From NCBI RefSeq assembly GCF_001469215.1, contig NZ_LOFH01000001.1, forward strand, positions 310,001-374,000: a DNA stretch of 64,000 nucleotides, in the 5' to 3' direction. The DNA comes from Pseudoalteromonas sp. H105. GTDB taxonomy: Bacteria > Pseudomonadota > Gammaproteobacteria > Enterobacterales > Alteromonadaceae. This document shows, piece after piece, positions 1-64,000 of this stretch (positions are counted from its first letter, which is position 1; each line of letters starts with the position of its first letter). The notes under the pieces were generated by a model. It was not told the origin of the DNA, did no database searches, and was given only the letters and a program-made list of their open reading frames with translations. Made by a program: the position numbers and the translations under genes.

Positions 1-79
1 ATGAAATTTATACCGAAAAGAAAAACACTTCAGTGTTTGTATCAAATAACAAACTCAGTTAAAGTCAGCGTTTTATAAA

Positions 80-637
80 ATGATGAACAAAATGGATAGT
101 CAAATCACTACAAAACCTAAACGACAAGCAGGCAGAGCAGAGCTCGTATTAGAAACATTTATATTTCGTGGTCGTTGGTTACTTGCTCCTTTTTTTGTTG
201 GGCTATTATTTGCCGTTATTTTATTACTGATCAAATTTTTTAAACAGTTATACCTAATGGGCATTGCTACGTTTACAGCCACTAACGAAGAACTGTTAGT
301 AGGGATTTTAACGTTAGTAGATACGGCGCTACTCGGTGGGTTATTGCTCATAATTATTTTTAGTGGTTATGAAAATTTTGTATCGAAACTTAATATAGAG
401 AACCATGAAGATAGGCCAGCTTGGATGGGTAAGGTTGGTTTTTCTGGGCTTAAAATGAAGCTTATTAGTGCCATTGTTGCTATATCTGCTGTGGAGTTAT
501 TAAAAGTGTTTATTAGCTCTTCATCGCATACCAGTGAGGAATTAATTTTAAAAGTCGTTATTCATATTACTTTTGTTGCTTCTGGTGTGTTGTTCGCACT
601 GACAGATTATATTAACAGTAAAACAATTAACCACTAA
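80..637 (+). CDS. yqhA: YqhA/UPF0114 family inner-membrane protein
   Basis: Small integral membrane protein of the UPF0114 (YqhA) family; the family has no established function. The sequence shows the family hallmarks: RGRWLLAPFFVGLL near residue 30, LVDTALLGGLL followed by FSGYENFVSKL near residues 80-105, and VIHITFVASGVLFA near the C-terminus. Three to four hydrophobic segments are visible. At 185 aa it is about 20 residues longer than E. coli YqhA; the extra part is a basic N-terminal tail. Several in-frame ATGs (80, 83, 92) make the exact start uncertain. It converges on the ABC permease gene, with a shared hairpin between them. Confidence 0.88.
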   Translation: MMNKMDSQITTKPKRQAGRAELVLETFIFRGRWLLAPFFVGLLFAVILLLIKFFKQLYLMGIATFTATNEELLVGILTLVDTALLGGLLLIIIFSGYENFVSKLNIENHEDRPAWMGKVGFSGLKMKLISAIVAISAVELLKVFISSSSHTSEELILKVVIHITFVASGVLFALTDYINSKTINH

Positions 638-648
638 TTAAATATAAT

Positions 649-674
649 AGGTAGGCTGATTGCATAGCCTACCT
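649..674. terminator. hairpin between convergent genes
   Basis: A perfect 9-bp stem (AGGTAGGCT / AGCCTACCT) with an 8-nt loop lies between the convergent ends of yqhA and the ABC permease. There is no clean U-run on either side, only AT-rich flanks, so it is a plausible but imperfect bidirectional terminator. Confidence 0.5.
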
Positions 675-686
675 CGACAATTGAAT

Positions 687-1883
687 TTACTTAAAAATAG
701 CCAGCCACATGGCTTTTAAGCTAGGTTCCTTACCATACATATTCATCCCCATTTTAAAAATACGCGCTGCAAAAATACGCAGGTAATAAAAACAGCCAAC
801 ACTGAGTATGAAAGAAAGAAATGGTTGCCAAAAAGGTAAGTCTACTAATGACATGCGTACTGGCATAACGGCAAATGCGGTAAATGGCAAGTAACTTAAA
901 GCAATACTCAGAGAGCTATTAGGCGCATCCATCATGAAAAATGCGATCGCAATCGGGGCAATAGGCAGCATCATCAACGCACTTTTACTACTATGATTGG
1001 GGTCATCAATGCCTGCTGCTACAGCTGCCATAAACGCAGCACAAATAGCAAGGCCTGAAATTGCAAACGCGATAAACCAAGGGAGCATAGACCAGTTAAC
1101 AAAATCCAAACTAATCGGTTGTTGCTTTATAATCACTGTGAAAAACAGCATGGATAGCACTACCGATAACAAAGTACCAAACATTGTCTTTACTGCCAGT
1201 AATATTTGGCCTGTTAGCTTACCATCAATCCACGTTTGGGGTGTCATTGTAGCCATGAGTTGTTCCGTTACCCGATTTTGCTTTTCACCTGTGATACTGA
1301 CAAACAACTGACCAAATATGCCAAACATAGCAACAAATAATAGTATCAATACCCCGAAAGCGGTGTAAGTTTGGCTTTTGTCTGCTTGATTCTTTATTAG
1401 TTCATCAAGTATTTGATGTTCAATCGTTTTACTATTCGTTAAGCTATCATATTGCGCTTGATTCAAATCGAGCGCATCTAACTGTTGCTGCTTCATCAAG
1501 GCGTTTAGTTGAGATGAGAGGGTTGTTTGCCATAAGTCTTTTTCTAGAGTGACCAATGTGTAATTAGTTGTTTGTTCGTTATATTTCAGTACGCCATCGA
1601 ATTCATCTTGATCTAACTTATTAATAGCATTATTAATATTCTCAACATGTTCAAATTTGAACGCCGGGTTTATTTTATTTAAAAATGGTTGCTCGGCATT
1701 GGTTGCTAAGGTGTACTGTTTATCGAAATCGGCGCCACTGGCGGCAAAGAAATAGATAATAGCTGCAATTAGTAACATGATGAGTTTAGATATTATCTCT
1801 TGTTTTAACTTAAAAAAGTGCAAAAACTCCCATTTAGCGACAGTCCATACCTGCTCTTTGCTTGATACGTTTTTATTTTTCAT
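687..1883 (-). CDS. ABC-2 type export permease (NatB-like)
   Basis: Membrane subunit of an ABC-2 exporter paired with the ATPase gene just upstream. One transmembrane segment lies near residues 25-45, then a polar loop of about 130 residues, then five or six hydrophobic segments to the C-terminus, which is the NatB-type layout. The start is taken at the ATG at 1883 because it has a good ribosome site (AAGGAG, about 7 nt away) and overlaps the ATPase stop codon by 11 bp, typical of translational coupling; the open frame runs 20 codons further upstream. Substrate unknown: the family exports Na+, drugs or peptides. Confidence 0.85.
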   Translation of the reverse strand: MKNKNVSSKEQVWTVAKWEFLHFFKLKQEIISKLIMLLIAAIIYFFAASGADFDKQYTLATNAEQPFLNKINPAFKFEHVENINNAINKLDQDEFDGVLKYNEQTTNYTLVTLEKDLWQTTLSSQLNALMKQQQLDALDLNQAQYDSLTNSKTIEHQILDELIKNQADKSQTYTAFGVLILLFVAMFGIFGQLFVSITGEKQNRVTEQLMATMTPQTWIDGKLTGQILLAVKTMFGTLLSVVLSMLFFTVIIKQQPISLDFVNWSMLPWFIAFAISGLAICAAFMAAVAAGIDDPNHSSKSALMMLPIAPIAIAFFMMDAPNSSLSIALSYLPFTAFAVMPVRMSLVDLPFWQPFLSFILSVGCFYYLRIFAARIFKMGMNMYGKEPSLKAMWLAIFK

Positions 1884-2817
1884 AACTTTGCTCCTTGCAA
1901 TCGTGTGCATTATGTTCTGCAACAGCTTGTAGATAAATAGCATGCAAAGACTGTGATTGATTCTTCAACTCATGAATTTCGCCTAACTTTAAAAGGTGAG
2001 GCAGAAGCTCATTAAGCGTTTGATGTTCATTTAATGTGATGGTTAATCGAGACGTTGATAGCTGTTTAATAACAAATGCTGAACTAAGTATGCTAAGTTG
2101 AGTATTATCAACATGTTTACGGAAGTTTACATCAATCACATGATTGTTGTAATGGTCAAAAACCTCACTTAGTTTACCGTATAATACGCTTTGACCCTTA
2201 TTAAGTAGTAAGACTCTGTCGGCCAGCTTTTCAACCATCGCCATTTGGTGCGCACTTAATATGACGGTCATCCCTTGTTGCTTTAATTCGGCTAAAAATT
2301 CAACCACTAACTCTTGGTTGATGGGATCTAAGCCTGAAAATGGTTCATCAAGAATCACCCATTTAGGCTTATGTAATATGGCTGTAATGAGTTGTACTTT
2401 TTGCTGATTTCCTTTTGATAAGGATTTAAGCGGATCATTTAAACGATCGGATAAACTAAATTTTGTTAACCAATGTTGGCATCTTTCTTCAATGTCATCG
2501 TTTGTGACGCCATGTAGTTGTGCAAAAAATTGCAGGTTTTGCTTGAGGGTTTTTTCGGGATATAGACCTCGGTCTTCAGGTAAATAGCCTAATAACTGTG
2601 AAGGTATAGAAGAAAAGGGTTCATTTTCATCAACAAACTTAATTTCACCAGCATCAGGGTAAGTAAAACCTACCAGCATTTTAACCAATGAGGACTTACC
2701 TGCACCATTAGGGCCAAGTAAAGCAAATATTTCGCCAGGTTGAACGTCGAAAGATAAGTTATCCACAGCGCTGACAGTATTATAATGTTTTTCTAAATGA
2801 CTGATGGTTAAAGACAT
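1873..2817 (-). CDS. ABC transporter ATP-binding protein (NatA-like)
   Basis: Cytoplasmic ATPase driving the adjacent ABC-2 permease. Visible motifs: Walker A GPNGAGKSS at residues 35-43, signature LSKGNQQKVQ near 135, Walker B WVILDEPFSGLDP near 155-165, and the switch His in ILSAHQM near 190. A C-terminal extension of about 80 residues is typical of the export ATPases with a DUF4162-like tail. Two-gene operon with the permease. It is divergent from the sigma-54 activator gene; the activator-type palindrome at 2923-2938 lies about 105 bp upstream of this start, so co-regulation is possible but not shown. Confidence 0.88.
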   Translation of the reverse strand: MSLTISHLEKHYNTVSAVDNLSFDVQPGEIFALLGPNGAGKSSLVKMLVGFTYPDAGEIKFVDENEPFSSIPSQLLGYLPEDRGLYPEKTLKQNLQFFAQLHGVTNDDIEERCQHWLTKFSLSDRLNDPLKSLSKGNQQKVQLITAILHKPKWVILDEPFSGLDPINQELVVEFLAELKQQGMTVILSAHQMAMVEKLADRVLLLNKGQSVLYGKLSEVFDHYNNHVIDVNFRKHVDNTQLSILSSAFVIKQLSTSRLTITLNEHQTLNELLPHLLKLGEIHELKNQSQSLHAIYLQAVAEHNAHDCKEQSYEK

Positions 2818-2922
2818 AGTATTTCTTCATTTTATATTTTCTCCATATTAGTGATTATATTTATCGTGTGGAAATATAATTTGTAAGTAAAAGTGTAATC
2901 ATCAAGAAAGAGTGATAATGTT

Positions 2923-2938
2923 TCGTGATATATCGCGA
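2923..2938. promoter_or_regulatory. palindromic operator before the sigma-54 activator gene
   Basis: TCGTGATATATCGCGA, a 16-bp inverted repeat with one mismatched pair, ends 11 bp before the activator start codon and abuts its ribosome site (GAGAGAG). Two near-copies lie at 4360-4375 and 4379-4394, immediately after the activator gene and before ccoG. Three sites sharing GATATATC around one regulator gene suggest they are its own binding sites; the copy here would fit autoregulation. Confidence 0.7.
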
Positions 2939-2949
2939 GAGAGTGTTTT

Positions 2950-4362
2950 ATGATCAAACAATTTTTGAATGACCCAACTTTATTATTGAATGCAGTGGGT
3001 GAGGGGATCTACGGTTTTGATTTATCTGGTAATGCGGTGTTTATAAATCCTGCTGCAGAGCGCATGACTGGCTGGAAAGCAAGTGAATTACTGGGTAAAA
3101 AAATTCATCAATACCATCACCATAGTCATGCTGATGGCTCACCCTACCCAGCAGATGAATGCCAAATTTATTGCACCATGTTTGATGGCGTTCATAGGCA
3201 CGTTAAAGATGAAGTGTTTTGGCGTAAAGACGGCACGCAATTCCCTGTTGAATATACATCAACACCTGTTTATAAAAATGGGCAATTAATTGGTGCTGTG
3301 GCTATATTTCGCGATGTTTCAAAACAACATGAAACAGAGCATGCTTTACGTGATGCCCTTAAGCAAGTTAGCGCAATGAGTGAGCAATTAAAAGATGAAA
3401 ATACTTACCTTACAGCGCAGTTAAATGAAGGTTGGCAAGATTCAGGGTTAGTAGGTAAAAGCCATGTATTTCAAGCCATGTTAGAACAAATCAAATTAGT
3501 TAGCCCAACCGACAGTACAGTGCTTATCCTTGGTGAGAATGGAACAGGCAAAGAGCTAGTAGCGCGCAACCTTCATCGCCTAAGTAACCGCTATAAGCAG
3601 CCCTTTATAAAAGTTAATTGCGCAGCATTTACACCCAGTTTATTGGAATCCGAGTTATTTGGTCATGAAAAAGGAGCGTTTACGGGGGCAAATGAGCGTC
3701 GTAAAGGGCGTTTTGAACTCGCTGATAATGGTACATTGTTTTTAGATGAAATAGCAGAGTTGCCACTAGAGTCACAAAGTAAGTTATTACGTGTTTTGCA
3801 AGAACGTGAGTTTGAGCGTGTTGGTGGAAGTTCCACGCTCACTGTTGATATACGAATTATTGCAGCGACTAATCGCGATCTATGGCAAATGGTTGAACAA
3901 GGCCATTTCAGAATCGATCTTTATTATCGTTTAAATGTATTTCCAATTCGCGTGCCTGCATTAAAAGAACGAAAAGAAGATATACCACTTTTGAGTGTTA
4001 ACCTTATTCAACAACTTAATAAACGTTTAGGTAAGCAATTAAATGGATTAAGTAAAAAGGCTATAAGTCAGCTTCAAGCGTATGATTGGCCAGGGAATAT
4101 TCGAGAATTACAAAACGTATTAGAAAGAGAAGCTATTCTATCAAAACACGCGGTACTAAACTTAACCCAGCCATTGAGTGGGCAGGTTAACTCAAGTGTT
4201 AACCCATCACTTTCTCTTAATTGTGTCGTTAAACAGCATATAGAAACAGTGCTAGATATTACAAATGGTAAAATATCAGGACCAAAAGGAGCTGCGATTA
4301 GGCTTGGTATGCCAGAGAGTACATTACGTTCAAAAATGAAAAAGCTAAACATAGAAAAATAA
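2950..4362 (+). CDS. PAS-AAA+-Fis sigma-54-dependent activator
   Basis: Bacterial enhancer-binding protein. An N-terminal PAS domain (about residues 8-120) carries a distinctive HHHSHADGSPYPADEC stretch; a short coiled coil follows; the AAA+ domain (about 160-395) has Walker A GENGTGKE, the sigma-54 contact loop GAFTGA near residue 240, and Walker B GTLFLDEI; a C-terminal Fis-type helix-turn-helix ends the protein (IRLGMPESTLRSKMKKL). There is no receiver or GAF domain, so the PAS domain is the likely sensor; its His/Cys-rich segment could bind a metal, heme or other redox ligand (inference). The next gene, ccoG, has a -24/-12 promoter and two palindromes upstream, so ccoG is the probable target. 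Confidence 0.9.
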   Translation: MIKQFLNDPTLLLNAVGEGIYGFDLSGNAVFINPAAERMTGWKASELLGKKIHQYHHHSHADGSPYPADECQIYCTMFDGVHRHVKDEVFWRKDGTQFPVEYTSTPVYKNGQLIGAVAIFRDVSKQHETEHALRDALKQVSAMSEQLKDENTYLTAQLNEGWQDSGLVGKSHVFQAMLEQIKLVSPTDSTVLILGENGTGKELVARNLHRLSNRYKQPFIKVNCAAFTPSLLESELFGHEKGAFTGANERRKGRFELADNGTLFLDEIAELPLESQSKLLRVLQEREFERVGGSSTLTVDIRIIAATNRDLWQMVEQGHFRIDLYYRLNVFPIRVPALKERKEDIPLLSVNLIQQLNKRLGKQLNGLSKKAISQLQAYDWPGNIRELQNVLEREAILSKHAVLNLTQPLSGQVNSSVNPSLSLNCVVKQHIETVLDITNGKISGPKGAAIRLGMPESTLRSKMKKLNIEK

Positions 4363-4394
4363 CGATATATCACGAATTTCGCGATATATCACGT
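4360..4394. promoter_or_regulatory. tandem palindromic sites upstream of ccoG (putative enhancer)
   Basis: Two copies of the palindrome seen at 2923-2938: TAACGATATATCACGA (4360-4375, overlapping the activator stop codon) and TCGCGATATATCACGT (4379-4394), centres 19 bp apart. They lie about 97 and 115 bp upstream of the predicted sigma-54 start site, a normal distance for an upstream activating sequence. Confidence 0.72.
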
Positions 4395-4455
4395 AAAAGA
4401 ATGTTTTAATTTTCTTTAAGTTGCTGTAATTTAATATTAAAAATAAACTTTCAGG

Positions 4456-4472
4456 TTGGTCTGAAAGTTGCA
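4456..4472 (+). promoter_or_regulatory. sigma-54 (-24/-12) promoter of ccoG
   Basis: TTGGTCTGAAAGTTGCA has GG and GC elements exactly 12 bp apart (4458 and 4470), matching the TTGGCAC-N5-TTGCA pattern except within the -24 half (TTGGTCT). It sits 40 bp before the ccoG ATG and directly downstream of the paired palindromes. Predicted transcription start near 4483. Confidence 0.75.
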
Positions 4473-4511
4473 AAATACTTATTCAAAGACCGTTACAATG
4501 AAGTAAGTATT

Positions 4512-5894
4512 ATGAAATTTGATATTAAAGAAGAAGACATGATTATTAAACCCTACAAGGACGAGGGCCCAATTTATATTCGTGAGCAAAAAGGGTTTTT
4601 CCAGCGAGTGCGTCGTAATTTAGGTTGGCTACTCATGCTTGTGTTTGTTGCCATTCCTTGGGTTCAATACAACGGGCAGCAAGCTGTCTTGTTTGATGTA
4701 GGCACCCAGAAATTCACGATTTTTAGTCTAACCCTTTTACCTCAAGATTTTATGATTTTGGCGTTGCTATTTATGCTTGGGGCATTTGCGTTATTCTTTG
4801 TAACAAACTGGCTGGGCAGAGTCTGGTGTGGTTATACTTGTCCACAAACCATCTGGATGCTCATGTTTTCATGGGTTGAGCAACGAATAGAAGGCACGCG
4901 TAATCAGCGTATAAAGTTAGATAAATCACCTTGGTCAATCGTTAAATGGCGTAAGAAGATAACTAAACACAGCGCGTGGCTTGTTATATCTTTATTAACC
5001 GCTACGTCTTTTATGGCTTACTTCATTCCAGCCAAGTCTCTTTACAGTGATATGGTGATGCTTGATTGGTCAGGTATAACCAGTTTTTGGGTATGCTTAT
5101 TCGCTTTTTGCACTTACGGTAATGCAGGCTTTTTGCGTGAAAAAATGTGTACTATTGCCTGCCCATACTCTCGCTTTCAATCTGTGATGTTTGATAAAGA
5201 TACACTCCTTGTTACCTATGATACTAAGCGTGGTGAAAACCGCGGGCCGCGTAAGCGTAAAGCAGACCCTAAATCCCTAGACTTAGGTGACTGCGTTGAT
5301 TGTAATTTGTGCGTCGAGGTGTGCCCAGCAGGGATTGATATTCGAAATGGGCTACAATATGAGTGTATAAATTGTGGTTTATGTATTGATGCATGCGATG
5401 ACACAATGGAAAAATTTGGCTATCAAAAAGGGCTTATTAAATACGCAAGTGAAAAACAAATTGCGGGAGGGACTACCAATCCATTTAGATTAAAGCTTTT
5501 AGGGTACGGCGGGTTAACAGTTCTATTGTCAATAGTGATGATTGTATGGTTGGCTCAAAGAACGCCCATTGAAGTGTCAGTCCTACGCGATAGAAATGCA
5601 CTATATAGAGTGAATTACGAAGGCTTAGTTGAAAACCCGTATACATTGACCATTATTAATAAAACTCAACAGCCTCTTCACTATCATGTGTCATTAAGTG
5701 GCTTTGACAAAGGCGAACTCAAAAGTCCACAAAATACCCGAGTAGAACCCGGTGTAATGAAGCAAATCCCCGTCACTATTGTTGCTGATGGCTATAACCT
5801 CGACAAAAAAGTAACCAAGCTCGAATTTGTTGTAACTGCGCATGAAGACAGTACTATTACTCAAACACAACCTAGCTTGTTTTATAGGAATTAA
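4512..5894 (+). CDS. ccoG: cytochrome c oxidase accessory protein CcoG (FixG/RdxB family)
   Basis: Inner-membrane iron-sulfur protein needed for cbb3-type cytochrome oxidase assembly; in the family it reduces Cu(II) to Cu(I) for delivery to the oxidase. Visible: YIREQKGFFQRVRRNLGW then several transmembrane segments, the RVWCGYTCPQTIW motif near residue 108, CTIACPYSRFQ near 216, two 4Fe-4S ferredoxin motifs (CVDCNLCVEVCP near 260 and CINCGLCIDACD near 285), a last transmembrane helix near 330, and an Ig-like FixG C-terminal domain. Length 460 aa is normal. A second ATG at 4539 is possible. The ccoNOPQ structural genes are not in the window; here the gene stands alone behind a sigma-54 promoter, which is unusual. 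Confidence 0.93.
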   Translation: MKFDIKEEDMIIKPYKDEGPIYIREQKGFFQRVRRNLGWLLMLVFVAIPWVQYNGQQAVLFDVGTQKFTIFSLTLLPQDFMILALLFMLGAFALFFVTNWLGRVWCGYTCPQTIWMLMFSWVEQRIEGTRNQRIKLDKSPWSIVKWRKKITKHSAWLVISLLTATSFMAYFIPAKSLYSDMVMLDWSGITSFWVCLFAFCTYGNAGFLREKMCTIACPYSRFQSVMFDKDTLLVTYDTKRGENRGPRKRKADPKSLDLGDCVDCNLCVEVCPAGIDIRNGLQYECINCGLCIDACDDTMEKFGYQKGLIKYASEKQIAGGTTNPFRLKLLGYGGLTVLLSIVMIVWLAQRTPIEVSVLRDRNALYRVNYEGLVENPYTLTIINKTQQPLHYHVSLSGFDKGELKSPQNTRVEPGVMKQIPVTIVADGYNLDKKVTKLEFVVTAHEDSTITQTQPSLFYRN

Positions 5895-5905
5895 ATGCGT
5901 TTAAC

Positions 5906-6316
5906 TTAGATTGTGGGCTCTGTTATTTTTTGCTCTATGAATAGCATGGCCTCTTCTAAGTTAGCAAAAAGCCTATCATGAATATTAAAGTCAAGGCCTG
6001 TGTTTTTAATGACACGTTGCATTTGATTAATGATTAATGACGAGTCAAATATAAAAGCACTCGCAATACAGCCATCTTTAATCATACTTTTAGTTAAGTC
6101 GACAAAGCTTGCTTCAGCATCAGGTGTGGCTGCTTGTGCATGCTTTGAGTTGCTAATGTAACCCCAAGGTGCGCCAGCAAACGATTTTGCACGATTGAGC
6201 ATTGCGGTGCTAAACTCAATCACTAATCGCTCGTTAATATAACCAGTAAAACTTGCGATTATAATGTTACTTTCGTGCTGTAACGTGACGTGACCATACT
6301 GATTTTTGAATTCCAA
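5906..6316 (-). CDS. hypothetical protein, STAS-like fold possible
   Basis: 136-aa soluble protein with no signal peptide or membrane segment. The alternation of strands and helices (IIIASFTGYINERLV at the start, an AMLNRAK helix, WGYISNSK strand, SAFIFDS strand) resembles the SpoIIAA/STAS-like small proteins often seen in marine gammaproteobacteria, but I recognise no diagnostic motif. It converges on ccoG, ending only 11 bp from the ccoG stop. The ribosome site is modest (AAGGATAAG upstream). Confidence 0.7.
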   Translation of the reverse strand: MEFKNQYGHVTLQHESNIIIASFTGYINERLVIEFSTAMLNRAKSFAGAPWGYISNSKHAQAATPDAEASFVDLTKSMIKDGCIASAFIFDSSLIINQMQRVIKNTGLDFNIHDRLFANLEEAMLFIEQKITEPTI

Positions 6317-6454
6317 TTCTTATCCTTACTCGAAGTGAAGAGCGCGAATTTTATACAAAAATTGATGTAAGTCTAGGCATTTAAAGAGATAAATTGTAGT
6401 TTGCATATTATATTTTGAAAACATATTAAAGTGGCAAGGAAATGCCTTTTTTAG

Positions 6455-6513
6455 GACCAAATTAAAATAATTTATTTGCATAATAGCTGTTTATAAATAC
6501 ATATAATTTGGTC
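6455..6513. repeat. 10-bp inverted repeat in an intergenic region
   Basis: GACCAAATTA (6455-6464) and TAATTTGGTC (6504-6513) are perfectly complementary, separated by 39 nt of AT-rich sequence. They lie between the hypothetical gene and the 3' end of the M14-family gene. It could form a long-loop hairpin or mark a regulator site; no U-tract follows. Confidence 0.4.
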
Positions 6514-6524
6514 TTAAATGTAAA

Positions 6525-7439
6525 TTACTTTGCAATAATGTAATCTAACGCGCCTGAAATTGCAGCGACTTGGGCGAGAATACATTCTTCATCAGTGGCG
6601 GTTTTGCTATCTGGGTAAACCTCTGTTGTTGTGACATATTTTGCATTAGTAAAGCCCATACATAATCCTAATTTGCGTGCGCTGTAGTTTATAACGCCAA
6701 CCTGTTCTTGTGTCACACCAATCAATTGGTTGTTGTTATCACTAGGGGCAATATGTGTGACCGCCGAGACACTGTTTATTATGGCAGTTTGAAATGCATG
6801 TTCTGGTTTTATTGAATCTGCAACAAGGTAAAACCCATCTGGGATGTTCCAGTTTTTGTTGACACTGCCTTCACGTGCAGCGAGCGCAGGCCTAAATTCA
6901 CTGTTGTCAGTATCGGTTGTTTCATGTAAATCAATGTGGGCGATAGGGTTGATATTGTTATCGTTCATATAAGCCATAATAGCCGCAGACTCAGCCGCTG
7001 GGCTGTCTTTATAGAATGAACGATTGGGATCAACAGCATTTGGGTTCCAACGGTTAATGGTCTCATATCCCCATGGGCTAATACACGGCGCTACTACTAA
7101 GTTAAAGTGCTTACTGTAGTGATTGGCTAGCGTTTTAACGAAACGAATTGCACCAAGTACGCCACTGGTTTCATAGCCATGAACACCCCCAGTCACTAGA
7201 ACGGCGGGCTTTTCAGCAGACCAACCTTTAGACTTAATGATAAAAAGAGGGTAGCGTTCAACATCATATTCAAGCGAACTGTATTGCTCAATATCAACGT
7301 CTTTTGTTAATTCGTTGATCAATGACACCACGTCTTGCTGATAGCTTCGCTTGATTGTTTGCTCATTAAACCATTGATGTTTCTCTTCACTGGTCCATGG
7401 CAAACCAGGGGTTCCGATAGGGTAATTATTTTCGCTCAT
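6525..7439 (-). CDS. M14-family metallo-deacylase/carboxypeptidase (succinylglutamate desuccinylase/aspartoacylase-like)
   Basis: Predicted zinc-dependent amidohydrolase of the M14 / aspartoacylase group. The zinc motif is visible as GGVHGYETSG (His-x-x-Glu) near residue 85, followed by NPNAVDPNRSF near 130 (the Asn-Arg substrate-binding pair of the family) and HIDLHETTD near 168 with the third zinc ligand. 304 aa, no signal peptide, so probably cytoplasmic. Good ribosome site (AAGG) before the ATG. It lies 59 bp downstream of the 191-aa hypothetical gene on the same strand and may be co-transcribed with it. The substrate cannot be read from the sequence. Confidence 0.8.
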   Translation of the reverse strand: MSENNYPIGTPGLPWTSEEKHQWFNEQTIKRSYQQDVVSLINELTKDVDIEQYSSLEYDVERYPLFIIKSKGWSAEKPAVLVTGGVHGYETSGVLGAIRFVKTLANHYSKHFNLVVAPCISPWGYETINRWNPNAVDPNRSFYKDSPAAESAAIMAYMNDNNINPIAHIDLHETTDTDNSEFRPALAAREGSVNKNWNIPDGFYLVADSIKPEHAFQTAIINSVSAVTHIAPSDNNNQLIGVTQEQVGVINYSARKLGLCMGFTNAKYVTTTEVYPDSKTATDEECILAQVAAISGALDYIIAK

Positions 7440-7498
7440 AAAACCTTCATTGTCAGCAATAAAGGGGATAGCTTATCTATGCACACACATCAGTGCAA

Positions 7499-8074
7499 CT
7501 AACTGGATGGGATTGTGTTATATAAATTTGCATATTGACGTTTATGAAGATTAAATAGGTATTCACGTAACTGCTCTTTACCTTCATGTATATCGATTAT
7601 TCTCGCTGCAATGCCATCTTTGGAATGCCTGACAGGTTCAATAGTAATGGTGACATGTTTTTTATTGGGTAAATCAAACTGCATACGCTGATTATCAGGG
7701 AGTCTTTTGTGGTTTCCTTGGGGTTTTAAAAATACACCAGAACTAGAGATTGATTCAATACAATAACCTTCACTCTCAATATTCAAATTATCCCATCGCC
7801 AGCTTCGTTGATTTCCTTGTGTGTCAATCACCTCTGGTGCACTTAGAATTGGCGTGAATGTCCCTGAGGTGTCAACTTTAAACACTAAGGGAAACCATAA
7901 CTGGTATTGCCCGACTTCGGCAAGTAAGGTCAAATTAGCATTTTGAAACAAACTAGCAATGTTTGTTGGGATATCACTTTTAACGGTGAGCTTTTGATTC
8001 TTAGGTAAATGAGTTGTGTGCTGTGTTTTGAATAAACTCGATAAAAATAGTAATTCATCGTTTGAAAAGCCCAT
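7499..8074 (-). CDS. hypothetical protein, possible PilZ-like domain
   Basis: 191-aa soluble protein of unknown function. The start is set at the ATG at 8074 because a strong ribosome site (AGGAGGT) lies six bases upstream; the open frame extends six more codons to a GTG at 8092, but those codons contain the ribosome site itself. The C-terminal half (ESEGYCIESISSSGVFLK, then MQFDLP and VRHSKDGIAARI) has a pattern reminiscent of PilZ domains (I-S-x-x-G-x-x-L and a beta barrel), but the RxxxR motif is not clear, so c-di-GMP binding is only a suggestion. Upstream of the M14-family gene in the same direction. Confidence 0.72.
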   Translation of the reverse strand: MGFSNDELLFLSSLFKTQHTTHLPKNQKLTVKSDIPTNIASLFQNANLTLLAEVGQYQLWFPLVFKVDTSGTFTPILSAPEVIDTQGNQRSWRWDNLNIESEGYCIESISSSGVFLKPQGNHKRLPDNQRMQFDLPNKKHVTITIEPVRHSKDGIAARIIDIHEGKEQLREYLFNLHKRQYANLYNTIPSS

Positions 8075-8324
8075 GACGTACCTCCTGTACACAATATTTT
8101 TTGTTTTACTGTTTATTCATTAACGGCAGGGAAGGTTAATTCTTGAGCGGATACAAAAAAAAGCACCGATCACTCACTAAAGACGATTGTAAAAGTGTAG
8201 GGGCCGTTTATTAGGCTTGGATTCGCTATACTGAGCGAGGAGCAAATACGCAGTTGATTGCTTTTAGCAAATAAAATCAGTAGTCTACGGTTCATAAATT
8301 AATATTTAGTGCTAAGGTGAAATC

Positions 8325-8357
8325 ATGAATATTCTACAATTGTCAGATGATTGTTAG
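8325..8357 (+). CDS. 10-codon leader ORF before a methyltransferase gene
   Basis: An ATG at 8325 with a good ribosome site (AAGGTG, 6 nt away) opens a 10-codon frame (MNILQLSDDC) that stops at 8355-8357, one base before the ATG at 8359 of the methyltransferase gene. That gene has no ribosome site of its own, so the short ORF may serve to deliver ribosomes by translational coupling. Inference from layout only. Confidence 0.4.
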   Translation: MNILQLSDDC

Positions 8358-8358
8358 T

Positions 8359-8898
8359 ATGGATTTTATTGCAATAGCACTGTTCTTTGTCGTTGTTATC
8401 ATAGCTATATCTATCGTGTGGAGCACTCAGAAAACAGGCATTTCACCGATGATGAGTTCAACCAAAGCGTGCCAAACGATGCTTACTGAAATAAGTACAC
8501 ATGAAAAAGGCGCATTAATTGACTTAGGATCTGGTTGGGGAACACTTGTTATAGCGGTTGCCAAAAAGTATCCTAATAAACAGGTTATTGGCTATGAGTT
8601 ATCGTGGTTTCCATGGCTCGTTTCAGTGCTTTACAAATATAGTATGAGTTTAAATAACCTTACTCTATATCGTAAAGATTTTAAAAATGCTGATCTCAGC
8701 GGGGCTGATACTCTAGTATGTTACCTTTTTCCTGGTGCAATGGTGGCGCTTGAAGATAAGTTAAAATACGACATGCCTAAAAAAATCACTATTGTGAGCA
8801 ACACGTTTGCTTTGCCTTCATATAAACCAACGAAGGTTATTAAACTTAAAGACTTTTATAAAACACCAATCTATGTATATCACATCCAACCTAAGTAA
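8359..8898 (+). CDS. membrane-anchored class I SAM-dependent methyltransferase
   Basis: About 179 aa. One N-terminal hydrophobic helix (residues 2-22) is followed by a short Rossmann-fold methyltransferase core with motif I LIDLGSGWGTLVIA near residue 54 and the acidic residue GYELSWFPW after the second strand. The start may be the ATG at 8359, which follows a leader-ORF stop by one base, or the ATG at 8347 four codons upstream; neither has a ribosome site of its own. The substrate is unknown: small anchored methyltransferases of this kind act on lipids, quinones or proteins. Free-standing between divergent and convergent neighbours. Confidence 0.8.
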   Translation: MDFIAIALFFVVVIIAISIVWSTQKTGISPMMSSTKACQTMLTEISTHEKGALIDLGSGWGTLVIAVAKKYPNKQVIGYELSWFPWLVSVLYKYSMSLNNLTLYRKDFKNADLSGADTLVCYLFPGAMVALEDKLKYDMPKKITIVSNTFALPSYKPTKVIKLKDFYKTPIYVYHIQPK

Positions 8899-9138
8899 AC
8901 GTTGGCTCTGAGAAAGTATTACTTATCCGCTTTATAACGGCATTTAATCACAACCTTGCAATTTAGGTTGAAAGGCGTTTAAGAGCGATACATTTTGTCG
9001 GGAAGTTATGATGTACAAGGTTAAGGTGTGACTATTTGCTTTTTGTAAATGTATGTGGCATCAGTAAATCCTTCTATTAATTCTTTTGGTTATCTATTTG
9101 TATTTTAAACGGATCCTGACCGTGTTTTGAAATTAGCC

Positions 9139-11268
9139 TTATTCGAGCAATATTAAATTTGTATCGTTATCATATGATTCGATTAAGAAAATTTCGCTCT
9201 CATCATCACTGAGAACTAAATTTGGGTAATTGTCTTTACTGGGGATAACAAATTTTGTTGTCTTATTTTCAAAATCATAAAAGTAAATGGCATTATTTCT
9301 GACAGCGACGCGGTCCATAAAATAAATGCCAGTTTTTGTAACCACAAAATCATTTGCAGAGTAGGGGTTATTTAAATATGTACGCGTTATTAATCTTTCT
9401 TTAGTGGCTGTTTTACTATTAAAGCGATATATATCGTAAGTGCCATACTCACTGTAATAAAAAATATCTTTTGAATAGTGTATGATTAAATTTGCGTTGG
9501 CCAATGCGTCTAATGGCTTCACTGGGAAACCGCTACTGCCCATCTGAACTGCATAAGGTTGGTCAAATTTGGTGCCTGCTAAATAAATGTTATCACTCAC
9601 ATTTGAAAAACGAGCTGAATATACACGTTCTCCATCCGGGCAAAGTGGAATGTCTTTACCAGTATTAATATTAATAATACGGCAGCTATTATTTATCGAT
9701 AACACGGCTTTTGCAGTTCCTTGTAACCAATTGATGCTAAGTGGGTATGTATATTCATTTTTTTCATTAAATTGTGTTAGTTTCTTTGCGGAGTTACCTT
9801 CTAAGCGCCAAAGTTCAACTTGATGGTTAGGCTTAATACTGGCAAATAATAAGCCATTCGCAACTTTAGCAATAGAGCGAATAGACAGGCCATTTTCAAG
9901 CACAACTTTAGCCTTACCGTCACCTCCTTTCAGCGGATTAGCATGCTTAATAATGCGCGTAGTTAATGAAGATAGCCCCCAGTCTTGTTGCAATATAAAT
10001 TGTTTTTTTCCTGGCACTTTTAAAGGCCAATATCCAGTATAAGCAAGAGAAGAGATACGAGATATTTCACGGGTTGAAATATTAAATTGAGACAAATAAC
10101 CTTCATTATCAATAAAGTATATAGCTTTGCTATCATCACTAAAGCTGATGTTGACCCTTTTTTCGTCAATCTTAATAGGGGTAGGTATTAAATCATTTGT
10201 TTGTATATCCAAAAGATATACCTCAAGGCCCAAATCTTTATTTGAACGCATAATTGCAAACAGTTGCTTATTTGGTGATATCGTACCGGCAAAATCTCCG
10301 TTAGTGTTTATGGGGGGCGCACTGATTTGCTCTGAGGTATTTAACACTAAATCATATAAATAAAATTTACGCGGTGCAGGTTCAGCTTCTTTCATATTGT
10401 AATAAAACTGACGGTTATTAAGCCAAGAGATAGAAGGTGAAAAATTACCTTTTTGTAGTTTTATTATCAACTTAGGGTTATGAGCTTTCAGCGTTGCAGG
10501 ATTGAAGTCAGCGATATATATACCACTTTGATTGCTTTTATAACGCATGAATGCAATGTATTTATTGTTGGGGGAAATACTAACAAAGTTTTCACTGGTA
10601 TTTTGTTTATCAAATATTTTTACAGCTTTGTCTAAATTACTCGTATGGCTTGCATATAACGCCCAGTATTTGTCTCTTTGTATCCGGTTTGCATACAGAA
10701 TTAACTTTCCATCATCACTCACAGCAGGGCTTTGCTCTCTGCCAATTTGTTTAGTAAGCGGAGTGATTCTCTTGTAGTCAGCGCTTAATTTGAAATCGCT
10801 CAAAAACAAAAAAAGTAGTGTGCTTGTGATTAAAGTGATTGATAACAATTTAAAGATAGCTGTTTTAGTAAAAAATGAATTTACAGCCTGTGTTTTACGC
10901 GACTTATTTTCAACATCAGTTGATTCGTTTTCTTGTATTTGTTTTATTTTAGCGATTAATCGATAGCCATTGCCTTTGCCTCCCGTTACGGTGTTAATGT
11001 ATTTTGTATCAGGATCAAATTTTGAAAATATGCGACGAAGGCTGTAGATATAGTTATTGATGGTATGGTTGGATGCAGTTGTATTTTGCCAAACGTGTTC
11101 TCTAAGATCATCTCGTGAAATAACTTTGTCTTGATGTTTAGCCAAGTAGCACAACACCTTCATTCCCATTGATTGCACTTCCACCGTTTGACCTTGGTAG
11201 CTTAACGTATCCATCTTAGGATTTACAATAAATGCTTCTATGGTAAAGGGTTGTTCGAAATCTATCAT
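9139..11268 (-). CDS. ToxR/CadC-like winged-helix regulator with C-terminal TolB-type propeller
   Basis: 709-aa predicted inner-membrane transcription regulator. The N-terminal OmpR/PhoB-type winged helix (about residues 8-108) shows SRDDLREHVWQN, NHTINNYIYSLRRIF and a final GNGYRL hairpin. One transmembrane helix follows near residues 136-156 (LSITLITSTLLFLF). The periplasmic part (about 165-709) carries repeated PD40/TolB-like blades (SPAVSDDGKLILYAN, FVSISPNNKYIAFMR, NLVLSDDESEIFLIE). There is no receiver domain or kinase, so signal sensing and DNA binding are in one protein. It lies 153 bp downstream of a TonB-dependent receptor gene on the same strand, with a terminator between, suggesting it may regulate that receptor. 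Confidence 0.88.
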   Translation of the reverse strand: MIDFEQPFTIEAFIVNPKMDTLSYQGQTVEVQSMGMKVLCYLAKHQDKVISRDDLREHVWQNTTASNHTINNYIYSLRRIFSKFDPDTKYINTVTGGKGNGYRLIAKIKQIQENESTDVENKSRKTQAVNSFFTKTAIFKLLSITLITSTLLFLFLSDFKLSADYKRITPLTKQIGREQSPAVSDDGKLILYANRIQRDKYWALYASHTSNLDKAVKIFDKQNTSENFVSISPNNKYIAFMRYKSNQSGIYIADFNPATLKAHNPKLIIKLQKGNFSPSISWLNNRQFYYNMKEAEPAPRKFYLYDLVLNTSEQISAPPINTNGDFAGTISPNKQLFAIMRSNKDLGLEVYLLDIQTNDLIPTPIKIDEKRVNISFSDDSKAIYFIDNEGYLSQFNISTREISRISSLAYTGYWPLKVPGKKQFILQQDWGLSSLTTRIIKHANPLKGGDGKAKVVLENGLSIRSIAKVANGLLFASIKPNHQVELWRLEGNSAKKLTQFNEKNEYTYPLSINWLQGTAKAVLSINNSCRIININTGKDIPLCPDGERVYSARFSNVSDNIYLAGTKFDQPYAVQMGSSGFPVKPLDALANANLIIHYSKDIFYYSEYGTYDIYRFNSKTATKERLITRTYLNNPYSANDFVVTKTGIYFMDRVAVRNNAIYFYDFENKTTKFVIPSKDNYPNLVLSDDESEIFLIESYDNDTNLILLE

Positions 11269-11331
11269 ATTTTATTCTTTTTAATCAGTTTAAAGTGCTT
11301 AAAATAAAAGTTCAACTTATCAAATAATATG

Positions 11332-11370
11332 GGCAAATAAAAAGGAAGCACTTAGATGAGCGCTTCCTTT
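11332..11370 (-). terminator. intrinsic terminator of the TonB-dependent receptor gene
   Basis: Read on the minus strand, a 9-bp stem (AAAGGAAGC / GCTTCCTTT) with a 12-nt loop is followed by TTTTTATTTG. It lies 52 bp after the receptor stop codon and separates the receptor from the downstream regulator gene. Confidence 0.75.
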
Positions 11371-11421
11371 GGCTAGGGTTATTTAAATAGCTTGAGTGCT
11401 ATTTATGATTGGGAAGCGTGT

Positions 11422-14052
11422 TTAAAAGTTTTTACTATAGATTAATTGAACGGTACGACCCACAATACTGTGTATTTGATAGCTGTAGCCATACCTTAAA
11501 TCAGTATTGATAGGTGGCATTTTATCAAGTACGTTACTAGAAATAAGTTGTACTTGTCCGAAGTCCGCGAACGTATACCCAACGCCAACGTCTAACGTGG
11601 TCATTGATGGAAAATCTAACCATTCAGTTCCTTCAACTTCATCTTCTGGCGTTTCCCCTAAAAATGAATCGACATGTCTGAAATTAGCAAAAGCTTGGAA
11701 GTTATCATAATAATAATTGGTATTTAAACTTGCTCTAAACTCAGGGCGGTTATAGTAACCAACATAGTCATATACTGGATCAACAGACGTTTCTTGAAAC
11801 ATGTACTCTAAGATATAGCTTCCTTCAAGGCCTATTTTAAATGAACCTAAATTGTCCAAGTCAAATTTTGAAGTAATAGATAAATCAATACCAGATGTGT
11901 CTAAACCAAGATAATTAGTGGTAGTTGAACCTATCTCTTGAATTTCTTGACGCCAATCTTGCTCATTTAAATCACGATTGACATAAAGGCCATCATAATT
12001 ACCTAAATTACCTAAATACTCTTCATCTAAGATTGTTTTAGCACCAATAGAAGTAATTTGATTAGTAATCTCCATCGCCCAGTAATCAAGCGTTAAACTG
12101 ATATCATCCGTTATGTTTATCGCTAAACCTGCAGATATTTGCTCTGAAAGTTCAGGCTTTAGATTCGGGTTAGAAAAAGTTCTGACCGCCTCATTCACAT
12201 CACGACAAAATGGCGAATCAGCGCGTTCTTCAACAGGCACTGGGTTACAATATTTTGGATCTACAAAATGCTGGTATCCAACACTTTCTTCGCCCACAGC
12301 TTCATTAATATCTGCAACTCTGAAACCTTCACTGTATGATGCTCTGAGAATTATACCTTCAGAAACCTCATATCGCGCTGAAAGGCTACTAGAAAGTTGC
12401 CCTTGGTCAGGCAAACTATATTGATCATAACGTGTTGCAGCTGAGACTGTTAACTCCTCTGTGAATGGTAGCTCCAGTTCTACGTAGGCCGCTTTATAGT
12501 TACGTTCACCGACAGTATCGCCACCGTAAGCACCTTTAACACTTCCAGAATTAGACATAGCATCTTGTTGATCTGATAATGTTAATTGACGATATTCTGC
12601 ACCTATGGCATACCCAATCTCACCGCCTGCTAATTCAATTGGGGCAATACTAGCCCAATCAATATTGATGCCTTTTGAAATACTAGACCCAATACGATGT
12701 TGCGTATGCCTAAACGAATCTAATACCGCGTCGGTAGCCAGCTCACCGCCTGCAGGTGCTAAAGGATTATAAAGGCCTTCATCTACAGCTGACTGAAATT
12801 TATCAGTAAAGTAATAATAATTAGACTCTTGAACAAATGAATCTTTACTGTGGGACAAGTTAATTGATAACGTTCCTTCATCTGACATCCAATTAATACC
12901 GGCATTTACATCAAATAAACTCGTATCAAACGAAAACTCTCTTGGTACTGAGCCTTCCATATAATGCATAAAATGAATAGATTGTGGATCAGATGTTGTC
13001 CTGGTTGGGTTATTAATGTTATCCGCCGCCATTGTGCCTTCTGCCCACATGGGAGTAGATGAGGTAAATGTTTCGTCTCGGGTATATAAAATGGTATTGT
13101 AAAATTCCAAATCATCAGAGATGTTATAATTAAAGCTAATAAATGCAGATGTTTTCTCAATTTCCGGTAAATAAAACTTTCCTTCCATGACATCATAACC
13201 ACACCCTTCGCCATAGCTTGTTTCAGTTATATTTTCTTCAGGGCATAATGGGCTAGGGGTATCATCACCGTAATAATCGCCATTAATATAATACGTTCCC
13301 CAAGGAGAATAACTATTACTCCAACGTTTTGGGTTATGTTCAGCATCTAGGTGGGGGCGATCACCGCCAAGTAAGCTGCTATTTCTTTGATGCTCTAGTA
13401 CAACTAAGGTTGAACTTTTATCATTGCTTGTTCCATACGTTAAAGAACCACCTGTTTGATCAGCGCCACCTTGCGTTGCTTTTGAAGCATTAACCGATAC
13501 TTGAATGCCTTCATAATTTTTTTTAGTAATAATATTAATAACACCGCCCATGGCATCTGAACCATAAATAGAGGAGGCACCATCTCTTAAAATATCGATG
13601 CGTTCAACTACTTCTAACGGTATCAAATTAACATTTACACTATTGCCATAACTCGAAGATGAACCCGCAACACGTCTGCCATTTACCAAAGTTAAAGTAC
13701 GATTCGAACCTAAACCTCTCAAATTTGAAGCAGAAAAATTACCTGAAGAATTATTAGCATGCGCTACGGTTGAACCCGCAGAGTTAAAAATACTCTGTGA
13801 TAATACACTTGCGATATCATTCAAGCCTGTTGCTTGAATATCAGCTTTAGTAATAACGGTGACTGGTTTGGCGGATTCCAAATCTGTACGTAAAATACGC
13901 GAACCTGTAATTTGAATTTGTTCTATGTCTTCTTTCGCGTTTTGTTCTACTACTGCCAAAGTATTAAAAGAAGAGACTGTTAATAATGAACTGATTGTCA
14001 TCACTAAGACGTTTTTTGGCATTTTAACGCCATCAGTTTTGATATACGACAT
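11422..14052 (-). CDS. TonB-dependent outer-membrane receptor
   Basis: 876-aa outer-membrane transporter. A signal peptide is visible in the first 35 residues (basic start, then VLVMTISSLLTVSSFNTLA), followed by a likely TonB box (DIEQIQITGSR), a plug domain (about 50-170) with VTVITKADIQATG, NLRGLGSNRTLTLVNGRR and IYGSDAMGGVINIITKK, then a long beta-barrel ending in aromatic Phe (LIYSKNF). The overall type is the Cys-poor, LPLEVVERIDILRDGAS-bearing receptor common in Alteromonadales, used for oligosaccharides, peptides or siderophores; the substrate is not evident. Start supported by AAAGGA seven bases upstream of ATG 14052. The neighbouring ToxR-like regulator is a candidate controller. Confidence 0.92.
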   Translation of the reverse strand: MSYIKTDGVKMPKNVLVMTISSLLTVSSFNTLAVVEQNAKEDIEQIQITGSRILRTDLESAKPVTVITKADIQATGLNDIASVLSQSIFNSAGSTVAHANNSSGNFSASNLRGLGSNRTLTLVNGRRVAGSSSSYGNSVNVNLIPLEVVERIDILRDGASSIYGSDAMGGVINIITKKNYEGIQVSVNASKATQGGADQTGGSLTYGTSNDKSSTLVVLEHQRNSSLLGGDRPHLDAEHNPKRWSNSYSPWGTYYINGDYYGDDTPSPLCPEENITETSYGEGCGYDVMEGKFYLPEIEKTSAFISFNYNISDDLEFYNTILYTRDETFTSSTPMWAEGTMAADNINNPTRTTSDPQSIHFMHYMEGSVPREFSFDTSLFDVNAGINWMSDEGTLSINLSHSKDSFVQESNYYYFTDKFQSAVDEGLYNPLAPAGGELATDAVLDSFRHTQHRIGSSISKGINIDWASIAPIELAGGEIGYAIGAEYRQLTLSDQQDAMSNSGSVKGAYGGDTVGERNYKAAYVELELPFTEELTVSAATRYDQYSLPDQGQLSSSLSARYEVSEGIILRASYSEGFRVADINEAVGEESVGYQHFVDPKYCNPVPVEERADSPFCRDVNEAVRTFSNPNLKPELSEQISAGLAINITDDISLTLDYWAMEITNQITSIGAKTILDEEYLGNLGNYDGLYVNRDLNEQDWRQEIQEIGSTTTNYLGLDTSGIDLSITSKFDLDNLGSFKIGLEGSYILEYMFQETSVDPVYDYVGYYNRPEFRASLNTNYYYDNFQAFANFRHVDSFLGETPEDEVEGTEWLDFPSMTTLDVGVGYTFADFGQVQLISSNVLDKMPPINTDLRYGYSYQIHSIVGRTVQLIYSKNF

Positions 14053-14868
14053 GTTGTATCCTTTATGTTAATTTTGCGAATTATTAATACGCACTGTTAG
14101 TTTGCATAAAATATACAATTTAGAGTCTGGTACTGTAAGAGGCTAAAAAATGATAATTTAAGTCATATGACACTGTTCTCGTTTGTTTGCTAGTGAGTTG
14201 TAAAAAATTAAGTTATTGTTAATTCTATAGTTATTTAATAGGTAAGCTTATTTATAGAAGGTTGCGGCTAAGGTTTTTATTTGGACTTATATACATGTAT
14301 ATGATTTTTAATGATCAATAATTATAGATTTAGTGTTTGAAAAATAAAAACGATGGTGATTTGGAACTGATTTTGTTAAAAGTACGAGTATTAACTTAGG
14401 TTAAAAGGTTGTTTATATCTTTTAAATTATATGCATGTTAAAAGTTCGACATTACTTTTTTAGCGGTAGAATTAAATGAGCTATTCGCCAATATATAAAT
14501 CTAAATTGGAATAAAATTTACACTATTCAGGTTTCAGAATACCTATGAGAAATATAAATAATGGGGTAATACTTATTTCAGTGTTCAAGCTAAAGCGTTC
14601 TGATTTAGTTAAAATTACCACTGTGACCACACTGCTCATTTGTTATTTTTAATTTAGTGTTTAGTGGGCATGATGCGATCTAGATTGCATATTAAACAGG
14701 CAGCTATAGATTTAAAGTTATTGGCGAGTATTATAAATTAGATTATCCAAGGGTGAGTAAAATAACGCAACCGATAGGATATGTGCACTGAAGCTTCGCT
14801 ATTTATTAATGATTAAAATTGAATGAGCTAAACAGAAAGTAGATAGATTGAAATGAAAAGAGGTTAAA
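14053..14868. other. gene-free AT-rich stretch between a receptor gene and tRNA-Pro
   Basis: 816 bp with no open frame above about 35 codons that has a credible ribosome site, and no terminator-type hairpin. The only notable element is a perfect 14-bp palindrome ATATACATGTATAT at 14289-14302, about 240 bp upstream of the receptor start. It may hold the receptor's regulatory region; no decayed gene was recognised. Confidence 0.5.
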
Positions 14869-14945
14869 TGGTCGGTATGGAGAGATTCGAACTCTCGACC
14901 CCTGCCACCCCATGACAGTGCGCTACCAAGCTGCGCCACATACCG
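14869..14945 (-). tRNA. tRNA-Pro (anticodon GGG)
   Basis: 77-nt cloverleaf with encoded CCA. Acceptor CGGTATG pairs with CATACCG; D arm GCGC/GCGC; anticodon stem CTGTC/GGCAG (one T-G pair) with loop ATGGGGT, giving anticodon GGG; T loop TTCGAAT. It matches the E. coli proL type. Confidence 0.95.
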
Positions 14946-14956
14946 ACTATGCGAGC

Positions 14957-14984
14957 AATATACGTATTTTTTTCGAAAAATCAA
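14957..14984 (-). promoter_or_regulatory. promoter of tRNA-Pro
   Basis: On the minus strand, TTGATT (-35, 14979-14984), a 16-bp spacer and TATATT (-10, 14957-14962), followed by GCTCGC. The GC-rich discriminator just before the tRNA is typical of stringently controlled stable-RNA promoters. Confidence 0.65.
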
Positions 14985-15018
14985 TACGATTTTGTTTGTT
15001 TGCACATTTATTATACGA

Positions 15019-15040
15019 GCTGGGCAAAATAATGCCCAGC
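15019..15040 (-). terminator. hairpin after tesA
   Basis: A perfect 8-bp stem (GCTGGGCA / TGCCCAGC) with a 6-nt loop lies 5 bp after the tesA stop codon. No proper U-run follows on the minus strand (TCGTATAATAAA), so it may be a weak terminator or mRNA-stabilising hairpin. It also lies just upstream of the tRNA-Pro promoter. Confidence 0.45.
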
Positions 15041-15044
15041 AAAC

Positions 15045-15665
15045 TTAATCGGCTAACCAATTATTGATCGATTTATACATTACATCTCGTAGTATAGGTT
15101 GAGCATCTTTGTTTGGGTGAATGTTGTCGTTTAACATCAGGGTGCTATCAGTGGCAACGTTGAGGACAAAAAACGGCATTAAGTGGCTATCAGTCTTTTC
15201 TGCGACCGATGAAAAACTGTCGGTAAACAGGCCTGTATACCGTGGGCCATAGTTGGGTGGAATCTGTATTTCCATTATGGCGACTTTAGCATCGGCTTCT
15301 TTACTGGTATTGATTAAAGCTATGAGGTTTTCCTGTAGTTTTTTTATTGGAAAGCCACGTAAACCGTCATTGCCTCCGAGCTCAACGAGTACATGACTTG
15401 GTTGAAACTCCTCAAGTAGGCCTGCTAAACGTCGCAGAGCGCCACCAGTGGTTTCACCACTAATGCTGGCATTGATAAGTTGTACACCGGTTTGTTCAGC
15501 GTCGTATTTATCTTGTAACAATTTAACCCAGCCTTGCTCTTGTTTTAACCCATAGGCGGCACTTAAACTGTCACCTAATATTAAAATTGTGTTGTCAGCT
15601 GCTGCAGTAAGTGGTTTGATTACTAACAGTAAAACAAATAAAAAACGTAGGATTGAATGCATCAT
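15045..15665 (-). CDS. tesA: multifunctional acyl-CoA thioesterase I / lysophospholipase (SGNH hydrolase)
   Basis: Periplasmic esterase of the GDSL/SGNH family (thioesterase I, protease I, lysophospholipase L1). Signal peptide of about 22 residues (LRFLFVLLLVIKPLTAAA). SGNH blocks: GDSLSAAYG (catalytic Ser), SGETTGGA (Gly), ELGGNDGLRG (Asn), and DNIHPN near the C-terminus (catalytic Asp-x-x-His). 206 aa, as in E. coli TesA. Starts may be 15665 or 15662. It is divergent from ybbA, the same arrangement as in E. coli; here the two 5' ends overlap, so each promoter must lie inside the other gene. Confidence 0.93.
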   Translation of the reverse strand: MMHSILRFLFVLLLVIKPLTAAADNTILILGDSLSAAYGLKQEQGWVKLLQDKYDAEQTGVQLINASISGETTGGALRRLAGLLEEFQPSHVLVELGGNDGLRGFPIKKLQENLIALINTSKEADAKVAIMEIQIPPNYGPRYTGLFTDSFSSVAEKTDSHLMPFFVLNVATDSTLMLNDNIHPNKDAQPILRDVMYKSINNWLAD

Positions 15666-16379
15666 ATGTCAGCGCTATCTCAATTAAATATAATTCAAGT
15701 TAAAGGTCTTTCTAAAACGGTTACTACCCTCGAAGGGGATTTGCCCATCCTCAGCGACATCACCTTTAATGTCAAGTCCGGCGATTCCGTTGCAGTCGTT
15801 GGTACTTCTGGTTCAGGTAAATCTACATTGTTAAGTTTACTGGCTGGCCTTGACCAATCTAGCAAAGGTGAGATTTATTTAGATGGCGAACCGTTGCATA
15901 CTTTAAATGAAGAAGCGCGTGCAGCGCTCAGGGCTGCAAAGGTTGGGTTTGTGTTTCAGTCTTTTATGTTAGTACAAAGCTTAACCGCACTTGAGAACGT
16001 AATGCTGCCTGCTGAGCTGGCTGGGGAAAAAAATGCTAAACAGCAAGCGCTTGAGCTGCTAGAAAAGGTAGGTTTGAGTCATCGGGTTGAGCACTATCCA
16101 TCTCAACTTTCAGGCGGTGAGCAGCAACGTGTAGCCATTGCGCGCGCATTCATTGGTACGCCTAAGATTTTATTTGCGGATGAGCCATCTGCTAACCTTG
16201 ATAGCAAAAACGGTAAACTCATTGAATCATTGTTATTCGAACTAAATCAGTCGCATGGTACTACGCTTGTTTTAGTGACACATGATGAAACACTTGCACA
16301 GAAGTGCCAACATATTTTGCAAATAGAAGCGGGGCAGTTGGTTAAAAATACGAGTGAGGTTATTGCGAATGTGGGCTAA
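15657..16379 (+). CDS. ybbA: ABC transporter ATP-binding protein YbbA
   Basis: ATPase of the LolD/MacB-like ABC group, paired with the YbbP permease. Walker A GTSGSGKST near residue 50, Q-loop VGFVFQSF, signature LSGGEQQRVAIARA near 147, Walker B ILFADEPSANLD near 170, and switch His in VLVTHDE. 240 aa. The ATG at 15657 has AGGA four to five bases upstream; the ATG at 15666 is an alternative. Together with YbbP it is inferred to act on envelope lipid or protein export; the family's substrate is not settled. The gene overlaps ybbP by 11 bp. Confidence 0.92.
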   Translation: MHHMSALSQLNIIQVKGLSKTVTTLEGDLPILSDITFNVKSGDSVAVVGTSGSGKSTLLSLLAGLDQSSKGEIYLDGEPLHTLNEEARAALRAAKVGFVFQSFMLVQSLTALENVMLPAELAGEKNAKQQALELLEKVGLSHRVEHYPSQLSGGEQQRVAIARAFIGTPKILFADEPSANLDSKNGKLIESLLFELNQSHGTTLVLVTHDETLAQKCQHILQIEAGQLVKNTSEVIANVG

Positions 16380-18870
16380 GTTAGCATTAAAGTTATTTAG
16401 TCGGGAGTTTCGCCGAGGCGAGTTAACGGTTATATGCGCAGCAATTGCATTAGCAGTACTAACCGTTTTAACTTTATCCATGGTGACAGACCGAATAGGT
16501 CAAAGCATTGCCCAAAAAAGCAGTGCTTTCATTGCAGCAGATCGTGTGCTTGCAAGTAGTCACACGATACCGGCTGATTATTTAACTAAAGCACAAGAAT
16601 ATAAGTTACAAACCGCCAAGCTGACCTATTTCGACACTATGCTGTTTGCAAATGATGAAATGCAGTTGAGCTCAGTAAAAGCGGTCTCACCTGAGTACCC
16701 GCTAAAAGGTGAATTGAAGGTTAAATCAAGTTTAACTGGTACAGTAGAAGTCGCCAAACAAGGACCCAGTGAAGGGCATGTGTGGTTTAGCGAGTCAGTA
16801 TTTTACGCATTAAAGGTCGAAGTGGGTGATATTGTCGAGTTAGGTGCAGCGCAATTTGTAATTGAAAAAGTGTTAGTTGAAGAGCCTGATGCGCCTTTTA
16901 ATATTTTTTCAAGTAGTCGGCGTGTGTTACTAAACGAAGCTGACATTGATGCCACACAAGTTATTCAACCAGGCAGTCGAGTGTTTTATCGTCAACTCTA
17001 CGCTGGTGATGAAGACGATATAACCAGTTTTTACGCGTGGCTAAAGCCGCAAATGAAGGAAAACCAGCAATGGTACGGTGTTAAAGATAGGCAATCACCT
17101 ATCGCAAACAGTCTAAACCGTGCAGAAAGCTTTTTATTACTGGCAGGCCTACTCGGTATCATTCTAGCAGCTGTGGCAATAGCGGTGTCCGCGAAGCGTT
17201 ATTGTGAGCGCCAATATGATCCTGTCGCAATGATGAAAACGCTCGGTGGCAGTCGAACAACAATCCGTAAGATATATTTATTACACCTCTCAATGGTGTG
17301 TTTATTATCTGTGTTGGTAGGATTAGTCATTGGCTATGGGTTACAAGAAATTGCGACAGGTTATCTAGCTAAATCAATGAGTAACAGTTTGCCGGCTGCC
17401 AGCGCAAAACCGTGGTTAGTCGCTATTAGTACCGGTGTTATTTGTGCTGTAATGTTTTCGATAAAACCATTGTTGGATCTTTTTGATATACCCCCGCTAC
17501 GTGTTTTACGCCGCAACCTTGGTGATAAATTATTAGTCAGTAAAGTCCACTTGGCCATGTCAGGTTTGACTGTATTTTTATTAATGTGGCTATTTAGTAA
17601 TAATATTAAAATTACGGCTATCTTGTTTATCTCTACTCTAATTTTGATCGCCCTTTTATTTGGCCTGTCTCGACTTATATTCGGCGGTGGCCGCAAACTG
17701 GGTCTTCGACCAGGGAGCAGTTGGTCGCTTGCAATTGCATCGATTCAAAAGCGAGCTAACGCAAATGCAGTACAACTGATTAGTTTTTCACTTGCTATTA
17801 AACTATTGCTATTCTTAGTCGTGCTCAAGAATGACATGATTTCTGATTGGGAGTCACAGTTACCCAGTGATGCACCCAATGCATTTTTGGTAAATATCAC
17901 GGAATCAGAATTACCGGAGGTTAACTCCTATTTAGCGCAAAAGAACATTCAAGTGTCAGAATTCTATCCAACCATCCGTGGCCGTGTTAATGCTGTTAAT
18001 GGTGAGTTGGTGGCACGGGAAGTGTCTCTTGAAGATAACGAGAAAAAAGACGAAGAAGCACGTTCAGGCATTGGGCGTGAGCTTAATCTTACGTGGCTTG
18101 CTGATGCACCTGCCCATAATGAAATTATTGATGGACAGTGGTTCACTGATGAGGCGATTGCAGAGGCTTCAGTTGAAGAGTCTATGCTTGCTAGGCTCGA
18201 TGTGAAGATGGGTGACACTTTAACATTTTTAATTGGTGCACAGTCATTTGATGCTAAAATTACCAGTGTCAGAAAAGTGAATTGGGCAACGTTAAAGCCT
18301 AATTTTTTCATAATTTTAAGTCCAGATGTGTTAGCTGATTTTCCTGCTACCTATATATCTTCAGTACGTATTGAAGGAGAGCAAAAGCGCGAATTTAGTG
18401 AGCTGCTTCGTAATTATCCAACAATAAATGCGATTGATGTAGACAGCTTTGTTAAACAAATTCGTTCTACAATTTCACAAGTTTCACTGGCAATCGGTTT
18501 TGTGTTGGCAATTGTTGTTTTGTGTGGTGCGCTAGTCCTTATTTCGCAAGTGCAAGCAAGTTTGGGTGAACGTATGCAGGAAATTGTCATTTTGCGAACA
18601 TTAGGTGCAAAGGGGCGGCTAATAAAAAACGCAACGCTTTATGAGTTTTTGTTATTAGGGGCATCGGCAGGATTTGTGGCTGCTTTGATCAGTGATCTAG
18701 CTTTACTTGTTGTGCAAAAAGAAATGTTTGACCTTGCAGGTAAATTACATCCACATATTTGGCTTTTAGGTCCATTAGCTGGCGGGATATTTGTCTCGGT
18801 TTTGGGCTACATGATGATTGCCAGAACCATGCGTAAAAATACGCAAGGTCTACTGCGCTCTCTCGCGTAA
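16369..18870 (+). CDS. ybbP: ABC transporter permease YbbP (FtsX/MacB family)
   Basis: 833-aa inner-membrane permease with two FtsX-type domains. One transmembrane segment near residue 25, a large periplasmic domain, three or four segments around 260-370, a second block from 395 to 495, another periplasmic domain (about 500-700), and three closing segments from about 705. The ATG at 16369 is chosen because GTGAGG precedes it by about 9 nt; the open frame begins five codons earlier at a GTG. Length is close to E. coli YbbP (about 800 aa). Operon with ybbA, ended by the terminator at 18893. Confidence 0.9.
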   Translation: MWAKLALKLFSREFRRGELTVICAAIALAVLTVLTLSMVTDRIGQSIAQKSSAFIAADRVLASSHTIPADYLTKAQEYKLQTAKLTYFDTMLFANDEMQLSSVKAVSPEYPLKGELKVKSSLTGTVEVAKQGPSEGHVWFSESVFYALKVEVGDIVELGAAQFVIEKVLVEEPDAPFNIFSSSRRVLLNEADIDATQVIQPGSRVFYRQLYAGDEDDITSFYAWLKPQMKENQQWYGVKDRQSPIANSLNRAESFLLLAGLLGIILAAVAIAVSAKRYCERQYDPVAMMKTLGGSRTTIRKIYLLHLSMVCLLSVLVGLVIGYGLQEIATGYLAKSMSNSLPAASAKPWLVAISTGVICAVMFSIKPLLDLFDIPPLRVLRRNLGDKLLVSKVHLAMSGLTVFLLMWLFSNNIKITAILFISTLILIALLFGLSRLIFGGGRKLGLRPGSSWSLAIASIQKRANANAVQLISFSLAIKLLLFLVVLKNDMISDWESQLPSDAPNAFLVNITESELPEVNSYLAQKNIQVSEFYPTIRGRVNAVNGELVAREVSLEDNEKKDEEARSGIGRELNLTWLADAPAHNEIIDGQWFTDEAIAEASVEESMLARLDVKMGDTLTFLIGAQSFDAKITSVRKVNWATLKPNFFIILSPDVLADFPATYISSVRIEGEQKREFSELLRNYPTINAIDVDSFVKQIRSTISQVSLAIGFVLAIVVLCGALVLISQVQASLGERMQEIVILRTLGAKGRLIKNATLYEFLLLGASAGFVAALISDLALLVVQKEMFDLAGKLHPHIWLLGPLAGGIFVSVLGYMMIARTMRKNTQGLLRSLA

Positions 18871-18892
18871 TAAAGTAGTGTAAGAATAAAAC

Positions 18893-18918
18893 ACACCCGC
18901 ATAAGCGGGTGTTTTTTT
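18893..18918 (+). terminator. intrinsic terminator after ybbP
   Basis: An 8-bp stem (ACACCCGC / GCGGGTGT) with loop ATAA is followed by a run of six or seven T. It closes the ybbA-ybbP operon 23 bp after the stop codon. Confidence 0.9.
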
Positions 18919-18966
18919 ATGCGCGGTTTGAAAGTAATCAACGATAAAGTGAAAATCACATGTTTA

Positions 18967-18982
18967 CTGGTAATTTATACAG
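18967..18982. promoter_or_regulatory. LexA-type SOS box upstream of ruvCAB
   Basis: CTGGTAATTTATACAG matches the gammaproteobacterial LexA operator (CTG-N10-CAG, AT-rich centre, TA before and T after) with one deviation, CTGG for CTGT. It ends 47 bp before the ruvC start and is the only such site seen before the operon. Confidence 0.78.
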
Positions 18983-19029
18983 TGCTCTGGCATTATTGCG
19001 TTATTACCTTTTAAATAACAGGTTTTTAG

Positions 19030-19554
19030 TTGGCTATAATTTTAGGAATCGATCCAGGCTCTCGATTAACAGGGTATGGTGTAATCGAGCACAAAGGTTC
19101 AAAATTCAATTATTTAGGCAGTGGCTGCATCAAGTTAGCAGATCATGAGTTTCCTATTCGTTTGAAAATGATTTATCAAGGTGTTAGCCAGTTAATAGAA
19201 CAATTTTCTCCTACAACATTTGCCATTGAAAAAGTATTTATGGCGCATAACCCTGATTCTGCACTTAAGCTAGGCCAAGCTCGAGGGGCTGCAATTGTGG
19301 GGGCATCGATGGCGGCGCTACCTGTTTTTGAATATTCAGCACGGCAAATAAAACAAGCTGTCGTTGGTCATGGTGGAGCGGATAAATCCCAGGTTCAGCA
19401 GATGGTTAAAAACATATTAAAACTGCCTGGTACGCCACAAGCCGATGCAGCTGATGCGCTTGCAATTGCAATTTGCCATGCGCACTCAGAACAAAATTTA
19501 ATAAAACTAGCGGGTAGTGCGTCAAAAACCGTTAGAGGAAGATTAAGGAAATAA
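19030..19554 (+). CDS. ruvC: Holliday junction endonuclease RuvC
   Basis: Resolvase that cuts Holliday junctions held by RuvAB. N-terminal [15 protein letters not shown] carries the first catalytic Asp; [23 protein letters not shown] carries the catalytic Glu; [16 protein letters not shown] gives the last two acidic residues. 174 aa, normal length. The start codon is TTG at 19030 ([10 protein letters not shown] begins exactly here, as in other RuvC proteins), with AACAGG upstream. First gene of ruvCAB; three bases separate it from ruvA. The LexA-type box upstream implies the whole operon, including ruvC, is DNA-damage inducible. Confidence 0.96.
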
Positions 19555-19556
19555 CA

Positions 19557-20177
19557 ATGATAGGTCGTTTAAATGGTATTCTGGTTGAAAAGCAACCCCC
19601 TGAAATACTGATCGAAGTCAGTGGTGTTGGCTACGAAGTTAATATGCCAATGACGTGTTTTTATGATTTACCTGCTGTGGGTGAATCAGCAATAATTTAC
19701 ACACACTTTGTGGTAAGAGAAGATGCTCAACTCCTCTTTGGTTTCAATAATAAAGTAGAGCGTGCTTTATTTCGTGAGTTGTTAAAAGCAAATGGGGTAG
19801 GGCCAAAACTCGGTTTAGCAATTTTATCGGGCATGTCGGCACAGCAGTTTGTGAGTTGCGTAAATAATGAAGATGCGACCAGCTTAGTTAAATTACCTGG
19901 TGTTGGTAAGAAGACCGCTGAGCGTTTAGTGCTTGAAATGAAAGACAGGCTAAAAGATTGGGGTAATGACTTATTCACCCCATTTAGCGATAATGCCGTC
20001 ATTGAACCGGTTGCAAGTGATACGTTGGTCGCGAATAATGCATCAGACGATGCCGTATCTGCATTAGTCTCTTTGGGCTATAAACTTGCGCAGGCACAAA
20101 AAACAGTAAAAGCGGTTTGTAAGCCCGGTATGTCTACAGAGAATCTAATCAAAGAATCTCTAAAATCAATGTTGTGA
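19557..20177 (+). CDS. ruvA: Holliday junction branch-migration protein RuvA
   Basis: Tetrameric DNA-binding subunit that loads RuvB on Holliday junctions. N-terminal OB-fold begins [20 protein letters not shown], then two helix-hairpin-helix motifs ([16 protein letters not shown] near 80 and [19 protein letters not shown] near 115), and a C-terminal domain III ([19 protein letters not shown]) that contacts RuvB. 206 aa, normal. Second gene of ruvCAB, seven bases before ruvB. Confidence 0.96.
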
Positions 20178-20184
20178 GTAAACC

Positions 20185-21192
20185 ATGATTGAAGCTGATC
20201 GTCTTATAGACGCAAGCGAACAAAGTAATGAAGACGTTGTTGATCGCGCAATAAGACCAAAATTACTCGCTGATTACACGGGCCAGCCCCATGTTAAACA
20301 GCAAATGGAAATATTTATAGAAGCGGCACGAAGTCGTGCAGAAGCACTTGACCATTTATTGATCTTTGGCCCGCCTGGCTTAGGAAAAACAACCTTGGCT
20401 AACATTGTTGCAAACGAGCTTAAAGTCAATATTAAAACCACATCTGGCCCTGTGTTAGAAAAAGCGGGGGATTTAGCTGCGCTTTTGACTAATTTAGAAG
20501 AAGGCGATGTACTTTTTATAGACGAAATACATCGGCTTAGCCCGCAGGTTGAAGAAATTCTTTATCCTGCAATGGAAGATTACCAACTTGATCTTATGAT
20601 CGGTGAAGGCCCTGCGGCTCGCTCTATAAAGCTCGATTTACCTGCTTTTACATTGATTGGCGCAACAACCCGTGCTGGGTCACTAACATCACCACTAAGA
20701 GATAGATTTGGTATTGTTCAGCGTTTGGAGTTCTATTCAGTGGCTGATTTATCAACTATTGTCGGACGTTCTGCACATTACCTAGATTTAGAAATGTGTG
20801 AGGATGGTGCAATTGAAATTGCAAAACGTTCAAGAGGAACTCCCCGTATTGCAAATAGGCTCTTGCGCCGAGTGCGTGACTATACGCAAGTTAAATCAGA
20901 CGGGACTGTAAATGCTGATGTGGCAGAACTTGCGCTGAATATGATTGATGTAGATAAAAGTGGCTTTGATTATATGGATCGAAAATATCTGCTCTCTATT
21001 ATTGAAAAATTTATGGGAGGGCCTGTAGGTTTAGATAATTTGGCTGCGGCGATTGGTGAAGAAAAAGAAACAATTGAAGATGTGATTGAACCATTCTTAA
21101 TTCAACAAGGGTTTATCCAGAGAACGCCAAGAGGGCGTATTGTCTCAGAGATTGCTTATGGGCACTTTGGTTTATTACCCAAAAAAGATTAA
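20185..21192 (+). CDS. ruvB: Holliday junction ATP-dependent helicase RuvB
   Basis: AAA+ motor that drives branch migration. Start region [18 protein letters not shown]; Walker [13 protein letters not shown] near residue 63; Walker [11 protein letters not shown] near 112; sensor 1 [10 protein letters not shown]; arginine finger region LRDRFGI; sensor 2 [17 protein letters not shown]; and the winged-helix C-terminus ([13 protein letters not shown]). 335 aa, standard length. Last gene of ruvCAB. Confidence 0.97.
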
Positions 21193-21200
21193 GTTTTCAG

Positions 21201-21247
21201 ATTGCATTAATGGTACCTTCTACACCTAGTAGGCTAATTAATGCAAT
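21201..21247. repeat. imperfect stem-loop after ruvB
   Basis: ATTGCATTAAT (21201-21211) and ATTAATGCAAT (21237-21247) form an 11-bp perfect inverted repeat; the 25-nt interior contains a smaller CTAC/GTAG hairpin. It begins 8 bp after the ruvB stop codon. No U-run follows, so it may protect the ruvCAB mRNA 3' end rather than terminate transcription. Confidence 0.5.
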
Positions 21248-21384
21248 TAACCCCCATTTATGTACCTAGTTAGTTTATAAGTCACCCTATTGATCTTTTA
21301 TATTTAATCCTCCTGATTTAGTTCACTTACTGTTAAGCAAGTAGCCCTTATTGTGAGTGCCAAAAGGAAATAAGAATTTTAAGC

Positions 21385-21566
21385 AAAAAAAAACCCGCAT
21401 AAGAATGCGGGTAAACAACAAGTTGAAGGAAGTAATCCAGGGTATACGGCTTAAATTAATCATGTTTTATCATGGTGCTTTTAAGCAATGCAATACGAAA
21501 AATCAGAATCATATTGCTAAGAACTGTGCTTAATAACGGTGTGTTATTACTGCGCTAGCTCGGTAT
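21385..21566 (-). ncRNA. candidate small regulatory RNA between ruvB and tolQ
   Basis: A complete transcription unit with no obvious ORF is visible on the minus strand: -35 TTGAAC and -10 TATTAT with a 17-bp spacer (21573-21601), a predicted A start at 21566, about 180 nt of RNA, and a textbook intrinsic terminator (ACCCGCAT-TCTT-ATGCGGGT followed by eight or nine U) ending near 21385. The 3' part contains an unpaired CCUGGAUUACUUCCUUCAAC segment that looks like a seed region rich in anti-Shine-Dalgarno sequence (ACUUCCUU). It does not match any E. coli sRNA I can recall. Hfq dependence is an inference from the terminator shape. Confidence 0.6.
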
Positions 21567-21572
21567 GGGAGA

Positions 21573-21601
21573 ATAATACTCAAAAGTTGTTTTTTGTTCA
21601 A
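21573..21601 (-). promoter_or_regulatory. sigma-70 promoter of the candidate sRNA
   Basis: Minus-strand -35 TTGAAC (21596-21601) and -10 TATTAT (21573-21578), 17-bp spacer, five of six and five of six or better agreement at key positions. It points toward the terminator at 21385-21412. Confidence 0.65.
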
Positions 21602-22087
21602 ACTAGAAAAATTTCTTTTTCAGATTAAAAAAACTAATGTCAATTATATTATCTTAGTCTTTATTTTAAGCTTTAACTTTAATTTTTTTTCATAGGTTAT
21701 TGTAATTAATGTTTTTATTGCCTTATAAATAATATCGCTGTGATTAGTTTAATTTTTGCTTTAGATATACTTGTTTGTAGTTTTGCGTGTTTATGCATTT
21801 TATGTGAATAAAGTCTGCATTTGTGTTGTTTTTTTCGTATAAATAAGCGCGGAAAGTCCAAGGTTAAATTCAACAACGTTTCTGTTGAAATGGTTACTTT
21901 AGAATCAGATGTGTATTAATGAAGCATTACTTTGGGTTTTCACCGTTTTTTGCTGCTAATTCGTAGCAACATCGTTGTCAGTTACCGACACAGTGGATAC
22001 ACTAGCCTGAACTATTGGCTATTTCATTGGTCATACTCGCACATTATAAAATGCGTACTTAACAAGAAATTGAATTGGGAGTTTATT
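21602..22087. other. gene-free region upstream of tolQ
   Basis: About 490 bp of AT-rich sequence without a supported gene. The open frame that leads into tolQ begins at 21932 but its first 52 codons have no TolQ-like sequence. No ybgC thioesterase gene is present here, although ybgC commonly precedes tolQ in gammaproteobacteria. The tolQ promoter must lie here; I could not assign it. Confidence 0.55.
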
Positions 22088-22789
22088 GTGGGATCAGGAA
22101 TTAATTTTGTAGATTTAATCCTCGAAGCAAGTGTATTGGTACAGTTAGTGATGTTATCGCTAATGGGTATGTCAATCATGTCATGGGCAATTATTTTTCA
22201 GCGTAAAAAAGCAATTTCAGATGCATTGATAGAAGCAAAGCGTTTTGAACAGAAATTTTGGTCAGGTATTGATTTAAGTAAACTCTACAATGAAATTTCG
22301 TCTCGTAGCCGAGTAACCGGTGTTGAAGCATTATTTATCGCAGGTTTTAAAGAATTTGCGCGCCACAAGAAAACATCATTTCAAAGTGCAAGTATTGTCA
22401 TGGAAGGCACACACCGTTCAATGCGTGTCGCGCTGTCACGTGAAATAGAAAAACTTGAGTCAAGTTTATCGTTTTTAGCAACGGTTGGTTCAATCAGTCC
22501 ATACATCGGCTTATTTGGTACTGTTTGGGGCATCATGAATGCATTTATTGCCTTGGGTGAAGTAAAACAAGCAACATTGCAAATGGTTGCACCTGGTATT
22601 GCTGAAGCACTTATTGCAACTGCAATGGGACTTTTTGCCGCTATTCCAGCGGTTATTGCTTACAACCGTTTTTCTAATAAAGTTGAAAAGCTTGAATCAA
22701 ATTACATCAACTTTATGGAAGAGTTTGCAAACATTTTACACCGTCAAGCAGCTACACAAATAGAGGCAAAAGCGAATGTATCAGCGTAA
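22088..22789 (+). CDS. tolQ: Tol-Pal system proton-channel subunit TolQ
   Basis: Inner-membrane MotA/ExbB-family protein that forms the proton channel with TolR and energises TolA during division. About 233 aa with three membrane segments (near residues 10-32, 135-160, 168-195); the conserved [14 protein letters not shown] and [25 protein letters not shown] blocks are present. The start is set at GTG 22088 (SD GGGAG, 6-7 nt upstream): from there the protein has the TolQ N-terminus and length (E. coli 230 aa), whereas the open frame extends 52 unrelated codons upstream. Overlaps tolR by 14 bp. Confidence 0.94.
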
Positions 22790-23210
22790 AAAACGTCGCC
22801 CAGTTGCTGAAATAAATGTAGTACCATACATTGATGTAATGTTGGTGTTACTCATTATTTTTATGGCAACCGCACCGTTAATTACACACGGTGTAAAAGT
22901 TGATTTACCAAAAATGGAAGAATCTGATCTTGTTGATACAAAAGACACACCGCCAATCATTGCTTCAATAGATGCGCAGGGTAAGTATTATGTTAGTGTG
23001 GGTACTAATCCTGAAGAGCCTATGGAAGCACTCGATGTTGCTGCTGTTATTAAATTACAACTAATGAAGAACCCAGAAACGCCTGTGATGATTAAAGGCT
23101 CCGGTAAAGTGTCTTATCAAGAAGTGTTGTTATTGATGGACTTTTTAAAAAACGCAGGTGTTCCTTCGGTTGGCTTAATGACGGAATCATTTGAAGGAAG
23201 TAAAGGCTAA
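22776..23210 (+). CDS. tolR: Tol-Pal system subunit TolR
   Basis: ExbD/TolR-family single-pass protein. The N-terminal helix [19 protein letters not shown] carries the proton-path Asp; the rest (about residues 40-144) is the periplasmic domain with VDLPKME and [15 protein letters not shown]. 144 aa, normal. AGAGG lies upstream inside tolQ, and the genes overlap by 14 bp. Confidence 0.95.
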
Positions 23211-23211
23211 T

Positions 23212-24141
23212 ATGGGTGCTTCAGTATTAAAATCGGTGTTGTTACACTTACTTATTATTGGTGGGATTATCGGCTCTGCTAGTTTTCATATGCCCAGCCC
23301 AACGGTGCTTGAAGTTACGCTAAATACTCAACCTATGCCTAAGGCAGAAAATGCAGTTTCGGCTGTAACGGTTGATCAAAAAATGGTTGAGCGAAAAATT
23401 GCTGAGTTAAAGCGTAATGAAGAAGCACAAAAACGTGCAGAAGATAAACGTATACGTGATCTTGAACGCCGTGCAAATAATGCGCGGAAACAACGTGAAG
23501 AAGAAGCAAGGCGCATTAAAAAGCTAGAACAAGAACGACGGGCCAAAGAAAAAGAAACGGCTCAAGCACAAGCTCAAGCTAAAAAAGCGCGTGAAATTGA
23601 ACAAAAAGAACGTGCTAAAGCGCTGCAAGCTGAGAAGCAAAAAGAAGAAGCAGAGCAAGCAGCAAAAGCGGCTGCAGATAAGCGTAAAGCTGAAGAAGAA
23701 GCCTTGAAAAAAGCGGAAGAGCAACGCGCACGTGAAGAGCAAGAAGCGAAGGAACGTGCAGAGGCTGCCGAAGAGGCTCGCTTAAAAGCGTTACAGGAGC
23801 AAATGCTACAAGACCAATTGGCTCAAGAGCAGGCTGCGCGTAACAAGGTTCGTCAACAGCAAGTGGTTGGTGAAGTCGAAAAATTTAAAGCTTTGATCAT
23901 GGCGCGTATTCAGCAAAACTTTTTAAAAGACGTGAAGATGAGAGGCAAAGAATGCCGCCTTAATATTCGTCTAGGTTTTAATGGTCTTGTAACTCAAGTA
24001 AAATCGTTGGGTGGAGACACATTAGTCTGCGAAGCTGCAATGCGTGCTGTGCGAATGGCTGACACGCTTCCGGTTTCAAAAGATCGTGACGTATTTGAGC
24101 AATTAAAAAATATTAACTTAACTATAGCGCCTCAATTTTAA
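23212..24141 (+). CDS. tolA: Tol-Pal system bridging protein TolA
   Basis: Links the TolQR motor in the inner membrane to TolB/Pal. One N-terminal transmembrane helix (SVLLHLLIIGGIIGSASF), a long Lys/Glu/Ala/Arg coiled coil (about residues 55-215), and a globular C-terminal domain (about 220-309) with the two conserved cysteines in GKECRLNIRL and LVCEAAMRAV. Start set at ATG 23212, one base after the tolR stop; the frame opens seven codons earlier inside tolR. 309 aa, shorter than E. coli TolA (421) because the coiled coil is shorter. Confidence 0.94.
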   Translation: MGASVLKSVLLHLLIIGGIIGSASFHMPSPTVLEVTLNTQPMPKAENAVSAVTVDQKMVERKIAELKRNEEAQKRAEDKRIRDLERRANNARKQREEEARRIKKLEQERRAKEKETAQAQAQAKKAREIEQKERAKALQAEKQKEEAEQAAKAAADKRKAEEEALKKAEEQRAREEQEAKERAEAAEEARLKALQEQMLQDQLAQEQAARNKVRQQQVVGEVEKFKALIMARIQQNFLKDVKMRGKECRLNIRLGFNGLVTQVKSLGGDTLVCEAAMRAVRMADTLPVSKDRDVFEQLKNINLTIAPQF

Positions 24142-24150
24142 AGGATTGAT

Positions 24151-25509
24151 ATGTTTAACCAGATAAAAACGGCATGTTTTATTGTATTACTGGGCTTTCA
24201 TGGCATAGCCAGTGCAGCATTAGAGATCGTGATAACAGATGGTATCGATGGCGCAAGGCCTATTGCAATTGTGCCGTTTAAATACAACGGCATAGGGCCA
24301 ATTCCACAAAAGCTAAGCGACGTTATCGCACAAGATTTAATGCGCAGTGGTAAATTTAAACCAATCAGCGTCAACGATATGCCTCAGTTACCCAGCAAAG
24401 ACAGCGACATTGACTACGCCGCATGGGTGAATCAAGGGGTAGAAGCGATATTAGTTGGTAATGTAGAGCAACAACCAGACGGTCGCTATTTAGTCAGTTA
24501 TGAGTTAATAGATGTCATTCGTGGTCAAATCACCGGTGGTGAGACGCAAATTATGAACAACGGTCAACTTATTAAAAGCCAAGATCACATACAAGAGGCG
24601 CGCGAAAGCATTATTGCAGAAAATGGCTTTAGACGTTATGCACACAGAATAAGTGATGTGGTTTATGAAAAGTTAACGGGTGAACGAGGTGCTTTTTTAA
24701 CAAAAATTGCGTACGTAATCGTGCGTGATGAAGAACCGATGCCATATCAACTCGTTGTTGCTGACTATGACGGGTTTAATGAACAAGTTTTATTGCGCTC
24801 AAAAGAGCCACTAATGTCACCAGCATGGTCACCAGATGGCACTAAACTCGCGTATGTGACGTTTGAGAACCGTCAAAGCCAAATTTACATGCAAGATCTT
24901 TACACTGGTAAGCGCGAATTGATTACCAGTCATAAAGGGATTAATGGTGCACCTCAGTTTTCACCGGACGGTAAAAAACTACTACTTGTTCTGTCAAAAG
25001 ACAGAAACGGTGCGACGGAGGTTTACATGCGCGATTTGGGTACGGGTAAAGAAACCCGTTTGACAAATCATCGTAGTATAGATACCGAGCCATCTTGGCA
25101 TCCAAATGGCCAAGATATTGTTTTTACCTCTGAAAGGGGTGGTAATGCTCAGATTTATAAGTTAAATTTACAAACCGGCAGGGCGCGCAGAATGACGTTC
25201 GATGGTGATATGAACCTTGCCGGTTCAATTACGCCAGACGGCAAAGAATTAGTGATGGTTAACCGTACACAAGGTCAGTATCATCTCGCTAAAAAAGAGT
25301 TGGCTAGTGGCGCGTTTCAAGTACTTACTCGTACGCGCTTAGATGAATCACCGAGTATTGCGCCAAACGGCTCAATGATCATCTATAGCACGCTCCATAA
25401 TAATAAACAGGTACTGGCGCTGGTATCAATGGACGGTCGCTTTAAAGCACGTTTGCCTGTGCTAAATGGAGAAGTTAAGGCCCCAGCATGGTCGCCTTAC
25501 TTACAGTAA
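24151..25509 (+). CDS. tolB: Tol-Pal periplasmic protein TolB
   Basis: Periplasmic partner of Pal and TolA. Signal peptide of about 22 residues ending IASAA, an N-terminal alpha/beta domain (about 25-165), and a six-bladed beta-propeller from about 200 with repeated [29 protein letters not shown] and [16 protein letters not shown] blades. 452 aa, close to E. coli TolB (430). Within tolQRAB-pal-cpoB. Confidence 0.96.
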
Positions 25510-25545
25510 TAAATTGCTAGTTTATACAATATAGGAATCTACTCA

Positions 25546-26097
25546 ATGCAACTTAATAAAATACTCAAAGGCCTGTTAATCGCTGTGCCAGTTATGACTT
25601 TAGCGGCGTGTAGCTCTTCATCAGATATCGATGAAGGCGCAGCAAACCAAGCAAATCAAGCAAATCAAAATACTGCTGGGCAAACAGTGCAAAATGATAC
25701 AGTTGAAGTGTCGACACTTACACCTGATCAACAAGCTCAAGAAGAGCTTCGCCAAAAATACGAGTCACTTCGTCAAGAACAAATCATTTATTTTGATTTT
25801 GATAAAGCAACAATTGAAGGCAAATATGCTGAATTGTTACGCGCACACGCAGAGTTTTTAGTACAGAACCCGTCTGTTAAATTACTTATTGAAGGCCATG
25901 CAGACGAGCGTGGTACGCCAGAATATAATATTGCGCTGGGTGAGAACCGTGGTCAATCAGTTGAAAAATACCTACAGAGTTTAGGTGTTTCTGCTAGCCA
26001 AATGTCAGTTGTGAGCTATGGTGAAGAGAAGCCAATGGTTAAGTCTCGCACTGAATCAGCTTTCGCAAAAAACCGCCGTGCGGTATTAGTTTACTAA
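25546..26097 (+). CDS. pal: peptidoglycan-associated lipoprotein Pal
   Basis: Outer-membrane lipoprotein that binds peptidoglycan through an OmpA-like domain and holds TolB. Lipobox LAAC gives Cys at residue 22; a Gln/Asn-rich linker (NQANQANQN) follows; the OmpA-like domain (about 80-183) shows IYFDFDKATIEGKY, LLIEGHADERGTPEYN (peptidoglycan-binding Asp and Arg) and LGENRGQSVEKYL. 183 aa. Confidence 0.96.
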   Translation: MQLNKILKGLLIAVPVMTLAACSSSSDIDEGAANQANQANQNTAGQTVQNDTVEVSTLTPDQQAQEELRQKYESLRQEQIIYFDFDKATIEGKYAELLRAHAEFLVQNPSVKLLIEGHADERGTPEYNIALGENRGQSVEKYLQSLGVSASQMSVVSYGEEKPMVKSRTESAFAKNRRAVLVY

Positions 26098-26110
26098 GAT
26101 TAGAGACATT

Positions 26111-26863
26111 ATGAAGCCGAAAATTATTTTGGCAGCAATGATCTTAAGCGGGAGCACCCAATTATGGGCTGCTCCCGCTCCTGTTTCAGATGCTGCAAAC
26201 TCGCAATCAAGCGTTGAAAAACGTTTAGCTGCACTTGAACAAATGATGCAATCACGTAATCTGTTGCAGGTAGAATTACAGCAACAACTCAATATCCTGC
26301 AAGATGAAGTCAGTCAGGTACGGGGTATTACAGAAGAACAAAGCTACAAACTAGAAAAAGTTCTTCAGCGTCAACGCGAACTTTATCAGGAAATTGAAAA
26401 CCGTGTAAGTCAAGCGTATTCACAGCCAGCTCAAACGCCTCAAACTGACTACAGTGAACCTTTGGCAACACAAACAATCAGTGCTGACTTATCAGAGAAT
26501 GAAGCTTACGATCGTGCTGTGGCGTTAATAATGAAAGATAAACGCTACGATCAGGCAATTCCTGAGTTTCAAGCTTTCTTGACGACGTATCCAAACTCAG
26601 TGTATACCTCAAATGCACATTATTGGTTAGGGCAGTTACTCACGATTAAAAATGACTCAGTGCAAGCTTCTGAACATTTTAAAGTGGTTGTTAATGAGTT
26701 CCCAAATTCTAATAAGCGACCAGATGCTATGTTAAAGCTGGGTACTTTACTGCATGAACAAGGTTTAACAGAACCTGCGTTAAAAACGTTGAATGATTTG
26801 ATCAGCCAATACCCAAGCACGACTGCTGCAAAATTAGCCACTGAACGACTGGCGAAAATGTAG
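26111..26863 (+). CDS. cpoB: cell division coordinator CpoB (YbgF)
   Basis: Periplasmic TolA-binding protein that coordinates outer-membrane constriction with PBP1B. Signal peptide of about 20 residues ending QLWAAPA, an N-terminal coiled coil (about 35-105, LAALEQMMQSRNLLQVELQQ), a linker, and three TPR repeats in the C-terminal half (AYDRAVALIMKDKRYDQAI, AHYWLGQLLTIKND, AMLKLGTLLHEQGL). 250 aa, typical. Last gene of the tol-pal operon, 13 bp after pal. Confidence 0.94.
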   Translation: MKPKIILAAMILSGSTQLWAAPAPVSDAANSQSSVEKRLAALEQMMQSRNLLQVELQQQLNILQDEVSQVRGITEEQSYKLEKVLQRQRELYQEIENRVSQAYSQPAQTPQTDYSEPLATQTISADLSENEAYDRAVALIMKDKRYDQAIPEFQAFLTTYPNSVYTSNAHYWLGQLLTIKNDSVQASEHFKVVVNEFPNSNKRPDAMLKLGTLLHEQGLTEPALKTLNDLISQYPSTTAAKLATERLAKM

Positions 26864-26876
26864 AATGAGCTTGATT

Positions 26877-26902
26877 AGACTGCTTTTTGTCATAAGCGGT
26901 CT
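26877..26902 (+). terminator. hairpin after cpoB
   Basis: A 9-bp stem (AGACTGCTT / AAGCGGTCT, one T-G pair) with an 8-nt loop, 13 bp after the cpoB stop. The tail is AAAATT rather than a U-run, so termination strength is doubtful. Confidence 0.45.
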
Positions 26903-26950
26903 AAAATTGGTCAACTAGACATAAAAACTTAAAAAAAGAGACATTTTCTG

Positions 26951-26978
26951 TTGCACTCATTTTTTAAATAAGTATTAT
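26951..26978 (+). promoter_or_regulatory. promoter of the tRNA-Lys cluster
   Basis: TTGCAC (-35, 26951-26956), 16-bp spacer, TATTAT (-10, 26973-26978), then AAGCGCCCGC. The GC-rich discriminator is the mark of stringently controlled stable-RNA promoters. It lies about 54 bp before the first tRNA-Lys. Confidence 0.75.
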
Positions 26979-27031
26979 AAGCGCCCGCAGCAAACGAATG
27001 GTTCAACCACTCAAATTGCGGCAAAAAGAGC

Positions 27032-27107
27032 GGGTCATTAGCTCAGTTGGTAGAGCAGTGGACTTTTAATCCATTGGTCGATGGTTCAAGTCCATCATGA
27101 CCCACCA
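27032..27107 (+). tRNA. tRNA-Lys (UUU), copy 1
   Basis: 76-nt cloverleaf with encoded CCA; acceptor GGGTCAT/ATGACCC, anticodon loop CTTTTAA (anticodon TTT), T loop TTCAAGT. Identical to the two copies that follow. Confidence 0.97.
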
Positions 27108-27197
27108 TCTATTATTTAGTGTATATTTAATAGTGTGGTCTTTTATCGGCGGATTTACGTATTAGTGTTTAGTTACATTAACTTGTAGCAATAGAGC

Positions 27198-27273
27198 GGG
27201 TCATTAGCTCAGTTGGTAGAGCAGTGGACTTTTAATCCATTGGTCGATGGTTCAAGTCCATCATGACCCACCA
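27198..27273 (+). tRNA. tRNA-Lys (UUU), copy 2
   Basis: Identical in sequence to the copy at 27032; 90 bp of spacer separate them. The 15-bp stretch ATCGGCGGATTTACG in that spacer recurs with one change (C for T) in the next spacer. Confidence 0.97.
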
Positions 27274-27345
27274 TTCATTTATTCAAGTAATGAATGGTTC
27301 AATCGGCGGATTCACGCAGCAACTACTTCACAGTAGATCAAGAGC

Positions 27346-27421
27346 GGGTCATTAGCTCAGTTGGTAGAGCAGTGGACTTTTAATCCATTGGTCGATGGTT
27401 CAAGTCCATCATGACCCACCA
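27346..27421 (+). tRNA. tRNA-Lys (UUU), copy 3
   Basis: Identical to the other two copies; 72 bp after copy 2. No further promoter is obvious between the copies, so the three probably form one transcript. Linkage of tRNA-Lys genes to cpoB and nadA is also seen in E. coli. Confidence 0.97.
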
Positions 27422-27542
27422 TTCTTGATATTAAATCTCCTTATATTTAATTCTCACAGACCCTTTAACCCTACTGTTATTTAGCACTAGATTCTCGTAT
27501 AATTCGCCCCATAATTGCACTGTAAACTTAAGTGGTCGAGAA

Positions 27543-28583
27543 ATGAGTCTAGCTCAAACTATAATGCCTGAAGGATATATCTTTCCTCCTAAGCCAGCTC
27601 CGTTAAACAACGATGAGCAAGCGCAATATAAGGCACGAATAAAACAATTATTGATAGATAAAAATGCGGTACTTGTAGCCCATTATTATACAGATCCTGA
27701 AATTCAAGCGCTTGCAGAGGAAACGGGTGGCTGTGTTGCTGATTCTTTAGAAATGGCGCGCTTTGGCGCAAAACATGATGCAGATATGATCATCGTTGCT
27801 GGTGTCCGTTTTATGGGTGAAACTGCTAAAATTCTTACGCCCAATAAAACGGTGGTAATGCCGACGCTTGAAGCAACCTGTTCGCTTGATATTGGCTGTC
27901 CAATTGATGAATTCTCAGCGTTTTGTGATCAGCACCCTGATCGAAAAGTCGTTGTATATGCGAATACTTCTACAGCGGTAAAAGCACGTGCTGATTGGAT
28001 TGTGACTTCATCGTGCGCGCTTGAAATAGTTGAACACCTAGATGAAATGGGTGAAAAAATTATCTGGGGCCCTGATAAGCATCTTGGTGCTTACATTCAA
28101 AAGAATACAGGCGCAGACATGATCATGTGGGATGGCGCGTGTATTGTGCATGATGAGTTTAAAACCAAAGCGCTTAAAGATATGAAAGCACTTTACCCTG
28201 ATGCTGGCGTATTGGTTCACCCTGAGTCACCCGCAGAAATTGTTGAATTAGCAGATGCTGTTGGCTCTACGAGTCAATTAATCAAAGCCGCACAGACAAT
28301 GGATAATCAAAAGTTTATTGTGGCCACCGATCGCGGTATTTTTTATAAAATGCAGCAGCTATGCCCAGAGAAAGAATTTGTCGCAGCGCCAACGGCAGGC
28401 GAAGGCGCCACCTGTAAAAGCTGTGCACATTGCCCGTGGATGGCAATGAACGGTCTCAAAGCCATTGAGGAAGCTTTACTAGATGCAAACGGTAAAGAAG
28501 TGTTCGTGGATATGGGCCTTCGTGAAGGCGCACTCACGTCGCTTAATAGGATGCTTGATTTTTCTGCTTCACTACAGCGCTAA
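27543..28583 (+). CDS. nadA: quinolinate synthase A
   Basis: 4Fe-4S enzyme that condenses iminoaspartate with dihydroxyacetone phosphate to quinolinate, the first committed precursor of NAD. Visible: [31 protein letters not shown], the cluster cysteines in [22 protein letters not shown] and [18 protein letters not shown], and [13 protein letters not shown]. 346 aa, matching E. coli NadA (347). Monocistronic, with a -10-like TATAAT at 27498 and a strong terminator downstream. NadB is not in the window. Confidence 0.96.
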
Positions 28584-28611
28584 TAAAGTTAAATAAAATA
28601 GAAATACTGAG

Positions 28612-28647
28612 AAAAGCCGTTAAAAACGTAATTAATGGCTTTTTTTG
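28612..28647 (+). terminator. intrinsic terminator of nadA
   Basis: Stem AAAGCCGTTAA / TTAATGGCTTT (11 bp with one G-U pair), 8-nt loop, then a run of T. Located 28 bp after the nadA stop. Confidence 0.88.
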
Positions 28648-28688
28648 TTTATATACTAAGCAGTTGAATTGCATTGCAGAAAAACACC

Positions 28689-28717
28689 TTGCACCACAGG
28701 ACGCTATTACTTACTAT
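28689..28717 (+). promoter_or_regulatory. promoter of tRNA-Ser(GGA)
   Basis: TTGCAC (28689-28694), 17-bp spacer, TACTAT (28712-28717), then TGCAACGCG. It ends 27 bp before the tRNA. Confidence 0.68.
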
Positions 28718-28744
28718 TGCAACGCGTTTTAAATTAGCGCATTT

Positions 28745-28834
28745 GGTGAGGTGGCTGAGTGGCTGAAGGCGCACGCCTGGAAAGTGTGTTTAGGTTAATC
28801 CCTAACGAGGGTTCGAATCCCTCCCTCACCGCCA
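28745..28834 (+). tRNA. tRNA-Ser (anticodon GGA)
   Basis: 90-nt class II tRNA with long variable arm and encoded CCA. Acceptor GGTGAGG/CCTCACC, anticodon stem CACGC/GTGTG with loop CTGGAAA (anticodon GGA), T loop TTCGAAT, discriminator G. Confidence 0.96.
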
Positions 28835-28842
28835 TTTGATTT

Positions 28843-28871
28843 AAAAAAAAGCGACCTTAGGTCGCTTTTTT
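28843..28871. terminator. bidirectional terminator between tRNA-Ser and a DUF2750 gene
   Basis: Stem AGCGACC / GGTCGCT with a 3-nt loop, eight A before and six T after. It serves the tRNA on the plus strand and the DUF2750 gene on the minus strand. Confidence 0.9.
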
Positions 28872-28890
28872 GCTTTTACGTTATTAAAAG

Positions 28891-29286
28891 TCAATAACGC
28901 TTCTTTTTTGCGCTTAGTTGCGCATCAAATTCATCCGGGAATAAAATAGTACCGTCATCGTCTTCGGTTGGAAACACGGCAATGAGTAGGTCGTCTTGTT
29001 CAAGGCCAGGTGTCCATCTGCTTTGCCAGTCTTTTAAGGGAATTGCTTTTGCGGTGCAGTTTTCCCACTCACCAGTTGCCCAGGCTTCAGCATAGATACG
29101 TTCAGGCCATACCGGCACGCAGTCATCATCTTCATTCGCAAGCATGACGCATCCGTCATCGTCATTTAATATCCATACTTGCTTAAGTTCTTGAACAGTT
29201 TCAAACATAAATGCCAGTCTTTTTTTTGCTCCTAAACCCAAGATAGTGTCGAACTTTTCAGTTGCGCTCGCTGTTGCGTTATTCAT
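28891..29286 (-). CDS. DUF2750 family protein
   Basis: About 131-aa acidic cytoplasmic protein of the DUF2750 family (function unknown). Pattern features: RLAFMFETVQELKQVWILNDDDG near residues 25-47, VPVWPERIYAEAWATGEW near 60-80, and CTAKAIPLKDWQSRWTPGL near 85, which is the family's conserved W-P / A-x-x-W signature. The start is the ATG at 29286; the frame continues four codons to a GTG at 29298. It stands alone between a terminator and the TetR-family gene. Confidence 0.82.
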   Translation of the reverse strand: MNNATASATEKFDTILGLGAKKRLAFMFETVQELKQVWILNDDDGCVMLANEDDDCVPVWPERIYAEAWATGEWENCTAKAIPLKDWQSRWTPGLEQDDLLIAVFPTEDDDGTILFPDEFDAQLSAKKKRY

Positions 29287-29364
29287 ATAAAGGCTCACTT
29301 GTGATTGGCTGTCGTATTACTTTAGTATATTGACTAATATGACAGCTTGTCGATTGCTTAAAAA

Positions 29365-29946
29365 TTAATTACTAATTACGCTGAATAAATCATCGGCTAG
29401 TTGATTAATGTCTTTGGCGTTGTTATTTGTTAAGGCGTAGGTTCTTAGCCCATATAAACCCATTGCGAAAAAGCGCGCAAGTTGTTGGGCAGATCGATTA
29501 GGGGTTATTTCATGTTGTGTGATTGCACGATTCAATTGAAAAGCGATAGCCTGTTCATAGGCATTTAAGTTATCACTCAAAACCTTACTTATTTGACTAT
29601 CTTGCCCTTCCACTTCAGTGATGCTTTTAGTGAGCAAACATACTTTCATGCTATCGCCACCTAAACACTCAGTGACCACTAACGCCAAGTAGGCACGTAA
29701 GTTAGGTAAAACGGGGGCGTTATTACAAAAAAAGGCATTGAATTGTTGATTTTTATCGGTTTGATATTGTTCTATAGCCGCTAAAAAGACCCCTTTTTTA
29801 TTGCTAAAAGCGGCGTAGAGGGAGCCAGGATGCAATCCTGTTACTTGGGTTAATTTTTGCATGCTTGTTTTTGCATATCCACATTGTGTGAATGCAAGCA
29901 TGGCTTGGCGTAAAACAAACTCACGATCAAACTCTGCAACCCTCAT
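29365..29946 (-). CDS. TetR/AcrR family transcriptional repressor
   Basis: 193 aa. The N-terminal TetR helix-turn-helix is visible (FVLRQAMLAFTQCGYAKTSMQKLTQ, then GLHPGSLYAAFSNKKGVFLAAI); the C-terminal ligand domain contains two cysteines in CLGGDSMKVCLL around residue 95, where redox-sensing NemR-like regulators carry reactive Cys. It is divergent from a NemA-like reductase gene, with three palindromic sites between them, so it is very likely a local repressor of that reductase responding to electrophiles or quinones (inference from context). Confidence 0.88.
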   Translation of the reverse strand: MRVAEFDREFVLRQAMLAFTQCGYAKTSMQKLTQVTGLHPGSLYAAFSNKKGVFLAAIEQYQTDKNQQFNAFFCNNAPVLPNLRAYLALVVTECLGGDSMKVCLLTKSITEVEGQDSQISKVLSDNLNAYEQAIAFQLNRAITQHEITPNRSAQQLARFFAMGLYGLRTYALTNNNAKDINQLADDLFSVISN

Positions 29947-30003
29947 AAATTCTCGCTTTATTTAATCTGTTAACTTAGGTTAGAGATGGCAGTTTACTTA
30001 ATC

Positions 30004-30074
30004 TTGAACAAATATTCAAAAATAGACTTGAATATTCAATTCACCACCCTTATCTTGAATGTACACTCAAGATA
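30004..30074. promoter_or_regulatory. operator/promoter region between the TetR gene and nemA
   Basis: Three related palindromes: TTGAACAAATATTCAA (30004-30019), TTGAATATTCAA (30028-30039) and a 24-bp palindrome with one mismatched pair (30051-30074, core TTGAATGTACACTCAA). A possible promoter (TTGAAT at 30028, 17-bp spacer, TATCTT at 30051) lies within the second and third sites, so repressor binding would block it. The third site ends 12 bp before the reductase start codon. Confidence 0.75.
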
Positions 30075-30086
30075 AGGAATGCAAGC

Positions 30087-31130
30087 ATGACAACCGACTT
30101 ACTGACTCCCTACAAACTGAATAATACAATTGAACTACAAAACCGTATACTAATGGCGCCACTGACTCGTTGTATGAGCGACGACAACTTAGTACCAACG
30201 CAAGCCATGGTCGATTATTACGCGCGTCGCGCAGATGCGGGCCTTATTATCAGCGAGGCTACGATTATTCGGCCTGATGCGCAAGGGTACCCAAACACCC
30301 CAGGTTTATTTACCAATGAGCAAGTGCAAGGGTGGAGAAAAGTGACTGATGCAGTTCACGCAAAGGGCGGTAAAATATTTGCTCAACTTTGGCATGTAGG
30401 CCGTGTTGCTCATCCACACTTCTTTGATGGTGAAGTGCTTGCGCCTTCGGCTATTGGTATTGAAGGCTCTGTGCCTCGCATGCGTGAATTAACGTATCAA
30501 ACACCTAAAGCTGCAACAATTGAAGATATTAAATCATTGATAAACGATTATGCAAAGGCAGCCGAAAACGCCGTTGAAGCTGGTTTCGACGGAGTAGAGA
30601 TCCATGGCGCTAATGGCTATTTGATTGATCAGTTTTTACATTTTGCAGCCAATGTTCGCGAAGATGAGTACGGCCAAACCCCTGAGAACATGTCACGTTT
30701 TGCACTTGAAGTGGTTGACGCTGTTATTGCTAGAATTGGCGCGGACAAAACAGCCCTTAGAGTGTCTCCTGGTGCGTACTTTAATATGGCGGAAGATAAT
30801 CGCGATAAAGCCGTTTTTGATTACTTATTAAAAGAATTAAACACGCGCTCTCTTGCTTATTTACACGGTGGTATCTTTGACGACAGTATGCGATTTGAGA
30901 GCTTGCAAGGTAAGAAAATCTCCGAGTATTTACGCGAAAACTACCAAGGTTCGCTTGTTGGGGTAGGGAGTTATACTTATGAAACAGCCCGTGATGCAAT
31001 TAACAACAATCAATTCGATTTGATTGCCATAGGTCGTCCATTTATAGCTAATCCCGATTACATTCAAAAAGTCGCAAGCAAAGAAGAGTTAGTTGCTTAT
31101 GATGAGTCTATGCTTGCAGAACTTGTATAA
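30087..31130 (+). CDS. nemA: NADPH-dependent alkene reductase, Old Yellow Enzyme family (NemA-like)
   Basis: FMN enzyme that reduces activated C=C bonds of enones, maleimides and nitro-compounds. Visible: LQNRILMAPLTRCMSDD, the substrate His-Asn pair in EIHGANGYLIDQFLH, ANVREDEYG, and the phosphate-binding end VGVGSYTYETARDAI and FDLIAIGRPFIANPD. 347 aa (family about 350-370). Ribosome site AAGGA. Divergent from, and presumably repressed by, the TetR-family protein. The exact physiological substrate is not shown. Confidence 0.9.
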   Translation: MTTDLLTPYKLNNTIELQNRILMAPLTRCMSDDNLVPTQAMVDYYARRADAGLIISEATIIRPDAQGYPNTPGLFTNEQVQGWRKVTDAVHAKGGKIFAQLWHVGRVAHPHFFDGEVLAPSAIGIEGSVPRMRELTYQTPKAATIEDIKSLINDYAKAAENAVEAGFDGVEIHGANGYLIDQFLHFAANVREDEYGQTPENMSRFALEVVDAVIARIGADKTALRVSPGAYFNMAEDNRDKAVFDYLLKELNTRSLAYLHGGIFDDSMRFESLQGKKISEYLRENYQGSLVGVGSYTYETARDAINNNQFDLIAIGRPFIANPDYIQKVASKEELVAYDESMLAELV

Positions 31131-31148
31131 AAATTGGAATTAACTATT

Positions 31149-31174
31149 AGGTGCAGTGTTTTGGTCCTGCACCT
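31149..31174 (+). terminator. hairpin after nemA
   Basis: Perfect 8-bp stem (AGGTGCAG / CTGCACCT), 10-nt loop, followed by TATTGG. The U-run is poor, so it is a probable but weak terminator. Confidence 0.5.
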
Positions 31175-31278
31175 TATTGGTACTAAAAGGGGGTTTTTAT
31201 TATCAACGAAGTGTTTAACTAACTTTTTATAAATATTTACTTTATAATTTAAAAAAAGTATTTCACAGAGAGCGTAAA

Positions 31279-33306
31279 TTGTTGGCTATTAAGTACGTTA
31301 ATGACGTTTTTTCGCGATTTGCTAATTCACGGTTTGTGTTGTCATTACGTGAATCTTTCATTGCTCTTCTACCTTACTTTGCATGCTCTGCTCTAGCCAT
31401 ATTGGTATTGAATGCGGCAGTTAATTTTTCATTTATATCTTCTTCTGATGTTTTATATAACGTCATCCAAAAAAGCTCTAATGCCATTCTTTTGTTGTTT
31501 CCGGTCATGGTGGTGCTATCAGTCGGTTATCACTTGTCAAAAAACTTAGGCCAGAGCGCCATCGTTGGCAGTATGCTTGCGCTCATTGCTTTTACAATTC
31601 ACAGTGACTTTTTAACCTTTAGTCCACAAGGCGTCTTTGTTGATGCTACGGGCGCATCAGCCTACGCAATATTAATCCCTTCCTTAACCAGTTATCTATT
31701 GATGTTTGCTTATAAATTGCTACCGCAAACATTTTTTGAATCTACGCTTATCAGTGGTTTTTTAAAAGAAAAACTGCTACTGATTTTACCGTTTGCAGTG
31801 GCCTTTTTTAGTGTATACCTAATTGTCCCCGTAATTGAAAGTATTATCCAAGCTGTATTATTGAATGTCGTGCCTATGGAAGATGGCAGCTCAGTGGCAG
31901 AGCAGTTATTTAAACGAATGGTAATGATTCATGGGTTTTGGTTTTTTGGTGTCCATGGTGATAATATTTATTCAATAATGTTTAACCAAAGCTTTTTAGA
32001 TGCAGATATATTCCCCGGGCTTAAAGCCAAAACTTTCTACGATACATTTGTACTGATAGGCGGCACTGGTTGTTTTATTGGCTTGATAGTAGCAGCATTA
32101 TTTTTAACCAATGCAAGTCATGAAAAAAACATTGCCCGCATTGCAATGCCTTTTTCTATCTTTAATTTCTGTGAGATTATCCTTTTTGCGTTACCGGTGT
32201 TTTTAAATCCTCTGCTGCTGATCCCCTTTATTGTGGTTCCTTGTTTTAATTTTGTGGTCAGTTACTTTTTAATTTCAGCCGGGGCAGTTGGCTACCAAGA
32301 GGTTTCAATAAGTTGGATGACCCCCACCATTATCAACGGCAGTATGGTCGGTACTGACCTTGTTGCGCCAATATTGCAGGTGTTTTTAATAATCTGTAAT
32401 GCCTGTATTTATTATCCATTTTTACGCTTGAGCAGCGAAAAAAACGACTATCAATTGGCATTTAATAAGCTTAGTAGTCAGCTTAATGTCAGCGAGCGCT
32501 TTGCTGCAAAGTCTGAGCAGCGTTTTATAGAACAGCAACGCGAGACTAATTCTTCACTAATGCAGCTGACGACAGTGCTTAATACCATTTCACAATCGCG
32601 GCTTGCACTTTATTATCAGCCCCAGATTGATATTGAAACCGGGAAGGTGTGTGGATTCGAAGCGTTATTAAGGCTTATAAAAAAAGATGGGACGATCACA
32701 GGACCTTATTTTTTAGATACGTTAATTGAGCACAAACAAACCGCTATTATTGATCATTGGGTCATTAAGCAGGCTCAACGTGATCTCCGCCAATGGAAAA
32801 ATGTGGGTTTTGAGCCTGTGATTAGCATTAATGTCAATCCTGATGTATTAACCAGTGAATCAATGATCAATAAAATATGTGATCTCTATACAGATTTTCC
32901 TAATCAAGTAAAAATTGAAATTGTGGAATCGAGTTATTTAACGCAACAATCATTGGTTACCAAACACATAGAAAAACTACGTTCTCGAAATATCGAGACA
33001 GTGTTGGATGATTTTGGTACCGGATACTCTAGTTTATCTATGTTGGCTAATTTGCCGGTCAAACATGTCAAATTAGATCGTAAGTTCTTGCTGCAATGTC
33101 AACAGCCCGCAGGTGAGGTACTGTATCAACAAGTATCTGAAATTTTCGCAAAACTTGGCTTTTCAGTGGTCGCTGAGGGCATCGAAACCGAGCAGGAACT
33201 CGCGTGGGTAAAAAGTTTAGGAATTCAAACAGCTCAAGGCTGGCTTTATGCACCTGCATTGCCCAAACATACGATCCATGATTTTGCACTAAAGATTGTT
33301 AAATAA
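31279..33306 (+). CDS. PTS EIIC-like membrane domain fused to an EAL c-di-GMP phosphodiesterase
   Basis: 675 aa. Residues 1-385 form about ten membrane segments that read as a PTS EIIC of the lactose/cellobiose family (HGFWFFGVHGDNIYSIMFN near 215, IGGTGCFIGLI near 260, ALPVFLNPLLLIPFIVVP near 305). The family's sugar-site motif NEPI is changed to CEII here. No EIIA or EIIB domain or gene is present. A coiled linker (390-430) leads to an EAL domain (about 435-672) with FEALLRL, SINVN, EIVESS, DDFGTGYSS, KLDR, VAEGIE and QGW, so all metal and general-base positions appear intact. Probably a membrane-sensing c-di-GMP phosphodiesterase. Start TTG at 31279, with AGAGAG upstream; no earlier ATG fits. 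Confidence 0.88.
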   Translation: MLAIKYVNDVFSRFANSRFVLSLRESFIALLPYFACSALAILVLNAAVNFSFISSSDVLYNVIQKSSNAILLLFPVMVVLSVGYHLSKNLGQSAIVGSMLALIAFTIHSDFLTFSPQGVFVDATGASAYAILIPSLTSYLLMFAYKLLPQTFFESTLISGFLKEKLLLILPFAVAFFSVYLIVPVIESIIQAVLLNVVPMEDGSSVAEQLFKRMVMIHGFWFFGVHGDNIYSIMFNQSFLDADIFPGLKAKTFYDTFVLIGGTGCFIGLIVAALFLTNASHEKNIARIAMPFSIFNFCEIILFALPVFLNPLLLIPFIVVPCFNFVVSYFLISAGAVGYQEVSISWMTPTIINGSMVGTDLVAPILQVFLIICNACIYYPFLRLSSEKNDYQLAFNKLSSQLNVSERFAAKSEQRFIEQQRETNSSLMQLTTVLNTISQSRLALYYQPQIDIETGKVCGFEALLRLIKKDGTITGPYFLDTLIEHKQTAIIDHWVIKQAQRDLRQWKNVGFEPVISINVNPDVLTSESMINKICDLYTDFPNQVKIEIVESSYLTQQSLVTKHIEKLRSRNIETVLDDFGTGYSSLSMLANLPVKHVKLDRKFLLQCQQPAGEVLYQQVSEIFAKLGFSVVAEGIETEQELAWVKSLGIQTAQGWLYAPALPKHTIHDFALKIVK

Positions 33307-33335
33307 CTGATCCTAAAGATTTAAATGCCATAAAA

Positions 33336-33402
33336 AGGTCATGTTTTAGTCACTATTCCGTCAATAAAAATACGTTTTTCTGTCACTTATTATCACCATA
33401 AT
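33336..33402 (+). promoter_or_regulatory. putative PhoB-dependent promoter (Pho boxes plus -10)
   Basis: Four heptamers resembling CTGTCAT begin at 33336 (AGGTCAT), 33347 (TAGTCAC), 33358 (CCGTCAA) and 33380 (CTGTCAC), all in the same 11-bp register with one slot skipped; each contains GTCA. A -10-like CATAAT (33397-33402) follows the last heptamer by 10 bp, the spacing of Pho promoters. Predicted start near 33409, 30 nt before the receptor ATG. Confidence 0.7.
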
Positions 33403-33438
33403 GTCCCCGCTTACAACACTACAATTGCAAACGGGACA

Positions 33439-35793
33439 ATGATGTACACACTTAAAAATAAAAGCGTACTAAGCTTAGCAATCACGCTCGCTTTTTCAAC
33501 GAATGGTTATGCTAATAATAATGAAATAGAAGAAGTCACCGTGGTGGCTAAACCAACGAGTTACGCTAACAATGTGATTGAACCCGCCATGCTCGAACAA
33601 CAAAGCACGGTGTCGAGTGTGCTTGGTGTTATTGATAACCTGCCGGGCATCAGTATAAATGAAGGCGATGCGTTTGGTGGCGATGATTGGTCAACGACTA
33701 TCACTATGCGTGGTTTTAGTATTGATGGTAATCAACAGCAACTCGGTATGACCGTAGATGGCATTCCAAATGGTGGGTCAAACTATGGGGGGGGCGCAAA
33801 AGCCAACCGCTATTTGGACAGCGAAAACCTAGCGACGGTTGAGGTAGGGCAAGGGACTTCTGATATTGCAGCAGCTTCACTAGAAGCGCTAGGCGGAACG
33901 TTTAACTTTGTCAGTAAAGCTCCAAGCCTAGATAAAAGCACTACGTTTGCTTATACCAATGGTGATCATGACGCATCACGCTACTTCATTAAACATGAAA
34001 CGGGTACCGTGTTTGATAATACCCAAGCTTATGTTAGTTATTCACAAACGAATACCAGTCGCTGGGCGGGTGAAGGCAGTAATGGTGGTAAAGATAATCA
34101 ACATGCTGAGGTGAAATTTGTATCAAATTTTGAAGCGCTCACTGTAACGGGGCGTTTATCTTACGATGATGTAAGTGAATCAAACTATAACAGTGTGAGC
34201 CTTGCACAATTTGCACAGACTCCCAATTGGGATCAATTGACTTGGAATTGGACCGGTATTCCACATTTTGATCAAATGTTTGCAGAAGGTTGGGGAACGC
34301 TGCGTGAAAATACACTGGGTTATGTAAAATTAGAATACGCGATTTCGCCTTCATCACTACTGACAATTAGCCCGTATTACCATAAAAACTCTGGCCGTGG
34401 CGATTGGATCCCTCCTTATTTGACGACACCCGTTGACAGTGAAGGCAATCCAACTACGCAAGGTGGCAGCAATGCGGGTTCCTATGGTTTTGTTGATAGT
34501 GAAGGTAAACCCTTAGCACCTGACGCAAATTGTACGCAAAGTTTAAGTTGGCCTTGGCAGTCTGGCCCAGGATTAAATCCAGCCTGTTATTCAGCGGATG
34601 CCACTCCTGTAATGTCTTATCGCCATACTCATTATGAAAAAAATCGTTTAGGCTTAACGGCGGATTATAGTGTAACGCTCGGTATGCATGATATTGAAGC
34701 GGGTCTTTGGTATGAGCAGTCAGAACGTGATGAATCACGCGATTGGCATAAAGTGATTGACGCCCGTGTTTACCATCACTTTGATAATACTCCTTACTGG
34801 ATTCAATATAAAAATACATTCGATACCGATACGTTTAAGTGGTACGTGCAAGATTCAATGGCTTTGGGCGATTTCACGCTCAACCTAGGGGCTAAACAGT
34901 ATTTAGTCGAACTACAAAAAGTAGACCATTTTAATAATATTACTTCAGATAAAATTGACAGTGATTCTGATGTGCTCTTTAGTGCAGGTGCATTGTATCA
35001 AGTTAATGGTGAGACAGAATTCTTTGCCAGCTACAGCGAGAATTTTGCGGCTATTAAAGATGGTGTACTCGAGCGTGATAGTTCAGCCTTGACGGATATA
35101 GAACCAGAAACAGCTGAAAATATTGATTTTGGTGTGCGTTACAATACTGACAGGTTGGCATTAACAGCAACAGCTTACTCTATTGAATTTGAAAACCGTA
35201 TTACATTTATTGCCCCTGGCAGTGATACCAGTGGTATTGATTATACGATCGGTACAAATGGTTCTTATATAAACGTAGGCGGTATTGAATCGCAAGGCAT
35301 TGAATTATCCGCCAGTTACATGCTCACAAACGAATGGAATATTTATACATCGTATACAAGTAATCAGTCGGAGTATGCATCGGATGATCCTAGTTCGTAC
35401 GCTAATGGTGTACTGATTGAGGGAGAGGGCGCAAGCTTTAGAGCGGGCGATGATGTCATCGATGCGCCAAGCGATATGTTTGTGTTGTCGACTGATTATT
35501 ACAGCGGAGATTTCCGTTTTGGTTTATCAGCAAAATATACCGGCGAACGTTTAGGTGCGTGGACAGATGAACAAACGCGTGCACGTAACAAGGTAGGCAG
35601 CTACACAGTGATTGATTTTAATGCGGGTTATCATATGGATGTGAATGCCGGTGCCTTTAACTCAATCGATATCGCTTTTGCTGTCACTAACCTCACAGAT
35701 AAGCAATACCTCGCTGGTGGCACTGGCAATGGTTCAACGTATTTTATTGGTGCACCTCGCACAGCTGCCCTTACGTTTACAGCTAATTTTTAA
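33439..35793 (+). CDS. TonB-dependent receptor, probable phosphate-compound uptake
   Basis: 784-aa outer-membrane receptor. Signal peptide of about 25 residues (SVLSLAITLAFSTNGYA), TonB box IEEVTVVAK, plug domain (about 45-165) with STVSSVLGVIDNLPGISIN, ITMRGFSIDGNQQQLGMTVDGIP and ALGGTFNFVSK, then a 22-strand barrel ending TFTANF. Start at 33439 or the next ATG, 33442. It is first in a cluster with two secreted phosphatases and has PhoB-type heptamers upstream, so uptake of an organophosphate or its product is the likely role; the ligand is unknown. Confidence 0.9.
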   Translation: MMYTLKNKSVLSLAITLAFSTNGYANNNEIEEVTVVAKPTSYANNVIEPAMLEQQSTVSSVLGVIDNLPGISINEGDAFGGDDWSTTITMRGFSIDGNQQQLGMTVDGIPNGGSNYGGGAKANRYLDSENLATVEVGQGTSDIAAASLEALGGTFNFVSKAPSLDKSTTFAYTNGDHDASRYFIKHETGTVFDNTQAYVSYSQTNTSRWAGEGSNGGKDNQHAEVKFVSNFEALTVTGRLSYDDVSESNYNSVSLAQFAQTPNWDQLTWNWTGIPHFDQMFAEGWGTLRENTLGYVKLEYAISPSSLLTISPYYHKNSGRGDWIPPYLTTPVDSEGNPTTQGGSNAGSYGFVDSEGKPLAPDANCTQSLSWPWQSGPGLNPACYSADATPVMSYRHTHYEKNRLGLTADYSVTLGMHDIEAGLWYEQSERDESRDWHKVIDARVYHHFDNTPYWIQYKNTFDTDTFKWYVQDSMALGDFTLNLGAKQYLVELQKVDHFNNITSDKIDSDSDVLFSAGALYQVNGETEFFASYSENFAAIKDGVLERDSSALTDIEPETAENIDFGVRYNTDRLALTATAYSIEFENRITFIAPGSDTSGIDYTIGTNGSYINVGGIESQGIELSASYMLTNEWNIYTSYTSNQSEYASDDPSSYANGVLIEGEGASFRAGDDVIDAPSDMFVLSTDYYSGDFRFGLSAKYTGERLGAWTDEQTRARNKVGSYTVIDFNAGYHMDVNAGAFNSIDIAFAVTNLTDKQYLAGGTGNGSTYFIGAPRTAALTFTANF

Positions 35794-35809
35794 AATAAGA
35801 TGCAGATAT

Positions 35810-35835
35810 AAAGCCCATCCATGATGGGCTTTTTG
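35810..35835 (+). terminator. intercistronic terminator within the receptor-phosphatase cluster
   Basis: Stem AAAGCCCATC / GATGGGCTTT with loop CAT and TTG following, between the receptor gene and the phosphodiesterase gene. Only 20 bp separate it from the next start codon and no separate promoter is visible, so it may attenuate rather than end transcription. Confidence 0.8.
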
Positions 35836-35854
35836 CTATTTTAAAAGGTGAATA

Positions 35855-36982
35855 ATGAATAAATTTATTAAACTCAATACGCTTTTTTTACTGCTATTAA
35901 CGAGTCAACTTGCGATAGCAACACAAAATGTGGTGCTGATAACGCTTGATGGTGTTCGCTGGCAAGAGGTATTTAATGGCGCAGATACTAATTTGATTAA
36001 TCATAGTGATTTTGTCAAAGACAGCGCAGCGCTTAAGGCTGAGTTTTGGCATGAAAACCCAAAAAATCGTCAGCAATTACTGATGCCATTTGTGACACAA
36101 GCAATGGCACAAAAAGGCGTTATTATTGGCGACAGAAACAAAGAATCAATGATGTCGGTTAGTAACCCATGGTATTTTTCTTACCCAGGTTACAGCGAAA
36201 TTTTAACGGGGGTGGTTGATAAAAACATAAACAGTAACGACAAAATACCAAACCCTAACAAAACTATTTTAGAGTTATTGCATCAGCAACAGGGTTATAA
36301 AAATAAAACGGCACTGTTTGGTAGTTGGGATGTTTTTCCATTTATTGTTAATGATGTCCGCAGTGGTGTATACGTGAATGCCGGCTTTATGCCACTAGAA
36401 AAAGAATTATCGAAAGACGCATCATTACTCAATGCGATGCAGAATGAAATTCCCAGCCCTTGGCATAATGTGCGTCTAGACAGTTTCACTTATCGTTTTG
36501 CGAAAGCATATTTATTGGCAAGAAAGCCAAAGTTATTAGTGATAAGCCTAGGAGAAACCGATGATTTTGCACACGATGGTCATTATGATCACTACTTGAA
36601 ATCTGCAAAGCAAAGTGACGCATTCATAAAAGACCTATGGCAAACACTGCAAGTAACACCAGGCTATAAAAATAATACGACGCTGATCATCACCACAGAC
36701 CACGGGCGTGGAAGCCATGTAAACGATTGGCAACACCATAGTTCAAAGCAAGCAATGTCACGCACAGAGCAAGCACACAAAGCGTTTCCAAAAGGGATTA
36801 TAGGCTCTGAACATATATGGTTGGCTGCTATGGGGCCGTCAATAAAGCCACTGGGTTTAGTGAAAACGCACACAGAGCTCAAACAAGCGCAAGTGGCTGC
36901 CACTATTTTAAAAGTACTGGGTGAAAATCCACAACAACTAAACCCCGCAATGGCGCCAGCTATCGAGGAGATACTAAAATGA
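35855..36982 (+). CDS. alkaline-phosphatase-superfamily phosphodiesterase/phosphatase
   Basis: 375-aa secreted metalloenzyme. Signal peptide of about 23 residues (TLFLLLLTSQLAIA). The superfamily core is visible: metal-binding LITLDGVRWQEVF near residue 30, a nucleophile loop WYFSYPGYSEILTG near 107 (Ser in the position of the NPP Thr), DDFAHDGHYDHY near 243 and TTDHGRGSHVNDW near 281. This resembles type I phosphodiesterases / nucleotide pyrophosphatases rather than classical PhoA. It overlaps the following PhoD-like gene by 4 bp (ATGA), so the two are co-translated. Natural substrate unknown. Confidence 0.85.
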   Translation: MNKFIKLNTLFLLLLTSQLAIATQNVVLITLDGVRWQEVFNGADTNLINHSDFVKDSAALKAEFWHENPKNRQQLLMPFVTQAMAQKGVIIGDRNKESMMSVSNPWYFSYPGYSEILTGVVDKNINSNDKIPNPNKTILELLHQQQGYKNKTALFGSWDVFPFIVNDVRSGVYVNAGFMPLEKELSKDASLLNAMQNEIPSPWHNVRLDSFTYRFAKAYLLARKPKLLVISLGETDDFAHDGHYDHYLKSAKQSDAFIKDLWQTLQVTPGYKNNTTLIITTDHGRGSHVNDWQHHSSKQAMSRTEQAHKAFPKGIIGSEHIWLAAMGPSIKPLGLVKTHTELKQAQVAATILKVLGENPQQLNPAMAPAIEEILK

Positions 36983-38028
36983 TTGTAAAAATTGTGACTG
37001 TAGTTAGTATCTTAATGAGCACCTGCACTTTTGCCACAACAGCGCCTAGTAAAATTCTATTTGGATCGTGTGGTCATCAAGATAAAGCCATTCCTATATT
37101 TGATGCTATTAATAATGAAAATGCCGATTTATTTCTCTTTTTAGGCGATAACATTTATGGCGATACCAATGATATGAAAGTGTTGGCGAGTAAATACCAA
37201 AAACTTGGCGAAAAGCCAGGGTTTAAAACGCTCAGAGCAAATACGCCCATTATTGCCATGTGGGATGACCATGATTTTGGTCAGAACGATGCTGGCAAAG
37301 AATACGCTCATAAAGAAGCATCTAGGCAAATCATGCTCGATTTTTTTGATGTGCCAAACAGTGATATTCGTCGTTCGCGCCCAGATGGTATTTATACCTC
37401 TGCCATGTATGGTGAAGGCATGCAGACCGTAAGGGTGATTATGCCGGACTTACGCTGGAATCGCGATGCACTTGCACATGTCAGTGAGTTTGAGTACTAC
37501 ACCAAACGCAAAGCTAATAAACAAGGCCCCTATAGTCCGACAAAGATCGAAGGCGCATCGATGCTAGGTGAGATGCAGTGGCAATGGCTTGAGCAGGAGT
37601 TACAAAAGCCAGGCGTGATAAAGTTGATTAGTTCGAGCTTGCAACTATTGCCTGACTTCACAGGCTGGGAATCATGGGCTAATTTCCCAGATGATCGTGA
37701 CCGTTTATTTGCTTTGATAAAACAACATAAAGTCAATGGCGTTATTATTGTTAGTGGTGATACGCACTGGGGAGAAATATCAAAGTACAGTGATAACCTC
37801 GATTATCCATTGATTGAAATGACCAGCTCCGGTTTAACTGAAAAATGGAAAGATGTGAGCCCTAATAAGCACCGTGTTGGGCATTATACGCATGAAGTCA
37901 ATTACGGTGATTTGAGTATTGATTGGCAATCAGCAGATCCGATGATTTCACTTAAACTAAAAGGAATCGATGGTAAAGTTATTATGCAAACTCAATTTAC
38001 ATTGTCTAGCATCAGCCCTTATAAGTGA
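36979..38028 (+). CDS. PhoD-like alkaline phosphatase/phosphodiesterase
   Basis: 349-aa secreted enzyme of the PhoD family. Signal peptide of about 20 residues (ILMSTCTFATTA). Metal site: ILFGSCGHQD, FLFLGDNIYGD, MWDDHDFGQND and IVSGDTHWGEI, the typical PhoD order. PhoD enzymes hydrolyse phosphodiesters and monoesters with Ca2+/Fe3+. Overlaps the upstream phosphodiesterase gene by 4 bp; the pair follows a TonB-dependent receptor under Pho-type boxes, suggesting stepwise release and uptake of phosphate from an organophosphate. Confidence 0.88.
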   Translation: MIVKIVTVVSILMSTCTFATTAPSKILFGSCGHQDKAIPIFDAINNENADLFLFLGDNIYGDTNDMKVLASKYQKLGEKPGFKTLRANTPIIAMWDDHDFGQNDAGKEYAHKEASRQIMLDFFDVPNSDIRRSRPDGIYTSAMYGEGMQTVRVIMPDLRWNRDALAHVSEFEYYTKRKANKQGPYSPTKIEGASMLGEMQWQWLEQELQKPGVIKLISSSLQLLPDFTGWESWANFPDDRDRLFALIKQHKVNGVIIVSGDTHWGEISKYSDNLDYPLIEMTSSGLTEKWKDVSPNKHRVGHYTHEVNYGDLSIDWQSADPMISLKLKGIDGKVIMQTQFTLSSISPYK

Positions 38029-38035
38029 TGCATCA

Positions 38036-38067
38036 TACACACCGTTGTAATTTCGTAGCGGTGTGTA
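38036..38067 (+). terminator. hairpin after the PhoD-like gene
   Basis: Perfect 9-bp stem (TACACACCG / CGGTGTGTA) with a 14-nt loop, 7 bp after the stop codon. No U-run follows, so it may be a 3'-end stabiliser or Rho-assisted end. Confidence 0.5.
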
Positions 38068-38176
38068 CAAAAAGTATCTAACTAACTGATTTATTGAAGC
38101 CATTAATCTCTAATGGCTACCCCTGTAATTGAAAATATCTTACACTGTTTTTATATCATGCAAGGACAGTGTCGAA

Positions 38177-41100
38177 ATGCTCAATATAATTCAATCTAAC
38201 CGAATGGAAACCCTGCAAGCACAGTTTCATCAGTTGCTAACGGTAGACCCCCTTACTAGCGTATTTGATAAAGAAGTGGTGCTGGTTCAATCACCGGGTA
38301 TGTCGCAGTGGTTAAAAATAGGCTTGAGTGAACAGCTGGGCATTGCAGCGCAAGTTGACTTTCCGTTACCGTCTAGCTTCATATGGCAGCTTTATCAACA
38401 GTTATTGCCCAATGTACCGAAAGAATCTGCTTTTAATAAGCCCAACCTTGCGTGGAAAATATTTACTCTTTTACCTGATTGTATTGATGAACCGCTGTAT
38501 TTACCCCTAAAAACGTATTTAGAAGGCGATTTAGAGGGTCAAAAAACCTTTTCCTTGTGTGAAAAAATAGCTGACGTTTATGACCAGTATTTAATGTATC
38601 GCCCACATTGGATTGCCACATGGGACAATGGCGAAGATAAGCTCGATGATGTGGATATTACTATTTCACCGTGGCAGCCTGATTTATGGCGACGTATTGT
38701 CGCCTTAAGTGTTGAGCTTGGGCAAAGCCAATTTCATCGCGCCAACATGCAAGGCAAATTACTGGCTGCACTAGATACCATGGACGAAAGCTTACTGCCA
38801 AAGCGCATTAGCCTATTTGGAATATCAGCCATCGCGAGCTCGCAGCTTGAGATATTTGATGCACTAAGTGAAAAAACACAGGTGTTTTTATTCTTTTTTA
38901 ATCCCAGTGAGCATTATTGGGGGGATGTTGTTGATGAAAAAACAGCCGCAAAAATTACCGCGAAATATGCAAAAACCCCTTTACTTGATGCCGCAGAGCA
39001 CACCCTTACTAAACCCGATGACGATTATTATTTTATTGGTAACCCCTTATTGTCATCGTGGGGAAAATTAGGCCGGGACTATTTTGAGCAACTAGTGCAA
39101 TTAGATGCGCGTTGGATTGACGGCTTCATTGACAGTTTTGATAACTCGTTGCTTGGTAAGATTCAAAGTGAAATTTACCAACTGGCGTTTAAAGGTGAAA
39201 CGTTAAGGTTAGAAAAAGAGTGGTTTATTAATGATGAAGGCAAGATACCAATAAATACCGCTGATTCGAGTGTTATCGTGAGCGATTGTTATACGCCGCT
39301 GAGAGAGGTAGAGCGACTACACGATTATTTACTTAACTTATTTCATGCAAACTCCTCGTTAACACCAAAAGATATCATCGTTATGATGCCTGATGTGGGC
39401 ACATATAGCCCTTACATTGAAGCCGTTTTTGGCGGTGCCCAAGGTAAGCGCCATATTCCATATGCATTGGCCGATTTAGCCATTGAACAAGAAAAACCGG
39501 TGTTGAGCTCGTTTGCGAGCTTAGCTAATTTGCCGTTTTCGCGATTTGGTGTGTCCGATATTTTAGATTTACTACAAGTAACACAAATTGCAGAAAAATT
39601 TAGTTTAGAGCCACATGAGTTCGAACAAATACACTATTGGCTTGAGCGAGTAGGGGTCAAGTGGGGCATAAATGCAGAGCATAAAACGAGTTTTGACTTA
39701 CCCGCTATAGACTTAAATACGTGGCAGCACGGCCTGAATCGTTTACTACTAGGGGTAGCACAACGGGATGAGCAAACGGCGTTCAATGGTATTTACAGTG
39801 CGGATGAAGTCGAAGGAATGGCGCTGCAAACACTGAATAAGTTGGTTCACTTTATTGATGAATTACAGTCATTTAAAGTGCGTTTAACCCCAGATGACAC
39901 GCTCATTAATAAAGCCAGTGTCCTAGAGGAGCTGCTTGAAGCGATTTATGAAAATGATAGCGATGATAGCTGGGATTTACTGGTACTAAAAAACGTACTA
40001 GATGAAATTAAAAAACACCACGAAAATGGGGATTACACAGAGGCTGTATCGCAACGTATTGTGAGTTATTTAATTAAGCAAGGTATTCAAGAAAAAGGCG
40101 TAGGGCAGCGCTTTTTAGTCGGACAAGTTAATTTTTGCACACTAATGCCGATGCGAGCAGTGCCTTTTAAAGTTGTCTGCATGTTAGGGCTTAACGATGC
40201 TGATTATCCACGGACGGTGCAACCGATTGGGTTTGATTTGGTGCCATATTCTAAAAAGCAAAAAGGTGACCGTTCACGCAAACTTGATGACCGCTATTTG
40301 TTTTTAGAGGCCCTACTGAGTGCCCGCGATAATTTATACATGAGTTACATTGGCCGCTCGTGCTTTGATAACCAGCCGAGAATGCCATCGACGCTTGTAA
40401 GTGAATTACTTGAATACATTGGCCGAAGCTTTACCTTTGCAGAACAAGGTGAGCAAACACTGCCAGCGTGCTTAGTCAAATCGCAGCGATTACAGCCGTT
40501 TAATAGCCATTATTATTTAGCTAACCACTTGTCAGTTGACCAAACAACATTAAACGAGCACAGTTATAACCCTGTTTGGCTGCCGGTCGACGCTATTCCA
40601 CCAGAGCCACTGAGTAAGCTGTCAGTGACCCTCGCACCCACTTTAGATTTAGATGTATTTATTCGTAGTGTATGTAATCCCCAAGAAAGTTTCTATCAGC
40701 AAACGCTTGGTTTGCGTTTGCCTGAGTTTAGCGATGTTGCCAAAGACGAAGAGCCTTTTAGTGTTGATGCCCTAAAGCGCTATTTTTATTTAGACGAAAT
40801 CCTTGAGGCTGCCATTTATGAACGACCCATTAGCCGCGAGCAAGTATTGCAACGTGGAGAGTTACCACAAGCCAATGTGGGTGAATTTATTTATCAAAGT
40901 ATGGAGCACCGTGTTGATGCACTGGCAGGGCAGGTTAAAACGCATATCCAAAATGGCAAAAATGAACCTATTGAAGTAACGTACTCATTGATAAATGATG
41001 ACATTCAGAGCGGCATTCAACAATGCCAAATAGAGGGCTGGCTAAATAACATTTATCATCAAAAACAGGTGTTTTATAGAAGCGCGAGTATAAAAGCTAA

Positions 41101-41509
41101 AGACTTAATTAAAGGTTTTATCTACCACCTAAGTGCACACGTCATGGGGCACAAAATTGAAACGTTGATCCTCGGCCTTGATAAACAGGTATCGTTTGCT
41201 CCTATCGAAAGGGAGCAGGCACTAAAACTGCTAAACCAGTGGTTTGGTCTTTATGTGGCGCTTAGGCAATCGCCCGTGGCGTTTTTTCCGGTGAGTGGGT
41301 ACGAATACGTAAAAACAGGCGGTGATATTGGTAAAGCCATTAATAAGTTTAGCCCGCAATACATTGGCCGTGGCGAAGGGGAAAATCCCTATATCCGGTT
41401 AACCACGCAATCGCTCTTAGCGTGCCAAGAGGAATTTACAATGTGGAGTGACACACTGCTTACCCCATTATTCGAACACGCTAAGGAGAGCGACTATGCA
41501 AGCGCTTAA
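38177..41509 (+). CDS. recC: exodeoxyribonuclease V gamma subunit RecC
   Basis: Chi-recognition and scaffold subunit of RecBCD. N-terminus MLNIIQSNRMETLQ matches RecC; FPLPSSFIWQLYQQLLPNVPKESAFNK and DQYLMYRPHWIATW are strongly family-like; the helicase-like fold is inactive as usual. About 1110 aa (E. coli 1122). Start set at ATG 38177 with AAGGA 10 bp upstream; the frame runs 16 codons further. It overlaps recB by 14 bp. Which Chi sequence it recognises cannot be read from this. Confidence 0.94.
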   Translation: MLNIIQSNRMETLQAQFHQLLTVDPLTSVFDKEVVLVQSPGMSQWLKIGLSEQLGIAAQVDFPLPSSFIWQLYQQLLPNVPKESAFNKPNLAWKIFTLLPDCIDEPLYLPLKTYLEGDLEGQKTFSLCEKIADVYDQYLMYRPHWIATWDNGEDKLDDVDITISPWQPDLWRRIVALSVELGQSQFHRANMQGKLLAALDTMDESLLPKRISLFGISAIASSQLEIFDALSEKTQVFLFFFNPSEHYWGDVVDEKTAAKITAKYAKTPLLDAAEHTLTKPDDDYYFIGNPLLSSWGKLGRDYFEQLVQLDARWIDGFIDSFDNSLLGKIQSEIYQLAFKGETLRLEKEWFINDEGKIPINTADSSVIVSDCYTPLREVERLHDYLLNLFHANSSLTPKDIIVMMPDVGTYSPYIEAVFGGAQGKRHIPYALADLAIEQEKPVLSSFASLANLPFSRFGVSDILDLLQVTQIAEKFSLEPHEFEQIHYWLERVGVKWGINAEHKTSFDLPAIDLNTWQHGLNRLLLGVAQRDEQTAFNGIYSADEVEGMALQTLNKLVHFIDELQSFKVRLTPDDTLINKASVLEELLEAIYENDSDDSWDLLVLKNVLDEIKKHHENGDYTEAVSQRIVSYLIKQGIQEKGVGQRFLVGQVNFCTLMPMRAVPFKVVCMLGLNDADYPRTVQPIGFDLVPYSKKQKGDRSRKLDDRYLFLEALLSARDNLYMSYIGRSCFDNQPRMPSTLVSELLEYIGRSFTFAEQGEQTLPACLVKSQRLQPFNSHYYLANHLSVDQTTLNEHSYNPVWLPVDAIPPEPLSKLSVTLAPTLDLDVFIRSVCNPQESFYQQTLGLRLPEFSDVAKDEEPFSVDALKRYFYLDEILEAAIYERPISREQVLQRGELPQANVGEFIYQSMEHRVDALAGQVKTHIQNGKNEPIEVTYSLINDDIQSGIQQCQIEGWLNNIYHQKQVFYRSASIKAKDLIKGFIYHLSAHVMGHKIETLILGLDKQVSFAPIEREQALKLLNQWFGLYVALRQSPVAFFPVSGYEYVKTGGDIGKAINKFSPQYIGRGEGENPYIRLTTQSLLACQEEFTMWSDTLLTPLFEHAKESDYASA

Positions 41510-44500
41510 TCCACTGACAATGCCATTAATAGGGCAAAGCTTAATTGAAGCAAGTGCAGGTACAGGTAAAACGTATACAATCACAGGGCTCTATTTACGT
41601 TATTTACTCGGTATGCAACTGGCTGATGAGCCCAAGGCTTCGATAAACAAGCCGCTCAGCGTAGAGCAAATTTTAGTGGTAACGTTTACTGATGCAGCTA
41701 CGCAAGAGATTAAAGATCGTGTTCGTAGCCGAATTATTGCAGCACGTGATGCGCTATTGGGACTTGAAACCAAAGATGAATTAATTAACGGGCTCATTGC
41801 GACTATTGATGATAAACACCGCGCGTTTGACTTGCTTGATGCCGCAGCTAAATCCATGGATGAAGCGGCTATTTTTACCATTCATGGCTTTTGTCAACGC
41901 ATGTTAAAGCAACATGCATTTGAATCAGGGGTCGCGTTTAATCTTGAGTTTATTCTAGATGAGCGTGAAATTTTACTTGAGACCATTAAAGACTTTTGGC
42001 GTACCTTTGTTTACCCGCTCGATAAAGAAAAAACCGATGCTATACTCGATGTTTTCCCTGCACCTGAATCTTTGTTCAGCCAGGTGTCGAGCTTATTAAG
42101 TAAAGGCAGCGCACAAGTAACACCTCAGGTTAACTTGGACTCTGTGTGGCAGGCTCGTGATGACTATATTCGTAAAATACCTACTTTCAAAAATGCGTGT
42201 TTAAACAGTGAGTTTATTGAAGCAGTTAAAGCATCAGGGCTTAGCGGTGCAAAAACACCGGCCCGAAAAGGCAGCTTGCAAGCGCTTGATGATTTCTGTC
42301 GCGGCGATGACTTGTTTTTTAAATTTGGCACCAGTAACTATTCGTTTGAAGTGTGGAGCAGTGACAACTTAAGCAACCCTATTTATTATAAAAAGAATCA
42401 GCCGCTGTTTTGCCATGACTTACTACCGCAGTTTGACGACTTAGCATTATTAAGTAGTACCATTAATAAAGGGTTAGGTATTGCTATTGTGCAACATGCA
42501 GCGAATTGGGTAAAAAAGGCCGTTGTAAAACGCAAACACGAACACAGTGTAATCACACCCGATGATTTACTCAGTAATTTACACAGCGCACTGAGTAATG
42601 AACAAGGTGATGCCTTAGCGCTAAAAATTGCCCAACTATTTCCGGTCGCGATGATCGATGAGTTCCAAGACACAGATCCTGTGCAATACGGTATTTTTGG
42701 TAAAATATACAACCAAGAAAACACGACGCTTGCGATGATTGGTGACCCTAAGCAGGCAATTTATGGTTTTAGAGGGGCTGATATATTTACATATATAGGC
42801 GCAAAACACGCTGTCGCAGAGCAAAATCAATTTACGCTTGGTACTAATTTTCGTTCAAGTAGTGATGTAGTACGCAGTGTAAATAAACTATTTTCCAGGC
42901 ATGACAATAGTTTTATCTACAATGATGCGATCCCATTTAATCCGGTAATGGCGAAAGGCAAAAGTCCTGATGACGCATTTTTAATCGATAATATGCCTGC
43001 AGAGGCATTCGAATTTTGTGTATTTGCCGACACGGTTGCTGATGAAAACAACAAACCAACCGCTAAAGGGGTTGGGCAGCACCATTTGGCAGTGCATTTT
43101 GCCAATAAAATAGTGACATTATTGAGCCAAGCTGCAGAGGGTCGGGCATGCATTGGTCATACACCCGTCGTTGCCGCAGATATCTGTATCTTAGTGCGCG
43201 ACCGTGTTGAAGCGCAAATCATTAAAAAGGCACTGAGCGATGCTAAAATTGCCAGCGTTTACTTATCACGCGAGAGTGTATTTAGCCAAGAGCTGACTCA
43301 TCATTTGCTGAACTTTTTAACCGCGCTTCATGGGCAGTACAATGAATCATTATTGCGCGGTGTGTTGGCCGGGCCATTATTTTGTTTAAGTTATAACGAA
43401 ATATACATACTTGCAGATGATGAAGAAAAGTGGCAATCGTACCTTAACTTTTTTGCCTATTTAGGAACAATGTGGCACAAGCAGGGTGCTATGGCGATGC
43501 TTGAGCATCTTTTAAGCCACAATCAGTTAAGCGCTAAATGGCAAGGCTTAGGGTATAACGTGGAGCGGTGGTTAACAGATTATCGCCATTTAAGTGAAAT
43601 ACTGCAACAAAAGCAGATCGAATTAGCGGGTACTTTAAGGTTGCTACGGTGGTTTGCACAAAAAGTTAGCCAGCAAGACGGGGAAGCGGTGCAAGTTCGT
43701 CTTGAAAGTGACGCTAACTTAGTACGTATTGTGACTATGCATGCATCTAAAGGACTTGAGTTTCCGCTCGTATTTATGCCCTTTGCAAGTGGTTATCGAG
43801 AAACCAAAGAAGCTTTGTATCATAAAGACGGTCAGCTTATTTATGATTTAAGTAAAACTGATGATGCACTGCAACAGGCCGAGCGAGAACGGTTAGCAGA
43901 AGATTTACGGTTATTGTATGTGGCGCTCACACGTGCGATTCACTTTTGTGCCATAGGTATATATAACGTAGGGCAAGGGCAAAGTAAGCGGCTTGCCATT
44001 CAAAGTAGTGCATTGGGGCACGTGTTATTTGCAGGATTAGATATTACCAGCAGTGATGTGTGGCGTAGCCACCTAAAAGCGTTTTGTGATGACGATCACG
44101 CTATGCAATACACCATGTTTACCAGTGAACAGTTGCTTGAGCAGGGTACTTTACAACTGGCCTCAACACAACGTTCAGCACAAGTGTTAAGTGTTAACAG
44201 TGTCACCGCCGATATTGAGAAAGATTGGCGTGCCACCAGCTTTAGCGCGCTGAGCTTTAAAAAGCATACCGACCACTTACAACCTGGGCGTAGTGATGAA
44301 GACCACGAAAAAGACGAGTTTGCTACGGGGCTAGATGACGTTAAATCACCATATAGTTTTCCTAAAGGGGCAAAGCCCGGTAGCTGCTTACATGAAATTT
44401 TTGAGCAAATTGATTTTACCAGCCCACTTAATCACCCCACTAACAATGAGCAAAATTTAGTTGAAGTAGTTGAAAAGAGCCTTAAAAAATTTCACATAGA

Positions 44501-45086
44501 CAGTAGCTGGCAAGCGACCACAGAGCAGTGGATACTCAGTGCACTGCAATGCCCATTGAACGATAATGGATTAAGCCTTGCTCAATTATCGCCCCGTGAT
44601 TGTTTAGTTGAAATGGAGTTTAATTTACCGCTTGCAAGCTTAAATGCTAAACAGCTTAATGCTGTACTCATAAAACATTTCGGCTTTAATCAAAGTAATC
44701 TTGAGTTTTTTGACGTGAAAGGGCTTTTAAAAGGTTTTGTTGATTTAATTTTTTGCTACCGCGGTCAGTATTTTATTTTAGATTACAAGTCGAATTATTT
44801 AGGGAATAACCCATGTGATTACGAGCAAGATTCGCTTGAACAAGCAATGAGTAGTCACCAATATCATTTACAGTATTTAATCTACACGGTTGCGCTTCAT
44901 CGCTTATTAAAGCAGCGAATTAAACATTACAGTGTGGAGCAACACTTAGGTGGGGTTTATTACACTTTTTTACGGGGGATGAGTGATGGTAAAGGCGTAT
45001 TCTTTAAAAAACTTACCAGCGAACAAGTGGCAATTTTAGATAGCTTGTTTACTCAACCAGCCCTGGTGCAAGGAGAATCATCATGA
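41496..45086 (+). CDS. recB: exodeoxyribonuclease V beta subunit RecB
   Basis: 3'-5' helicase and nuclease subunit of RecBCD. UvrD-type motifs: Walker A ASAGTGKTYTI near residue 20, VEQILVVTFTDAAT, VAMIDEFQDTDPVQY near 385, IGDPKQAIYGFRGAD near 415, RIVTMHASKGLEFPLVF near 745 and LLYVALTRA near 805. The C-terminal nuclease domain shows KGFVDLIF and YFILDYKSNYLG near 1080-1105, with the catalytic Asp-x-Lys. About 1196 aa (E. coli 1180). Start ATG 41496 with AAGGAGAG upstream, inside the end of recC. Overlaps recD by 4 bp. No ptrA between recC and recB. Confidence 0.95.
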   Translation: MQALNPLTMPLIGQSLIEASAGTGKTYTITGLYLRYLLGMQLADEPKASINKPLSVEQILVVTFTDAATQEIKDRVRSRIIAARDALLGLETKDELINGLIATIDDKHRAFDLLDAAAKSMDEAAIFTIHGFCQRMLKQHAFESGVAFNLEFILDEREILLETIKDFWRTFVYPLDKEKTDAILDVFPAPESLFSQVSSLLSKGSAQVTPQVNLDSVWQARDDYIRKIPTFKNACLNSEFIEAVKASGLSGAKTPARKGSLQALDDFCRGDDLFFKFGTSNYSFEVWSSDNLSNPIYYKKNQPLFCHDLLPQFDDLALLSSTINKGLGIAIVQHAANWVKKAVVKRKHEHSVITPDDLLSNLHSALSNEQGDALALKIAQLFPVAMIDEFQDTDPVQYGIFGKIYNQENTTLAMIGDPKQAIYGFRGADIFTYIGAKHAVAEQNQFTLGTNFRSSSDVVRSVNKLFSRHDNSFIYNDAIPFNPVMAKGKSPDDAFLIDNMPAEAFEFCVFADTVADENNKPTAKGVGQHHLAVHFANKIVTLLSQAAEGRACIGHTPVVAADICILVRDRVEAQIIKKALSDAKIASVYLSRESVFSQELTHHLLNFLTALHGQYNESLLRGVLAGPLFCLSYNEIYILADDEEKWQSYLNFFAYLGTMWHKQGAMAMLEHLLSHNQLSAKWQGLGYNVERWLTDYRHLSEILQQKQIELAGTLRLLRWFAQKVSQQDGEAVQVRLESDANLVRIVTMHASKGLEFPLVFMPFASGYRETKEALYHKDGQLIYDLSKTDDALQQAERERLAEDLRLLYVALTRAIHFCAIGIYNVGQGQSKRLAIQSSALGHVLFAGLDITSSDVWRSHLKAFCDDDHAMQYTMFTSEQLLEQGTLQLASTQRSAQVLSVNSVTADIEKDWRATSFSALSFKKHTDHLQPGRSDEDHEKDEFATGLDDVKSPYSFPKGAKPGSCLHEIFEQIDFTSPLNHPTNNEQNLVEVVEKSLKKFHIDSSWQATTEQWILSALQCPLNDNGLSLAQLSPRDCLVEMEFNLPLASLNAKQLNAVLIKHFGFNQSNLEFFDVKGLLKGFVDLIFCYRGQYFILDYKSNYLGNNPCDYEQDSLEQAMSSHQYHLQYLIYTVALHRLLKQRIKHYSVEQHLGGVYYTFLRGMSDGKGVFFKKLTSEQVAILDSLFTQPALVQGESS

Positions 45087-47062
45087 GTGATTTAAATGCA
45101 GCAAATGACTTACCATTCGATGATTTTCAATTAGATGAAACCGTTAAAACCGTGCCTCTGATCGATTATTTAATCACTGAGAATCGTTTAAAAGTGGTCG
45201 ATATAAAGCTTGCTCAGCTATTAACTGGCAATGTTACTGACGAGCCTGCTAACAATGATGTATTTCACTTAGTCTTATTGTTATGTATCGCAGGCCAAAG
45301 TCAGCATAGCTGCTTAAACTTAGATGACATAAATTGGCAAAATCCTTTTAATCTTCGCCAAGCTGATTTTACTAAAGTTCAAGGCAGCATACCCGATATC
45401 GTAAGCCCATTTAATAGTGAGTTTTCATCTAATTATGCAATGCGCTGTTTAGCGTCGCACCCAAGTGTCGGCGAGAAAAAACCGTTGCAATTATTAGGTA
45501 GCAGGCTCTACTTTGCGCGTCTTGCCGGGTATGAGCAAACATTATCATCGCGCTTATGTGGCATGAGTGAACGCGAGATTACCCTAGATAACACAAAGTT
45601 GGCAGAGTTATTAAATACGTATTTCCCCTCAGACAAAGCACCTAGAGACGCTCTCGACTGGCAAAAAGTAGCTTGTGCAATTGCAGCAACAAAAGGCTTT
45701 AGTGTGATTACCGGCGGGCCGGGTACGGGCAAAACCACCACAGTTACAAAATTGCTCGCTATTTTACAATCAGTGTACCAAAGTGCGCCATTAAGCATAA
45801 AGCTGGTAGCCCCAACAGGTAAAGCTGCTGCAAGATTGAGTGAATCAATTTTAAGTGCTAAACAACAATTAAAAGCCTTAATCCCAACCGATGTTGAGCC
45901 ACTGATCCCGCAAAGTGCGCAAACAATTCATCGTTTATTAGGGGTAAAACCCTTTACGAATAAATTTAAACACACCAGCATCAACCCACTGCATTTAGAT
46001 GTGCTGATCATTGATGAGGCATCAATGGTGGATTTATCCCTAATGGCTAAACTAATTGAGGCTTTACCTGCTCATGCAAGGTTAATATTATTGGGCGATA
46101 AAGACCAATTAGCGTCTGTGGATACGGGCAGTGTGATGAGTGATTTATGTCAGGGTTTAGCGCTTGGTCAAACACCAAGTTATTCAGCACAGCGTTGTAA
46201 TGTACTAAATCAGCTGTGTTTTAATGGTACACAACAGCTTCAACCTCAGCAAAGCACATTTAAACTGGCCGATTGCATTGCATTTTTACAACACAGTTAT
46301 CGGTTTGATGCGAAAAGTGGTATTGGTGAATTAGCTCTGGCCGTAAATACCAACAACAGTGGCAAGCTTAACTACGTTGAGCAAGAGATTGGCTCAGGGA
46401 AGTTTAGTGATGTTATTTTAGATTACGATATAGTTACTAAGCCGATTGAAAAATTGGTGCACAGCGCAGCAAATCATTACAGCGAGTACTTGAACCTTAT
46501 TAAACAGAAGGCGCCGACAGCACATATTCATGAGGCGTTTGGTAAATACCAATTACTTGCCGCTGTGCGTGAGGGTGACTATGGCGTAAACAGTTTAAAT
46601 CAACGCATAGAGAAACAATTGCACGCTTTAGGGCTCATCAACACCCAAGCTAATAATCGCCATTATTTAGGCTTACCTATCATGATCGCGCAAAACGATT
46701 ATCAATTAAAGTTGTTTAATGGCGATATTGGTATTTTACTGCATGACGAAAACGGTCAACTTAAAGCAGTATTTATCGATGAGCAAGGTAATGAACGTGC
46801 TTTTTCACCAGCACGGTTGCCGGCTCATGACAAAGTGTATGTCATGACGATACATAAATCTCAAGGCTCAGAATTTCAGTACACAGCCATGGTATTACCG
46901 CCAGCCAACCAAGCCAGTGCAGGTATTAATCGCCAGCTAGTTTACACAGGTATTACCCGCGCAAAGCAAAAGTTTGAGCTGGTGGCTGATAAAAAAGTAT
47001 TACTGATGGCGATGAATAAAGCCGTTAGCAGAGCGTCAGGGTTATATGAACGGTTAATGTAG
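45083..47062 (+). CDS. recD: exodeoxyribonuclease V alpha subunit RecD
   Basis: 5'-3' helicase subunit of RecBCD. Walker A ITGGPGTGKTTTVTKLL near residue 210, VAPTGKAAARLSESI, VLIIDEASMVDLSLM near 308 (Walker B), RLILLGDKDQLASVDTGSV, and the late motifs YVMTIHKSQGSEFQ and VYTGITRAKQ. 659 aa (E. coli 608). The start codon overlaps the recB stop (ATGA), implying coupled translation. Confidence 0.95.
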   Translation: MSDLNAANDLPFDDFQLDETVKTVPLIDYLITENRLKVVDIKLAQLLTGNVTDEPANNDVFHLVLLLCIAGQSQHSCLNLDDINWQNPFNLRQADFTKVQGSIPDIVSPFNSEFSSNYAMRCLASHPSVGEKKPLQLLGSRLYFARLAGYEQTLSSRLCGMSEREITLDNTKLAELLNTYFPSDKAPRDALDWQKVACAIAATKGFSVITGGPGTGKTTTVTKLLAILQSVYQSAPLSIKLVAPTGKAAARLSESILSAKQQLKALIPTDVEPLIPQSAQTIHRLLGVKPFTNKFKHTSINPLHLDVLIIDEASMVDLSLMAKLIEALPAHARLILLGDKDQLASVDTGSVMSDLCQGLALGQTPSYSAQRCNVLNQLCFNGTQQLQPQQSTFKLADCIAFLQHSYRFDAKSGIGELALAVNTNNSGKLNYVEQEIGSGKFSDVILDYDIVTKPIEKLVHSAANHYSEYLNLIKQKAPTAHIHEAFGKYQLLAAVREGDYGVNSLNQRIEKQLHALGLINTQANNRHYLGLPIMIAQNDYQLKLFNGDIGILLHDENGQLKAVFIDEQGNERAFSPARLPAHDKVYVMTIHKSQGSEFQYTAMVLPPANQASAGINRQLVYTGITRAKQKFELVADKKVLLMAMNKAVSRASGLYERLM

Positions 47063-47206
47063 CTGATTTTAAATAACTGATATTTAGTCTCTTTCAATGG
47101 GTATAATACCTAATGGTAGCTGCTAGCAATAGGTATATCCTCTGGGCCGATGTTAAGTTTAAGGTGTATTTGGAGTTAACTAATAATTTTAAAATGAAAA
47201 CCAAAG

Positions 47207-49771
47207 CTAATGGTTTTCATTATTTGTAGTGATTAGTTTTAACCAATCATCCTCAGCTAATGGTTTGGATAATAAATACCCTTGGATTAAATCACAGCCA
47301 CATTTTTTTAAATAATTATACTGAGTTATGCTTTCCACCCCTTCAGCAACAGTTATGACTTCCATTATTTTTGCCATATCAATGATAAGCCTTATTATAT
47401 TTTTTGGGGACTGTTCTTTACTGATAGTATCAATAAAACATTTATCAATTTTTAATTCAGATATTGGGAGGTCTTTTAAGTAGTTAAGGCTGGAATATCC
47501 AGTTCCAAAATCATCAATTGAAAACTCGAACCCTATTAGACTCAAATCAAACATCACCTGTTTTACCAATGCAATATCACTTATTAATGTGGTTTCTGTT
47601 AATTCTAAGTTTAATTGAGTTGGGGGTATTCTCCATTTAGCGATTAGTCTTTTTAGTTTAGCACTAAAGTCACTTTGCACTATTTGTTTACTACTGATGT
47701 TAACCGAAACTTTAGGGGGGGGTTCTTGATCATTAAGTTGGGCTAAAATTTGGCATACTCTTTCTAATACCCAATCGCCTATATTAATAATTGCATCTGT
47801 TTTTTCCGCAATTGGAATAAATTCTGAAGGGCTGACAAACCCCAAGGTATCAGACTCCCACCTGATCAATGCTTCAGATGCGATTATAGTATTAAGGTCT
47901 GAGAATTGAGGCTGAAAAACTACTTTGAGCTCATTTTTTATTTTTTCCCCATTGACCTCTATTTCAATTTGTTTGATTCTCTTGTATTTTTGTAGTTCAT
48001 TTGCGCCTAAGTGGTAGTATCCGAAAGGTGCTAGGTGCTTTGACTGCTTTAAAGCATGCTCCAATACATTAATCATTGACTCTAATGTATATTCATTTGT
48101 TGGTAATAAGATACTGCCCATTGATATCGTAATCTTTTGTAAATTACCATTTATAAAAGTATCAAAAATTGTAGGGGTCAATAACCGTTCTTCGAGGCTT
48201 TTTACCTTTGTGGATAACTGCTCAGGTTGCGAGGTTTGACTGTTCGATAAAATATAAAACGAATCAGTGCCTTTTTTATATATTTTAAATTGGTCCCCTA
48301 TTAACTTGCTGATAGTTTCACCGACAAACTTAATCAATTTATTAACACATTCTATGCCATATTTTAAGTTAAGCCTTGAAATACTATCGATATCAACAAT
48401 TGCGCAATAAAGAAACGATTTTTGTATCTTCCCCAAAGATAAAATTTCTTTTACCTCTTTATCAAACCAGGTCTGATTTTTATAACCTGATATAGGATCA
48501 GTGTAAATCATTTTATAAATCGTATCGTTGGCTTCTATTCGCTCACTGATATCTCTCACAATACCGATATAATATTCTTTACCATCAAAGTTACTTTTGG
48601 TTAAAGACAACTCCATCTGGAATGTTTCACCATTTTTCCTTTTACCGGGTAGCTGTCTTCCAACACCTATAATTTTCGCATTTCCTGTTTGAATGTAAGC
48701 CTCTAGGTACTTTCCATGTTTTGATGCATAGGGCTCTGGCATTAATTTGCTAACATTCATATTAATAAAGTCAGCGTTATCAAAACCAAAAATATCTATG
48801 GCCACTTGATTAACGCTTTTTATCAACCCTTGCTGATCAATCGTGATAACAGCATCTTTAAGATTGTCTACTAAATTGTTTAAATATAAGGTTTTGTCTT
48901 TTTCTTTTTGTATTAACTTTTTTTCATGGGTTATATCTTCAATAGCTCCATATACCCTTATAACTGTTCCGTCACTATCACATTCAACTTGCCCGATAGT
49001 CCGTATAATCTTTTGATTATTGTTTGCATCAACAAAAGCGAGTTCAGCTTGATATCTTTTTTTATTCTGAATTGCATTTTCAAAGTGATGAGTAATTATT
49101 TTTTGATCTTCACCAGAGTAACAGGCAAGCGCTTTATCTACATCGATTGGTTCATTCAGAGAAAAACCATAAATAGTGTAAACTTCTTCTGACCAGTATA
49201 ATTGCTGAGCCCTTAAATCAAATTCCCATGCACCGGTTTTAGATATTTTGCCAACTTCATCTAGTAGTTTTTTCTGAATATTAATGTGCTTAGAGTGAAG
49301 AGCACTTTGAAGAATTTCACTTGTACAAGATGCAAAAGACTCAAACAAATATTGGCTATGAAATAGGTTTTCTATTGGTTGATGATAAAGGGCAACTAAA
49401 ATGCCTACCGGGGAATTTTCTTCATTTGTAATTGGTACCCCTATATATCCATTGACGTTTAAATCTATTAATACAGTATCTTTGGGAAATGCTGCTGAAA
49501 CCTGTTTTGCATAAATACATACTTCACTATTAAATACCTTTTCACACGGACTATTGACTAGTTCATACGAAATATTTTCAACAATTTCTAGCTTTTTTAA
49601 CGTAATAATTGAGTGGGCGACATCCGCTTTCTCATTCGTTGACGCGAGAAATATAAAATCTGCATGTAGTAAATTATTGAGTTTCTGTAATCTTTTACTT
49701 AACAGTGGAAACATTTCTAGCACTATTTCAGAAAAATCAGCACGAGTTAAACACTTTTTTAGTTGGGCCAT
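47207..49771 (-). CDS. GAF-PAS-PAS-GGDEF-EAL signalling protein, degenerate GGDEF
   Basis: 854-aa cytoplasmic protein without membrane segments. A GAF-like domain (about 15-160), two PAS domains (about 170-285 and 295-410, the second with ITIDQQGLIKSVNQ and FQMELSLTKSNF), a GGDEF domain (about 420-580) and an EAL domain (about 600-850). The GGDEF signature is replaced by KGTDSF and the allosteric site is not evident, so it should not make c-di-GMP; the EAL domain keeps SEALIRW, VSVNIS, LELTET, DDFGTGYSS, KIDK, VAEGVE and QGYLL, so hydrolysis is expected. Monocistronic, convergent with recD. Confidence 0.9.
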   Translation of the reverse strand: MAQLKKCLTRADFSEIVLEMFPLLSKRLQKLNNLLHADFIFLASTNEKADVAHSIITLKKLEIVENISYELVNSPCEKVFNSEVCIYAKQVSAAFPKDTVLIDLNVNGYIGVPITNEENSPVGILVALYHQPIENLFHSQYLFESFASCTSEILQSALHSKHINIQKKLLDEVGKISKTGAWEFDLRAQQLYWSEEVYTIYGFSLNEPIDVDKALACYSGEDQKIITHHFENAIQNKKRYQAELAFVDANNNQKIIRTIGQVECDSDGTVIRVYGAIEDITHEKKLIQKEKDKTLYLNNLVDNLKDAVITIDQQGLIKSVNQVAIDIFGFDNADFINMNVSKLMPEPYASKHGKYLEAYIQTGNAKIIGVGRQLPGKRKNGETFQMELSLTKSNFDGKEYYIGIVRDISERIEANDTIYKMIYTDPISGYKNQTWFDKEVKEILSLGKIQKSFLYCAIVDIDSISRLNLKYGIECVNKLIKFVGETISKLIGDQFKIYKKGTDSFYILSNSQTSQPEQLSTKVKSLEERLLTPTIFDTFINGNLQKITISMGSILLPTNEYTLESMINVLEHALKQSKHLAPFGYYHLGANELQKYKRIKQIEIEVNGEKIKNELKVVFQPQFSDLNTIIASEALIRWESDTLGFVSPSEFIPIAEKTDAIINIGDWVLERVCQILAQLNDQEPPPKVSVNISSKQIVQSDFSAKLKRLIAKWRIPPTQLNLELTETTLISDIALVKQVMFDLSLIGFEFSIDDFGTGYSSLNYLKDLPISELKIDKCFIDTISKEQSPKNIIRLIIDMAKIMEVITVAEGVESITQYNYLKKCGCDLIQGYLLSKPLAEDDWLKLITTNNENH

Positions 49772-50217
49772 TTATATTTCCAAAATATATTTATCAATTC
49801 TGTTTCAATACTTAAACATCTTTTCCTATTTTAAGTTAAACATAATTTGTATTGCAATAAATTTGCAGTAAATACCCTTTTTAGGGTTTTTAATGGGTTT
49901 GTTTATTTTGTTTTTTGTTTTATATTGGCTAATTTATTCCAATGATTGAGCTTTGAGTGTGCGCATTTTATTCAGGTAAGGGGTTGGGAGTGCGAGATGC
50001 CTAAAACGGGGGGTAAAGAGGTGATGTTTAAAACTAGATAGCGATTTCTGAAATGTGTATTATTGAAAGGCGTCCTACACTTATAAGCTCGGGTGTAAGG
50101 CGAATATAAAGAGTTCTATTATCTAAATTAAAGCAAAATTATTACTGAATTAAGGTTGTTTTACAATGTCGTTAAATACGAGCGCAATTTAGCGTTTTAC
50201 GCTGTAAGGGCAAGAGT
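49772..50217. other. gene-free stretch upstream of the DUF924 gene
   Basis: 446 bp between divergent genes, AT-rich in its left half. A weak ACCCT-TTTT-AGGGT hairpin followed by T is at 49874-49890. No ORF with a credible ribosome site and no clear promoter could be assigned; it probably holds both genes' promoters. Confidence 0.45.
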
Positions 50218-50754
50218 ATGTATAAAGAAATTATTACATTTTGGTTTACAGAGCTTGAGCCCACACAGTGGTGGCAAAAAGAGTCTGCATTTGATCAAAT
50301 GATTAAATCACGGTTTGGTGATTTACATAATCAAGCTATCGCCTGTGAGCTGGTTGATTGGCGTGAAAGCCCATTGGGGAGTCTGGCTGAAATTATAGTG
50401 TTGGACCAATTTTCGCGTAATATTTACCGCGATAAGGCAGCATCGTTTTCATCCGATTCAATGGCATTAACCCTTGCACAATGCGCCATTGCCAAGGGGG
50501 TTGATACCCAATTGTCTCCCGAACAGCGTGTATTCCTTTATATGCCATTTATGCACAGTGAGTCAAAGGTGATACATAAGGAAGCCGTTAAACTATTTAG
50601 CGCCCTTGGCATTGAGAATAATATTAATTTTGAATATAAGCATAAGGCCATTATTGACAAATTTGGCCGCTACCCTCACCGAAATGACATTTTAGGGCGC
50701 GTATCTACACCGGATGAAATCGAATTTCTGAAACGACCTAACTCAGGCTTTTAA
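50218..50754 (+). CDS. DUF924 family protein
   Basis: 178-aa soluble protein of the DUF924 (YpjD/TPR-like helical) family, function unknown. Recognisable features: ITFWFTELEPTQWWQKESAFDQMI at the start, LAEIIVLDQFSRNIYRDKAASF near residues 55-75, FLYMPFMHSES near 103, and FGRYPHRNDILGR near 143. Ribosome site GGCAAGAG is weak. It is 48 bp upstream of the GNAT gene and may be co-transcribed with it. Confidence 0.88.
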   Translation: MYKEIITFWFTELEPTQWWQKESAFDQMIKSRFGDLHNQAIACELVDWRESPLGSLAEIIVLDQFSRNIYRDKAASFSSDSMALTLAQCAIAKGVDTQLSPEQRVFLYMPFMHSESKVIHKEAVKLFSALGIENNINFEYKHKAIIDKFGRYPHRNDILGRVSTPDEIEFLKRPNSGF

Positions 50755-50802
50755 TCAATCAAACCGTATTTGATTGTGTAGTTAAACAAGGAGGATTGAA
50801 TC

Positions 50803-51303
50803 GTGATAGCATTTAGCACTCGTCGCCTAAGCGTTAAGGAAGTATCACGCAACGTTTCTTTGGTTGAACAACAGGCTTTAATCAAAAGCATACCTGATAT
50901 TTTGACACCAGAGGTGGTTGAATGCTTACCGGTTTATTTTCATGGTATCGATAATGAAGACCGAGCGGGTATTTGGCTGGATAAAATGATGTTAGAAAGT
51001 CGCTTGATGACAGTGAGTTCGGATTCAGGGCAAACTATTGGGTTTTTATTTGCATCAACAGACAATGGGCGATGTGTACATATCGGGTATTTACTCGCTA
51101 AAGAGCATTGGGGGCAAGGTTTAGCCAGCGATTTAATAACAGGGTTTATAACTGAGGTAGTAAACACACAGTCATGGACTTCGCTCATAGCGGGTGTTGA
51201 TCCAGCTAATCTAGGTTCAATAAAGTTACTGACTAAATGCGGATTTGTTCAACGGTTTATGAATGAACAGGGGGTTATTTTTTATGAATACCGTCTTCGC
51301 TAA
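50803..51303 (+). CDS. GNAT family N-acetyltransferase
   Basis: 166-aa acetyltransferase of the GNAT fold. The acetyl-CoA loop is seen in IGYLLAKEHWGQGLASDLITGFI (Q/R-x-x-G-x-G/A variant GQGLAS) near residue 93, followed by LIAGVDPANLGSIKLLTKCGF near 128, the usual RimJ/RimL-type ending. Start is GTG 50803 with a strong AAGGAGG eight bases upstream. Substrate unknown. Confidence 0.87.
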   Translation: MIAFSTRRLSVKEVSRNVSLVEQQALIKSIPDILTPEVVECLPVYFHGIDNEDRAGIWLDKMMLESRLMTVSSDSGQTIGFLFASTDNGRCVHIGYLLAKEHWGQGLASDLITGFITEVVNTQSWTSLIAGVDPANLGSIKLLTKCGFVQRFMNEQGVIFYEYRLR

Positions 51304-51321
51304 GCCTCCTAATATGAACCC

Positions 51322-51344
51322 CTGCGCTTACTCAGAAAGCGCAG
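51322..51344. terminator. hairpin between convergent genes
   Basis: Perfect 8-bp stem CTGCGCTT / AAGCGCAG with a 7-nt loop, between the GNAT gene and the sugar dehydrogenase gene. No strong U-run on either strand; a likely shared 3'-end hairpin. Confidence 0.5.
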
Positions 51345-51362
51345 AAGTATTCTGTCATCAAG

Positions 51363-52511
51363 CTACTCAGGTTGTATAAGCAGTAGTTTTGCACTTTTTC
51401 CATCGGTTAAAACAGCCACATTACCGCTTGAAGTAATAAACACATCCCTCAATCGCCCTGATATTTCAGAGAACACATCTAATTGATCAAATTGACCCGA
51501 TGCTAAATTGACACTAATGAGTTTTTTATCGACTAATGTGGTTATGAGCACGTGCTTCTGTAGCGAGGGGAATGCGCTGTGTTTAGACCCGTAATAAGCC
51601 ATGCCTGAAGGCGCTATTGAAGGTGTCCAATCGACAAGTGGTTTTTTCATCCCGGGATAGTCTTGAAAAGGAGAAATACGTGCTTGTGAGTAATCTTTAC
51701 CGTAGGTTATGACTGGCCAGCCATAATTAGTACCGGCGGTTAAGTAATTTAATTCATCACCTCCAGCAGGGCCATGTTCATGGCTAACAATGTGCTTAGT
51801 GTCGTAATCGTAAACCAGGCCTTGTGTGTTACGGTGACCTAGCGAAAAAACAGCGCGAGCACTTTTGTTTTCATGATCAATAAAGGGATTATTATTTGGT
51901 AAGCTACCATCTAAATGTATACGCAATACTTTACCTAGTTGACTGCTCTTTACCTGTGCCTGCTCGCGATGGTCAAACCCATCGCCACTTGAAAATACTA
52001 ATGTATTATCAGGGAGTATAAGTGCACGACCAGCATAATGCTGAGGCGTATTTTTGTCTGTGGTTACTTTATAAATAATCTCGGGCTGAGTGAAATGATC
52101 GCCATTAAATACTGCTTTGGCAATAACTAATCGATTTGCTTCAAGTTTACCTTGCGCATAGGTAAAAATAATTTCTTTTGACTGGGTGTAATCAGGCGAC
52201 ATAACCACATCGAGCAAACCGCCTTGCCCGGCTACATATAAACCCGGTAGGTCAACTTTAACAGTGGTTTGATGGCTATCTTTGACGATTACGACATGAC
52301 CATCACGTTGGGTAATTAACCAACTACCATCAGGCAATTCTATCATGCTCCATGGTGACTTTAATTCATTGGCAAGCGTTGTAATTTTGTATTGCTCTGA
52401 GGGTAATACTGAGGCTGCATTGACTGTTGTGGCAAAAAAGCCACACAGTAATAAACAACACAGAGATTGTTTACTGTTTAAGCCTTTGGTAATGTCAATA
52501 AAACGCTTCAT
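51363..52511 (-). CDS. PQQ-dependent aldose sugar dehydrogenase (YliI/Asd-like)
   Basis: Periplasmic beta-propeller enzyme that oxidises aldose sugars with PQQ, of the soluble glucose-dehydrogenase family. Signal peptide of about 33 residues (LCCLLLCGFFATTVNA). Family motifs: LKSPWSMIELPDGSWLITQR, LSRQ-like GLYVAGQGGLLDV, AGRALILPDNTLVFSSGDG, LGHRNTQGLVYD and EHGPAGGDELNYLTAGTNYGWP. About 382 aa (E. coli YliI 371). Start ATG 52511 is preferred because it gives a clean signal peptide and avoids overlap with the divergent gene at 52529; the frame continues 16 codons upstream. PQQ synthesis genes are not in the window. Confidence 0.88.
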   Translation of the reverse strand: MKRFIDITKGLNSKQSLCCLLLCGFFATTVNAASVLPSEQYKITTLANELKSPWSMIELPDGSWLITQRDGHVVIVKDSHQTTVKVDLPGLYVAGQGGLLDVVMSPDYTQSKEIIFTYAQGKLEANRLVIAKAVFNGDHFTQPEIIYKVTTDKNTPQHYAGRALILPDNTLVFSSGDGFDHREQAQVKSSQLGKVLRIHLDGSLPNNNPFIDHENKSARAVFSLGHRNTQGLVYDYDTKHIVSHEHGPAGGDELNYLTAGTNYGWPVITYGKDYSQARISPFQDYPGMKKPLVDWTPSIAPSGMAYYGSKHSAFPSLQKHVLITTLVDKKLISVNLASGQFDQLDVFSEISGRLRDVFITSSGNVAVLTDGKSAKLLLIQPE

Positions 52512-52528
52512 TTTTAGTTGAGATAACC

Positions 52529-52987
52529 ATGCCATTTCTAACACGTTTGCTGCCTTCATTTTTAGCTTCCTGGTTACTTACATTTACACTTGCTAGCTTG
52601 TTTCATAGTCAATACGTTGTCAATCAATTAGTTAATGTAGATGTTGCGGTTAGTTTTAGTGATCGTGTGAGTTTAACTCTCGCTGACTGGTTAGGCTTAT
52701 TGCCTACTTATGGCGCAATTATCGCTATTGCATTGGCGATTGCATTTTTTGTTGCTAGTTGGTTTAACAAAAAATTTATAAATTTCAGGGCAGGGGTATT
52801 CATCGTGGCTGGAGTAGCGGCTTTTACCGCTGTACTCATTGCCATTGAGTCAATTATGAATATTCACCTTATCGCGGGTGCCAGAGGGTGGGGCTTTTAC
52901 ACCCAACTGTTTGCAGGAGCAATGGGAGGCTATACTTTTTCGGTGCTAATGCAGAGTTCAAAAAAAGAAGCCTTTAAAGAAGTTTAG
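52529..52987 (+). CDS. hypothetical four-helix membrane protein
   Basis: 152 aa with four hydrophobic segments (about residues 8-25, 58-80, 87-105, 120-142). I recognise no family. Its ATG at 52529 lies 17 bp from the divergent sugar dehydrogenase start, so the two share a very short promoter region. Function not assigned. Confidence 0.75.
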   Translation: MPFLTRLLPSFLASWLLTFTLASLFHSQYVVNQLVNVDVAVSFSDRVSLTLADWLGLLPTYGAIIAIALAIAFFVASWFNKKFINFRAGVFIVAGVAAFTAVLIAIESIMNIHLIAGARGWGFYTQLFAGAMGGYTFSVLMQSSKKEAFKEV

Positions 52988-53062
52988 TTCGTGACCACAA
53001 TATGAATTCTCAAACCAGAATTTAAAGCCGCAAATTCACATCGCGGCCTTACTAAGTGATTA

Positions 53063-54262
53063 CTAAAAAACCATATTGAAGAGCTTGTAACCACTTAATC
53101 CAAGTATCAGTAATAACATTGGTAAAGTGAGTAGGTTTACAAGTAAGGAGTTGGTGTATTTTCCCATTACAGCCTTTTGATTCACCAGCCACACGAGGTA
53201 AAAGGTAACAATAGGGAGTAATAAGCCATTAGCGGCTTGGGCAAATATAATCACTGAAATTGGGTCTAAACGCAGAGACGCCACGCTTGCCCCAAAGACT
53301 AAGATAGCCAGTGCAATCCATTTAAACCGGTCACTTTTCATCTCACTTGACCACCCAAGCATGCCGCATACTGCATATGCGCCCGCAAGTGGGGCAGTAA
53401 TTGCGCTGGTTAAGCCTGCTGCAAATAAGCCAACTGCAAAAAAGTACTGTGCAGCATTGCCAAGCAAAGGCTCTAATTGTGACGCCATATTGGCAGCGCT
53501 AATTTTACCTGCATCAGTGCCATAAAAAGCGACGGATGCTGTAGAGAGTATCGCTAGCGTAATTACCCCACCTAACGTAATTGATAAACCGGTATCGAGA
53601 TTAGTCTGTTTGATCACTTTTTCTATATTGCTGTTTTTGTCTTGCTTAGCGGCAAGAATACCAGAGTGTAAAAATAAGTTATAAGGCACAATGGTGGTCC
53701 CGATTAACGCAAGTACCGTGGTCACAGAGCCCTCAGGCATACGAGGTATAAAACCAGCTAGTAACTGTTTGATAGGGGGCGCTGCGATTATCAAGGTTGA
53801 AATAAATACCAAACTCATTAAAAGTACCAGAATTATCAGCGCAGATTCAACGAGTTTGTGTTTACCGCTGTAGAGAAGCAAGGCGCTAAAAATGGCAATT
53901 AAAGGTGTCCAAATCTGCGAATTTATCTGTGGGAAAATACCCATCAATCCTAAGCTTGCACCGCTCAGGTTTCCTGCTTCGTAGGCTGCACTGCCAACGC
54001 CAATAGCGCTGATCACTAAAATACCTGCAATTGCTTTAAATAATGGGGTGTGTATATGAGCACGTAGTGCTTGTGCTAAATCTTTCCCTGTTGCTACTCC
54101 TAGTCGTGCAGCCATCGATTGCAATAAGATAGTGGCTATCACTGAAAATAATAAAGTCCACGCTAAAGTGAAACCAAAATTTGCTCCAGCAATACTTGCG
54201 CTTGTAATAGTGCCTGGTCCTATAAAAGCGGCAGTGACTAAGAGGCCGGGTCCGAATCGCAT
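53063..54262 (-). CDS. Nramp-family transporter with non-canonical metal-site motifs
   Basis: 399 aa, eleven predicted membrane helices, clearly of the Nramp (MntH) fold. In canonical Mn/Fe transporters helix 1 carries DPGN and helix 6 MPHN; here the aligned segments read AAFIGPGTITS (residues 11-21) and TTIVPYNLFLHSG (near 195), so the Asp, Asn, Met and His are replaced by Gly, Thr, Val and Tyr. Metal preference is therefore uncertain, or the substrate is different. ATG 54262 has AAGG upstream. No MntR- or Fur-type site was identified. Confidence 0.86.
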   Translation of the reverse strand: MRFGPGLLVTAAFIGPGTITSASIAGANFGFTLAWTLLFSVIATILLQSMAARLGVATGKDLAQALRAHIHTPLFKAIAGILVISAIGVGSAAYEAGNLSGASLGLMGIFPQINSQIWTPLIAIFSALLLYSGKHKLVESALIILVLLMSLVFISTLIIAAPPIKQLLAGFIPRMPEGSVTTVLALIGTTIVPYNLFLHSGILAAKQDKNSNIEKVIKQTNLDTGLSITLGGVITLAILSTASVAFYGTDAGKISAANMASQLEPLLGNAAQYFFAVGLFAAGLTSAITAPLAGAYAVCGMLGWSSEMKSDRFKWIALAILVFGASVASLRLDPISVIIFAQAANGLLLPIVTFYLVWLVNQKAVMGKYTNSLLVNLLTLPMLLLILGLSGYKLFNMVF

Positions 54263-54548
54263 ATGTTACCTTACTATAATTATTGTTATTTACATTGAGT
54301 TTACGTGTCAGAGCATACATTTAAAGCCGTATTGTTTAAAGCGCAATAGGTTATTGGCAACAGCATTCATTGTTTTTATCACAAACATCATGCTGAACAA
54401 TGTATGTTTAGACTTGAGTATAATTGCCTTGAGGTTAATTTATGGTAACTTACAGCAACTTTTTTATAACAACTTATCATTCGTAATAATTAATAATAAA
54501 AAACCGTTATAAAAATACCGTTTTTGAAATTAAAACAGGACGTACCGT

Positions 54549-55985
54549 GTGAAAAACTTACTACGAAGCTTTAACTTATTTAGCTTAGTGTTACTTCTAT
54601 TTTGCTCCCCTACGTGGGGCAGCGAGGGTCAGTTAAACTTAACAAGCTCAACTATCGGCATACTGTGTATAGTAATCTTTTGTATCGCCTATGCAGTGGT
54701 CATGCTTGAAGAAAAACTCCATTTACGCAAATCAAAGCCTGTGCTTGTTGCAGCCGGACTCATTTGGATTTTGATAGGAGCGTATTATGTAAATAACGAC
54801 ATACCAGGCCTCACTGAATCAGCGTTTAGGCATAATCTGTTAGAATTTGCAGAGCTCATGTTATTCCTGCTTGTGGCAATGACGTATATTAATGCGCTCG
54901 AAGAACGTCGCGTTTTTGATGCGTTACGCTCATGGATGATACAAAAGGGCTTTAACTATAAAAACCTATTTTGGATTACTGGGTTCCTCGCATTTTTTAT
55001 CTCGCCGATTGCCGACAATTTGACTACAGCGTTATTGATGTGCGCGGTGGTGATGAAAGTCGCAGAAGGGGATAAACCATTCATTAACTTAAGTTGTATT
55101 AACATCGTTATTGCTGCCAATGCGGGTGGAGCGTTTAGCCCATTTGGTGATATTACTACTTTAATGGTATGGCAAGCAGGGCTGGTTCATTTTAATGAAT
55201 TTTTAGTGTTATTTATTCCGTCGTTGGCGAATTACCTTGTACCAGCTGCGATTATGAGTTTTTACGTTGCAGATAAACAACCTACAGCTCAGTATGAAGA
55301 AATAGAGCTTAAACGTGGCGCACTTCGTATTTTGACTTTATTTTTATTAACAATTGCAACAGCGGTTGCATGTCACAGCTTTTTACATCTGCCACCCGTT
55401 CTTGGCATGATGATGGGGCTAGGTTACCTACAGTTTTTTGGCTATTTTTTAAGAATGACTTTACCGGGTTCATTAGCACGCAAAAAGGCACATGCTGAAC
55501 AAATTGGTGATAACGATCGTTTAGCTAAGCTCGGCAGTGTTGTGCCATTTGATGTGTTTAGTAAGGTGTCACGTGCAGAGTGGGATACGCTATTATTCTT
55601 TTACGGTATCGTTATGTGTGTAGGCGGGCTCGGGTTTTTAGGTTACTTAAATCTGATGTCTGAAATGCTTTACGGTAACTGGTCTGCGACATCTGCTAAT
55701 ATATTTTTAGGTGTTATTTCAGCCGTGATAGACAATATTCCTGTGATGTTTGCTGTGCTCTCAATGCAACCTGATATGTCTCACGGGCAGTGGCTTTTAA
55801 TCACCCTGACCGCAGGTGTTGGCGGCAGTTTACTATCGATAGGTTCAGCGGCTGGGGTGGCATTGATGGGGCAAGCGCGCGGTTATTATACTTTTTTTGG
55901 CCATTTAAAATGGGCACCGGTTATTGCACTTGGTTACGGAGCAAGTATTGCGTTGCACTTATGGTTAAATGCATCACTTTTTTAA
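54549..55985 (+). CDS. nhaD: Na+/H+ antiporter NhaD
   Basis: 478-aa inner-membrane sodium-proton antiporter of the NhaD family found in marine and halophilic bacteria. An N-terminal signal-like segment (LFSLVLLLFCSPTWG) precedes about ten to twelve helices; FFISPIADNLTTALLM and NIVIAANAGGAFSPFGDITTLMVWQAG contain the family's conserved Asp residues, and LGVISAVIDNIPVMFAV the later one. Start GTG at 54549 with AGGAC eight bases upstream. Terminated by the hairpin at 56006. Confidence 0.92.
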   Translation: MKNLLRSFNLFSLVLLLFCSPTWGSEGQLNLTSSTIGILCIVIFCIAYAVVMLEEKLHLRKSKPVLVAAGLIWILIGAYYVNNDIPGLTESAFRHNLLEFAELMLFLLVAMTYINALEERRVFDALRSWMIQKGFNYKNLFWITGFLAFFISPIADNLTTALLMCAVVMKVAEGDKPFINLSCINIVIAANAGGAFSPFGDITTLMVWQAGLVHFNEFLVLFIPSLANYLVPAAIMSFYVADKQPTAQYEEIELKRGALRILTLFLLTIATAVACHSFLHLPPVLGMMMGLGYLQFFGYFLRMTLPGSLARKKAHAEQIGDNDRLAKLGSVVPFDVFSKVSRAEWDTLLFFYGIVMCVGGLGFLGYLNLMSEMLYGNWSATSANIFLGVISAVIDNIPVMFAVLSMQPDMSHGQWLLITLTAGVGGSLLSIGSAAGVALMGQARGYYTFFGHLKWAPVIALGYGASIALHLWLNASLF

Positions 55986-56005
55986 TGTGATACAACACTA
56001 AAAAT

Positions 56006-56040
56006 GCAATGCAGCAGCGCGCTGCATTGCTTTTTCTTTT
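56006..56040 (+). terminator. intrinsic terminator of nhaD
   Basis: Perfect 10-bp stem GCAATGCAGC / GCTGCATTGC, 5-nt loop, then TTTTTCTTTTT. Confidence 0.92.
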
Positions 56041-56134
56041 TCCGGGCATGGCTACATGTTTGCTTACATTTTTACCCAACTCTTCTCTTCACATCACTAA
56101 CTTATTGTTTTAAATTGCTTATTACTAATTTAAA

Positions 56135-57022
56135 ATGAGACTAAACATGGCTTGTAAATATAAAGTACTGCTTATAACGCTTGTTTTTATTGTTGTGACA
56201 GCATTGGTTTTAACTACCCGTGCTTACCTTCAAAATAGTGTATCTGAGTTTAAAGATCATACGTTATATTCTGCGCTTTTAGATGAAAACAGAAAGCTAT
56301 TTATTCGATTGCCGGCCAATTATGACCCGAGTCAAACCTACCCATTAATTATAAAAACGGACGGTAATTTTAATCTTAGTCGCTGGCATAACACATTAAC
56401 TATTTATGCTGAGCAAGCAATAGTAGAAGAGTCAATTTTAGTTGCACTGCCAAACCAATTTTGGACAGATACCCGTAATCGCGATCTAGTGCCCCCTTAT
56501 GCTCGTAAAAATGTCAATATTGATGAACGACCAGAATCTGAAAATGATCCAGCAATATTTGGAAGGGCTGATTTGTTTTTGGCGTTTATCGAACAAGAGT
56601 TACTGCCTTACTTAGAAGCTAATTATGCGTTAAATGATAATCGAGTTTTAACAGGTTTTTCTGCTGGTGGTAGTTTTGTACTGTATGCACTGAGTACTAA
56701 ACCAGCGCTTTTTAATGGTTACTTCGCATTTAGCCCTGCGGCATGGTACGACGATGGTGTCGTGGTTAATGAATTTGCTCGTAGTCTGTCAACGCTTAAT
56801 GGTAAGAAGACGTTTTTATATTTAAGCCTAGGTGCAGAGGAGAATTCAATTATTACAGGGTCATTTAAAGGCTTACTAGCCGCGCTCGAACGAAATAAAG
56901 ATCACACAATAACGTGGCAGTTTAGTTACAGCGATGGCGCAGGTCACAACGAGAACCCATTCGTCTCAGTCCCTAAAGCTTTGTATGAATATTATCAATT
57001 TAGAGAAAAGGCTCACGATTGA
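56135..57022 (+). CDS. alpha/beta hydrolase, putative esterase (esterase D/Fes family)
   Basis: 295 aa. One N-terminal membrane segment or signal anchor (VLLITLVFIVVTALVLTT, residues 10-27), then an alpha/beta hydrolase with YPLIIKTDGNFN and the nucleophile elbow VLTGFSAGGSFVLYAL (Ser near residue 176). The catalytic His is probably in SDGAGHNENPF near 272. It resembles putative esterases that include siderophore and IroE-like esterases. The start could be ATG 56135 or 56147. Location is probably the periplasm or inner-membrane face. Confidence 0.84.
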   Translation: MRLNMACKYKVLLITLVFIVVTALVLTTRAYLQNSVSEFKDHTLYSALLDENRKLFIRLPANYDPSQTYPLIIKTDGNFNLSRWHNTLTIYAEQAIVEESILVALPNQFWTDTRNRDLVPPYARKNVNIDERPESENDPAIFGRADLFLAFIEQELLPYLEANYALNDNRVLTGFSAGGSFVLYALSTKPALFNGYFAFSPAAWYDDGVVVNEFARSLSTLNGKKTFLYLSLGAEENSIITGSFKGLLAALERNKDHTITWQFSYSDGAGHNENPFVSVPKALYEYYQFREKAHD

Positions 57023-57129
57023 TAAATGGATAGCCAATATAAATACTTTAAGTATATGGACTTATCCGAGATCACATACAGCGCATAGGGGGCTTTATTA
57101 TGTCCTAGTCTTTTACTATGTTGATGAAC

Positions 57130-57162
57130 CTAAAAGCAGCAAGTTTAGTTTGCTGCTTTTAG
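57130..57162. terminator. bidirectional terminator between convergent genes
   Basis: 13-bp perfect stem CTAAAAGCAGCAA / TTGCTGCTTTTAG with a 7-nt loop, serving the esterase (plus) and the DUF3360 gene (minus). T/A tracts are built into the stem. Confidence 0.8.
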
Positions 57163-57176
57163 TCACTTAGATTGTA

Positions 57177-58694
57177 TTAATGTCTAAAATCGCTCAAGAG
57201 AGCAGGGATACCTGGCAGCATTCCGACCATTGCCATGACACTGGTGAGCAGTACAAACATCAATAAAGGGATTTTCCAACGGCTCATTGGTGATAAGTCA
57301 GCACTGCGCTCTTTACATCCTATTAGTCCTAAGTTATCCAGTAACATAGTGAGTGACCAACCAAATGCAGGATTAACTAATGATGATGCAAACACGACGA
57401 TTGCTGCAGATTGTGTTGTTTTCCCTTCTCGTGTCATTTCCATACCCGCTTCAAGCAAAGGTATAAATACACCGACGATTAATGCTACACATAAGACAGG
57501 TTGCCAAATTGCTAAATCCATTGGGTAACCCCAAACACCAGCTATAATACAAAAAAGTGCCGTTAAAATTGCACCTGCGGGAATAGGGCGTTTAGCAATT
57601 GCAGCAGGCACAATGTATGTGCCCCATGATGATGTAAAGTTAGACCCCCCTAAAATAGAGCCAAATGTTTGTCTAACAGATGCGCTAAACATTGTATCGT
57701 CAATATTCATTTGTACTTTTTCAGTGCGTTGCGGGTAGCTGATTTTTTGAAACACTTGATGCCCTAAAAAATCCGGAGACCACATCGCAACGGCTAAAAT
57801 GGCAAACGGCAGCACGACAACAAAACTTTCCAATGTTGGCAAGCCTAGCATCCAGCCTGTGTTTTCACCCCACCAGTACATGGGGTTCATATTAGGTAAG
57901 CCTGGTGCTGTTTTAAATTCGAATGGTGCGCCTAGTGCAAATGCTGTGACACCACCAATCACACAACTTAATGGGACGGCTAACCAACGTTTTTTAAAAT
58001 GTTCTAAAAGCGCATAGAGTAATATTGTGGTCAAAATAACGATAAAGGCAATATGACTCATATTGATGCTTTCAGCCCATGCAAACAATTTTTTGACTTG
58101 GGACAATGTGCCGATGAAACCTAAATAAAGAAGCAAGCCGCCGCACACGCCCTTACTGGTTAACCGGGCGAGTAAGCTACCACCTTTACTAATTGCAAGG
58201 ATAAAACCAAAAGCACCTATTAGCAGGCCAAATGCCATTGGATGGCCGCCAGCGGCTACGACAATTGGAATAAGTGGAATTAATGGGCCATGTGTACCTG
58301 CTAAATTAGCGGTTGGTAAAATAAAACCTGAGAATAAAATAATAAACAGCGCCACGATGAGTAATTCATAGCGGACGTTTTCAAGTACAAACGCATCACT
58401 TAAACCCAGCGGTGCAGCAAAAGTAGCGGCGATAGCACCGACCATGACGACTTTACCAATGGTACCAGCCATTGCTGGAATAGTATCTTCAAATTCAAAA
58501 CGGTAATCCCTAAAAGGGAGGTTAGGCCGCCAGCGCTTTGGCTGCATTATTTGAAGTTCGTGTTCTAGGTACTCATCACGAGTATTAAACTCTGAACTCG
58601 GTCTATGTAAATCTTTATAGGTGGAAGACACATTATCAAAAGTATCTTCAGGGGTTTCTTCTGCTGGAATCGTATCCTGCTTTGATGTTGTCAT
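57177..58694 (-). CDS. DUF3360-type multi-pass membrane protein, putative transporter
   Basis: About 505-aa integral membrane protein with a soluble N-terminal region of about 75 residues and roughly twelve hydrophobic segments, resembling the DUF3360 family (seen in Vibrio and Alteromonadales) and, loosely, SulP or nucleobase transporters. Segment examples: IPAMAGTIGKVVMVGAIAAT, LAGTHGPLIPLIPIVVAAGG and GSILGGSNFTSSWGTYIVP. Substrate unknown. The ATG at 58694 is chosen because GGAGAAGTT precedes it directly; the frame continues 12 codons to a TTG. Confidence 0.8.
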   Translation of the reverse strand: MTTSKQDTIPAEETPEDTFDNVSSTYKDLHRPSSEFNTRDEYLEHELQIMQPKRWRPNLPFRDYRFEFEDTIPAMAGTIGKVVMVGAIAATFAAPLGLSDAFVLENVRYELLIVALFIILFSGFILPTANLAGTHGPLIPLIPIVVAAGGHPMAFGLLIGAFGFILAISKGGSLLARLTSKGVCGGLLLYLGFIGTLSQVKKLFAWAESINMSHIAFIVILTTILLYALLEHFKKRWLAVPLSCVIGGVTAFALGAPFEFKTAPGLPNMNPMYWWGENTGWMLGLPTLESFVVVLPFAILAVAMWSPDFLGHQVFQKISYPQRTEKVQMNIDDTMFSASVRQTFGSILGGSNFTSSWGTYIVPAAIAKRPIPAGAILTALFCIIAGVWGYPMDLAIWQPVLCVALIVGVFIPLLEAGMEMTREGKTTQSAAIVVFASSLVNPAFGWSLTMLLDNLGLIGCKERSADLSPMSRWKIPLLMFVLLTSVMAMVGMLPGIPALLSDFRH

Positions 58695-58836
58695 AACTTC
58701 TCCGGCAACATGGTTATTGCGCTTGTTCAAACTTAAATACAGCTTTTTTCAAAGCACTAAATATTGAGTACCTAGAGTAAAGCAAGCGTGAACAAGTTGG
58801 GATTAGTCAAAGGTCTAGGTTATTAAAAACTTAAAT

Positions 58837-58865
58837 ATGACACCTTTATAGGCATCTACTATAAA
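58837..58865 (+). promoter_or_regulatory. sigma-70 promoter of the nitroreductase gene
   Basis: ATGACA (58837-58842), 17-bp spacer, TATAAA (58860-58865); five of six matches in each hexamer. About 34 bp before the start codon. Confidence 0.6.
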
Positions 58866-58898
58866 TGCTATGCTGTGTTTTTTGATTCGGGAAAAATT

Positions 58899-59447
58899 AT
58901 GGACGCTATTGAGCTCTTATTAACGAGGCAATCAGACCCTCGTTTGGTAGAACCTGCACCAACCAATGAACAATTGGAAATAATTAAACAAGCAGCATTA
59001 AGAGTGCCTGATCATGGGTGTATTGCACCATGGCAGTTTATTGTTGTTAGTGACGAAGGACGAAATCGCCTAGGTGAGATTTATCATCAAAGTGCTGTTA
59101 CTGAAAAACAAGACGAAAAAGTAATTAACAGAGCCAAAGAATTGCCGCTAAGAGCCCCTATGCTAATTATTGCTATTGCAAAATATAAGTCACATCCTAA
59201 AGTGCCTCGTATAGAGCAAGTTCAAAGTGCAGGCTGTGCTGTGCTTGCTATGCAACAAGCCGCTTTTGCTCAAGGGCTTGGTGGTGTCTGGCGAACGGGT
59301 TATTTTGCGCAAAGTGAAAGTGTAAAACAGGCATTAAATTTGTCTGAACAAGATGAAATAGTTGGCTATTTATATTTAGGCACTCCGGCGGTTGAGTGTA
59401 AAAAATCGGCTAAACACAACCCTGAACAGTTTTTTACATATTTATAG
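58899..59447 (+). CDS. nitroreductase family protein (YdjA-like)
   Basis: 182-aa FMN-dependent NAD(P)H oxidoreductase of the minimal nitroreductase group. Visible: IELLLTRQSDPRLVEPAP at the start, RVPDHGCIAPWQFIVV, AMQQAAFAQGLGGVWRTGYF and EIVGYLYLGTPA. Start ATG 58899 after GGGAAAAATT; the frame opens eight codons earlier inside the -10 region. E. coli YdjA has 183 aa. Natural substrate unknown; the group forms homodimers. Confidence 0.92.
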   Translation: MDAIELLLTRQSDPRLVEPAPTNEQLEIIKQAALRVPDHGCIAPWQFIVVSDEGRNRLGEIYHQSAVTEKQDEKVINRAKELPLRAPMLIIAIAKYKSHPKVPRIEQVQSAGCAVLAMQQAAFAQGLGGVWRTGYFAQSESVKQALNLSEQDEIVGYLYLGTPAVECKKSAKHNPEQFFTYL

Positions 59448-59639
59448 TAGACAAAGTGAACTTTTAACTCATTGTTTAGTCATATTGTATTCAGATGGCA
59501 ACTGTTAGACTACGCATTACTCATACTGTAAGAATTATAAGGATGTATCAGTATTTTTCTTCACAGTCTGTTTTTTAATCTGTTGTTTTTTGTTACTGTA
59601 TGGAACGTCTTAACAAAAACAACAAAGAAGACGAGAACA

Positions 59640-60017
59640 ATGGGAAATTTATTTTTACGTGAAAAAGAACAATGGCTAACGTGGTCACTTTGGGGTGTTG
59701 TCGGCTCATTATTTACGCTGTATATCGCTTTTAATACTCAGACACCTCATTTAGTTGCGATTGCGTCTGTATCTATCCTTGTTGTTTTAACATGGTGGAT
59801 GCAGCGCAGTAAGCGCTTTGACTTTGGCCGTGCATTTAAAGTGTGCTGTTATGTATTAATGTTAAGCATTCTGCCCGCATTTGTGCTTGTTATTATGCCA
59901 AGCGATGATCTAAGTCGTTATGACTTAATTTTTCAGTGTTTAAGTTTTGCAACCTTGAGTGTACTCATGTGTTTACTCTGCTCGTGGATAGCTAAGCGAC
60001 CTAAGCAATATTACTGA
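59640..60017 (+). CDS. hypothetical small membrane protein (four helices)
   Basis: 125 aa with four hydrophobic segments (about residues 12-32, 37-55, 70-90, 98-118). No family recognised. Start set at ATG 59640 (AGAAGACGAGAA upstream); the frame extends 19 codons to a TTG. It lies between the nitroreductase and tRNA-Ser(UGA). Confidence 0.75.
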   Translation: MGNLFLREKEQWLTWSLWGVVGSLFTLYIAFNTQTPHLVAIASVSILVVLTWWMQRSKRFDFGRAFKVCCYVLMLSILPAFVLVIMPSDDLSRYDLIFQCLSFATLSVLMCLLCSWIAKRPKQYY

Positions 60018-60067
60018 TTGATTTTTATTCACCCGCTAATTAATTGCCATTTATTTGTTTTTAGGGG

Positions 60068-60096
60068 TTTACAAGTGAGGTGCTTAAGCCTATTAT
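60068..60096 (+). promoter_or_regulatory. promoter of tRNA-Ser(UGA)
   Basis: TTTACA (60068-60073), 17-bp spacer, TATTAT (60091-60096), then TCGCGCCGTAC, a GC-rich discriminator; the mature tRNA starts 12 bp after the -10. Confidence 0.75.
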
Positions 60097-60107
60097 TCGC
60101 GCCGTAC

Positions 60108-60198
60108 GGAGAGATGGCAGAGTGGTCGAATGCACCGGTCTTGAAAACCGGCATGGGTTTGTAGCCCATCTAGGGTTCAAATCCCTATCTCTCCACCA
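60108..60198 (+). tRNA. tRNA-Ser (anticodon UGA)
   Basis: 91-nt class II tRNA with encoded CCA. Acceptor GGAGAGA/TCTCTCC, anticodon stem CCGGT/ACCGG with loop CTTGAAA (anticodon TGA), long variable arm, T loop TTCAAAT. The base before CCA reads A, where serine tRNAs usually have G. Confidence 0.95.
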
Positions 60199-60203
60199 TA
60201 TTT

Positions 60204-60230
60204 AAAAAGCCGCCTTTTGGGCGGCTTTTT
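60204..60230 (+). terminator. intrinsic terminator of tRNA-Ser(UGA)
   Basis: Stem AAAAAGCCGCC / GGCGGCTTTTT, 5-nt loop, ending in five T. It is 17 bp before the next start codon. Confidence 0.92.
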
Positions 60231-60247
60231 GCTATCTGGAGTTTAGT

Positions 60248-60634
60248 ATGTCAGAACCTCGTCAATTAAATACATTTCAGCGAATTTTAAAACACACCTT
60301 ACTCTGGCTTGTGTTTGCTTATTGTTACCACAGTGCAATTAATTTACTCGTAAAAATGGCATTGGATGCTCAACCCGATCAAGCTTTAATTACTTCATTG
60401 CTTTACTGCTTAGGTTTTAATGTATTAAGTGCGCATTTAATTACAAAATATGACACCTACTGGCCTGTTATCGGCGCTGTTATCATTGGCGTTGTAGGCA
60501 TGGTACTAGTGCCTATTATTTTTGTAGGAACCCATGCACTATTAGGTAAAGAACTACTTGCAGGAATTTTAATCAGCTTACCTGTATTTACCTTTGCAAT
60601 GGGCCTAATTAAGCTAAAACTCAATAAAAACTAG
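60248..60634 (+). CDS. hypothetical small membrane protein
   Basis: 128 aa with four hydrophobic segments (about residues 15-35, 47-65, 70-95, 100-120), no family recognised. TGGAG lies nine bases upstream of ATG 60248, just behind the tRNA terminator, so its promoter would be inside the tRNA region or the transcript reads through. Function not assigned. Confidence 0.75.
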   Translation: MSEPRQLNTFQRILKHTLLWLVFAYCYHSAINLLVKMALDAQPDQALITSLLYCLGFNVLSAHLITKYDTYWPVIGAVIIGVVGMVLVPIIFVGTHALLGKELLAGILISLPVFTFAMGLIKLKLNKN

Positions 60635-60727
60635 GCCCAAAAGGTCGTTCTTTTATGTTAGCATAGGCGCGTCTTTTAACTGGTATCAGTGCACTCTAAG
60701 CTGGTACATAAAAACGTGAAACACATT

Positions 60728-61345
60728 ATGTCAGATAATTTTACTACAGATGCTGAAAAAGCAAGTTACGGTATTGGTTTACAAATGGGCGAGCAACTTA
60801 AAGCGAACCCTTTTGAAGGCTTGAACTTAAATTCAGTATTTGAAGGCATGAAAGATGCTTACGCAGGCGGTGAATTCCAAGTTGAGATCCCTGAGATCCA
60901 AGCTGCATTCGAAAAAATCAACGCTGAAATTCAATCTCGCCGTGAAGAAGAGTCTAAAGTACTTTCTGCTGAAGGTATCGCATTCCTAGAAGAAAATGCA
61001 AAGCGCTCTGAAATCACAGTAACTGAATCTGGTCTTCAATATGAAGTACTAGCAACAGGTGAAGGCGAAAAGCCAACAGCTGAATCTACAGTACGTGTTG
61101 ATTACCACGGTACACTTATCAACGGAACAGTATTTGATAGCTCTTATGAGCGTGGTCAACCTGCAGAATTCCCAGTTGGCGGTGTTATTAAAGGTTGGAC
61201 TGAAGCACTACAAATGATGCCTGTTGGCACTAAATGGCGTATCTACGTTCCACATGAGCTTGCTTATGGTGAACGTGGTGCCGGTGCTGCAATCGCACCT
61301 TTCTCAACGCTTATTTTTGATGTTGAGTTACACGCTATTCTATAA
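60728..61345 (+). CDS. fklB: FKBP-type peptidyl-prolyl isomerase FklB
   Basis: Cytoplasmic 22-kDa-type isomerase, 205 aa (E. coli FklB 206). An N-terminal dimerisation helix region (DAEKASYGIGLQMGEQLK, then FLEENAKRSEITVTESGLQYEV) precedes the FKBP domain (about 100-205) with VDYHGTLINGTVFDSSYERG, EFPVGGVIKGWTEALQMMPVG and LAYGERGAGAAIAPFSTLIFDVEL. Start ATG 60728, chosen because MSDNFTTDAEKASYG gives the family N-terminus; the frame continues 13 codons upstream. Confidence 0.94.
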   Translation: MSDNFTTDAEKASYGIGLQMGEQLKANPFEGLNLNSVFEGMKDAYAGGEFQVEIPEIQAAFEKINAEIQSRREEESKVLSAEGIAFLEENAKRSEITVTESGLQYEVLATGEGEKPTAESTVRVDYHGTLINGTVFDSSYERGQPAEFPVGGVIKGWTEALQMMPVGTKWRIYVPHELAYGERGAGAAIAPFSTLIFDVELHAIL

Positions 61346-61376
61346 TAGTACTTTATGAGCAGTTGATGCTTATAAT

Positions 61377-61412
61377 AAAAAACCACTCTTAAAACTTAAG
61401 AGTGGTTTTTTT
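61377..61412. terminator. bidirectional terminator between fklB and the ZnuD-like receptor
   Basis: Stem of about 14-16 bp built on ACCACTCTTAA / TTAAGAGTGGT with loop AAC, flanked by A and T runs. It serves both convergent genes. Confidence 0.93.
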
Positions 61413-61469
61413 ATGGGTAAATTTTAGATTAACCCAGTCATTATGCACACTGGGTTAACTGTGTTTTGG

Positions 61470-63920
61470 TTAGAAGTAACCGCGTACACCAATACTGAAA
61501 TTACGGCCAGGTAACGGCGCTTTTTCTTTAATAAATGAGCTATGAACAAAACCAAGTTCATCGGTGATGTTATCAACGTTGATATAAAGTTGTGTCTCTA
61601 TTTGTCCAACATTTAGTTGATAGTTAGCTTGTGCATCAAAGAGCGAGTAGCTATCAGTGTTTGTTTCATATTGGGTAATATCATTTTGTTCAAAGTAATG
61701 AGTACCTGTTAGAGTGAATTGCCAGTCGTTAAGTGTATATTGCAACTCAGAGCCTAACTTATTTGCAGGTATGCGAGGTAAGTTCTCATCTTTAAGTTTT
61801 GCCGTTGTCGAATCACCAAATACTTTTATCATGGCATTGCTGTTAACTTGATAATGAGCATCAAACTCAATACCATAAAGTTCAGCGTCCTGACTTACAA
61901 ATTTGTAAACAGCAAGTGCTTCTTCGTGTTCATGATCAGTTTCAACGTCTTCAAAGCCGTGCTCTTCGTCATAGATCAATCCCGTATTCTTTTGATAGTA
62001 AAAGTTTTCAATATCATTGTAAAAAAAGTTAACCGTGTAGCCAAAGTTACCACTGAAGCGTCTAAAACTTAAATCAAAATTATTAGCTGTTTCTTGTTTA
62101 ATATCTTCTGGCTCGAAATGTGCTTCACCGTCTTCAATGACATAGCCTAAGCCAAGTTCATATGTACCTGTAGCAATATGAAGTCCATTCGAGAGAAGTT
62201 CAGCTGAAAGAGGTGCACGTTCAGAATGTGAGAAACTTAAAGAAACGCTTTGACCCGGTGTGTACTGCCAAATCGCACCAACAGAAGCACTTAAGTTGGT
62301 AAAACTTTTGCTGTAGGCAGTCACTTCATCATGGTCTTCTTCTACTTCATCGTGGTGCTCTTCATCATGGTCATGGTCATGGTCATGGTCATGGTCATGG
62401 TCATGGTCATGGTCATGGTCATGGGAAGTAATATTACTATCAATATTATAGTCTTCTATACGGGCGCCTAATTCAACAGTGACATCGCCGATCATTTGTT
62501 CTTCAAGAATGAATAAGGCATTGGTTGTTGTTTTACTCGCTGGGCTGAACGCTTCTTCACCATTCGCATCATAGTCAGACTCACTGAAGTGATAGCCTGC
62601 GATACCGTGCCAGTTGCCAAGTTTATGTTCGACATTAAAGCGTGCTTCCGTAGTTTCATTACTAAAGATAGTACCAATCTTGCCATCTTCGATTTCGGCA
62701 TGACTATAATCTGTATAGCCTAGACGAAGGTTTATAGTTTCAATCCAATTATTATGAAGTGCATAACTGATTAGCGCTTGCCAGCGATCTTGTTCAACGC
62801 GTGCATAAACAGCTTCTTCATCATGCTCATCATGTTCATCATGTTCATGACCATGATGCTCATGTGCAGGTATGCCATAATCTGTTTCAATACGACCATA
62901 TGCGACGCCCATTGTTAAATGTTCACCTACATAGCTGGTACCGAAATTAACAGTTTGACTATCAATAAAGGTGTTTTCGACTGACGTTGCGGTCTCATGC
63001 TTTTCTTCATCATGCTCATCATGTTCATTATGTTCATCATGTTCATCATGCTCGCCATGGCCTTCTTCTGGCAGTTCAAAACGAGGTGTTTGGTAATCAT
63101 CACCTGTGCGTTTTGTACCATCGAAATGAAAGTTAAAGTTGTCATGACCAGCTTCTAATTTTGCAGCATACGTATTTGCGTTAGAAACCGTGTCATGGGT
63201 GTACTGGACTGCACCTGAAAATTGGTCAATATTATCCGTTGGGATTCGGTTATCAACTACATTGACCACACCGCCTATTGCGCCTGAGCCATATAAAAGG
63301 GTAGCTGGGCCTCTGAGTACTTCGATTTGTTCTGCAGATAAGCTATCGTTTGAAGTCGCGTGATCAGGACCAATACGAGAGGCATCGCTGCTATCTAAGC
63401 CATTTTGAGTAACCTTAACACGCGGTCCATCTAAACCACGAATGATAGGACTTGATGAAACAGGGCCAAAGTAGCTTGCATTAACGCCTGGTAAACCTTT
63501 CAGTGTTTCACCTAATGTCGGTTTTGCTTTGTTTTTTAGTTCATCACCAGCCAATACACTGACAGGTGAAATCATTTCAAGGCTATTTTTGTGTAAAGCA
63601 GAGGCGTAGACAACAACAGTTTCTACAGAAGTAGGGGTTAACGTAACATTGATTGATTCGCTATCTTCATCAACAGCAAGGCGTGCATCAATAAAGTTAT
63701 TTTTACTAATATGTAGTTGGCTTTTTGCATCAATATCTATACTGAACTTACCATTCGAATCCGTTTTTATTGATTGTGTTTTACCGTGAATATGTACATC
63801 TGCATTAGCAATCGGCAGGTTATTAGGGTCAACGACGTGACCATTAACGATAGCCGCTTGAGCTGAATACGAGCTAAGAGCTGAAATTATTGCGCCTGAG
63901 AGAATAGAGTATCGGTTCAT
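61470..63920 (-). CDS. ZnuD-like TonB-dependent zinc receptor with His-rich loops
   Basis: About 816-aa outer-membrane receptor. Signal peptide of about 22 residues (SILSGAIISALSSYSAQA), a carboxypeptidase-regulatory-like domain (about 22-95, VVDPNNLPIANADVHI), plug (about 100-215, with LGETLKGLPGVN and GSGAIGGVVNVVD), and a barrel ending SIGVRGYF. Extracellular-loop regions are packed with His, Asp and Glu: three clusters, including ten CATGAC hexamers encoding an alternating His-Asp tract. This composition is typical of zinc-capturing ZnuD-type receptors. Start ATG 63920 is chosen because the earlier ATG (63965) lies within the promoter and Zur-type site. Confidence 0.9.
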   Translation of the reverse strand: MNRYSILSGAIISALSSYSAQAAIVNGHVVDPNNLPIANADVHIHGKTQSIKTDSNGKFSIDIDAKSQLHISKNNFIDARLAVDEDSESINVTLTPTSVETVVVYASALHKNSLEMISPVSVLAGDELKNKAKPTLGETLKGLPGVNASYFGPVSSSPIIRGLDGPRVKVTQNGLDSSDASRIGPDHATSNDSLSAEQIEVLRGPATLLYGSGAIGGVVNVVDNRIPTDNIDQFSGAVQYTHDTVSNANTYAAKLEAGHDNFNFHFDGTKRTGDDYQTPRFELPEEGHGEHDEHDEHNEHDEHDEEKHETATSVENTFIDSQTVNFGTSYVGEHLTMGVAYGRIETDYGIPAHEHHGHEHDEHDEHDEEAVYARVEQDRWQALISYALHNNWIETINLRLGYTDYSHAEIEDGKIGTIFSNETTEARFNVEHKLGNWHGIAGYHFSESDYDANGEEAFSPASKTTTNALFILEEQMIGDVTVELGARIEDYNIDSNITSHDHDHDHDHDHDHDHDHDHDEEHHDEVEEDHDEVTAYSKSFTNLSASVGAIWQYTPGQSVSLSFSHSERAPLSAELLSNGLHIATGTYELGLGYVIEDGEAHFEPEDIKQETANNFDLSFRRFSGNFGYTVNFFYNDIENFYYQKNTGLIYDEEHGFEDVETDHEHEEALAVYKFVSQDAELYGIEFDAHYQVNSNAMIKVFGDSTTAKLKDENLPRIPANKLGSELQYTLNDWQFTLTGTHYFEQNDITQYETNTDSYSLFDAQANYQLNVGQIETQLYINVDNITDELGFVHSSFIKEKAPLPGRNFSIGVRGYF
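62365..62424 (+). repeat. hexanucleotide tandem repeat (TCATGG)10
   Basis: Ten perfect copies of TCATGG on the plus strand (CCATGA on the coding strand) inside the ZnuD-like receptor gene, encoding about 20 residues of alternating Asp and His. Because the unit is 6 bp, copy-number changes keep the frame. Confidence 0.95.
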
Positions 63921-63948
63921 AATTACTACATTTGTTAGTTGCGATGTT

Positions 63949-63965
63949 GTGATATAATATAACAC
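63949..63965. promoter_or_regulatory. Zur-type operator over the receptor -10 region
   Basis: GTGATATAATATAACAC is a 17-bp near-perfect palindrome that matches the Zur core GTTATAATATAAC at 12 of 13 positions. It overlaps the -10 of the receptor promoter, so Zn-loaded Zur would block transcription. Confidence 0.72.
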
Positions 63966-63984
63966 TGTAAAGATGTCATATCAA
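63956..63984 (-). promoter_or_regulatory. promoter of the ZnuD-like receptor
   Basis: On the minus strand, TTGATA (-35, 63979-63984), 17-bp spacer, TATATT (-10, 63956-63961). Transcription should begin near 63948-63950, about 29 nt before ATG 63920. Confidence 0.72.
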
Positions 63985-63985
63985 T

Positions 63986-64000
63986 AATGTTATACCATAA
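63986..64000. promoter_or_regulatory. partial second Zur-type site at the window edge
   Basis: AATGTTATACCATAA is the left three quarters of a canonical AATGTTATA-N-TATAACATT operator; the window ends before the remaining half. It lies directly upstream of the receptor -35. Confidence 0.6.

Follow-up and report, generated by a model that had tools for sequence, protein, structure and literature searches.

In the gap between ruvB and tolQ of Pseudoalteromonas sp. H105 we identified a small RNA (sRNA) gene, which is likely to encode a GcvA-controlled, trans-acting sRNA and a counterpart of GcvB; GcvA binding, the glycine response, Hfq binding, the targets, and descent from GcvB are what we infer from the sequences compared. 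The sRNA is undescribed in the literature searched and represents a novel variation on the GcvA-sRNA arrangement, although earlier detection of the transcript in the supplementary sRNA lists of the Pseudoalteromonas fuliginea and Alteromonas macleodii papers is possible.

The window, i.e., the whole stretch of DNA analyzed, comprises 64,000 nt (NZ_LOFH01000001.1, positions 310,001-374,000), and coordinates below are window positions unless another contig or locus is named. The comparisons covered a genus set of 108 genomes, searched with BLAST, and a family set of 295 genomes representing 52 genera (Alteromonadaceae in the GTDB delimitation). The models used were a full-length sRNA model (model R1, distinct from region R1 of GcvB), a promoter model trained on ruvB-tolQ sRNA promoters alone (model R2), and a model of the 3' part of the sRNA built from family copies (model R3).

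Identification and conservation of the sRNA gene

The original prediction was that of a stand-alone non-coding sRNA gene, with a minus-strand pair of promoter boxes, an A at the start, no credible ORF, and a terminator followed by eight or nine U residues. Each of these elements was found again in the window (Table 1), including the A at the predicted start, a transcript without a convincing ORF, and a run of nine U.

Table 1. Features of the ruvB-tolQ region (window positions)
Feature	Position	Strand	Basis or remark
sRNA gene, predicted transcript of ~180 nt	21385..21566	-	conserved in 108/108 genus genomes; covariation; +1 at 21566 is predicted
Inverted repeat ATTAGTTTTTTTAAT, GcvA-type site, centre at -65	21624..21638	-	inside the 19-mer; kept in 88/89 loci
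19-mer ATTAGTTTTTTTAATCTGA around the repeat	21620-21638	-	matches the E. coli gcvA-gcvB intergenic region at all 19 positions
Conserved box AATTTTTCTAGTTTGA, overlapping the -35	21598..21613	-	alignment A3; corresponds in position to IR2 (-43), the weaker E. coli GcvA repeat (PMC5002191)
-35 TTGAAC	21596..21601	-	consensus scan; 17-nt spacer to the -10
-10 TATTAT	21573..21578	-	consensus scan
Middle hairpin GCAAUAUGA...UUCGUAUUGC	21490..21517	-	covariation
Single-stranded, almost invariant segment CCCUGGAUUACUUCCUUCAACUUGUUGUUU with putative seeds	21413..21442	-	alignment, predicted fold
Intrinsic terminator, stem ACCCGCAU/AUGCGGGU and 9 U	21385..21412	-	stem 21412-21393, 8 bp
ruvB, convergent neighbour	20185..21192	+	ORF; fixed neighbour in family loci
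tolQ, divergent neighbour, GTG start at 22089	22089..22789	+	ORF; tblastn

Single-sequence scans of promoters and terminators gave matches at chance level (five promoter-like sites found versus 6.0 expected in the consensus scan, and one terminator versus 0.8), so that the argument from this one sequence is insufficient by itself, and these counts are what could be said for the alternative that there is no RNA gene, the promoter and terminator having arisen by chance in AT-rich DNA between the genes. That reading, whose probability we consider negligible, is refuted by the comparative data. The sRNA region is present in 108/108 genus genomes, with promoter, seed, and terminator all kept; loss of their conservation in related genomes had been named in advance as the refuting outcome. 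The full-length model matched 159 of the 295 family genomes (34/52 genera), while the 3'-part model matched 279 of them and all 52 genera at E<=0.05, a count made by threshold, in which the weaker matches are uncertified singly and about 150 lie below 1e-8. Among the 27 family loci opened outside the genus, tolQ adjoins the sRNA in every one and ruvB lies on its other side in 26. Moreover, a pattern scan of GTDB contigs returned 47 stretches, from Rheinheimera, Alishewanella, Arsukibacterium, Alkalimonas, and unnamed gammaproteobacterial MAGs. The single extra-family match in the order-wide search (G578) has neither ruvB nor tolQ beside it and was set aside as probably due to chance.

The structure of the RNA is also conserved. 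The predicted fold has an energy of -45.6 kcal/mol versus -29.1 kcal/mol for shuffled sequences (z -4.5), and in the middle hairpin seven of the eight pairs show two-sided changes and 98.0% of cells are paired. For the whole structure (both helices), a covariation score as high was obtained in 0/500 shuffles, and when the structure was slid along the alignment, paired cells fell to 31.8-53.4%. Judged by conservation across the genus and the family, the sRNA gene in the ruvB-tolQ gap is real; family-wide conservation, fixed synteny, and covariation thus strongly support what had been proposed.

It had also been described as antisense to the gap. The minus strand and the location are correct, although the wording is imprecise, as the sRNA overlaps neither gene: its 3' end lies about 190 nt beyond the stop codon of ruvB, on the opposite strand, and the sRNA is directed away from tolQ. 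This lack of overlap also bears on the idea of a cis-acting element, in which the transcript, or convergent transcription, would directly regulate ruvB or tolQ-R-A-B. The place beside tolQ is fixed across the family, and the sRNA is perfectly complementary over 13 nt (UUGAAGGAAGUAA) to the ribosome-binding site of tolA (23191-23203), both of which would suit such an element; however, the complementarity to tolA does not extend beyond the closest relatives, being lost elsewhere in the genus, while the RNA stretch itself is nearly invariant. We therefore regard cis action as very unlikely, and tolA was also dropped as a conserved target. Three tandem tRNA-Lys(TTT) genes (27032-27421) lie downstream of the tol-pal region, and this repeat is plausibly where many draft contigs stop, at a distance of about 5.5 kb from the sRNA.

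In the alignment of 32 diverse copies (alignment A1), the segment UUCCUUCAACUUGUUGUUU before the terminator is almost invariant, and the 5' and middle parts are conserved as well. The unpaired 3' part holds ACUUCCUU, the stretch complementary to Shine-Dalgarno sequences that had been pointed out earlier, and it is indeed nearly invariant within the genus; despite this, it is not the most conserved part family-wide. There, the best-kept parts are GUUCCCUGGA, UUCCUUC, and UUCAAC...UUGUUG (CAAC..UUGUUG), which for this reason are likely to be seeds or protein contacts. The sRNA has its own promoter, a conserved, apparently unpaired seed, and an intrinsic terminator with a U run, features that would be expected of a trans-acting, Hfq-type sRNA.

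GcvA-type promoter of the sRNA gene

In E. coli, the GcvA regulon consists of gcvA, gcvB, and gcvTHP, and at gcvB GcvA activates transcription with glycine as the signal. The promoter of the ruvB-tolQ sRNA is of the same, GcvA type, with putative GcvA binding. The repeat ATTAG-N5-CTAAT is present at >=8/10 positions in 88 of the 89 sRNA loci, and in 79 of those its distance to the downstream -35 TTG is 22-23 nt; the only exception is L071, in whose repeat one base is deleted. In every lineage, the palindrome takes the form CATTAG-N5-CTAATG or GATTAG-N5-CTAATC upstream of the -35, mostly followed by GAAA, and the box AATTTTTCTcgTTTG is also kept upstream across lineages. The E. coli gcvA-gcvB intergenic region contains ATTAGTTTTTTTAATCTGA, 19 nt identical to the window, and the centre of the repeat is at -65 both from the E. 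coli gcvB start and from the start predicted here. At gcvB, GcvA sites have been published for positions -65 and -43, each a 15-bp ATTAG-n5-CTAAT repeat, and the site within the 19-mer corresponds to IR1 (PMC5002191).

The motif ATTAGNNNNNYTAATC alone showed no clear enrichment in the genome to which the window belongs (G000; 11 occurrences versus 7 in the control), and specificity was obtained only with the longer promoter model, as opposed to the short motif. With this model, the sRNA promoter ranked first in every genus genome. Outside the family, its match in G390, a genome of another family, was the gcvB promoter (E 1.1e-5), situated 73 nt before a GcvB scoring above the Rfam cut-off.

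Searches with the NCBIfam GcvA family model found one clear GcvA ortholog, far above the cut-off, in each genus genome checked. In the own genome, gcvA is located on another contig, after a 284-aa ORF of the same direction. The 15-bp repeat of the E. coli regulon recurs at the gcvA of the genus: six of nine genomes have it at 8-9/10 positions, some 31-35 nt ahead of the start codon, and a seventh has a perfect copy further upstream, while at the remaining 2/9 gcvA promoters a clear repeat was not found. At the gcvT promoters of the genus, the ATTAG-N5-CTAAT repeat was looked for and none was seen, which is a difference from E. coli. Two other families of the order do have a perfect repeat upstream of gcvT, at 149 nt (L190) and 362 nt (L180).

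Related LysR-type regulators can share half-sites, and the GcvA model gives 31 matches in the own genome, with lower scores in nearly all cases, so that another LysR-type regulator might read ATTAG-N5-CTAAT instead of GcvA. The same repeat, however, stands in most gcvA ortholog promoters and at gcvB of other families, and the 19-mer is shared exactly with E. coli, which makes a reader other than GcvA improbable.

Relation to GcvB

GcvB (RF00022), which has been termed the master sRNA for the amino-acid metabolism of Gram-negative bacteria, occurs in Enterobacteriaceae, Pasteurellaceae, and Vibrionaceae. It is about 205 nt long, has a conserved region R2 near its 3' end, depends on Hfq, and acts on targets in amino-acid transport and metabolism, nearly all of the known ones through the seed region R1. 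To our knowledge, the GcvB forms described so far all lie beside gcvA and all contain R1. According to the literature, GcvB is generally divergent from and adjacent to gcvA, and the G/U-rich seed region R1 (UGUUGUGUUUG) is common to all GcvBs (PMC9409037).

The sRNA had been said not to resemble any recognised sRNA. This holds as far as Rfam is concerned, because no family reached its gathering score on it, whereas the GcvA-type promoter and the GcvB-like 3' part had been missed. The GcvB covariance model (gathering score 42 bits) gave no match in the window and none above the cut-off in 13 genus genomes; among relatives, its only match to the sRNA (L107) was sub-threshold, with 26 bits, and starts upstream of the predicted transcription start. 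Region R1, present in 4/4 GcvBs compared, had no match with <=1 mismatch in the sRNA loci examined, apart from two partial U-rich strings (L112 and L113). The sRNA shares with GcvB the GcvA-type repeat at -65, a similar length (~180 versus ~205 nt), a terminator with a U tail, and a weakly similar 3' part; it differs in its location at ruvB-tolQ rather than beside gcvA, in the missing G/U-rich R1, in scoring below the Rfam cut-off, and in its additional anti-Shine-Dalgarno UUCCUUC and CAACUUGUUG elements. Because it has neither region R1 nor a place next to gcvA, the sRNA was not filed as GcvB.

The 3' likeness was found with the 3'-part model, which, run unfiltered on 196 kb of E. coli, placed the GcvB 3' end first with 23.0 bits versus 16.7 for the next match, aligning GUUCCCUGGA of the sRNA with ACUUCCUGUA of GcvB R2. 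The GcvB 3' end was the best match also in the gcvB loci L173 (25.1 bits) and L175 (17.2 bits), besides E. coli (L236), and it was poorly placed in L174 (9.4 bits). This suggests a possible shared descent of the two 3' domains. Since the same switch sequence occupies the same promoter position as at gcvB, the sRNA is probably the relocated and reworked version of GcvB in this family. The complete course of events, i.e., that a GcvB descendant left gcvA, lost R1, and had its targets rebuilt on R2-like and anti-Shine-Dalgarno 3' seeds, with the GcvA switch retained unchanged at -65, is proposed tentatively, and we give it somewhat less than an even chance.

Possible too, though less likely than not, is that the sRNA and its GcvA control are as proposed and there was no descent from GcvB: an unrelated RNA would have come under a GcvA promoter, and the 3' likeness would reflect convergence of Hfq-type sRNA tails. 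The absence of R1, a 5' half that cannot be aligned, the different neighbourhood, and the lack of any match of the full-length model in gcvB loci are consistent with this, and terminator-bearing sRNAs generally give weak cross-matches. Convergence of this kind would nevertheless have to account for the lead of 6 bits over 196 kb of E. coli, for the same best place in two other gcvB loci, and for the collinear promoter architecture.

Two further resemblances to known sRNAs were considered and dropped. The string UUACUUCCUU is, we assume, shared with E. coli FnrS, and ACUUGUUGU presumably with GlmZ; the Rfam search gave no FnrS match and no support for GlmZ. From the same bacterial family, the Csr sRNAs Pf1-Pf3 of P. 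fuliginea and Aln1a-c of A. macleodii are described as carrying many GGA motifs and sequestering CsrA (PMC11882849, PMC5864184). No CsrB/RsmX-type GGA array was found in the sRNA sequence of the window.

Putative mode of action and targets

For the GcvA-controlled sRNA proposed here, the glycine-loaded LysR-type activator GcvA would most likely bind ATTAG-N5-CTAAT at -65 together with the weaker site over the -35, and, once bound, would switch the sRNA gene on, as it does at E. coli gcvB. Hfq probably joins at the U-rich 3' end; the unpaired, C/U-rich 3' half (GUUCCCUGGA, UUCCUUC, and CAACUUGUUG) may then pair with the ribosome-binding sites of target mRNAs, and this pairing would block their translation. 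A genome-wide search for seed patterns beside ATG revealed no conserved target: no ortholog was repeated, and the reversed-pattern control was exceeded in the own genome only, therefore no target is claimed. If the proposal is true, the same switch at another address and with other seeds would mean an sRNA regulon rewired under a fixed input, and it would provide a testable glycine-responsive RNA regulator for abundant marine heterotrophs, which feed on peptides and amino acids.

Other GcvA-type promoters

The promoter model also found a second promoter of the same design conserved within the genus (G000:C3:382761-382805, minus strand, L274; orthologs L267-L273), which likewise distinguishes the genus from the E. 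coli GcvA regulon. This promoter precedes a short membrane ORF of about 80 aa, without a Pfam match, near an rpsT-like ORF. In G391, which belongs to a different family within the order, a GcvA-type promoter (promoter model E 8.8e-7) was found beside a purL-like ORF (L256, ~1500-1870); the unit comprises a short transcript with a 26-codon ORF (MTKLFENVVNLYKRAFVEMYNAKEMK) and a terminator, and may be another GcvA-dependent small RNA.
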